From an uncultured Bacteroidales bacterium (GTDB taxonomy: Bacteria; Bacteroidota; Bacteroidia; Bacteroidales; FEN-979), in NCBI GenBank assembly GCA_903925275.1, contig CAIYES010000393.1, positions 1 to 34,248 on the forward strand: a stretch of DNA of 34,248 nucleotides, in the 5' to 3' direction. The translations under genes and the position numbers were made by a program. Shown here piece after piece: positions 1-34,248 of the stretch (position 1 is the stretch's first letter; each line of letters begins with the position of its first letter). The notes below the pieces were generated by a model, which saw only the letters and a program-made list of their open reading frames with translations, searched no databases and was not told the origin of the DNA.

Positions 1-1091
1 AAATAGAATGAAGAACTGTATCCTTTCTTCATCATATCCCTGACAATACTTGGTAGTTTAACGAATTTATCGGGTTGAACCGTAATAGAACTGACAGGAT
101 GTGCCGGAAATCCCCCGAATATTGATGCCATGCCTTGCTCCGACCGTGATCCGGATGCATAGATCTGATCAAAAAGAATTCCATTTTTCTGTAACTTTTT
201 AAATTCCGGTGTAATACCTGGTTCGCCTCCCAAATCTTCAATCAAATCTGCTGACCAGCTTTCAAGTATGAGCAGCACAATGTTAGGCCTCCTCGTGTTA
301 AGAATATATATAGTGGTATCCTTTGGCGTTTGATAAATCTTTTTCATCAACCTGGCCGCAGACGATGGCTCCATGAACAGGTAGGGATCATGATTGAAGT
401 TTTGGAGATTTTCAAAAATGCTGATATACAGATTAAAAGCATTATTAACCGCAGCGATATTCAGAATATTATGGTCGGAATAGTAGGATTCGCTTTGATT
501 GATTGGGATCTGCCGTGTACCTCCCCGCAACCCGATTAATAAAAATATGGGGGTCAGCAGGAAAAAAGATAATGAAAACCAATAGTTTCGTTTAAGATTT
601 TCGAGGTTTACGTAGAAAAACTTCGTATAGGTATAGATTCCCAAAAATGAAATAGAGATGAAAAGAACGACCAACAGGTAAAAGGTTCCTGTTTCGGCCG
701 AGTTAAAAATTTCACCCGGATGGCTGAGATACTTTATAACTTTATAGGTAAGTTTTGTTTTCCATTCTGCATAGATCCCCATTTCACCTGCAACAGAGAG
801 CGAATATACAATGATTAAAAATGAAGCATACACCTTGTTTATCCAGTTCAACCATTTCGGGCTCCATAACGACTGAATGGTCAGCAACAGGAATGGAACT
901 ATCAGAAAATAACAGGTTGTAGCCAGATCGAGTTTCAGTGAATACCAGAAAACACCCAGGATTTCAGCCAACAGAATCTTTTCAGCCAGGATGATCTTCA
1001 CATAATACAAAATGAATATCAACCGCGTTATATTATAGAAAAGAATCCAGAATGCCAGTTGGCGAAGCAGTGACAGAACTATTTTTCGCAT
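1..1091 (-). CDS. Membrane-anchored LTA-synthase/sulfatase-family protein, C-terminus cut by window edge
   Basis: This is an open frame of about 363 codons running off the left edge; the ATG is at 1091. The N-terminal ~220 residues are strongly hydrophobic with about five membrane segments. From about residue 266 the sulfatase-like domain begins with RPNIVLLILESW, where the Glu is the usual metal ligand. It continues into YASGSRSEQGMASIFGGFPA and LPSIVRDMMKKGYSSSFYF, the pattern of LTA synthase/MdoB-type phosphoglycerol or phosphoethanolamine transferases. The residue at the usual Thr nucleophile position appears to be Ser (SGSRS). The protein probably acts on the periplasmic face of the inner membrane, transferring a phospho-head group from a lipid donor; the exact substrate cannot be read. 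A promoter-like pair lies just upstream (1106-1136). Family confident, substrate unknown. Confidence 0.85.
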   Translation of the reverse strand, partial: MRKIVLSLLRQLAFWILFYNITRLIFILYYVKIILAEKILLAEILGVFWYSLKLDLATTCYFLIVPFLLLTIQSLWSPKWLNWINKVYASFLIIVYSLSVAGEMGIYAEWKTKLTYKVIKYLSHPGEIFNSAETGTFYLLVVLFISISFLGIYTYTKFFYVNLENLKRNYWFSLSFFLLTPIFLLIGLRGGTRQIPINQSESYYSDHNILNIAAVNNAFNLYISIFENLQNFNHDPYLFMEPSSAARLMKKIYQTPKDTTIYILNTRRPNIVLLILESWSADLIEDLGGEPGITPEFKKLQKNGILFDQIYASGSRSEQGMASIFGGFPAHPVSSITVQPDKFVKLPSIVRDMMKKGYSSSFY

Positions 1092-1105
1092 ATTGGTATA
1101 AAATG

Positions 1106-1136
1106 CAAAGGTAAGGTTATCAGCCGTACGCTCAAA
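1106..1136 (-). promoter_or_regulatory. Bacteroidota-type promoter for the sulfatase-family gene
   Basis: Read on the minus strand there is TTTG (1133-1136), 19 bases, then TACCTTTG (1106-1113). This fits the TTTG-N19-21-TAnnTTTG consensus of the primary Bacteroidetes sigma factor. It sits 15 bases before the ATG at 1091. No experiment supports it. Confidence 0.6.
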
Positions 1137-1140
1137 TTTG

Positions 1141-1148
1141 TATTTTTG
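1141..1148 (+). promoter_or_regulatory. Possible -7 box of the divergent yggS gene
   Basis: TATTTTTG matches TAnnTTTG and lies 22 bases before the ATG at 1171. I do not see a good -33 TTTG at the expected distance, so this is a weak call. It would make the 1092-1170 gap a back-to-back promoter region. Confidence 0.35.
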
Positions 1149-1170
1149 GTATACTCAAATCAGGTTCATT

Positions 1171-1833
1171 ATGAACATTGCAGAAAGCATCAGAAGTTTG
1201 CAACGATCTATCCCCGGGCATGTCAAAATTGTTGCTGTTTCCAAGACCAAACCGGTTGAGGCAATCCTGCAGGCTTATGAGGCAGGTCAAAAGATTTTTG
1301 GTGAAAATAAAGTTCAGGACCTGGTATTGAAGCACTCGCAACTTCCATCAGATGTGGAATGGCACTTTATCGGGCATTTGCAAACAAATAAAGTAAAATA
1401 CATCTCCCCTTTCATCCGGTTCATCCATAGCATCGACAGCCTGAATCTGCTCACAGAGGTCGATAAAGAGGCAGTGAAAAACAACAGGATTACCAACTGT
1501 TTACTTCAGTTTCATATTGCAACTGAAGATACCAAATTTGGACTCAGCCTTGAAGAAGCGGAATTGATTCTGGGTTCCGAACATTTTACAAACATGCATA
1601 ACGTTCGCATTGCCGGGGTTATGGGGATGAGCAGTTTTACGGAGGATATGGAAGTCGTCAGAAAGGAGTTTAAAACACTCTATGGTTATTTTCGTTTACT
1701 TAAATCACGCTACTTCTATCATACTGATTCCTTCAGGGAGTTGTCCATGGGCATGTCGGGCGATTACCTCATCGCTATTGAGGAGGGAAGCACCATGGTT
1801 CGCATTGGCACGTCAATTTTCGGGAATCGCTGA
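1171..1833 (+). CDS. yggS: YggS/PROSC family PLP-binding protein
   Basis: The 220-aa protein belongs to the YggS/PLPBP family, which buffers pyridoxal 5'-phosphate and affects amino-acid homeostasis; no catalytic reaction is firmly assigned. Visible marks are the PLP lysine in KIVAVSKTKP (K25), then FGENKVQ, EWHFIGHLQTNK and the C-terminal LSMGMSGDY...GSTMVRIGTSIFG, all diagnostic. The start was placed at the ATG at 1171. An in-frame TTG at 1138 would add 11 residues (MYFWYTQIRFI), but these overlap the promoter-like box and do not resemble the family N-terminus. The length is slightly short but normal. The gene converges on prmC with a 20-base gap. Confidence 0.93.
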   Translation: MNIAESIRSLQRSIPGHVKIVAVSKTKPVEAILQAYEAGQKIFGENKVQDLVLKHSQLPSDVEWHFIGHLQTNKVKYISPFIRFIHSIDSLNLLTEVDKEAVKNNRITNCLLQFHIATEDTKFGLSLEEAELILGSEHFTNMHNVRIAGVMGMSSFTEDMEVVRKEFKTLYGYFRLLKSRYFYHTDSFRELSMGMSGDYLIAIEEGSTMVRIGTSIFGNR

Positions 1834-1853
1834 TCCTTCGGATATAACGACTT

Positions 1854-2729
1854 TCACACCAGATTACCCTTCACAAACCGCTCTTTGCCATGAATGTCTC
1901 TTAAAATCCTAACATCTGAAAACCCGAAAGAGAGAAGCAGGTCAACTATCTCCTTTCCAAACTGCTCATTGATCTCAAAAAACAGGTGACCCGGGTGGAA
2001 GAGATGGCTGACTGCAAAATCTGCAATGGCCCTGTAAAACTCAAGCGGGTCGTTATCTGTTACAAACAATGCCTGTGATGGTTCAAATGCTGTAACATTG
2101 CGGTTCATGAGTTTTTTTTCACTTTCCAGCACATAGGGTGGATTGCTGACGATCAAATTAAACCGGCCAAACTTTTTCCAATCATTACGGCATAGAATGT
2201 CTGACTGAAATAGATCTATCTCACAATGGTTTTCAAGTGCATTTTTCAACGCAATATCCAATGCATCGAGCGAAGAATCAATTCCTGTTACGCTTGCATC
2301 GGGAAATCGTTTTTTCAGATCAATCGAAATACAACCAGACCCGGTACCAACATCAAGGATTGAATGAACCTGGTTTTGGTTATCCTTGAAGCTATTGCCA
2401 ATGATTTCACAAAGTTCTTCCGTCTCCGGACGCGGAATCAACACCCTGGGATCAACAGTCAATAAAATTCCATTAAACCATGTCTTCCCCAGAATATATT
2501 GAATCGGCTTTCCTGTACACAAATCATCCAGCGCTTTGGTTAACAAGCTCAAAACGGCTTGAGGGATTTCAGAATTGTACGAAAGATGCACTTGTGTTTT
2601 CGACCACCCAAGATACTCCTCAAAGAGCATATAGATTATTTGTGTGATCTCCTCCTCGTGATAAAATCCTGAAAGTTTCGTACTGAATTCCTTTCTCAGA
2701 TTATTTACGGATATGGTACTATTTTCCAT
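1854..2729 (-). CDS. prmC: Peptide chain release factor N5-glutamine methyltransferase PrmC
   Basis: The 291-aa SAM-dependent methyltransferase should methylate the Gln of the GGQ motif of release factors RF1/RF2 in the cytoplasm. Residues 1-90 form the helical N-terminal domain. The catalytic Rossmann domain shows IPRPETE (98-104), the SAM-binding LDVGTGSG (125-132) and the glutamine-binding NPPY (196-199), the hallmark of PrmC/HemK. The length is normal for the family. It is divergent from the yigZ-like gene, with only 35 bases between the start codons. Confidence 0.95.
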   Translation of the reverse strand: MENSTISVNNLRKEFSTKLSGFYHEEEITQIIYMLFEEYLGWSKTQVHLSYNSEIPQAVLSLLTKALDDLCTGKPIQYILGKTWFNGILLTVDPRVLIPRPETEELCEIIGNSFKDNQNQVHSILDVGTGSGCISIDLKKRFPDASVTGIDSSLDALDIALKNALENHCEIDLFQSDILCRNDWKKFGRFNLIVSNPPYVLESEKKLMNRNVTAFEPSQALFVTDNDPLEFYRAIADFAVSHLFHPGHLFFEINEQFGKEIVDLLLSFGFSDVRILRDIHGKERFVKGNLV

Positions 2730-2764
2730 GCTTCGAAGTTAAAAATAAAAGTAATTTAGCGGAG

Positions 2765-3373
2765 ATGGAACTTTCAACAGATTCTTTTCTGTCAATTTCG
2801 GGCGAATCGCGCGGATTATACAGAGAAAAGGCAAGCAAATTCATTGCTGTTGCCTTGCCGGTATCTACGGAGGAAGAGGCAAAAACAAGTCTTGAGGCTC
2901 TTAGAAACACCTACCATGATGCAAACCACCATTGCTATGCTTATCGTTTAGGTCTAGAAAACCAATCTTACCGTGTTAATGATGACGGTGAACCATCAGG
3001 ATCAGCCGGAAAGCCAATCTACGGGCAAATCCTTTCAACCGGACTGTCAGATATCCTTGTTGTGGTTATCCGGTATTTTGGCGGAACCAAACTGGGTATC
3101 CCGGGATTGATTCATGCTTACCGGACTGCAGCCAGAACAGCATTGGATCAGGCCGAAATCATAGAAAAAATAATTTGTGTTCAATTCAGGGTTACCTTTG
3201 AATATCCGATAATGAATGAAATCATGCGGATATTTAAAGAAGAGGGAATAAAAATTGTGAACCAGACATCTGCTGAAAATTGCGAAATTGATTTTCAGGT
3301 CAGAAAAAGCCACGTTGACAAACTTCAAACCCGGTTTTCAAGGTTGAAAAATATCAGGATGGTTTCTTTATGA
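2765..3373 (+). CDS. yigZ: YigZ/IMPACT family protein
   Basis: The 202-aa protein shows the UPF0029/IMPACT N-terminal domain: a K-SKFIA region, then HHCYAYRLG, NDDGEPSGSAGKPI (about residues 76-90) and VVVIRYFGGTKLGIPGLIHAY (about 98-118). A smaller ferredoxin-like C-terminal domain follows, from about 135. The family is conserved from bacteria to eukaryotes; the eukaryotic IMPACT protein modulates Gcn2, while the bacterial role is unclear. The length is typical. The gene stands alone between prmC and the dnaA upstream region. Confidence 0.92.
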   Translation: MELSTDSFLSISGESRGLYREKASKFIAVALPVSTEEEAKTSLEALRNTYHDANHHCYAYRLGLENQSYRVNDDGEPSGSAGKPIYGQILSTGLSDILVVVIRYFGGTKLGIPGLIHAYRTAARTALDQAEIIEKIICVQFRVTFEYPIMNEIMRIFKEEGIKIVNQTSAENCEIDFQVRKSHVDKLQTRFSRLKNIRMVSL

Positions 3374-3772
3374 GTTGATTTCATGAGTGTTTTGAACTGT
3401 ATTTAGTCCATATAATAATTATCGAAACCATTGATTTTGCTAACTAATTGAAGCTTAGACACTGCAAAATTTAGAATCATTCCAAATAACATAAATTTTC
3501 ACATAAACGACGTTGCCCAATGAACTGATGCCACGATTAATAGGTCTGTTCAGGTAGATTCAAGCATCAGGTGGGATGCTGAATATCAAAAACATTTTTT
3601 TAATAAATCAAGTATGAAATATTTTTTTTTTCAACTTTTTATTCCAAAATTTGTTAATTAAATCAAGCTCCCTACTCAGGTGTTGATTTTGATTTACAGA
3701 AAAAATCTAATCAATTGGTAAATAAACAAGTACATTAACATTAGCGATAAATCCTTCCAGGTAATTGAATTA
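3374..3772 (+). other. 399-bp AT-rich intergenic region upstream of dnaA
   Basis: No convincing ORF is present. It holds a hairpin (arms 3559-3568 and 3575-3583), a T-rich tract around 3596-3640 and a generally AT-rich 3' half. I looked for TTWTNCACA DnaA boxes and found only one near match (ATTTTCACA, about 3494-3502), so an origin is not supported. It probably contains the dnaA promoter, but no TTTG/TAnnTTTG pair stands out. Confidence 0.5.
3559..3583 (+). terminator. Hairpin downstream of the yigZ-like gene
   Basis: AGCATC (3563-3568) pairs with GATGCT (3575-3580) around a 6-base loop. TTC (3559-3561) and GAA (3581-3583) extend the stem across a one-base bulge. A T-run begins about 12 bases later, so this is either a loose terminator or an operator-like palindrome. 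Confidence 0.35.
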
Positions 3773-5209
3773 ATGGAAAAAAATGCAGATGAAGTTTGGG
3801 AAAATTGCCTAAAAGTCATAAAAGATAATATTAACTATCAAAGTTTTAAAACCTGGTTTTATCCGATTCGTGCGGTAAAACTGAAAGACAAGGTTCTAAC
3901 GATTCAGGTTCCCAGCCAGTTTTTTTATGAATGGCTGGAGGAACATTATATTAGCCTTTTAAAAAAGACGATTAAAAAGGAATTGGGTAATGAAGGCCGA
4001 TTGGAATACAGCATCATCGTTGATAATTCCGACAGTGATTCTGGACCGATTAAGATCAACGTTCCAACCGGTGAGAAAAAAGCAACTTTAAATCCACCTG
4101 TTTCTATGCCCATTGATTTGAACAGAGGCACATCCAAAGAGATTCCCAACCCGTTCATCATTCCCGGGCTGAAAAAAATCAAGGTCAATTCTCAGTTAAT
4201 TGAGAACTATTCTTTTGAAAATTTCATTGAAGGCGATTGCAACCGCCTTGCACGTTCTGCTGGTTTTGCCGTAGCCAATAATCCCGGGAAAACGGCTTTT
4301 AACCCCATTCTAATTTACAGTCAAACCGGATTGGGAAAAACCCATCTCTCTCACGCGATTGGTCTCCAGGTTAAAAACAATTTTCCTGAAAAGACAGTCC
4401 TTTATGTTACAACCGATCAATTTACCAATCAGTTCATCGATTCAGTCAGGAACAACAATCAAAATGATTTTATTCATTTTTACCAGATGATCGATGTTTT
4501 GATCATCGATGATATACATAACCTGGCCGGAAAGGAAAAAACTCAGGATGTTTTTTTCCATATTTTCAATCACCTTCATCAGAAGAGCAACCAAATCATT
4601 CTGACTTCCGACAAGCCTCCTGTTGAAATGAAAGGTATTGAACCACGACTTCTTTCGAGGTTTAAATGGGGACTTTCTGCCGATTTGCAGATACCCGACC
4701 TGGAAACGCGGATCGCGATCCTCCATAAAAAGTTATACAATGATGGGATCCAGATTCCTGCTGAAGTTGTCGAGTATCTTGCCTACAATATCAATACGAA
4801 CATTCGTGAACTCGAGGGAGCGTTAATTTCGTTGTTGGCCCAGTCTTCCCTGAACAAGAAAACCATTTCCCTGGATCTTGCCAAACAAATGATTGACAAA
4901 TTCATAAAGAACACCTCCCGTGAAATTTCAATCGATTATATTCAGAAAGTGGTTTGTAATTATTTCAACATCCCGGTTGAGATGATACATTCTAAAACCA
5001 GAAAGCGTGAGATTGTTCAGGCGAGGCAATTGTCAATGTATTTTTCAAAGAAACATACAAAGTCTTCACTTGCAAGTATTGGCCTTCATTGCGGAAATAA
5101 AGATCATGCCACTGTGCTTCACGCCTGCCGGACAGTCAACAACTTAGTTGAGACTGACAAACAGTTCAGGCAATTTGTTGAAGAACTTGACAAACGGATA
5201 AAATTGTAA
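3773..5209 (+). CDS. dnaA: Chromosomal replication initiator DnaA
   Basis: The 478-aa protein has the full DnaA order. Domain I spans about residues 1-80 (VWENCLKVIKDNI, FKTWFYPI). A variable linker runs to about 125. The AAA+ domain carries NPILIYSQTGLGKTHL (Walker A 183-190), VLIIDDIHNLAGK (Walker B 242-253), sensor-1 ILTSDKPP and the arginine-finger region EPRLLSRFKWGL. Domain IV ends with the DNA-binding signature IGLHCGNKDHATVLHA. It binds DnaA boxes and opens oriC. It is followed after 18 bases by the tyrosine phosphatase gene on the same strand. Nearby DnaA boxes are not apparent, so oriC may lie elsewhere, as in many Bacteroidota. Confidence 0.97.
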   Translation: MEKNADEVWENCLKVIKDNINYQSFKTWFYPIRAVKLKDKVLTIQVPSQFFYEWLEEHYISLLKKTIKKELGNEGRLEYSIIVDNSDSDSGPIKINVPTGEKKATLNPPVSMPIDLNRGTSKEIPNPFIIPGLKKIKVNSQLIENYSFENFIEGDCNRLARSAGFAVANNPGKTAFNPILIYSQTGLGKTHLSHAIGLQVKNNFPEKTVLYVTTDQFTNQFIDSVRNNNQNDFIHFYQMIDVLIIDDIHNLAGKEKTQDVFFHIFNHLHQKSNQIILTSDKPPVEMKGIEPRLLSRFKWGLSADLQIPDLETRIAILHKKLYNDGIQIPAEVVEYLAYNINTNIRELEGALISLLAQSSLNKKTISLDLAKQMIDKFIKNTSREISIDYIQKVVCNYFNIPVEMIHSKTRKREIVQARQLSMYFSKKHTKSSLASIGLHCGNKDHATVLHACRTVNNLVETDKQFRQFVEELDKRIKL

Positions 5210-5227
5210 AAGAATTTTTCTTCAGCT

Positions 5228-5704
5228 TTGGTAAATATTCTATTCATTTGTACAGGCAACATCTGCCGATCTCCACTCGCAGAAGGTATTCTCAGATACA
5301 AGTTAAAAACTGTCAACATTCCTGCCTTTATTGATTCGTGTGGTTTTGAGTCCTTCCATGAAGGAGATCCGCCGGACTCAAGGGCTCAGGCGACAGCTTT
5401 CAAACATGGACTTGATATTTCGTCGCACCGGGCAAGACTATTTTCCACCGAGGATTTTGACAGGTTTGATATGATTTATGTCATGGATTCCAGCCATTAT
5501 AAAAATGTGATGAAGGTGGCAAGAAAAAGGTCGGACATGTTCAAGGTTGATTTCATCCTAAACCTTTTATACCCCGGGAAAAATCTCGGCGTAATGGATC
5601 CCTGGTATCATGACGAAAAGGCATTTGAACAGGTCTATCTGCAACTAGACCAGGTTTGCGAGCTGATCTCACAGAAGTTAATTAATAAAACCAACCGGCT
5701 ATGA
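5228..5704 (+). CDS. Low-molecular-weight protein-tyrosine phosphatase
   Basis: The 158-aa protein has the LMW-PTP P-loop CX5R (C8-T-G-N-I-C-R14-S) right at the N-terminus and the general-acid loop VMDPWYHD (D124-P125). It should hydrolyse phosphotyrosine, or arsenate-like substrates in related enzymes; in Bacteroidota such enzymes are often general cytoplasmic PTPs. The start is a TTG at 5228. An in-frame stop (5207-5209, also the dnaA stop) lies just upstream and no ATG or GTG occurs before the catalytic loop, so a rare start codon is forced. The 3' end overlaps the next gene by an ATGA junction. Confidence 0.92.
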   Translation: MVNILFICTGNICRSPLAEGILRYKLKTVNIPAFIDSCGFESFHEGDPPDSRAQATAFKHGLDISSHRARLFSTEDFDRFDMIYVMDSSHYKNVMKVARKRSDMFKVDFILNLLYPGKNLGVMDPWYHDEKAFEQVYLQLDQVCELISQKLINKTNRL

Positions 5705-6672
5705 CTACTGGTTCGCATTTCAAGCCTGATGCCGACACCATTATTCAAGCCGCAAAACGGATCAATCCCTATATTAACAGAACCCCGGTACTTACCTCAC
5801 ATGCCATCGACCGATTGTTTGATGCCAAAATCTTCATGAAATGCGAAAACTTTCAGAAAGTTGGCGCTTTTAAAGCCAGGGGAGCAACCAATGCAGTATT
5901 GTCTCTTGAAAAGAACCTGCTTACCCATGGCGTTGCAACACATTCCTCCGGCAATCATGCACAGGCTCTGGCCTGGGCGGCATCGCTGGTGAATGCAAAG
6001 GCATATATTGTTATGCCGAGTAATTCTTCTAAAATAAAAATTGCAGCCGTAAAAGACTATGGAGGATTGATCACCTTTTGTGAACCAAACCTGGCATCGC
6101 GGGAAACAACCCTGGCCCGGATCGTTCAGCAAACCGGTGCAACCGAGATCCATCCGTATAACCATGAAAATATTATCGCCGGCCAGGCTACTGCTGCCCT
6201 TGAACTGCTTGAAGACTGTAATGATCTTGATTTCGTGATGGTGCCTGTGGGTGGAGGTGGATTACTCAGCGGAACCTGTCTTGCAGTGCATTACTTCCAT
6301 CCGGTAACCAAAGTCATCGCAGCGGAGCCTGAACAGGCCAACGATGCGTTTTTATCCTTTGTCAATCAAAAGTTTATCCCTTCAATGAATCCAAATACCA
6401 TGGCCGATGGTCTGCGCACTTCGTTGGGTTCACTAACCTTTCCAATCATTCTCAAACATGTTCACAAAATTTTGACGGTGCGTGAAGAGAGCATTGTGAA
6501 GGCCATGCGTTTTTTATGGGAACGCATGAAAATCATTGTCGAACCTTCATCTGCTGTTCCATTTGCAGCCATCATGGAAGGAAAAATTGAGATCACCGGA
6601 AAAAAAATCGGCATCATCATCTCCGGGGGAAATGTTGACCTGGATGCCTTACCATGGATGAAAAATGCATAA
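5701..6672 (+). CDS. Threonine/serine dehydratase or serine racemase-like PLP enzyme
   Basis: The 323-aa fold-type II PLP enzyme has its Schiff-base lysine in KVGAFKARGA (K58), the substrate loop SSGNHAQA (82-89) and the phosphate-binding GGGGL (184-188), and ends with IIISGGNVDLDALPW. It lacks the C-terminal ACT regulatory domain of biosynthetic IlvA. It therefore resembles catabolic threonine dehydratase or eukaryote-type serine racemase; expected reactions are L-Thr to 2-oxobutanoate or L-Ser to pyruvate/D-Ser. Translation is coupled at both ends: ATGA with the phosphatase and an 8-base overlap with the methyltransferase. Confidence 0.88.
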   Translation: MTTGSHFKPDADTIIQAAKRINPYINRTPVLTSHAIDRLFDAKIFMKCENFQKVGAFKARGATNAVLSLEKNLLTHGVATHSSGNHAQALAWAASLVNAKAYIVMPSNSSKIKIAAVKDYGGLITFCEPNLASRETTLARIVQQTGATEIHPYNHENIIAGQATAALELLEDCNDLDFVMVPVGGGGLLSGTCLAVHYFHPVTKVIAAEPEQANDAFLSFVNQKFIPSMNPNTMADGLRTSLGSLTFPIILKHVHKILTVREESIVKAMRFLWERMKIIVEPSSAVPFAAIMEGKIEITGKKIGIIISGGNVDLDALPWMKNA

Positions 6673-7372
6673 AGGAAGATTATATCTTATCCCCTCTTTA
6701 CTTGCTGACAGCAAGGTTGATTCGGTCATCCCGGAAGGGACACTGGCAATCATCAGACGGCTGAACTACTTTATTGTTGAGGAAATCCGCACAGCAAGGC
6801 GTTTTCTAATCAAGGCATCTATCTCAAAAACAATTGATGAGTTGACTTTCCTGATCTTCAATGAACATACCAAAGAACTGAACCTTCGCGAATTTTTAGC
6901 ATGTACTGCCGAGGGTCACGATGTGGGGCTGTTATCCGAAGCCGGCGTTCCATGTGTAGCAGATCCGGGTTCCCGGATTGTTGCCGAAGCGCATGAGATG
7001 GGCATTCAGGTTATTCCTCTTACAGGGCCATCCTCAATCCTGCTGGCTTTGATGGCATCGGGGTTTAATGGCCAGAATTTTTGCTTTTCAGGATATTTGC
7101 CTGCTGATAAAGCCTTGAGAATAAAAAAGATAAAAGAACTAGAACGGACAATTCAGGAAAAAGATCAGACGCAGGTATTCATCGAAACACCTTACCGTAA
7201 CCTTCACCTTTTTGATTCCTTGATCGCTGTATGTCATGAGAATACCCGGCTATGCATCGTGGCCGGTGTCACAGGGGATGAAGCGTATATTGCAACAAAA
7301 CCGATCGGTACATGGAAAAAAATCAGGCCTGACATAAACAGGAAACCTGCCATTTTCCTATTATATCATTGA
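6665..7372 (+). CDS. RsmI-like SAM-dependent methyltransferase (tetrapyrrole methylase fold)
   Basis: The 235-aa protein belongs to the RsmI branch of the tetrapyrrole-methylase superfamily. Visible motifs are GRLYLIPSLL at the start, HDVGLLSEAGVPCVADPGSRIV (the RsmI-type D/EAGxPxxxDPG motif, about 92-112) and PLTGPSSILLALMASGF. It is shorter than E. coli RsmI (about 286 aa), which 2'-O-methylates C1402 of 16S rRNA. Bacteroidota carry both a full RsmI and a shorter paralogue, and this looks like the shorter type, so the exact target is uncertain. It overlaps the dehydratase gene by 8 bases. Confidence 0.85.
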   Translation: MHKGRLYLIPSLLADSKVDSVIPEGTLAIIRRLNYFIVEEIRTARRFLIKASISKTIDELTFLIFNEHTKELNLREFLACTAEGHDVGLLSEAGVPCVADPGSRIVAEAHEMGIQVIPLTGPSSILLALMASGFNGQNFCFSGYLPADKALRIKKIKELERTIQEKDQTQVFIETPYRNLHLFDSLIAVCHENTRLCIVAGVTGDEAYIATKPIGTWKKIRPDINRKPAIFLLYH

Positions 7373-7377
7373 CTATG

Positions 7378-7393
7378 GTCTGAAAATTCAGAC
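7378..7393. repeat. Short perfect inverted repeat after the methyltransferase gene
   Basis: GTCTGAA and TTCAGAC flank an AA centre, giving a 16-base palindrome six bases after the stop. No T-run follows, so it is as likely an operator-like site for the ABC transporter as a weak terminator. Confidence 0.4.
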
Positions 7394-7460
7394 AATTGTA
7401 ACAATTCCATATAAAAAGGCGTCATAGGCTCATTGTTCTCTCACATTATAATTTTAGAAA

Positions 7461-8357
7461 TTGGAAACTGTTCTCTCCATTAGCAACATTTCGAAACGTT
7501 ATGGAAAAATCCAGGCTGTCAATGATCTTTCCCTTGACGTTAAAAAAGGCCAGGTCTTTGGGATTTTAGGCCCCAACGGCAGTGGAAAAACCACGACGCT
7601 AAGCATTATTCTTGAGCTGATTAAATCCAATTCCGGTAGTTTTCAATGGTTTGGAAAAGCTCCTTCAAATGAAAGCCGGAAACGAATAGGCAGTGTTATT
7701 GAAAGCCCGAATTTTTTCCCCTATCTCAATCCGGTGATAAATCTGAAGATCGTGGCCGATATTAAAGATCTTGATTACACTGATATCGACCGGGTTCTCA
7801 AACTCACAGGGTTGTATGACCGGAGAAAGTCGAGGTTTAAGACGTTTTCGTTCGGGATGAAACAACGGCTTGCCGTTGCCTCTGCACTGCTGGGAAATCC
7901 GGATGTCCTGATCTTGGACGAGCCTACCAACGGACTTGATCCGCAGGGGATCGCGCACATCCGTGAGTTAATCCTGTTGATTGCAGGCCAGGGAACAACA
8001 ATTATCATTGCATCTCATCTGCTGGACGAAGTTCAGAAGATTTGCAGCCATGTGGCCGTGTTGAACAAAGGCAGGAAACTATTCGACGGAAAAGTGAGCG
8101 AAGTGCTTGCCATTTCTGATTCCTTTGAACTTTCGGCCCGGAACATGGAGGCATTGACACAGGCAGTTAAATCATATCCCGGTTTTCAATCGATGACTCC
8201 CGGCGATGAAAAAATCCAGGTATACTTCAATGAGGTGATCAGGCCGGACGAACTCAATCAATTTTTCTTCCAGCAAGGGATCAGCCTCACCCATTTATCC
8301 GAGCGCAAACGCAGTCTTGAACAACATTTTCTGGAACTTTTACACGACAATGCATGA
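7461..8357 (+). CDS. ABC transporter ATP-binding protein (ABC-2 type exporter)
   Basis: The 298-aa ATPase carries Walker A GPNGSGKTT (37-45), a non-canonical signature FSFGMKQR (129-136, Gly-Met in place of the usual LSGGQ), Walker B VLILDEPTNGLD (149-160) and the H-loop ASH (H186). A C-terminal extension of about 80 residues is typical of ABC-2 exporters of the bacitracin/CcmA-NatA class. The start is TTG at 7461; an in-frame TAG (7455-7457) just upstream excludes anything longer. The stop overlaps the permease ATG (ATGA). It energises export of an unknown substrate at the inner membrane. Confidence 0.9.
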   Translation: METVLSISNISKRYGKIQAVNDLSLDVKKGQVFGILGPNGSGKTTTLSIILELIKSNSGSFQWFGKAPSNESRKRIGSVIESPNFFPYLNPVINLKIVADIKDLDYTDIDRVLKLTGLYDRRKSRFKTFSFGMKQRLAVASALLGNPDVLILDEPTNGLDPQGIAHIRELILLIAGQGTTIIIASHLLDEVQKICSHVAVLNKGRKLFDGKVSEVLAISDSFELSARNMEALTQAVKSYPGFQSMTPGDEKIQVYFNEVIRPDELNQFFFQQGISLTHLSERKRSLEQHFLELLHDNA

Positions 8358-9184
8358 TTAAGCTAATAAAGATCGAATTAAAAAAAATCCTGACCTATAA
8401 GATCTTCTGGATCCTTATTGGCCTATATTTTATTTTCCTTACTGCTGGTTTGCTGATGGCAGAATTCATGATCAACAACATGGTTGACAACCTGAATAAA
8501 CAATCACCGATACCGTTTCCGCATGTTGCCATTTACTTTTTTCCATGGGTCTGGCAGAATATATCATTTTTTGCTACAATCAGGTATGTATTGATCTTTC
8601 CTGCAATTATCATTATTATATTGATTACCAATGAATTCACATTTAAAACAATAAGGCAAAACGTCATCAATGGCTTGAGTAAAGCTGAATTTCTTATTTC
8701 AAAAATTCTGCTCATCGTAGTTATTTCAGTCATTATGACATTTTTTTTAATGATTGGAACACTGATCATCGGGATTTCACATACTGCGGATATAACCTTT
8801 GCACTTATCATACAGAAATCGTCCTTCATCTTCGGCTTCTTCATTACCATGCTGTGTTTCCAGATTTTTGCCTTGTTTTTCGGGTTCCTGTTGCGTAACA
8901 CAGGTCTATCAATTGCCCTGTTCACCCTCTATATTTTTATTGCAGAGCCGATTCTCTATCATTTGCTAAAAGCCCCGTTTATTTTTAAAAATAACATTTC
9001 ACCCTACCTGCCGGTAAATTCGATCATCCGGGTCACGGAGTACCCTTCAATTCCAATATTGAAGCAGGTAATGGGATTGAATTTACAAGACTCAATCAGT
9101 TTGGGAACATGCTGCGTCCCTTTACTTTACTCAGCAATAATGATCGGTATTGTTTACTGGGTCCTGGTAAAAAGAGACTTGTAG
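8354..9184 (+). CDS. ABC-2 type permease
   Basis: The 276-aa protein has six clear hydrophobic segments: about residues 17-40, 75-95, 118-143, 155-177, 183-203 and 247-270. NEFTFKTIRQNVINGLSK between the second and third segments is the usual cytoplasmic coupling region of ABC-2 permeases. It is translationally coupled to the preceding ATPase, so the two form an exporter. The cargo cannot be told from sequence; lantibiotic or bacitracin resistance exporters are the nearest architecture. Confidence 0.87.
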   Translation: MIKLIKIELKKILTYKIFWILIGLYFIFLTAGLLMAEFMINNMVDNLNKQSPIPFPHVAIYFFPWVWQNISFFATIRYVLIFPAIIIIILITNEFTFKTIRQNVINGLSKAEFLISKILLIVVISVIMTFFLMIGTLIIGISHTADITFALIIQKSSFIFGFFITMLCFQIFALFFGFLLRNTGLSIALFTLYIFIAEPILYHLLKAPFIFKNNISPYLPVNSIIRVTEYPSIPILKQVMGLNLQDSISLGTCCVPLLYSAIMIGIVYWVLVKRDL

Positions 9185-9200
9185 GTTCCTGGAGACAAGA

Positions 9201-11267
9201 TTATAGTCCTTCTCTTTTTCTGATCACCCACTCGGCGGTGAGTAAAGCGATGATCAGAGCAAACAGCCAAGGATTGCCAATCAGATCAGACATTCGTTTC
9301 TGAAAGATTGAAACTGACCGGATATCCTGCCTGGCCATGATTTTATCTGCAAGTTTTCCAATACTATCCCTGAAGATCATTTCACCATCATGCGCTGAAG
9401 CAATTCTGAAAAGAAGGTTGTGGTCGGCAATCAGGTTAGCATTTTCAATATTCACCTTTTCGATAAACAATTTTCCTGTTTTCTGGTACAAACTCGTACC
9501 TACTTTTACTGTTGCTTTATACCCGTATTCCCCTACCGGGAAAAGTCCCGCATTTAGGTAATAGGCCTTTTGGGTTTTACTGAAAATAAAAGGATAATTT
9601 TTAAGCTCACTATCCGTAAGTGTAATAGCAACATCTGATTGATTAATAAGCTCGTATGATGCATTGAATACTTCCGCCTCAATTTCTACCGGTTCATTTT
9701 CATAGATTTTATTTTTCACCTGGATCCTGAAAAAACTCTTATCCTCTTTGACTGATAAGTACTGGGCCATTTTATCAAACCACTCGTCGAAACTTTCATG
9801 GTTCGATTGCTGAATATAATCGGAAAGCCTCCACCTCCATATATTTTCCCCAGCGATGATGCCGATTTTCCTATCCAACCCATGTGTGAACAAGATCATG
9901 GGTGTTCGGGTTGATACATTTCCCATCTTCTGATAAAATAATACATCGGCCAACGGACTAACCTGATACAAACCAAACGGACATTGCAGCGGGGGAAAGT
10001 CATTGAAAACGGCCAAATCCTTGGTGTCCATTGTGAATAAAGAAAATTCAGGATTAAAAAAAGGTTGGGATTCCGAAAATGCATTTTTGCCGGAGTTAAT
10101 GATCAGTCCGGATTTAAACCTGTTAAATGAATTGATATCCGATTGCGAACCTAGGATGAAGAGTAAAGAAACCTTTGACTTCAGCAATGGATCAAAATCG
10201 ATAACATTTGTGATTGACGGCAATTGATTTAAAATTACAAGATCGTATTTATCATTCAGGCGAGGTATCGCCTCCGGGCTCAACAGTTCAATTTCAAAAT
10301 GAGATGAACCTTCCAGTGCTTTAAGCATGGCGGTGATATCGGGGTGAGGAGCATCAGATATTAAAGCTATTTTTTGTCGCGTCTCCAGCACTTCAACAAG
10401 GAATTCAGTGTGGTTATTGGAGTTGCTCCCCTCCCCTTCCACCTCATTGAGATGAAGTGAATATCTGATCATGCCTGTTTCTTTGGCATCGAGCATGAAA
10501 GTTGCCTGCTGCATGGAGCGGTCACTATTTGCCCTGATTTCCTTTGTTTCAATGACATGGGCACCTTGTGAAATAGTCAGCTTTGACTTGACCCCGTTGC
10601 ATTTATTCATCTCAACAAGAACTTCTACAGGAAATTTATCACCTTTGTAGGCAGTTTTATTCACGATAATCTTACGAATAGATATGTCCTTTTTCAGGCT
10701 TGTATCGCCCAGGGCGATGGTATAAACCGGAAAAGGAATTTTTTGGGCCGCATAGAAAGGATCGGTACCCATATTATAAATTCCATCGGTGGCAAGAACG
10801 AGTGCAGCTGCATTTCTGTTGGCATAGCGGGTATTCACCTCATTAAAAAAAAGTGAAATATCAGTTTTTGCACCGTTAAAGCCGGCATTGAATCCACTAA
10901 CAAGTTTATCGTCAAATGAATATATTTTTACCTCGCATTTTTTTTGCAGGGCAGTGATCAATTGGTTTATCTGATTTGGAAAAGTTTTTCGGTAATAATC
11001 TGAATCATTAGCAAGCACCATTGATCTTGTGTTATCAATACCCAGGATGATCATGGGTTTTTCTAATCGCGTTTCAGACCTTTTAATTAAAGGCGACAGA
11101 ATCAAAAATGAGATAATGGAGACAGATAAAAACCGTAGAATTGGCATGACCCAACCAGTGGCTGATTTCAATCCCCGTTTTATTTCAAGGTAATAAAGTA
11201 AAAACGAATATCCTGCACCCAGCAGGAGGCACAGCGGAATTAAGCCGTAAGGGTATTCAGTAACCAT
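9201..11267 (-). CDS. VWA-like membrane protein (BatA/B-like family of Bacteroidota)
   Basis: The 688-aa protein has two N-terminal membrane helices (about residues 7-25 and 40-60), a von Willebrand A-like domain from about 70 (MIILGIDNTRSM ... AALVLATDGIYNMG), a long beta-rich middle and a C-terminal helix near FALIIALLTAEWV followed by Arg/Lys. The MIDAS motif is DNTRS rather than DxSxS, so metal binding may be altered. A longer TTG start at 11288 is possible, but the ATG at 11267 overlaps the fabG stop as TGATG, a strong sign of coupling, so I use it. It probably works in the envelope; the function is unknown. Confidence 0.8.
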   Translation of the reverse strand: MVTEYPYGLIPLCLLLGAGYSFLLYYLEIKRGLKSATGWVMPILRFLSVSIISFLILSPLIKRSETRLEKPMIILGIDNTRSMVLANDSDYYRKTFPNQINQLITALQKKCEVKIYSFDDKLVSGFNAGFNGAKTDISLFFNEVNTRYANRNAAALVLATDGIYNMGTDPFYAAQKIPFPVYTIALGDTSLKKDISIRKIIVNKTAYKGDKFPVEVLVEMNKCNGVKSKLTISQGAHVIETKEIRANSDRSMQQATFMLDAKETGMIRYSLHLNEVEGEGSNSNNHTEFLVEVLETRQKIALISDAPHPDITAMLKALEGSSHFEIELLSPEAIPRLNDKYDLVILNQLPSITNVIDFDPLLKSKVSLLFILGSQSDINSFNRFKSGLIINSGKNAFSESQPFFNPEFSLFTMDTKDLAVFNDFPPLQCPFGLYQVSPLADVLFYQKMGNVSTRTPMILFTHGLDRKIGIIAGENIWRWRLSDYIQQSNHESFDEWFDKMAQYLSVKEDKSFFRIQVKNKIYENEPVEIEAEVFNASYELINQSDVAITLTDSELKNYPFIFSKTQKAYYLNAGLFPVGEYGYKATVKVGTSLYQKTGKLFIEKVNIENANLIADHNLLFRIASAHDGEMIFRDSIGKLADKIMARQDIRSVSIFQKRMSDLIGNPWLFALIIALLTAEWVIRKREGL

Positions 11268-12013
11268 CAGGTATGCAATCCGCCACAAACCGGAATGGCC
11301 TGGCCAGTAATATAGGAACTTAGATCAGAAGCCAGGAATAATGCAAGATTAGCGACATCATCGGGAGTTCCGGCACGTTTCATTGGGATATCCTGCACCC
11401 ATTTATCACGATATTCCTGGGGTAATTTAGCCGTCATCTCGGTGTCAATATAGCCAGGAGCGACTGCATTGCAGCGAATGTTCCGTGAACCAAGTTCCTG
11501 GGCTATTGATTTCGTAAATCCTATGATTCCTGCTTTGGAAGCAGCATAATTTGATTGTCCGCTGTTTCCTTCCACGCCAACGATTGAACTCATGTTGATG
11601 ATGGAGCCAAAACGCTGCTTGATCATTACCCGCTGGATGGCCTTTGTGAGGTTGAACACAGATTTCAGGTTCACGTTTATAACACGGTCCCAATCTTGTT
11701 CGGTCATACGCAGCAAAAGGTTATCACGGGTGATTCCTGCATTATTCACGAGGATGTCAATTGTTTGAAAATCCTCCATTATTTGGGTTATCAGTTGTTC
11801 ACTGTCGGAAAAAGAGCTGGCGTCGGAGGCATATCCTTTTGCAATGATGCCGTAGGATGAGAGTTCCTGCTCCAGAAGTTTGGATTCCTCATTATACTGA
11901 ATGTCCGAAAAAGCAATATTGGCGCCATGTTCGGCAAATTTCAAGGCAATAGATTTTCCGATGCCGCGATTTGCGCCGGTGATAAGCGCTGTTTTTCCCT
12001 CAATCAATTTCAT
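11267..12013 (-). CDS. fabG: 3-oxoacyl-ACP reductase FabG-like SDR
   Basis: The 248-aa classical short-chain dehydrogenase has the NAD(P) motif TGANRGIG (12-19), NNAG (90-93), catalytic Ser143, Tyr156 and Lys160 (YAASK) and the C-terminal SYITGQAIPVCGGLHT typical of FabG. It should reduce 3-oxoacyl-ACP in fatty acid elongation, using NADPH. An SD-like AGGA precedes the ATG and a TATCTTTG -7 box lies at 12034-12041. Its pairing with a VWA membrane gene instead of acp/fabF is unusual, so a paralogue with another substrate is possible. Confidence 0.85.
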   Translation of the reverse strand: MKLIEGKTALITGANRGIGKSIALKFAEHGANIAFSDIQYNEESKLLEQELSSYGIIAKGYASDASSFSDSEQLITQIMEDFQTIDILVNNAGITRDNLLLRMTEQDWDRVINVNLKSVFNLTKAIQRVMIKQRFGSIINMSSIVGVEGNSGQSNYAASKAGIIGFTKSIAQELGSRNIRCNAVAPGYIDTEMTAKLPQEYRDKWVQDIPMKRAGTPDDVANLALFLASDLSSYITGQAIPVCGGLHT

Positions 12014-12033
12014 AGTTCCTATTTAAATTTGTG

Positions 12034-12041
12034 CAAAGATA
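12034..12041 (-). promoter_or_regulatory. -7 promoter box of fabG
   Basis: TATCTTTG on the minus strand fits TAnnTTTG and lies 20 bases before the fabG ATG. No -33 TTTG was found at the expected distance. Confidence 0.4.
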
Positions 12042-12157
12042 GAAATATAGTAAAATATCTCCATACGTACCTTTCCGCTTTTTGCTATGTGGTATGAGAT
12101 GAAGGCCAGTATCAGTTATCACAAGTATCCGCTCTTTTGAAGATGTAATAATTTATA

Positions 12158-15100
12158 CTAAATCCACTTAACAAGGTTAAAATCCTGTCGATGAGGCAAC
12201 AGTGGATTTTTAGGGCACAACCTGAAAGCGAAATCATAGACCCCTGCCTGATTAATTGGAATATCGCAGGCAAATGAGACAATATTTTTTTCAGATCTTA
12301 TCAGGGTCATCTCCTCGGTAAAACTTGGTTTCTTTACTTCATCATTGATTTTTTTGCCGAAGAGTACTTCAATTCCGATATCTGTGCCTGATAATTCATT
12401 CAGATCGAGCACTATTTCGGCTTTAAATGATTCGCCAAGCGACAATGGTTTCACATTTGAATCGGGTGTTTTTACCGAAATGACTTCGATACTCTCCCAA
12501 CCTTGTGTGACTTTGCGTTTCCAGCTGGCGATGTGCCGGGTCATCTCATAATTCTTGGCCGCCATGATCCGCGAACGTTTAAACAATGGATTGTAATATT
12601 GCCGGATATAATCATCCAATTGCCTTTTCATGGTAAAATGAGGGGCAATCTCAGAAATAGTATTTTTAATATACGAGACCCATTTCACCGGAACATTCTT
12701 AACATTCACATCGTAATAAACGGGGATAATTTCCTCTTCAAGAATGGAATAGATGGTTTCAGCATCTAATTCATCCTGGAACTTATGGTTGTCGTAGGTC
12801 GATTCCTCTTTCAGCATCCACCCGGCATTTGGCCTGTAGCCTTCTGCCCACCATCCATCGAGCACACTGAAGTTTACTACGCCATTCATCACTGCTTTTT
12901 CACCGCTTGTGCCTGAAGCTTCAAGTGGCCGTGTAGGGGTGTTAAGCCAGATATCAACGCCTTTGATCAGATATTTTGCCAATTCCATGTCGTAATTCTC
13001 GAAGAAGAAAATTTTACCGACAAACTCAGGGATATGGGATATTTCGAAAATACGCTTGATGAGATCTTGCCCGGCCTTATCGTTGGGGTGGGCTTTTCCG
13101 GCAAACATGAACTGAACCGGTTTTTCCTTGTTATTCACAATGCGGGATAACCGATCGAGGTTGCTGAAAAGCAAATGAGCCCGCTTGTAGGTAGCAAATC
13201 TCCTGGCAAATCCGATGGTCAGGGCTTTCGGGTTTGCTAATTCACGGATCTTGAAGATCAGCTTGGGATTTTCGTGCCGACGGGTCATGTCATCATACAG
13301 ATGTTGCAGCAAAAACTCCGTCATCTGATCTTTTTGCTTCAATTTTGTCTTCCAGATGATTTCATCATCCACATTATGGATCTTTTTCCAAAACGTAGGA
13401 TTTGATTGATCTTCAAAAAAGCCATCGCCAAATTCCTTCCTGTAAAGTTGCTGCCACGATTTGGCTGTCCAGGTAGGTAAATGAACACCATTGGTAACAT
13501 ATCCGATATGCAATTCCTCGGGGTAATACCCATGATAAAGTTTAACAAACATCTCCCGCGTTACCCTGCCATGGATTTTACTTACACCGTTGATCTCCTG
13601 CGACAGTTTTGCTGCAAGCACACTCATGGAAAATTTTTCATTCACATCGTTTTCAACCATCCGTCCGAGGTTCATGAATTGTTCCCACTTCTGATTCAGA
13701 TGATCGGGGTAATGTGACAGGTACCTGCGCAGCAGATCTTCGGGGAAAGTATCATGTCCGGCCGGAACAGGTGTATGTGTTGTAAATAATGTAGAGCAAC
13801 GAACCATTTCCATGGCCTGCGGAAATGTAAGTTTTTCATTCTGGATGAGCTTACGCAACCGTTCAAGGCCTATAAATGCTGAATGTCCTTCATTGCTGTG
13901 GTAGATATCGGGTTTTATTCCCATGGCATCAAGCATGCGTATTCCGCCAATTCCCAGCAGTATTTCCTGGCGCAGACGATTTTCAAGATCTCCGCCATAA
14001 AGCTGGTGTGTGATGCTGCGGTCGGCTTCTTCGTTCTCCTCAATGTCAGTATCCATAAGGAACAGCGGTACACGTCCCACATCACATCTCCATATTTTGG
14101 CATACATGGTACGGCCTGGCAATGCAAAAGATGTTTTAACCCAGTTACCCTGGTCATCGCGAACAGGAATCAACGGCAGATGAGTGAACTTTTGTGGTGT
14201 ATAGGTCGCTATCTGATCGCCAAAAATGGAGAGACTCTGGGTAAAATAACCATACCTGTAGAGCAGTCCGATGCCTACAATATTGAAGTTTGAATCGCTC
14301 GCCTCTTTCAGGTAGTCACCGGCAAGCATCCCCAATCCTCCTGAAAAAATCTTGACCGTATCATGCAAGCCATATTCCATACTGAAGTAGGCGACCAGAT
14401 CGGTTGATTTCTCAACCGACTTCGCCATGTAAGAATCGAAACTGGCGGTTACTTTGGTGAGTTTGTTTACAAATTCCTCATTTGCACTCAAATCCTGAAG
14501 TTCTTTGTACGACAATGATTCAACAAGTGCAATCGGGTTATATTTCAATTCATACCAGCGTGCAATATTGATCGTTTCAAATAATTCTGAACCCTCATAG
14601 TTCCACGACCACCATAAATTTTTAGCTAACCGTTCAAGGCTTGCCAGATTTTCGGGGATGCGTTGTTGTATAAGTACTTTTCTCCAATCAGGTTTCAGAT
14701 CCATGAGATTTTTCGGGGACGAAACAAGCAACTTAGGTTGTTTGCCGGCATATAGTTCAGCCCTGAACACAGTTTCTGTAAGTGCATCGGAATATGCTTC
14801 CTTATAATTATCAATCAAATTTTTCCATAAAGCAGACCTTGAAATTTCATATGCTTTGATTCTGAATTTGATAATTTCCTTTTCGGATTTTGAAGCACAA
14901 TTTAAAATATGTTTGACAATGTTTTCAACAACATCGAGGTCGTTATCATCATTCCGTTCGATTACTGTTGTACAATCCTTAACCGTAGGAAACAGGGCTT
15001 TTATCCATTGACCAAACCCGGTGAGTGTAGTGATAATGGTTGGTATATGGTATGAAAGGCTTTCAAGGGCAGAGTAACCCCATGGTTCATAATAAGATGG

Positions 15101-16408
15101 AAAAACGGTACCATCAAAACCGATCAGCAGGTCATAATAGTTAAGATTGAAAATGCCATCAGAGCCATTCAGATAAGTGGGGATGTAAACAACTTTGACC
15201 TTATCTTCAGGGCGGTTTAACAGCCCATTTGACTTGATCATCCTCAGGATCAGATCATTTTCGGGTTCAGCGAGGCCATGCGTGCTGTATTCTTCCTGTC
15301 TTGGCTGGCCAACTTCGTTCGTAACCAGCCGGTCGAGCAGGTCTTTACGCGGTCCATTCTGCCCGGATGGTACAGCAATGAATGCAATCAGTGTTTGCGG
15401 TATTTTTGGTTGCTTGTTCAGCATTCCCAGGGCATCAATAAAAATATCAATGCCTTTGTTTCTGATTTCATACCTGCTGTTGTGCAGGATCAGAATACTG
15501 TCCTTCGCGTAAACCTGACCTGTCAGGGCGCTGGCAACTTCCAATAATTTAACCCGTGATGCTGTACGTTTTTCAGCAAAAACTTCTTTGGCAGGCACCC
15601 AGGAATCATCAAAACCGTTGGGGGTTAACAAATCAGCTTCTTTCTCAAGAAAATGGCTGCATTCATTGTTTGTGATCTGACTCAGGGTTGTAAAACAATC
15701 AGCTTCCTGTGCACACAACTTTTCCAATGAAAACTTCGCCATTACCCCAAATTGCTTGGCAATTGCTTCGGCGCTGTAATTTTCAAGGTTTTTGTACAAT
15801 GGCAACCCATTGGCTGCAATGCATCGACCGACAACTGTTGCATGGGTGGTAAAAACTGTTCCGATCTGTGGAATATGTTCCTTCAGGTACAAAATCCCGG
15901 TTCCGGTCATCCATTCATGAAACTGGGCAACGATTTTATCATGATGCGACAGGTTGTAATCATAAAAACTTTCGATGATCAGTCCTGCAGCATAGCCAAA
16001 AAAGGCAGGCTCAATATAACCCCAATCTCCAGAAAGGGAATCCAGTTTGAAACGTTCCCAGAAATGGGTGAAAATTTTATCTTTTTCAGAAAAATAAAGC
16101 GTAAAATCAATAAGGATTACCACAGGTTTTCCCGGGATATTCCATCGCCCGATTTTTATATGCAATCCTTTATCTTCGGCAGCTTCACGCCAGGATTTAT
16201 ATAAAAATTTGTCTTCAATAAATTCAGGATTCTGGTGTGTTTCTTTCCAGACATCAGGGCCGATAAGAATATAGTTATCTTTAAATTCTTCTGCCAGAAT
16301 TTGGGCTTTGGTTGATATGGCTGTGTGTATTCCTCCAACTTTATTACAAACTTCCCAACTTGTTTCAAACAGATAATCGGGGGTTACCAGCAGTTTATCC
16401 TTCATCAT
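12158..16408 (-). CDS. Fused GT3 glycogen synthase - GT35 alpha-glucan phosphorylase
   Basis: This 1416-aa protein carries two opposite activities of glycogen metabolism. Residues 1 to about 560 resemble eukaryote-type GT3 glycogen synthase (TPDYLFETSWEVCNKVGGIHT at the start; EPWGYSALESLSYHIPTIITT near 440), which adds glucose from a nucleotide sugar. Residues about 590-700 match the DUF3417 lead-in of bacterial alpha-glucan phosphorylases (LERLAKNLWWSWNYEG). The phosphorylase domain follows, with the PLP lysine in EASGTSGEKAVMNG (K1171); it releases glucose 1-phosphate. The last ~100 residues form a beta-rich tail. Such fusions are known in Bacteroidota. The gene is last in the glycogen operon, 5 bases after the GH57 gene. 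Confidence 0.92.
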   Translation of the reverse strand: MMKDKLLVTPDYLFETSWEVCNKVGGIHTAISTKAQILAEEFKDNYILIGPDVWKETHQNPEFIEDKFLYKSWREAAEDKGLHIKIGRWNIPGKPVVILIDFTLYFSEKDKIFTHFWERFKLDSLSGDWGYIEPAFFGYAAGLIIESFYDYNLSHHDKIVAQFHEWMTGTGILYLKEHIPQIGTVFTTHATVVGRCIAANGLPLYKNLENYSAEAIAKQFGVMAKFSLEKLCAQEADCFTTLSQITNNECSHFLEKEADLLTPNGFDDSWVPAKEVFAEKRTASRVKLLEVASALTGQVYAKDSILILHNSRYEIRNKGIDIFIDALGMLNKQPKIPQTLIAFIAVPSGQNGPRKDLLDRLVTNEVGQPRQEEYSTHGLAEPENDLILRMIKSNGLLNRPEDKVKVVYIPTYLNGSDGIFNLNYYDLLIGFDGTVFPSYYEPWGYSALESLSYHIPTIITTLTGFGQWIKALFPTVKDCTTVIERNDDNDLDVVENIVKHILNCASKSEKEIIKFRIKAYEISRSALWKNLIDNYKEAYSDALTETVFRAELYAGKQPKLLVSSPKNLMDLKPDWRKVLIQQRIPENLASLERLAKNLWWSWNYEGSELFETINIARWYELKYNPIALVESLSYKELQDLSANEEFVNKLTKVTASFDSYMAKSVEKSTDLVAYFSMEYGLHDTVKIFSGGLGMLAGDYLKEASDSNFNIVGIGLLYRYGYFTQSLSIFGDQIATYTPQKFTHLPLIPVRDDQGNWVKTSFALPGRTMYAKIWRCDVGRVPLFLMDTDIEENEEADRSITHQLYGGDLENRLRQEILLGIGGIRMLDAMGIKPDIYHSNEGHSAFIGLERLRKLIQNEKLTFPQAMEMVRCSTLFTTHTPVPAGHDTFPEDLLRRYLSHYPDHLNQKWEQFMNLGRMVENDVNEKFSMSVLAAKLSQEINGVSKIHGRVTREMFVKLYHGYYPEELHIGYVTNGVHLPTWTAKSWQQLYRKEFGDGFFEDQSNPTFWKKIHNVDDEIIWKTKLKQKDQMTEFLLQHLYDDMTRRHENPKLIFKIRELANPKALTIGFARRFATYKRAHLLFSNLDRLSRIVNNKEKPVQFMFAGKAHPNDKAGQDLIKRIFEISHIPEFVGKIFFFENYDMELAKYLIKGVDIWLNTPTRPLEASGTSGEKAVMNGVVNFSVLDGWWAEGYRPNAGWMLKEESTYDNHKFQDELDAETIYSILEEEIIPVYYDVNVKNVPVKWVSYIKNTISEIAPHFTMKRQLDDYIRQYYNPLFKRSRIMAAKNYEMTRHIASWKRKVTQGWESIEVISVKTPDSNVKPLSLGESFKAEIVLDLNELSGTDIGIEVLFGKKINDEVKKPSFTEEMTLIRSEKNIVSFACDIPINQAGVYDFAFRLCPKNPLLPHRQDFNLVKWI

Positions 16409-16413
16409 TATTA

Positions 16414-17859
16414 TTACTTTGTTTTCTTTTTAACTTTTTTTTCGGTCTTTGACTTTACCTGAGCCGTGCCACTGCCAGTTATTTTCTCGGGTTGGGTCTT
16501 TTGTCCTGAGCTCTTTTTTATGGCTTTTCCCGAATTGACTTCAGTTTTGGGTGCTTTTTTACTGGTCTTCTCAGGTTTGATTTTTGCTTTTACAGCTTTT
16601 TTAACAGCTTTTCCGGCTTTTTCGTCCATAAACCCTTGGGCCGGAACCTCAGTTTTTTCATCTATGCCGGCAATGGCACTTTCATCAACCCTGATCATAA
16701 AATCGGAAAGTACATTCATGTAATTGATAAAGGCTTCGTAGGGAGAGCCGTAAGGATTGAAATACTTATGCACTTCTCCGGCTGAAAACCATTTCGTACA
16801 CATATAATAGAAATGGTTGCTGGTTTGAAGGTATTGCCAGTCTTTTAATATTCCGGGGTTTGTACAGTTCCTGATTTTTGACTCATATGAATACAGTTTG
16901 GCAAAAGCCTCATCCTGAAGCTCATTGCCCAGCCATGCAGTAAGATCGCGTTCTTCATCAGCCCATGAGATTGGATGAGGAACTGAAATGGCCGCAACAG
17001 GTTGAAGATCATGATATAGATTTTCAGGAGTGCTGAAGTTGAAATTCGACTTGGAAAAGACCATTGATGGCAGGTGGCGGAAGAAATCAAAAATTCCGGT
17101 TTCTTTCCATTGATGTTCTCCAATGGTTTCATAGTCGAGGAAGAGGTTGACTACTTCCTCTTTCTTTTCAATTTTATTAAGCCACTGTACAAATTTCTCG
17201 GTTGTAAGAGGCCATTCCGACCAGTCCTGATTAGAGAACCTGAATGTGAGATCATCACTCAGCCTGAAATTTCGCAACAGCACTTTAAGTTTCGGGTTGA
17301 TTCTGTTGCAATACATATAATTCGGGCTCTTCCATCCCAGTATATGTTTTGCCCCCTCGGTCAGCATGGTATGAAAGCCCATATCGGCCACCATCTCACC
17401 GATTTTGTCGGAGTATATCAATTCGGTGTTCCGAAAGGTTGTTGGTTTTTTGCCAAACAATTCTTCCACCTTGGCGGCATGCATTTCTACCTGTCTCACA
17501 AACTCATCCTTATTTATGAGCGAGGCAAGCGAATGGGCATAGGTTTCGGCAAGAAACTCTACCTGTCCGGTGTCGGCCAGTTTCCTGAAACTGTCGATCA
17601 CTTCCGGAACGTGTGTTTGCAATTGATCCAGGGTAGTTCCTGAAATTGAATAGCTGACTTTGAAAGCCGTACCAAACTCTTTGATCAAATCGAGCATGAG
17701 GTTATTGGCAGGAATATAGGATTTTTCGGAAACCCTGCGAATAATATGGCGATTCTGATAATCATCATAGTAGTGATGATCTTGTCCGATGTTGAAAAAC
17801 CGGTAAGTCCGCAGGCGAAACGGCTGATGGACTTGAAAATATAGGCAGATGGATCTCAT
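16414..17859 (-). CDS. GH57 alpha-amylase/glucanotransferase family protein with lysine-rich tail
   Basis: The 481-aa glycoside hydrolase family 57 protein shows VHQP near the N-terminus (10-13), the nucleophile region FRNTELIYS (E146) and the catalytic Asp region LFLDYETIGEH (D242). It likely cleaves or transfers alpha-1,4 glucan chains in the cytoplasm; there is no signal peptide. Residues 412-481 are a low-complexity Lys/Ala/Pro/Thr tail rich in KK pairs, absent from ordinary GH57 enzymes. It sits between the GT4 gene (4-base gap) and the synthase-phosphorylase gene, so a role in glycogen trimming or branching is likely. Confidence 0.88.
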   Translation of the reverse strand: MRSICLYFQVHQPFRLRTYRFFNIGQDHHYYDDYQNRHIIRRVSEKSYIPANNLMLDLIKEFGTAFKVSYSISGTTLDQLQTHVPEVIDSFRKLADTGQVEFLAETYAHSLASLINKDEFVRQVEMHAAKVEELFGKKPTTFRNTELIYSDKIGEMVADMGFHTMLTEGAKHILGWKSPNYMYCNRINPKLKVLLRNFRLSDDLTFRFSNQDWSEWPLTTEKFVQWLNKIEKKEEVVNLFLDYETIGEHQWKETGIFDFFRHLPSMVFSKSNFNFSTPENLYHDLQPVAAISVPHPISWADEERDLTAWLGNELQDEAFAKLYSYESKIRNCTNPGILKDWQYLQTSNHFYYMCTKWFSAGEVHKYFNPYGSPYEAFINYMNVLSDFMIRVDESAIAGIDEKTEVPAQGFMDEKAGKAVKKAVKAKIKPEKTSKKAPKTEVNSGKAIKKSSGQKTQPEKITGSGTAQVKSKTEKKVKKKTK

Positions 17860-17863
17860 ATGA

Positions 17864-19150
17864 TCATTTATAAGCAGCTTGTTTATACACTTCGATTACA
17901 TTAATTGCAGCATTTTCCCAGATCAGGTTGTCGACTTCGGTTTTTCCGTAGCGGATGAACATTTTACTCAGGCCTTCATAGTGAAGGATCCCGTAAATAG
18001 CATCAGCCAGCGCATCGATGTCCCAAAAATCGACCTTCAAGGCGTGTTGCAGTACTTCGGCTACGCCAGACTGCTTGGAAATTACAACAGGAACATTCGA
18101 TCTCATTGCTTCCAGCGGTGAAATCCCAAAGGGTTCCGATACAGAAGGCATCACATAAACATCGCTCATGGCAAACATGGTATCGACTTCGGGGCCTGCG
18201 AGGAATCCTGTAAAATGAAATTTAGTTGCAATTTTCAACTGTGCAACCCTGCGGATCATCCGATTCAGAAGATCACCGGAACCGGCCATGACAAACCGTA
18301 CATTTGAATCTCGCTTTAAAATTTTATGTGCTGCCTCAACAAAGTAATCAGGGCCTTTTTGGTATGTTACACGTCCTAAGAAGGTGACAACTTTTTCTTT
18401 CACATGTTTTGTCACCCCTTCCAGATCGGGACGGTCGACAGGTTCAACGGCATTGTGCACGGTAATGACCTTTTCGGCTGGAATGCCATATTTCTCGATG
18501 ACGATTTGCCGTGTCAGATTGCTAACGGTAATAACCAGATCGGCTTCGGTCATCCCCTGCCGCTCAATATCGTAAACAGGCTGGTTGACATTTTCACCGG
18601 AACGGTCAAATTCAGTCGCATGAACATGCACTACCAAAGGTTTCCCGGATATTTTTTTCGCAGTAATTCCGGCAGGATAGGTCAGCCAGTCGTGGGCATG
18701 GATAACATCAAACTTATTATTTGCCGCTATGGACGAGGCCACCAGGGCGTAACGGGAAACTTCCTCCATCAGGTCAGGTCCGTATTTTCCCGAGAATTTG
18801 TATTGCTTTGAAAAGACTGAATGTTCTTCTTTATTTTCAGTCAATTGATTTAAAGTGACAATTTTCTCAAACTCTTCAGGGTCGAGATATGGAACGAGGT
18901 TTGAGCCAATTTCCATAAATTGAATCTTGTCCCAATATTCTTTGATCTCGCTTTTACTGAAATCAAGAACAACATCACTGGCATTGACTAAGCGAAACCC
19001 CTCCTTGGTTTCATCCCCAAACGCTTTGGGAACAACAAATATTACCTCAACACCATGTTTTACAAGGCCTTTAGTCAACCCAAAACAGGCAGTACCCAGT
19101 CCGCCGGTAATATGCGGAGGGAATTCCCAACCAAACATCAAGACACGCAT
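17864..19150 (-). CDS. GT4 family glycosyltransferase of the glycogen operon
   Basis: The 428-aa GT-B protein starts MRVLMFGWEFPPHITGGLG, with the nucleotide-sugar loop GGLG (16-19). It has FLGRVTYQKGPDYFVEAA at the start of the C-terminal domain and the EX7E motif in SEPFGISPLEAMRSNVPVV. It belongs to GT4 and resembles archaeal/bacterial glycogen or starch synthase-like enzymes next to GH57 and debranching genes. It may elongate or prime glycogen from UDP- or ADP-glucose; the donor cannot be fixed from sequence. It lies 4 bases upstream of the GH57 gene and 44 bases after the debranching gene. Confidence 0.85.
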   Translation of the reverse strand: MRVLMFGWEFPPHITGGLGTACFGLTKGLVKHGVEVIFVVPKAFGDETKEGFRLVNASDVVLDFSKSEIKEYWDKIQFMEIGSNLVPYLDPEEFEKIVTLNQLTENKEEHSVFSKQYKFSGKYGPDLMEEVSRYALVASSIAANNKFDVIHAHDWLTYPAGITAKKISGKPLVVHVHATEFDRSGENVNQPVYDIERQGMTEADLVITVSNLTRQIVIEKYGIPAEKVITVHNAVEPVDRPDLEGVTKHVKEKVVTFLGRVTYQKGPDYFVEAAHKILKRDSNVRFVMAGSGDLLNRMIRRVAQLKIATKFHFTGFLAGPEVDTMFAMSDVYVMPSVSEPFGISPLEAMRSNVPVVISKQSGVAEVLQHALKVDFWDIDALADAIYGILHYEGLSKMFIRYGKTEVDNLIWENAAINVIEVYKQAAYK

Positions 19151-19159
19151 TTCAATTTT

Positions 19160-19180
19160 CGATTTACGATTTACGATTTA
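19160..19180. repeat. Three tandem copies of a 7-bp unit
   Basis: CGATTTA is repeated three times between the debranching and GT4 genes. A perfect palindrome (ATCCTT-CA-AAGGAT, 19180-19193) abuts it and the debranching gene stop. This is a small example of the 7-8 bp arrays seen later in the window. Confidence 0.7.
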
Positions 19181-19194
19181 TCCTTCAAAGGATA

Positions 19195-21138
19195 TTATTT
19201 ATACTTTTTTATGAGATAGTCCATACGAAGTAATTCCGCAACCGACCAGGCCTGGGAGATGGCACCTCTTCCGGTATGTGGCGGATCGCCGTCATACAGT
19301 TCAGAAATTGTACCAATTCCATGTTCAGTCATTACAGGTTCAAAGCCTTCATATAACGATTTTATCAACGATATTCCGCTTTTTCCATGAATCCGCAGAT
19401 AACCCTCCACGAAATGGCCCAGCAACCAGGGTGTGACAGTTCCCTGATGGTAAGCTAAATCGCGTGTGTCGGGGTCGCCAAAATAAGAACCCTTGTATAC
19501 CGGACTTTTAGGTGTAAGCGTGCGAAGTCCCCGTGGCGTAAGCAATTCCTGTCTGACTCTGCTTAATACCTCTTTTCTGATCTCTTCACGTACAGGGCTG
19601 TATGGCAGGGAAGTTGCAATGACCATATTTGGTCTGACAGTCCAATCCTTGTATTCCCCATCGACATAATCGGCTAAATACCGTTTTTCGGGACTCCAGA
19701 ATAATTCGAAAAAAGATCCCGGAATCTGGCATGAAAGAGCTTCCCATTCTTCACAAAATTCTTTATCGCCGGCAAGTTCTGCCATCTCCATGCTGAAACG
19801 GATCGCATTATACCATAAGGCATTTACTTCAACTGTTTTTCCAATCCTGGGGGTTACCGGTTTTCCATGGGCAATGGCGTCCATCCATGTGAGTGCGATC
19901 CCTGGCACGCCGGCATATATCAACCCGTCGGAATCCATATGTATATTGAATTCAGTGCCATTGCGATACCCATCAAGGATGAGTTTCATTTTTTTGCCAT
20001 ACAACGGCCAAATCTCATTTTTCTCACCAGAGAATAGGGCGTATTGCTGCAATGCCCAAAAAAACCAAAGGGAACCATCCGATGAGTTATACGAGGCAGC
20101 AGATCCGCTTCCAAAGTTCGGGAAAAGAGGCCCCTTCAACTCGGTCAGCATTGTGTCAATGATTGCCTTACAGGTCGAAAAATCGCCGTTCACCAATGTC
20201 AATCCGGGAAGTGAAATAAAGGTACTTCTGCCTGAGCGGCCAAACCATGGGAAACCAGCAACAATCTCAGTACCTTTTCCTTTTCTGACAATAAACTGCT
20301 GAGCGGCATTGGTGAGACAATTGGCAAAATTATTCCGAGGAATCCGTTTTTCAAGTTCCGCATTAAAGGTACGTTTCATCGAAGAAGTGTTCAGCTCCCT
20401 TGTTCCTGCAGCAAAAAACACGCTCTCTCCTTTTTTGATTTCAAATTCAAAAAAACCGGGGACATATAGATCTTCCTGGTATTCGAATCCTCGTTCCATT
20501 TCTTCCTGGTATTCAATGCTATAATACCAATCGGGGACATGGGTATATTCATTGGGCTTGGAAATCTGCATAAAAAGATCCGTATATCCCTGGTACATAC
20601 GAACTTTTATTCCCTGCGACACCGCTTCATACTTTTTATCCGCAAAAATGTTTACTTTGCTTAAAGCATGGATATTCCTGAAAGCAAGAAAAGGCGTTAA
20701 CCTTAGTTTTGTAGGGGAATGTGCTTCAACCAGGGTATATTTTATGATCATGCGGTCTTCGCGGGTGGTAAATACCATTTCTTTTGTAAGAATCACTCCG
20801 CCAACACGGTATGTCATTTTGGGATATGGCTCCGTTACAAAATCCCTGATGTATTTGTGCCCCTTTGGGTTATATTTGCCTCCCGGATATTTATGAATAC
20901 CAAGGTTAAATTCCGATTCCATTTGAATCACTGTTTCATCCAACGATGAAAGAAGGACGTGATTTTCATTATCAATCCCGGGTTGTTGCGTGACAAGCAT
21001 GCCATGATATTTGCGGGTATTGCAATTGATAATGGTGGAATTAGCATAAGAACCGGCCCTGTTTGATCGCAAAAGTTCACGGTTTAGCGAGTATTCCAAA
21101 TTAACCAGTTGACTTTTATCAAAATTGATGTAACTCAT
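19195..21138 (-). CDS. Glycogen debranching enzyme (amylo-alpha-1,6-glucosidase type)
   Basis: The 647-aa protein has the bacterial/archaeal GDE N-terminal beta domain (about residues 15-230, with RSNRAGSYANSTI and TRKYHGMLV) followed by an (alpha/alpha)6 catalytic domain (about 280-640). Family marks include FPWFGRSGRSTFISLPGLTL, ALTWMDA..GKPVTPRIGKTVEVNALWYNA, LAYHQGTVTPWLLGHF and the C-terminal DGDPPHTGRGAISQAWSVAE. It removes alpha-1,6 branches from glycogen. It is the first gene of the four-gene glycogen operon; its promoter must lie in 21139-21410, where I see no strong consensus. Confidence 0.93.
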   Translation of the reverse strand: MSYINFDKSQLVNLEYSLNRELLRSNRAGSYANSTIINCNTRKYHGMLVTQQPGIDNENHVLLSSLDETVIQMESEFNLGIHKYPGGKYNPKGHKYIRDFVTEPYPKMTYRVGGVILTKEMVFTTREDRMIIKYTLVEAHSPTKLRLTPFLAFRNIHALSKVNIFADKKYEAVSQGIKVRMYQGYTDLFMQISKPNEYTHVPDWYYSIEYQEEMERGFEYQEDLYVPGFFEFEIKKGESVFFAAGTRELNTSSMKRTFNAELEKRIPRNNFANCLTNAAQQFIVRKGKGTEIVAGFPWFGRSGRSTFISLPGLTLVNGDFSTCKAIIDTMLTELKGPLFPNFGSGSAASYNSSDGSLWFFWALQQYALFSGEKNEIWPLYGKKMKLILDGYRNGTEFNIHMDSDGLIYAGVPGIALTWMDAIAHGKPVTPRIGKTVEVNALWYNAIRFSMEMAELAGDKEFCEEWEALSCQIPGSFFELFWSPEKRYLADYVDGEYKDWTVRPNMVIATSLPYSPVREEIRKEVLSRVRQELLTPRGLRTLTPKSPVYKGSYFGDPDTRDLAYHQGTVTPWLLGHFVEGYLRIHGKSGISLIKSLYEGFEPVMTEHGIGTISELYDGDPPHTGRGAISQAWSVAELLRMDYLIKKYK

Positions 21139-21410
21139 TGTGGTTGATTTTCATGACAATTTTTGTCCAATCCGAAAAGTTACTTTCACTGCTTTGACGC
21201 GAAGACGTTAAAACAAATGATAGACTTTGTGCTCTTTGGCGTCTTTACGATTTTGCGCAAAAATATGTTTAGTGCTTTTTAAAGTAATCTCAATTTCCAA
21301 ATTAAGGTGAAAAAATTGATTTGCAAAGTTACAATATTCCCGGTTTTCATCGTTAGCCTATTTAAAACTTAATTTATTGCGTAATTTTACCGCTCAAAAC
21401 TATTGTCGTA

Positions 21411-22820
21411 ATGCAATTTTCCAGAATTCTTTCTTACCTGTTTATTGTTAGTTTTTTGATGCTGGTTAACCTTTCCTGCCAAAAAAAGGATAAAACAGAC
21501 ACAAATCCGGGGTTGCAACTTACCTTTTCAACGGATACTGTTTTTTTCGATACCGTTTTCCCATCTATAGGGTCGATTACTCAACGGCTCATTGTTCACA
21601 ACCAGAATAAAAACATGGTCAATATTGCCAATATCCGTTTGGCAGGAGGAACAGGATCGAATTATCGCATCAATGTAAATGGAACACCTACCATCAGTGC
21701 ATCCGATGTTGAGGTTGCCGGTGGCGACAGCCTCTATATCTTTGTTGGGGTCACCATTGATCCGAATAATCAGAGTACTCCATATGTGGTTACCGATTCT
21801 ATTGAATTTCTGTTGAATGGACACCTACAGTCCGTGAAATTGGTAGCCTGGGGAAGAGATGCCATTTTTTACCGCAAAGCGACACTGAAAGGAAATATCG
21901 TCTGGGACAGCCTGAAGGCACATGTGATCTATGAATCACTGCGGGTTGATACCAATTCGGTATTGATTGTCATGCCTGGAACCAAAATTTATTTTCACAA
22001 GGATGCATATATGGCTGTTTCCTTTCAATCCACCTTGAAAATCCCCGGAACCATTGACCATCCCGTCAGGTTTCAGGGTGACCGGATGGATCCATTTTAC
22101 AAAGATCTTCCTGGTCAATGGGGAGGAATATATTTAGACAAAGGCAGCAAGGATCATGATCTGAACTATACCTATATTAAAAATGGAACTTTCGGATTAT
22201 CCATCGATTCATTGGGAACCCAGGCCTCCCCCATGCTTGTCATTAATAACTCCATTATTCAAAACATGACCTCCGATGGCATTTTTGCGTATGGCACCTC
22301 CATAACCTCGGTGAATTGTGTGATCGGCGACTGCGGAGGGTCTTCATTGGATATATTATATGGAGGTTCGTATGATTTCAGGCAATTGACTGTCGGCAAT
22401 TTTTGGTCTGGATCTGTTCGCCATGCCCCTGCCATCTATCTTAGCAATTTTGCCTATGATTCAACAGCACAGCAAAAGTCAAATCCGCTATCAAAAGCCT
22501 ATTTTGGAAATGTGATTCTTTATGGTTCAAACGATGAAGAGATTGGGCTTGATTCCATCGCTACGGCACTGTTTGAATATACTTTCGATCATGGGATCCT
22601 GAAAACGCAGTTAGCAGCCACCAATCCTGTAAGGTTTATCAGTTGTATCAAAAATAAAGATCCCCGTTTTGTGGATGTGTCAAAACTGAACTATCAGATA
22701 GACAGCATCTCTCCCGCAATCAATCAGGGTGCACCGTTGGGAATTCCATTTGACATCCGGGGCATTGACCGCGGATCAGAACCCGATCTCGGCGCTTATG
22801 AATACATCAAAAAGAATTAA
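21411..22820 (+). CDS. Right-handed beta-helix surface lipoprotein
   Basis: The 469-aa protein starts with a lipoprotein signal peptide ending in the lipobox LVNLSC (Cys23). An Ig-like segment (about 35-145) is followed by a parallel beta-helix region (about 165-410: VMPGTKIYFH, GQWGGIYLDKGSKDHDLNYTYI, SIIQNMTSDGIFAYG). The end, DIRGIDRGSEPDLGAYEY, is the conserved choice-of-anchor Q terminus of Bacteroidota secreted proteins. It is probably exported to the outer membrane; ligand or substrate unknown. It stands alone between divergent glycogen genes and the kinase gene. Confidence 0.85.
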   Translation: MQFSRILSYLFIVSFLMLVNLSCQKKDKTDTNPGLQLTFSTDTVFFDTVFPSIGSITQRLIVHNQNKNMVNIANIRLAGGTGSNYRINVNGTPTISASDVEVAGGDSLYIFVGVTIDPNNQSTPYVVTDSIEFLLNGHLQSVKLVAWGRDAIFYRKATLKGNIVWDSLKAHVIYESLRVDTNSVLIVMPGTKIYFHKDAYMAVSFQSTLKIPGTIDHPVRFQGDRMDPFYKDLPGQWGGIYLDKGSKDHDLNYTYIKNGTFGLSIDSLGTQASPMLVINNSIIQNMTSDGIFAYGTSITSVNCVIGDCGGSSLDILYGGSYDFRQLTVGNFWSGSVRHAPAIYLSNFAYDSTAQQKSNPLSKAYFGNVILYGSNDEEIGLDSIATALFEYTFDHGILKTQLAATNPVRFISCIKNKDPRFVDVSKLNYQIDSISPAINQGAPLGIPFDIRGIDRGSEPDLGAYEYIKKN

Positions 22821-22911
22821 GAATTGCAGATTCAATAATCGGAAAACGAAAGTGGGACCCCCCGGCCTGTTTCCCGGAGGCATGGAAAAAACTTAAATCC
22901 TGAACATACCT

Positions 22912-25590
22912 ATGGAAAATCTACCAAATCTGCTTATTGTTGACGACCACAAGGAAAATCTGGCTTTACTTGAAAACATCATAAAAAAAATCAAAGTAAA
23001 CCTGATTCAGGCGCAATCGGGCCCGGAGGCACTGGAGATAACCCATGGAGTTGAACTTGCGCTTGCAATCATCGACGTGCGCATGCCCGGAATGAACGGT
23101 TATGAGCTGGCATTGATAATGAATCAAGAAAGATCGGAGGGGAAAGTACCAATAATTTTTCTTACAGCCAGCAATGTCAATGAAAGTCAAATTACCGAAG
23201 GGTACGGTTTCGGTGCGGTCGATTACATGTTCAAACCGATTGATAGCAATATCCTGGTAAGTAAAATCAACGTATTTCTTGATCTTTTCAATCAGAAACA
23301 AACAATTATTAGGGATACGGCGCTTTTAAAAAAATCCGCCCATGAATTAACCATCGTCAATGCTGCCCTGAAACAGAGTGAAGAAAAATACAGGAGTTAC
23401 ATCGATAATGCGCCTGACGGTGTTTTCGTTGCTGATGAAAACGGGAAATACATCGAAGTGAACGAAGCGGCATGCAGAATAACAGGATATTCTGAAGATG
23501 AACTTCTTAAAATGTCGATTTCGGATCTCCTCCCGGTAGAATCGTACGAAGATGGCCTTGCACATTTCAGGAAGGTGGTTACAACCGGCACATCAAAAGT
23601 TGATATGTTGTTTAAACATAAATCCGGAACCAACCGATGGTGGGCTGTAGAAGCTGTCAAACTCAGTGAAACACGATTTCTTGGTTTTACAAAAGATATT
23701 ACCGGGCGCAAGCAGATGGAGGAGTCGCTGCGTTTGAGTGAAGAGAAGTACCGCCTGATGATAGACACCATGCACGAATCAGTTGTCGTTGCACAAGAAG
23801 GTAGGCTCAAGTTTTTCAATCATATGACGCTTAACCTGTTGGAGGATTATTCAGCGCAGGAACTCTTCGATATCCCATTTGTCGAATTTATTCACCCGGA
23901 TGATCGGAACGTTGTGTTTGAAAATCACCAGCGACGGATCAAAAACGAGGAAGTACACCCGACTTACACCTTCAGGATAATTACCCGTAAAGGCATTGTC
24001 AAGTGGTTGGAAATCAATGCGGTCTTGTTTGAATGGCAAGGTAAACCAGCCACCTTGAATTTTCTCAACGACATCACCAAACGCAAGCACTCCGAAGAAG
24101 CATTAAGGGAAAGCGAAGCATTGTTCAGGTCTGTCGTCTACAATAGTTCGGATTTAACGATTCTGACAGATGAACAAGGTATCACAACATTCTGTAGCCC
24201 TCAGTGTGAAAGTGTTATCGGGTTTTCGGGCGACAAATTTATCGGGAATACAATGCCTGACATTATCCATCACGACGATGTAGCCAGGTCTCAACAAGCC
24301 TGGGAAAAAGTAATTGATCAGAAGCAGGAATTGCGTGATTTTGAATATCGCATTGTTGATAAGGAAGGAATGGTGAGATGGTTGTCTCATACTGCAAATT
24401 GGATCAAAATGGATGATAAAGTTTATGGTATTCAGAACACCATAAGCAACATCACCAAACGCAAACAGGCTGAGCAGGCGCTGAGGATAAGCGAAGAAAA
24501 ATACAAAACAATGTTAAATGCTTCACCCGATGGAATTTTATTAATCGACCTGAAAGGGATCATTACCGAGGTTTCAGAAATCGGGTTGGAATTATTTGGC
24601 GCAGATAACAAAGATGACCTGGTGGGCAAAGATGTTTATCAATTCGTTCCAAATGACGAAACAAACACGATCCAGGACATTTTTGAAAAGACCACAAATG
24701 AAGGACTGGTACAAAATATCGGGATAAAAATCAAAAAGAAAAACCAATCAATTTTTTTTAGTGAAATCAGCTCCACTTTAATACAAAGCCCGCAAGGAGC
24801 ACCATTGTCATTCATGATCATTATCCGTGATATTTCCCAACGCAAAAAAATGGAGACGAAGCAAATCCATGCCGACCGTATGGCTAACCTTGGGGAAATG
24901 GCATCAGGCATTGCACATGAGATTAACCAACCATTGAATATCATTTCAATGGTAATGGATAAAATCTTATTTGAATCCGCCAAAACTGAATCTATCAATC
25001 TCGAATTCCTGAAAAAAAAGTCAGACAAAATTTTCGAAAATATTACCCGGATGAGGAACATCATTGACCATATCAGGGCATTTTCGAGAAGCCATGAAGA
25101 TTATCTTTTAACAGCTTTTGACATAAACACAAGCATCGAAAATGCTGCTTCGATGATATTGGAACAGTTCAAACACCTTGGAATCAGCCTGGAATTTCAG
25201 CTTGAGCCACAAATTCCTCAGATATTGGGTAACACGTATAAGTTTGAGCAGGTAATCCTTAATCTGTTGGTCAATGCCAAAGATGCCGTTATCGAAAAGA
25301 AAGGCAGGCAGGAAGAAAATTTTGAAATGATCGTTGGAATCAAATCCTATCTGGAGTCTCAATTTCTCATCGTTGAAATATCAGATAATGGCATCGGAAT
25401 CAATAATGACGATATCCAGCATATTATACTGCCATTCTATACTACCAAGGATGAAGGTAAAGGAACCGGACTCGGCTTAACAATTTGTTATCAGATAATT
25501 AAGGAGATGGGGGGAACCATAGAAATAACGAGCGACGGTTTTCAAGGAACAAAAATTAAATTAATTTTGGAAAGTCAAAAGAAAAAGTAA
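22912..25590 (+). CDS. Soluble REC-PAS(x4)-histidine kinase
   Basis: The 892-aa protein begins with a receiver domain (1 to ~125: DD at 11-12, phospho-acceptor D55, T85, K108). Four PAS units follow, at about 156-270, 278-395, 399-520 and 527-650, each introduced by a S/E-E-K-Y/F-R/K-type linker. The HisKA domain has IAHEINQPL with the phospho-accepting His669. The HATPase domain (about 765-890) has NLLVNAKDAV (N box), DNGIGI and EGKGTGLGL. No membrane segments are visible, so it senses cytoplasmic signals, perhaps redox, gas or a small ligand. It sits 2 bases before an NtrC-type regulator and just upstream of gvpA, so it is a good candidate controller of gas vesicle synthesis. Confidence 0.93.
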   Translation: MENLPNLLIVDDHKENLALLENIIKKIKVNLIQAQSGPEALEITHGVELALAIIDVRMPGMNGYELALIMNQERSEGKVPIIFLTASNVNESQITEGYGFGAVDYMFKPIDSNILVSKINVFLDLFNQKQTIIRDTALLKKSAHELTIVNAALKQSEEKYRSYIDNAPDGVFVADENGKYIEVNEAACRITGYSEDELLKMSISDLLPVESYEDGLAHFRKVVTTGTSKVDMLFKHKSGTNRWWAVEAVKLSETRFLGFTKDITGRKQMEESLRLSEEKYRLMIDTMHESVVVAQEGRLKFFNHMTLNLLEDYSAQELFDIPFVEFIHPDDRNVVFENHQRRIKNEEVHPTYTFRIITRKGIVKWLEINAVLFEWQGKPATLNFLNDITKRKHSEEALRESEALFRSVVYNSSDLTILTDEQGITTFCSPQCESVIGFSGDKFIGNTMPDIIHHDDVARSQQAWEKVIDQKQELRDFEYRIVDKEGMVRWLSHTANWIKMDDKVYGIQNTISNITKRKQAEQALRISEEKYKTMLNASPDGILLIDLKGIITEVSEIGLELFGADNKDDLVGKDVYQFVPNDETNTIQDIFEKTTNEGLVQNIGIKIKKKNQSIFFSEISSTLIQSPQGAPLSFMIIIRDISQRKKMETKQIHADRMANLGEMASGIAHEINQPLNIISMVMDKILFESAKTESINLEFLKKKSDKIFENITRMRNIIDHIRAFSRSHEDYLLTAFDINTSIENAASMILEQFKHLGISLEFQLEPQIPQILGNTYKFEQVILNLLVNAKDAVIEKKGRQEENFEMIVGIKSYLESQFLIVEISDNGIGINNDDIQHIILPFYTTKDEGKGTGLGLTICYQIIKEMGGTIEITSDGFQGTKIKLILESQKKK

Positions 25591-25592
25591 AA

Positions 25593-26981
25593 ATGGCACC
25601 GCGAGATAAAATAAAAATCCTGATCCTTGATGACGAGAAGCAGTTTACTGAAGAATTGAGTGGTTTTTTTCTGGATTCAGACTATGAATCATTTGAAGCC
25701 AACACAGCAGCTGAAGGGAAAAAAATATTAATCAACCATGAAATTGACCTCCTGATCCTCGACGTGCGGCTGCCCGGCGTGAATGGCCTGGATATTTTAA
25801 AAGAGGTGAAGACCCAATATTCCAACATGGAAGTCATCATCATATCGGCTCATGGCGACATGGATACGGTCATTAAGGCCATGCGACTGGGGGCATTCGA
25901 TTATTTACGCAAACCCTTCAGATATATTGACATTCAGATTGCCATTGAACGTACCCAGAAATACCTTCAACTGCAACGAAGGCTGAAACAGATGGAAGAA
26001 AGGAATTCCCTGATCTCAAAGAACCTTGAAGAAAAAATTGACCGGCAATTTATCGGTGTAAGTCCTCAGATTCTTGAGGTATTCGAACAAGCTATTACCG
26101 CAGCAAAATATCCTGAAGCCAATGTACTGATTACCGGCGAAAGTGGAACCGGAAAAGAAAATATTGCCCGGATCATTCACTACTCAAGCATGAGGAAAGA
26201 CCATGTTTTTTGTGCCGTTAACAGCAGCGCCATCTCTGAAACGCTTCTGGAGAGTGAATTTTTTGGCCATAAAAAAGGATCTTTTACAGGCGCCATCAAC
26301 GACAAAATGGGTTTCTTTGAAGTGTGTAACCAGGGAACCTTATTTCTTGATGAAATTGCCGACATGCCGTTTAATTTACAGGCAAAAATTTTGCGTGCAA
26401 CCGAAGAAAAAGTGATCACGAGGGTTGGTGATACTAACCAGATTCATACCGACTTCCGGATCATTTCAGCAACAAATCACGATATTGAAAGTCGGGTTGA
26501 AGAAAGAAAATTCAGGCTTGACCTGCTTCACCGGCTTAATACCCTGCACATACATATTCCAGCCTTGCGTGAAAGACCCGAAGATATCAAACCCCTGCTG
26601 ATCCATTTTGTTGATGTTTATGCAACCCGGTTTTCAAAACCAAACATCCGGGTCTCAGAGGAGGTTTTTGATTTACTCCTGAAATATGATTTCCCTGGAA
26701 ATGTAAGAGAATTGAGGAATATGACCGAAAGGGCCATCATCCTGTGCAAAGGCAACCTGCTCGGAATAAATGACTTTCCGGTAAAACCTCAAAAAAATTC
26801 CACATCTGAGGAACATACTGAATCTGTAAATCTGAAAATGAATGAACTCAGTTTGATTCAAAAAGCGCTTAAAAGGTCCAAATACAATCACCAGGCAACA
26901 GCTGATGCGCTCGGAATTCACCGTGATGCGCTTAGCAGGAAAATGAAAAAGTATAATCTCACCAGCAAGAATGAAGATTGA
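25593..26981 (+). CDS. NtrC-family sigma-54 response regulator, probable activator of the gvp operon
   Basis: The 462-aa protein has a receiver domain (D57, K107), an AAA+ sigma-54 interaction domain with Walker A GESGTGKE (182-189), the sigma-54 contacting loop GSFTGA (229-234), Walker B FLDEI (251-255) and the arginine-finger region. A Fis-type helix-turn-helix sits at the C-terminus (HQATADALGIHRDALSRKM). It should be phosphorylated by the kinase encoded 2 bases upstream and then open sigma-54 promoters. A -24/-12 element lies 293 bases downstream, in front of gvpA. The gene is followed by an octamer array and an intrinsic terminator, so it forms its own unit with the kinase. Confidence 0.94.
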   Translation: MAPRDKIKILILDDEKQFTEELSGFFLDSDYESFEANTAAEGKKILINHEIDLLILDVRLPGVNGLDILKEVKTQYSNMEVIIISAHGDMDTVIKAMRLGAFDYLRKPFRYIDIQIAIERTQKYLQLQRRLKQMEERNSLISKNLEEKIDRQFIGVSPQILEVFEQAITAAKYPEANVLITGESGTGKENIARIIHYSSMRKDHVFCAVNSSAISETLLESEFFGHKKGSFTGAINDKMGFFEVCNQGTLFLDEIADMPFNLQAKILRATEEKVITRVGDTNQIHTDFRIISATNHDIESRVEERKFRLDLLHRLNTLHIHIPALRERPEDIKPLLIHFVDVYATRFSKPNIRVSEEVFDLLLKYDFPGNVRELRNMTERAIILCKGNLLGINDFPVKPQKNSTSEEHTESVNLKMNELSLIQKALKRSKYNHQATADALGIHRDALSRKMKKYNLTSKNED

Positions 26982-26987
26982 CTGAGT

Positions 26988-27067
26988 GAGCGGGTAACCG
27001 TGTAAACGAGTAGACGGGTGAACGGGTAAACGGGTGAGCGGGTGAACGAGTAAACAGGTGAGCGGGT
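26988..27067. repeat. Array R1: ten degenerate 8-bp units after the activator gene
   Basis: Ten units of consensus RARCGGGT (for example GAACGGGT, AAACGGGT, GAGCGGGT) run without gaps, starting six bases after the activator stop. Copies differ by one or two bases. The array opens a long minus-strand reading frame that is not a gene. Confidence 0.9.
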
Positions 27068-27116
27068 CAAATGCGTTCCAATTAAACCAAAATTTCACTT
27101 TCCCAACACGCATTTT

Positions 27117-27140
27117 CGCGTACCATACGCGGTTTTTTTT
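27117..27140 (+). terminator. Intrinsic terminator of the kinase-activator unit
   Basis: CGCGTA (27117-27122) and TACGCG (27126-27131) form a 6-bp GC-rich stem with a 3-base loop, followed by G and eight T residues (27133-27140). It separates the two-component genes from the gvpA promoter region. Confidence 0.8.
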
Positions 27141-27145
27141 CTAAA

Positions 27146-27181
27146 ATTTTCAGTAATCCTGTGTTGGTTCTTACTGAAAAT
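27146..27181. promoter_or_regulatory. Perfect 11-bp inverted repeat, candidate upstream activating site
   Basis: ATTTTCAGTAA (27146-27156) and TTACTGAAAAT (27171-27181) are exact reverse complements around a 14-base spacer. They lie about 120-155 bases upstream of the predicted gvpA start of transcription, the normal range for enhancer sites of NtrC-type activators. The AT-rich stretch 27181-27230 between it and the promoter would suit DNA bending. Binding by the adjacent activator is inference. Confidence 0.55.
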
Positions 27182-27228
27182 ATCATTCTAAAAAAATTTA
27201 TTAAATTTTATTATTTTCATATTCATAT

Positions 27229-27257
27229 GATTAGCTGATCGGAATCACCCGATTAGC
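27229..27257 (+). promoter_or_regulatory. Direct repeats GATTAGC spaced 22 bp before the gvpA promoter
   Basis: GATTAGC occurs at 27229-27235 and again at 27251-27257, start to start 22 bases, about two helical turns. Between them ATCGG and CCGAT form a short inverted repeat. The position (about -45 to -70) suits a second regulator or IHF-like contact, but the motif is short and chance is possible. Confidence 0.3.
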
Positions 27258-27274
27258 ATTTTCCTGATATTTCC

Positions 27275-27288
27275 GGCACCCCCTTTGC
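27275..27288 (+). promoter_or_regulatory. Sigma-54 promoter of gvpA (-24/-12 element)
   Basis: GGCAC (27275-27279), five bases, then TTGC (27285-27288), with T following, matches TGGCAC-N5-TTGCW except for the first base (C instead of T). The invariant GG-N10-GC spacing is exact. Transcription would start near 27300, leaving a leader of about 70 bases to gvpA. The neighbouring gene encodes a sigma-54 activator, which strengthens the call. Confidence 0.8.
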
Positions 27289-27370
27289 TTAGCCTTTCGG
27301 TACAAGAGGTAAACCGTCCCTCAAATGTCAAGCACGGTATAAACAATAACTAATATAGGAGATTAAAAAA

Positions 27371-27574
27371 ATGGTAGAAAAGACAATCGGGTCATCCAGC
27401 CTCGTAGAGGTAATTGACCGTATCCTTGACAAAGGTGTTGTAGTTGATGCATGGGTAAGAGTTTCTTTGGTTGGTATCGAACTGCTTGCTATTGAAGCAA
27501 GGGTAGTCGTAGCCTCTGTTGAAACATACCTGAAGTATGCAGAAGCAATCGGATTAACTGCCAAAGCCGCATAA
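27371..27574 (+). CDS. gvpA: Gas vesicle major structural protein GvpA
   Basis: The 67-aa protein is a near-canonical Gvp[33 protein letters not shown] followed by a second helix with [22 protein letters not shown]. It polymerises into the ribbed, gas-permeable shell wall of gas vesicles, giving buoyancy. A good ribosome site (GGAG, 27358-27361) sits 9 bases before the ATG, one of the few strong ones in the window. It is preceded by the sigma-54 promoter and followed by a 166-base spacer that may lower read-through into accessory genes. Confidence 0.98.
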
Positions 27575-27596
27575 GGCACCTGGCAGAAAAGCAGTT

Positions 27597-27663
27597 ATTC
27601 TTGCTAAAACATCCTTCCTGGTTCTAAGACCGAAAGCATGAGTTACCAAGAATTTCGCTTTTT
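27597..27663 (+). terminator. Possible attenuator hairpin downstream of gvpA
   Basis: ATTCTTG (27597-27603) and CAAGAAT (27647-27653) are exact complements with a 43-base inner region; five T residues follow at 27659-27663. The stem is AT-rich and the loop long, so it would be a leaky terminator at best. A partial stop here would make gvpA mRNA more abundant than the accessory genes. Confidence 0.3.
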
Positions 27664-27684
27664 ACTCAAAAAACTTAACTAATT

Positions 27685-27740
27685 CAACCCATCAACCCAT
27701 CAACCCATCAACCCATCAACCTGCAAACCCATCAACCCCT
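27685..27740. repeat. Array R2: seven 8-bp units ending at a start codon
   Basis: Four exact CAACCCAT units are followed by three variants (CAACCTGC, AAACCCAT, CAACCCCT). The last unit abuts the ATG at 27741, so the array replaces the normal ribosome-binding region. The same unit recurs at 34084-34248. Confidence 0.92.
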
Positions 27741-28379
27741 ATGAGTACTCAACCTGAATTAAACATAGATGGTTTTTTTGATAACATTATAACCTCATAC
27801 GAATCCCGTATTCAAAAAATTCAAACTGCCTTCCAGTCATCAGAAAACATTACCGAATCATCCCACTCCCTTTTTGACAATGTTCATAATTCGTTAAACG
27901 ATCTTAAAAAGGAAAGGGATCTTTTAAATTCCAGGCTTTGTGAAACCATGGCAAAAAATGGTTCCCTGCGTAAAAAAGATTACAATACGTTGATGTCCGG
28001 CATTCTCAGCGCACTCGACGAAAAAGAAAGAATAGCCGAAACCCAATTCCTCTCATTTATTGAAGCTCAGAAAGAGACCGCCCAATCACTGAAAAACAGT
28101 TTGTTGGGCATTAAAGATATTGCCTCGCAAAACGTAAGCGAAAAAATCACCTTGATCAAAGCTCAACTTTCTCAGATTTCAAAACTGCAGGACCTGAGAA
28201 AGGAATCAGTAATGGCGACATTTACAGATTTTCAGCAACTGCATAACAAAATGATGGAATGCCTTGAATCCTTACTTGAAAAAGGCGATCACATTCTTAT
28301 TCAGGATATCAAAAAGGTTAAAGATCAAATAATAAATGAAATTAACCCGGCAGGACAAGCGTCCAAAGGAATAAAATAA
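27741..28379 (+). CDS. Uncharacterised helical protein of the gas vesicle cluster (212 aa)
   Basis: I do not recognise a named family. The 212-aa protein is hydrophilic, with no signal peptide or membrane segment, and is predicted almost wholly helical with heptad-like stretches. Its segment RKKDYNTLMSGILSAL (about 77-92) resembles motifs repeated in the next protein (DYNGIMKGIHAAI, TYKDLMTGIHNTI), so the two are probably related. The start is the ATG directly after repeat array R2; there is no Shine-Dalgarno sequence. Its place between gvpA and gvpN suggests a vesicle coat or assembly protein. GvpC-like shell strengthening is an analogy only. Confidence 0.85.
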   Translation: MSTQPELNIDGFFDNIITSYESRIQKIQTAFQSSENITESSHSLFDNVHNSLNDLKKERDLLNSRLCETMAKNGSLRKKDYNTLMSGILSALDEKERIAETQFLSFIEAQKETAQSLKNSLLGIKDIASQNVSEKITLIKAQLSQISKLQDLRKESVMATFTDFQQLHNKMMECLESLLEKGDHILIQDIKKVKDQIINEINPAGQASKGIK

Positions 28380-28422
28380 CACAGGCAATGAAACAATCAT
28401 TTAACAAATAGGAGACAAAAAA

Positions 28423-29607
28423 ATGGGACTAGCATCAGAAATGAAAAATTTGACTGAAGAGTTACTTGCTTCTTTCAAACAACGGATCAAGGAAAATGAA
28501 GAGCTTGTAAACGATGTGCAAAAAACCCTTGATGGTTTCCACAAGGACCAGCAAGAGATGGCTAACGTTATCAAAGCAAATGCTGCAGCCTTAAGGAAAG
28601 GTCTTGCAAAGGGTGAAAAGGAACGGTTAAGTACTTATAAGGATTTAATGACCGGCATCCACAACACAATCGCTTCCATTCAAAAAGAAGTGGTGGCAAT
28701 TCAAACTTCTACCTTCAACATGATCAATGAATTCAATTCCGACAGGGCGCAAATGGCTGCCGATTTGAATAAATTCTTTTCAGATGGCCGGGCAGAGCGG
28801 ATGCAGGATGAAAAAATCAGAATGGAGGATTTTGATGCACTCATGAAAAACATCAACGATGATATAAAAAATATCAACGATGAAGTGTTAACGATTTTTA
28901 AAAATACAAACGATATGCTCGACCGGTTTGAAAAAGAGCATTTGAATATGTCGGCTGAGCTTCGGGCAGAACTGAGTAAAAATCTGACTGAAAGAGTTGA
29001 ATATACCAGAACATTGCTGAATGGGTTCCAGAAAAGATTATCGGAAATAAGCAAAGAAAATCAAAAAATGGCTCAGAAGTTGAGGAAAGACCTTGCCAAT
29101 GGTGAAACAGAAAGGCTTAAGGACTATAATGGAATAATGAAGGGAATCCATGCAGCCATAAAAAGTATCCGTACTGAAATTAAAAATATCAAAAATTCGA
29201 CAGCTGGAATGCTTGATGATCTCCTGCAGAACAGGGTTCAGGCCGCGGCTGATTGGGATAAGATGCAGGATGCCATGGCTCAGATAAGGAAAACAGGTAT
29301 TGTTACCGCTCCAAAACCGGCAGTCAAGAAAGCTGAAAAAAAAGAGGTGAAACCGGAAATCCCTGCTGAAGCCGTAAAGGAAATCCCTGTAAAAGTTGAA
29401 CCAAAGCTGGAACCAAAACCAGTAGTGGTATTGTCATTGGAAGATAAAGTGCTGAATTTTATCAACAAACATCCCAAGGGGGTGAAAATTTCTGAAATGG
29501 AAGAACCGCTCGGAGAAACACGGATGAAACTTGGATTTACTGCCAAAGCTCTATTGGATGATGGGAAAGTTCAAAAAATTGATAATATTTATTTCCCGTT
29601 AAAATAA
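28423..29607 (+). CDS. Repeat-containing helical gas vesicle protein with C-terminal winged-helix-like domain (394 aa)
   Basis: Residues 1-290 are a long helical region with repeated motifs: YKDLMTGIH (72-80), FDALMKNI (137-144), a degenerate YTRTLLNGF (194-202) and YNGIMKGIH (235-243), mostly preceded by a L-x-K/N-G-x-x-E-R segment. A Lys/Pro/Val/Glu linker (about 296-336) leads to a compact C-terminal domain (336-394, SLEDKVLNFINKHP ... DGKVQKIDNIYFP) that looks like a winged helix. The ribosome site (GGAG at 28411-28414) and leader closely resemble those of gvpA, suggesting strong translation. Helical repeats are reminiscent of GvpC, the outer scaffold of vesicles, but the motif differs. 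It is followed by a strong terminator. Confidence 0.87.
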   Translation: MGLASEMKNLTEELLASFKQRIKENEELVNDVQKTLDGFHKDQQEMANVIKANAAALRKGLAKGEKERLSTYKDLMTGIHNTIASIQKEVVAIQTSTFNMINEFNSDRAQMAADLNKFFSDGRAERMQDEKIRMEDFDALMKNINDDIKNINDEVLTIFKNTNDMLDRFEKEHLNMSAELRAELSKNLTERVEYTRTLLNGFQKRLSEISKENQKMAQKLRKDLANGETERLKDYNGIMKGIHAAIKSIRTEIKNIKNSTAGMLDDLLQNRVQAAADWDKMQDAMAQIRKTGIVTAPKPAVKKAEKKEVKPEIPAEAVKEIPVKVEPKLEPKPVVVLSLEDKVLNFINKHPKGVKISEMEEPLGETRMKLGFTAKALLDDGKVQKIDNIYFPLK

Positions 29608-29621
29608 CTGGTTAGTTATAA

Positions 29622-29667
29622 GCGGAGCCAAAGTGACTTGGTACTTTGACTCCGCATTTTAATTTTT
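29622..29667 (+). terminator. Intrinsic terminator after the 394-aa gene
   Basis: A 13-base arm (29622-29634) pairs with 29643-29655 with a single internal mismatch and an 8-base loop. T-rich sequence follows (29657-29667). It ends the first gvp transcript, so later genes need read-through or their own promoter. Confidence 0.85.
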
Positions 29668-29683
29668 GTAATTTGACATTGCC

Positions 29684-29989
29684 ATGACAAAAATAATCAA
29701 ATGTGCATTTTGCAGCGGCACCGGAATGGATCCTTTCGACCTGCTATCGCCAATTTCACATTGCCTGGTTTGTAACAATACTGGACAAGTTGAAGTTGAA
29801 GAACCTGTAAAAAAATGTGTTTTTTGTTCGGGTACAGGTAAAAACCCGCTTGGCGCCAGGGTTCCGTGCATCGTATGTGGGGGCAAGGGATATAATCACA
29901 GTGAGAGCAACAAAAAATGCAGTCAATGCAAGGGAACCGGGAAATCAACCGATGGCCTTCCATGCACGCGTTGCGGAGGCATGGGTTAA
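29684..29989 (+). CDS. Six-knuckle CxxCxGxG (DnaJ-type zinc finger) protein
   Basis: The 101-aa protein consists of six C-x-x-C-x-x-x-G units: CAFCSGTG, CLVCNNTG, CVFCSGTG, CIVCGGKG, CSQCKGTG and CTRCGGMG. Two of these normally bind one Zn, so about three Zn sites are expected. DnaJ has four such units between its J and substrate domains; this protein has neither, so it is a stand-alone knuckle protein. DnaJ-type Zn domains help hold unfolded clients, so a role in handling the hydrophobic GvpA is a reasonable inference. It sits 16 bases after the terminator tract; no clear promoter is visible. Confidence 0.85.
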   Translation: MTKIIKCAFCSGTGMDPFDLLSPISHCLVCNNTGQVEVEEPVKKCVFCSGTGKNPLGARVPCIVCGGKGYNHSESNKKCSQCKGTGKSTDGLPCTRCGGMG

Positions 29990-30027
29990 AACTAAAGATC
30001 TCAAACTACTAATAACCACTCATAAAA

Positions 30028-30213
30028 ATGAAGAATGTCGAAACTAAGCTCAAGCAGAGTTTGTTGAAAAGACAAGAAGCATTAATTAAGTTTAAAGCCA
30101 AAAAAGAAGCCTTTTTTCTTGCAAAGGAACAAATAACAAGGGATATAGAAGAGGCAAGGAGTATTTGGAAACAAACATTGGAACAACTGCCGGAGCAGCC
30201 ATTTAGGCAGTAG
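30028..30213 (+). CDS. Small lysine/glutamate-rich helical protein (61 aa)
   Basis: The 61-aa ORF ([19 protein letters not shown] ...) is highly charged and reads as one helix with coiled-coil character. It begins 38 bases after the Zn-knuckle gene and ends inside array R3: the last two residues (Arg-Gln) and the TAG stop come from the first two heptamers. Small charged helical proteins are usual in gvp clusters, but no family is recognised. A non-coding spacer is the alternative; the composition favours a gene. Confidence 0.6.
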
Positions 30214-30280
30214 GCAATAGGCAATAGGCAATAGGCAGTAGGCAATAGGCAGTAGGCAGTAGGCAATAGGCAGTAGGCAA
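30204..30280. repeat. Array R3: eleven 7-bp units TAGGCAR
   Basis: Eleven uninterrupted heptamers, either TAGGCAG or TAGGCAA, run from the end of the 61-aa ORF. The heptamer contains TAG, so it closes frames on the plus strand, while on the minus strand it reads as a repeated YCLLPIA peptide that is not a gene. Confidence 0.95.
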
Positions 30281-30283
30281 TAG

Positions 30284-30347
30284 CACAACATCACATCAGC
30301 ACACCAGCACATCAGCACATTATCACATTATCACACCAGCACATTAA
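30284..30347. repeat. Array R4: eight 8-bp units before gvpN
   Basis: Units such as CACATCAG, CACACCAG and CACATTAT are joined without gaps, directly after R3 and ending 11 bases before the gvpN ATG. The same pair of arrays in the same order occurs at 31280-31462. Confidence 0.9.
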
Positions 30348-30358
30348 CAAAACTTCCC

Positions 30359-31276
30359 ATGAGCAACAACAATGAAATGAATACCGTGCTTGAACTAAGG
30401 CCAATGACGAATTTTGTAGAAACCGACTACATTAAAGACATAACCAACCGTGGGCTTACCTATATAAAGGCAGGGTTTCCTGTACATTTCAGAGGACCTT
30501 CGGGAACCGGAAAAACAACGGTGGCCATGCATCTGGCCAGCAAAATGGGAAGGCCGGTCGTTATAATTCATGGCGATGCCGAATACAAAACTTCCGATCT
30601 CATCGGCAGTGAACAAGGCTATAAATACAAAAAGCTGGATGATAAGTTTATCCATTCTGTCCATAAATATGAAGAGGACATGAGCAAACAGTGGGTGAAT
30701 AATCGTTTGACCATCGCTGTAAAAAATGGGTTTACGCTGATCTACGATGAATTTACCCGTTCTCGTCCCGAAGCAAATAACATTCTTTTACCTATATTGC
30801 AGGAAAGAATGCTGAGCACATCGGCAACAAAAGAGGAAGATTACTACATGAAGGTACATCCTGAATTCCGGGCCATCTTTACTTCAAATCCTGAAGAGTA
30901 TGCCGGTGTTAACAGAACCCAGGATGCCTTGCGCGACCGGATGGTCACCATGGACCTTGATCATTTCGACTATGAAACCGAATTGAAGATTACAATGGCA
31001 AAATCTGACCTTTCACTGAAGGATACTGAAGTAATCGTAAAAATTGTAAGAGGTTTGCGCGAATCGGGAAAAACTGAATTTGACCCGACAATTCGTGGCT
31101 CCATCATGATTGCAAAAACCCTGGCAACGTTAAAAACCACACCTTCGAAATCAAAAGAAATGTTCAGAAAAATTTGCCAGGATATTCTCACTTCCGAAAC
31201 GAGCCGCATTGGCTCAAAAACCAACCAGGAAAAGGTGAAAACCATCGTGAATGAACTTATTGAGCAGTATTCCTGA
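30359..31276 (+). CDS. gvpN: Gas vesicle AAA+ ATPase GvpN
   Basis: The 305-aa MoxR-like AAA+ protein has Walker [10 protein letters not shown] (46-54), the GvpN-typical [17 protein letters not shown] (75-91), Walker [17 protein letters not shown] (about 127-142) and [20 protein letters not shown] (sensor-1/arginine-finger region). GvpN is required in other organisms for normal vesicle growth, probably remodelling GvpA/GvpC assemblies. The region before the ATG is repeat DNA without a Shine-Dalgarno sequence. The length is standard for the family. Confidence 0.97.
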
Positions 31277-31279
31277 TTT

Positions 31280-31398
<119 letters not shown>

Positions 31399-31462
31399 CA
31401 GCATACCAGCACATTATCAAATCAGCACATTATCACATTATCACATTATCAAATCATCACAT
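31399..31462. repeat. Array R6: eight 8-bp units before the 102-aa gene
   Basis: Units such as CAGCACAT, TATCACAT and TATCAAAT follow R5 directly and end 15 bases before the ATG at 31478. They match R4 in unit sequence, copy number and position relative to the heptamer array. Confidence 0.9.
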
Positions 31463-31477
31463 TAAAAAATCAACCCC

Positions 31478-31786
31478 ATGCCAATTTCAATCAAAGGGCT
31501 TCAGAGCATCAAAAGTATGCAGAGTGTAGTCAAATCAGGTATCCCCAACAAGGAGGATTCAGATTTCATTAAATTGTATATGCTCGAAAAAGAAAGAACC
31601 CGGCTGAAGAGTGAGGAGATCAGGATCATTCAAAGGCTTGAGATCATTCAGGGTAGACTCAAGGAGATTCAGTTATATTATGACGAAAAGGCTGGAGATA
31701 TGCATGCTCCTGAACCGGTAGAAAAGAGCAAAAAATCAAAAAAAGATGATAAAAAAGAATGGAAGACCATGTCAATTGATTATTAA
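31478..31786 (+). CDS. Coiled-coil protein of the gas vesicle cluster (102 aa)
   Basis: No named family is recognised. After a short N-terminal segment (MPISIKGLQSIKSMQSVVKSG) a coiled-coil-like helix covers about residues 27-68 (EKERTRLKSEEIRIIQRLEI ...), and the C-terminal third is a Lys/Glu-rich, disordered-looking tail. The start ATG lies 15 bases after array R6. Only 11 bases separate it from the GvpJ-type gene, so they are co-transcribed. A role in vesicle assembly is likely from context alone. Confidence 0.8.
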   Translation: MPISIKGLQSIKSMQSVVKSGIPNKEDSDFIKLYMLEKERTRLKSEEIRIIQRLEIIQGRLKEIQLYYDEKAGDMHAPEPVEKSKKSKKDDKKEWKTMSIDY

Positions 31787-31797
31787 AAATATGTATA

Positions 31798-32094
31798 ATG
31801 GCTGAAATGACCCATTCGTTGCAAGCGACCAATCTTGCTGATATTCTCGAAAGAGTTCTCGACAAAGGGATCGTTATTGCAGGTGATATTAAAATTCAGA
31901 TTGCAGATATCGATCTGTTAACCATTAAAATCAGGTTGCTCGTGGCTTCGGTCGACAAAGCCATGGAGATGGGCATCAACTGGTGGCAGGAAGATACCTA
32001 TCTTTCCACCAAAGCCAGGGAAAAGGAGCTTAATAAGCAACAGGAAGCGCTCGAAGCACGTCTGGAAAAGTTGGAAGCAATGAACAAAACTTAA
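31798..32094 (+). CDS. gvpJ: GvpA-like minor gas vesicle protein, GvpJ type
   Basis: The 98-aa protein shares the GvpA fold core: NLADILERVLDKGIVIAGDIKIQIADIDLLTIKIRLLVASVDKA, then MGINWWQEDTYLS and a charged helical tail. The DIKIQIADIDLL variant and the WW tail are typical of GvpJ (GvpS and GvpM are close relatives), which are minor proteins thought to nucleate or cap vesicles. It is distinct from gvpA at 27371. It sits 11 bases after the coiled-coil gene and is followed by a GC-rich palindrome. Confidence 0.9.
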   Translation: MAEMTHSLQATNLADILERVLDKGIVIAGDIKIQIADIDLLTIKIRLLVASVDKAMEMGINWWQEDTYLSTKAREKELNKQQEALEARLEKLEAMNKT

Positions 32095-32100
32095 TAACCC

Positions 32101-32143
32101 CACCCCCACTCTACTCCCCTCCAAAAGGGAGGAGCCGGGGGTG
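32101..32143. repeat. GC-rich palindromic element between gvpJ and the Hsp20 gene
   Basis: CACCCCC (32101-32107) and GGGGGTG (32137-32143) are exact complements. Inside, CCTCC (32118-32122) pairs with GGAGG (32128-32132) around a short A-rich loop. There is no T-run, so it is not a standard terminator. The C-rich, G-rich palindrome with an AAAA centre resembles REP-like dispersed elements of Bacteroidota. Confidence 0.6.
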
Positions 32144-32177
32144 AGCTATTCAAAGAAACCCTATAAGTAACTACCAA

Positions 32178-32696
32178 ATGGAAAAAGATAAAAACAAAGA
32201 TAAAAAGACTGAATCCGAATTTGACCTTCTCGGACTCGGCGGGCTGTTCAAGGGCATCGAGAAATTAGTGGACCTTGCAGGTAAACTAGAAGAAAAGGGT
32301 GGCATCAGCAAAGAAGGTGAAATCAATTTTGATCATATCAAAAAAGGTATGAAAGGTGTTTATGGCTTCACCATCAACACCGCCGGCGGAGGTACCCCAA
32401 AAGTAGAGACTTTTGGAAACATAAAAAAAACACCCGAAGGGCCAAAAGTTGATGAAGAGCGTGAACCCATTACCGATATTTTCGATGAAAAGAATGAAAT
32501 CGTGGTAATTGCAGAAATGCCCGGGATAGAAGAAAATGATCTTAAAATAGATCTGAAGGAAGACATCCTCGAAATTTCAGCATCTGGAAAAAGCAGAACG
32601 TACCGGAAGGAACTTCTGCTCCCGGTAAAAGTCATTAAAGAAAATTTGCGTCACAAGTTTACCAATGGAATCCTTGAGATCAGGATAAAAAAATAA
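32178..32696 (+). CDS. Hsp20/alpha-crystallin-type gas vesicle protein (GvpH-like)
   Basis: The 172-aa protein has a charged N-terminal half (1-90, Lys/Glu/Gly-rich) and a C-terminal alpha-crystallin domain (about 92-172: ITDIFDEKNEIVVIAEMPGI, DLKIDLKEDILEISAS, FTNGILEIRIKK). Hsp20 proteins hold unfolded clients without ATP. In haloarchaea the Hsp20-like GvpH interacts with other Gvp proteins, so a similar role is plausible. The final I-x-I-type motif is IRI. The ArsA-like gene starts 5 bases later, so the two are co-translated. Confidence 0.88.
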   Translation: MEKDKNKDKKTESEFDLLGLGGLFKGIEKLVDLAGKLEEKGGISKEGEINFDHIKKGMKGVYGFTINTAGGGTPKVETFGNIKKTPEGPKVDEEREPITDIFDEKNEIVVIAEMPGIEENDLKIDLKEDILEISASGKSRTYRKELLLPVKVIKENLRHKFTNGILEIRIKK

Positions 32697-32701
32697 ATGT
32701 C

Positions 32702-33637
32702 ATGGCACTTGCTGGTTTAGAAAACAACGACCTAAAGCTTATCATTTTCGGCGGAAAAGGTGGTGTTGGAAAAACCAGTTGCGCCATTGCCACCGCCCTG
32801 GCATTATCCGAAAATTTCAAAACATTGCTCATTTCCACCGATCCGGCACATTCAGTATCGGATTGTCTTGAACAAAAAATCGGTTATCACGTTGTAAAGG
32901 TTGACGGTACGACCAATATTTCGGCTATTGAAGTAGTGGCCGACGAAGCGATTGCAGGTTTTATTATTGAACATCATGCAGAACTGAAAAAGCTTCTTGA
33001 AACTTCCACGAATCTTGACAACGAAGATATCGAAGAGATGCTTACCTTATCGATACCCGGTATTGACGAGGTAATGAGTTTTAAAACAATCATTGATTTC
33101 ATAGAAGAGGGGCAATACGATAAGTATGTTGTTGATACAGCGCCCACAGGACATGCACTGCGTTTGATTTCATCACCGAAATTATTGGATGAATGGATAA
33201 AGGTAGCCGCCCGGATGAGATGGAAATACCGGTACATGATCACCAGTTTTTCGGGTTCTTACCACCAGGATGAGGTGGATGCGTTACTGCTCAGCCTGAA
33301 GCGCACTGTGAAGAGGATTGAAACTATTTTGCAAGATAGCACCAGGTGTGAATTCATCCCGGTATGCATCCCCGAAAGTATGGCGATCCTGGAAACCGGC
33401 AGGCTGCTTGCAGAACTTGGCACATCAGGCATATTTTCGAAGCAAATCATCGTAAACAATGTGATGGCCTCGGATGGGTGTGATTTTTGTAAAAGCAGAA
33501 AGGCAGGTCAATTGCCATATTTACAAGAGTTGCACGACAAATATAGCAAATTTAACTCGGTTGAAGTGCCGATGTTTGCTGAAGAGATCAAAGGACTGAA
33601 AGCACTGCATAAATTAAAGATGGTTTTGTTTGGTTGA
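32702..33637 (+). CDS. Get3/ArsA-type ATPase of the gas vesicle cluster
   Basis: The 311-aa P-loop ATPase has the deviant Walker A GGKGGVGKT (17-25) of the ArsA/Get3/MinD class, switch I DPAHS (47-51), VDTAPTGHALRL (switch II) and a C-x-x-C pair (C260, C263) in CDFCKSRKAGQLPYL. This last motif matches the zinc dimerisation motif of Get3, the eukaryotic tail-anchor targeting factor. The arsenite-binding cysteines of true ArsA pumps are not seen as a set and there is only one ATPase half, so a Get3-like chaperone is the better reading. Its position after Hsp20 suggests it binds a hydrophobic Gvp client. Confidence 0.88.
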   Translation: MALAGLENNDLKLIIFGGKGGVGKTSCAIATALALSENFKTLLISTDPAHSVSDCLEQKIGYHVVKVDGTTNISAIEVVADEAIAGFIIEHHAELKKLLETSTNLDNEDIEEMLTLSIPGIDEVMSFKTIIDFIEEGQYDKYVVDTAPTGHALRLISSPKLLDEWIKVAARMRWKYRYMITSFSGSYHQDEVDALLLSLKRTVKRIETILQDSTRCEFIPVCIPESMAILETGRLLAELGTSGIFSKQIIVNNVMASDGCDFCKSRKAGQLPYLQELHDKYSKFNSVEVPMFAEEIKGLKALHKLKMVLFG

Positions 33638-33640
33638 TTA

Positions 33641-33736
33641 GTTTATAGGTTTATAGGTTTATAGGTTTATAGGTTGAAAGGTTGAAAGGTTGAAAGGTTG
33701 AAAGGTTGAAAGGTTGAAAGGTTGAAAGGTTGAAAG
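33641..33736. repeat. Array R7: 4 x GTTTATAG then 8 x GTTGAAAG
   Basis: Twelve perfect gapless octamers begin three bases after the ATPase stop and run to the start of the four-helix-bundle gene. A thirteenth, variant unit (GTTTATGA, 33737-33744) holds that gene's ATG. The last GAAAGG sits at Shine-Dalgarno distance. Confidence 0.96.
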
Positions 33737-33740
33737 GTTT

Positions 33741-34133
33741 ATGAGATATTCATTTGAAAATTTGGAGGTTTGGCAAATGTCAAGGGAACTGGTAAATGAT
33801 ATTTATAAGTCAACTTCAACTTTTCTGAGGGATGAAAAATTTGGGTTAACCAGCCAACTCAGAAGAGCTTCAGTATCTGTCAGTAGTAATATTGCAGAAG
33901 GAAGTACAGGATGGAGTAAAAAAGACCAATCCGGATTTTACGAAATAGCTTATTGCAACCTTACCGAAGTTTTGAACCAATTGATACCTTCCACCGACTT
34001 AGACTTTTTACAAGAAACTCAATTAACCAAACTCCGAACCAAAATTGACCAGAAAAGAAGAATGTTAAATTCTCTAAATAAATCAACCCATCAACCCATC
34101 AACCCATCAACCCATAAACCCATCAACCAATAA
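33741..34133 (+). CDS. Four helix bundle protein (S23 / 23S rRNA intervening-sequence family)
   Basis: The 130-aa protein has the family signature FENLEVWQMSRELVNDIY at the start, then FGLTSQLRRASVSVSSNIAEG and QSGFYEIAYCNLTEVLNQL. These proteins were first seen in 23S rRNA intervening sequences, and relatives include the Avd protein of diversity-generating retroelements; the cellular role is not known. No rRNA or reverse transcriptase is nearby. The final ~18 residues (STHQPINP/STHKPINQ) are encoded by array R8, and the TAA stop lies at the edge of a unit. The ATG lies in a unit of R7, so repeats form both ends. Confidence 0.92.
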   Translation: MRYSFENLEVWQMSRELVNDIYKSTSTFLRDEKFGLTSQLRRASVSVSSNIAEGSTGWSKKDQSGFYEIAYCNLTEVLNQLIPSTDLDFLQETQLTKLRTKIDQKRRMLNSLNKSTHQPINPSTHKPINQ

Positions 34134-34248
34134 ACCCATCAACCAATAAACCCATCAACCAATAAACCCATCAACCAATAAACCCATCAACCAATAAACC
34201 CAACAACCGATAAACCCATCAACCAATAAACCCATCAACCAATAAACC
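34084..34248. repeat. Array R8: CAACCCAT units passing into an AAACCCAT/CAACCAAT 16-bp alternation
   Basis: Four CAACCCAT units are followed by alternating AAACCCAT and CAACCAAT units up to the window end (about 20 units), with one imperfect stretch near 34200. It begins inside the coding end of the four-helix-bundle gene. Its reverse complement (GGTTTATT/GGTTGATG) resembles array R7, so the gene has related arrays in opposite orientation at its two ends. The array continues beyond the window. Confidence 0.93.

Follow-up and report, generated by a model that had tools for sequence, protein, structure and literature searches.

Gas vesicles are costly organelles as well as genetic tools for imaging. 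How a cell decides on making them has been worked out in detail for few organisms. Positions 1 to 34,248 of contig CAIYES010000393.1 from an uncultured Bacteroidales bacterium (here the window) carry the gene of the major shell protein GvpA beside those of a sensor kinase and a transcriptional activator. How is gvpA switched on in this organism, and do its two neighbours do the switching?

A kinase and a sigma-54 activator gene adjoin gvpA

The features considered here are listed with the evidence for each.

22912 to 25590, + strand: sensor histidine kinase gene, 892 aa (Pfam, hydropathy)
25593 to 26981, + strand: gene of an NtrC-type sigma-54 activator (EBP), 462 aa (Pfam/NCBIfam, motifs, orthologs, tree)
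27192 to 27211, no strand assigned: A-tract/T-tract at a fixed distance upstream of -24 (column conservation)
27223 to 27238, no strand assigned: candidate upstream activator site TCATATGATTAGCTGA, consensus TCAG-N8-CTGA (fixed spacing in relatives)
27275 to 27288, + strand: sigma-54 -24/-12 element GGCAC-N5-TTGC (motif match, conserved in relatives)
27300, + strand: expected transcription start, 12 nt downstream of the final C of the -12 element (sigma-54 geometry)
27306 to 27337, + strand: conserved leader, putative H-type pseudoknot (conservation, covariance model)
27357 to 27361, + strand: AGGAG, Shine-Dalgarno-like, before gvpA (alignment)
27371 to 27574, + strand: gvpA, major gas vesicle shell protein (NCBIfam NF006874, Pfam)
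27741 to 33637, + strand: remaining gvp cluster on this contig (Pfam/NCBIfam; gene order kept in relatives)
27741 and 28423, + strand: two coiled-coil-like ORFs with no family match over the cut-off
29684, + strand: DnaJ-zinc-finger-like ORF
30359, + strand: gvpN
31478, + strand: ORF
31798, + strand: gvpJ-like gene
32178, + strand: Hsp20/GvpH-like gene
32702, + strand: ArsA/GET3-like gene

The gvpA gene scores 132.2 bits against NCBIfam NF006874 (cut-off 100). Contig C143 of the same genome encodes five gvpF/L genes, gvpG, gvpK and a third GvpA-family gene, and the genome holds the gvpA, gvpN, gvpF/L, gvpG, gvpK and gvpJ/M genes of a gas vesicle cluster.

The kinase carries Response_reg, four PAS stretches, HisKA and HATPase_c (Pfam), arranged REC-PAS-PAS-PAS-PAS-HisKA-HATPase. 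No membrane span is evident, the highest 19-residue Kyte-Doolittle mean being 1.31, and the protein is predicted to be soluble. Its N-terminal REC domain implies that another kinase may feed into it. REC, PAS and HATPase also occur together in all eight Bacteroidales neighbours scanned (one REC is partial), and no REC match was found in the two Chlorobium-type neighbours scanned. Kinase relatives differ in length and PAS content, which together with the REC head suggests diverse or layered input.

The EBP gene begins after a gap of 2 nt. Its product comprises Response_reg, Sigma54_activat, AAA_lid_14 and HTH_8 domains (Pfam), with LDVRLPG at residue 56, GESGTGKE at 182 and GSFTGA at 229. It thus has the REC with a phosphorylatable Asp, the Walker A motif, the GAFTGA-type loop (here GSFTGA) and the Fis-type HTH of a response-regulator-class sigma-54 activator, the same full domain set and motifs as NtrC/AtoC-type response regulators (PF00158, REC and HTH_8). 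The top NCBIfam scores, 360.6 bits for AtoC (cut-off 714) and 346.2 for NtrC (cut-off 558.6), fall far below the equivalog cut-offs, so the EBP is neither AtoC nor NtrC itself. Between it and gvpA lie 389 nt without a notable gene on the + strand.

The preliminary description had placed a REC-PAS4 kinase and an NtrC-type activator with GSFTGA and a Fis-like HTH upstream of gvpA on the same strand, and a GGCAC-N5-TTGC element with GG-N10-GC spacing between activator and gvpA; the domains and all coordinates proved correct. RpoN, whose absence from the genome it had named as a refutation, is there once (DNA-binding domain, 162.1 bits, cut-off 22.8).

A predicted sigma-54 promoter is conserved among relatives

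The -24/-12 element ends 82 nt before gvpA. It occurs once in the window, against 0.15 copies expected from shuffles, and at least one copy arose in 14 of 100 shuffles. The site has the GG-N10-GC spacing and reads CGGCAC-N5-TTGC, with C instead of T before GG. In the organism's own genome the strict consensus TGGCAYN5TTGCW is not enriched (7 sites, and 7 for a control pattern), and motif counting was dropped as evidence. Given this lack of enrichment and the C before GG, the motif alone is weak and the claim is carried by comparison between genomes. Transcription from sigma-54 promoters generally begins some 12 nt downstream of -12, a geometry that would place the gvpA start near 27300.

From 199 related genomes, 28 loci were fetched, and leaving out those that lacked a first gvpA or upstream DNA gave 22 upstream regions including that of the window. 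Eleven carry GG-N10-GC with a score of at least 8, located 93-104 nt before the start codon. Another eight, judged by eye, have the same element with the final C changed to T or G, lying further upstream in L046. The element is missing from the remaining three: L042, L043 (only 215 nt of upstream sequence) and L044 (a weak score-8 match at -58). Nine Chlorobium-type loci (family f136) were also read: TGGYAY-N5-NTGCW stands between -91 and -94 in six, L098 and L100 have neither sigma-54 site nor leader, and L105 is cut off. Three f147 loci (L107, L108, L110), read by eye, show TGGCAC or CGGCAT-N5-TTGTA together with a different leader.

A larger sample came from a pattern scan for the 5' half of the leader over one genome for each of 84,980 species, which with the loci fetched earlier gave at least 85 distinct contexts. 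At least 56 lie at gvpA or where the contig ends before reaching it, and at least 52 are primary, that is, not internal tandem copies. Left out were 29 of the 85 listed contexts: L120/L230, which is a true leader where the contig breaks, and 28 that are spread over scattered taxa, have no gvpA downstream and are taken as chance. Primary rows were chosen by the leader motif with the promoter disregarded. For 46 of the 52 listed primary leaders the -24/-12 element is found 28-40 nt upstream; for five it sits 102-104 nt upstream, after an insertion of ~72 nt, and one (L215) lacks it. Sigma-54 scores of at least 9 (of 11) were obtained for 37 of the 52, against 1.35 expected from dinucleotide shuffles, and scores of at least 10 for 20, against 0.20. 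In the 46 listed aligned promoters, TG at -12 is invariant though not required, the final C is present in only 28, and GG is invariant by row choice.

An upstream palindrome is a candidate activator site

When 41 Bacteroidales promoters are anchored at -24, a palindrome, TCAG-NNNNTTAG-CTGA, has its best match at -51/-50 in 31. It scores at least 9 of 12 in 26 of the 41 rows, against 1.48 expected from base shuffles. The corresponding site in the window is centred about -70 from the predicted start. Further upstream, the T-tract column is T in 40 of the 41 rows. Ten Chlorobium-type rows conserve some of the same columns, with T in all ten at -65 and -57, and T, T and A in 5, 8 and 7 of the ten at -43 to -41.

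Palindrome scores average 10.15 in the rows whose EBP has the HRDAL recognition helix (n = 20) and 7.67 in those with another helix (n = 9; p = 0.001), in a comparison that is uncorrected for descent, uses a consensus derived mostly from the larger HRDAL group and draws on a set in which 12 of 41 rows have no EBP. From these alignments the palindrome is likely the EBP site. The first reading of the DNA missed both the palindrome and the conserved leader.

The activator accompanies gas vesicle genes, promoter and leader

GvpA-family genes occur in 23 of the 199 related genomes and in 38 of 395 phylum genomes. Sixteen of the 23 gvp-bearing relatives encode an EBP that is at least 78% identical; the count is 17 with G054, in which a 67% identical EBP adjoins gvpA. 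The same threshold is reached in two of 176 relatives lacking gvp genes, G001 (80%) and G026 (78%); no GvpA-family match was found in either despite their EBP orthologs. Seventeen of the 19 leader-bearing relatives have the ortholog.

Six gvp-bearing relatives lack a detectable EBP ortholog. In three of them (G034, G068, G096) the model search found no leader. G055, a 79%-complete genome that contains locus L042, has a deviant leader that the model matches only at E 0.0015. The other two, G015 and G022, have both leader and promoter; their best EBP matches are 39% and 61%, and their contigs begin 0.3 and 1.5 kb upstream of gvpA. The Bacteroidales leader loci without a sigma-54 site are L215, with no EBP within 2.5 kb upstream, and L042, whose genome yielded no ortholog.

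Seventeen Chlorobium-type and f147 genomes of the phylum sample were tested for the EBP. All 11 leader-bearing Chlorobium-type genomes encode an ortholog (59-62% identity). Among the matches listed for the six leaderless genomes (three Chlorobium-type, three f147), none exceeds 45%, and the best-scoring match in the three Chlorobium-type ones is 38-40% identical.

A tree of 45 EBPs (35 gvp-linked, 10 not) requires three changes of the gvp label, against 9.3 when labels are shuffled. Eight non-gvp paralogs form a clade of their own, and L118, from G001, falls within the gvp group, the position expected after gvp loss. The neighbourhoods of the ten non-gvp EBPs hold no match to the gvp proteins of the window; the eight that form one clade have neighbouring genes in common.

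The alignment of related gvpA upstream regions that the preliminary description had proposed thus finds the -24/-12 element and the regulator kept together. Its claim of dedicated sigma-54 control gains support from this comparison, but the regulator need not sit directly upstream on the gvpA strand: in 7 of the 11 leader-bearing Chlorobium-type genomes and in G014, the EBP gene is found past the 3' end of the gvp cluster, in the opposite orientation.

A conserved leader precedes gvpA

The putative pseudoknot has two crossing stems, GAGG (27306-27309) with CCTC (27319-27322) and CCGT (27314-27317) with ACGG (27334-27337). A typical leader consists of GAGGYAARCCGTCCCTC, a stretch of 7-12 nt and ACGG, usually followed by AGGAG ahead of the start codon; single rows deviate. 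Relative to the predicted transcription start, 42 of 51 listed rows have its first base at +3 to +7, four at +12 to +15 and five at +77 to +79. Rfam 15 gave no family match in the window; within 27100-27420 its only three matches (E 1.7-4.3) fall below the gathering score.

A covariance model detected the leader in 19 of the 199 relatives and 19 of the 395 phylum genomes, all gvp-bearing (the organism's own genome is in both sets), and in none of the 176 relatives and 357 phylum genomes without gvp genes. Of 45 leader loci found in this way, 42 have gvpA. Of the other three, L282 runs into a contig break behind an EBP, L287 is what remains of a decayed gvp locus, and L289 retains a promoter and a leader, both decayed, but showed no gvp gene. 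In the pattern-scan rows the invariance of the leader's 5' half results from the way rows were selected, a bias from which rows found by GvpA or covariance-model searches are freer; the model itself was built on biased rows, and its searches used stricter filters that lose weak matches.

The leader keeps its place with another promoter type (L042), across the ~72-nt insertion after the promoter, and before internal tandem gvpA copies that have no promoter (four loci of the listed contexts and G175). In the Chlorobium-type loci read, it does not precede the second gvpA.

Its bases can pair in 97.3% of cells, against 38-57% when the stems are slid, and within-pair shuffles also reach 97.0%, the sequence being near-invariant. 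Of 500 shuffles, 46 reached the covariation score and 89 the pairing percentage. UA to CG in L104 is the sole change of a core pair that is plainly compensatory. Among 43 unique leaders, from 44 picked by hand out of 66 covariance-model matches, the GAGG stem is complete in 38 and one pair short in three, and the CCGT stem, as scored, is complete in 42; L042 and the second copy in L281 have indels and were scored out of register. The full alignment of all 66 was set aside since it included weak matches, several of them to other ribosome sites of gvp genes. These data are consistent with base pairing, but weakly so, and the near-invariance may mean that function resides in the sequence as much as in the fold.

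Proposed mechanism and alternatives

We propose, from the sequence comparisons and with a probability of about 0.85, that the kinase-EBP pair acts through the sigma-54 promoter to produce a gvpA transcript headed by the conserved leader. The pair would be a dedicated regulator of gas vesicle genes. The soluble kinase would integrate a cytoplasmic signal and phosphorylate the EBP, whose dimers, judging by the fixed position of TCAG-N8-CTGA, would bind there, ~70 bp upstream of the start. The EBP would then remodel sigma-54 RNA polymerase held at GGCAC-N5-TTGC, and transcription would begin near 27300. Such control, in the view of the preliminary description, would give a tight off state and tie buoyancy to a cytoplasmic PAS signal. 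The short leader at the 5' end of the mRNA, perhaps an H-type pseudoknot, would act at the RNA level; its most likely effect, put tentatively, would be to raise gvpA translation or mRNA stability.

Two alternatives concern the promoter and its activator. Housekeeping promoters of Bacteroidota have the consensus TAnnTTTG, and gvpA might be expressed mainly from one of these, the sigma-54-like site being incidental. A promoter of this type can serve gvpA, since L042 keeps a leader with the promoter-like site TAACTTTG 49 nt upstream in a genome where the EBP ortholog was not found. We nevertheless regard this as very improbable for the window, where TAnnTTTG is absent from 26982-27370, given that 51 of the 52 listed primary leaders keep the sigma-54 site. 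Alternatively, the promoter could be a sigma-54 promoter driven mainly by another EBP of the genome, with the adjoining pair serving other genes. A first look at the genome gave 125 candidates for this EBP, 8 of which were scored, and paralogs sharing 71-75% identity, which neighbour other gene sets, carry recognition helices identical to those of some gvp-linked EBPs, so cross-activation is possible. Such a division of labour is very improbable in view of the co-occurrence and linkage of the EBP with gvp genes across Bacteroidales and Chlorobium-type genomes, which persists where the EBP has moved to the other end of the cluster, and of the palindrome at fixed spacing.

The leader itself might be a DNA operator (ACCGT...ACGGT) for some other regulator. 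It is an inverted repeat, and its single plainly compensatory change and the shuffle results above do not clearly reject chance covariation. Against an operator, the stretch before its last arm varies from 7 to 12 nt, and the leader is kept both before promoterless internal gvpA copies and ~72 nt further from the promoter. We consider the operator rather unlikely and favour an RNA element. A model for the action of such an element, by analogy, is the 5' pseudoknot standby site of Escherichia coli tisB, as described in PMC7708055: there, a pseudoknot near the 5' end of an mRNA lies upstream of the ribosome site, in another gene and context and with no homology claimed.

Relation to known systems and significance

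Control of gvpA by sigma-54 has a precedent. According to PMC4982088 and PMC11778176, gvpA1 of Serratia sp. ATCC 39006 is under sigma-54 and GvrA, an activator of the NtrC family whose gene lies within the gas vesicle locus; the gvpA1 start, mapped by 5'RACE, has potential -12/-24 sites, and an rpoN insertion mutant loses gas vesicles. Going by these published descriptions, the two systems are alike in coupling a gvpA operon under sigma-54 to a locus-encoded NtrC-family activator. In Serratia, GvrA is encoded in a second operon with gvrB and gvrC, and the quorum-sensing regulator SmaR represses gvpA1, whereas in the window a kinase-EBP pair precedes gvpA and is joined by a palindromic site and a conserved leader. 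The Serratia cluster is upregulated microaerophilically, postulated to be via the gvr operon (PMC11778176), so oxygen or redox is, by analogy, a plausible signal for the kinase.

What is new is the spread of this control over Bacteroidales and Chlorobiaceae, the architecture of the sites and the conserved 5' leader, the most novel part. Among the paper titles listed, drawn from literature that includes few subscription papers, none concerns sigma-54 gvp control or the leader in Bacteroidota or green sulfur bacteria. A Prosthecochloris paper mentions gas vesicles (PMC10158934), and passages of PMC2405808 and PMC8382752 add nothing to this.

From the genomes compared, the main gas vesicle gene of lake Bacteroidota and of green sulfur bacteria appears to be switched on by a dedicated sigma-54 activator at a conserved promoter. 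Regulator, promoter and leader occur together across both green sulfur bacteria and uncultured Bacteroidales from lakes, and the candidate input (a soluble PAS kinase), the predicted start site and the candidate RNA element can all be tested in culturable Chlorobium. The findings suggest that enhancer-dependent control of buoyancy extends beyond one Serratia strain.

Leader variants, decayed loci and spacer repeats

A strong Shine-Dalgarno-like AGGAG, which is unusual for Bacteroidota, precedes the gvpA start codon in most of the aligned rows and lies at 27357-27361 in the window. This motif is missing at loci L175, L177, L198 and L207, which nonetheless keep the leader, the conserved stretch at the predicted 5' end of the gvpA transcript. 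Loci L107, L108 and L110, from the third group of gvp-bearing genomes (f147), carry TGGCAC/CGGCAT-N5-TTGTA upstream of gvpA and a leader that differs from the main one, with arms CCGCC and GGCGG. It is perhaps a second leader type.

Two further loci, L287 (G008:C58) and L289 (G009:C247), are decayed copies without an intact gvpA. Both retain the sigma-54-like element, the palindrome that is a candidate activator site, and the leader; gvp gene remnants are present in L287 and none were seen in L289. Short degenerate repeats (GGGTGAACGAGTAAAC..., CAACCCATCAACCCAT...) occupy intergenic spacers and the contig end of the window (26982-27070, 27690-27740 and 34130-34248).

Possible accessory proteins and paralogous regulators

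The window encodes a 394 aa protein of coiled-coil-like repeated sequence (28423-29607) in a position where GvpC could be expected. Searches of Pfam and NCBIfam returned zero families above cut-off for this ORF, and its tail, judged by eye, resembles a winged helix. The gvp cluster also contains a DnaJ-zinc-finger-like ORF as a separate gene (29684-29989). On C143, the second gvp contig of the same genome (G000), locus L048 encodes a GvpL/GvpF protein with a C-terminal DnaJ J-domain fusion (1357-2397). This may point to a dedicated Hsp40-type helper.

Paralogous kinase-activator pairs (L125-L132) occur in the genus to which the window belongs. They are followed downstream by two conserved gene sets whose proteins look exported, and which apparently constitute another regulon of this activator family.
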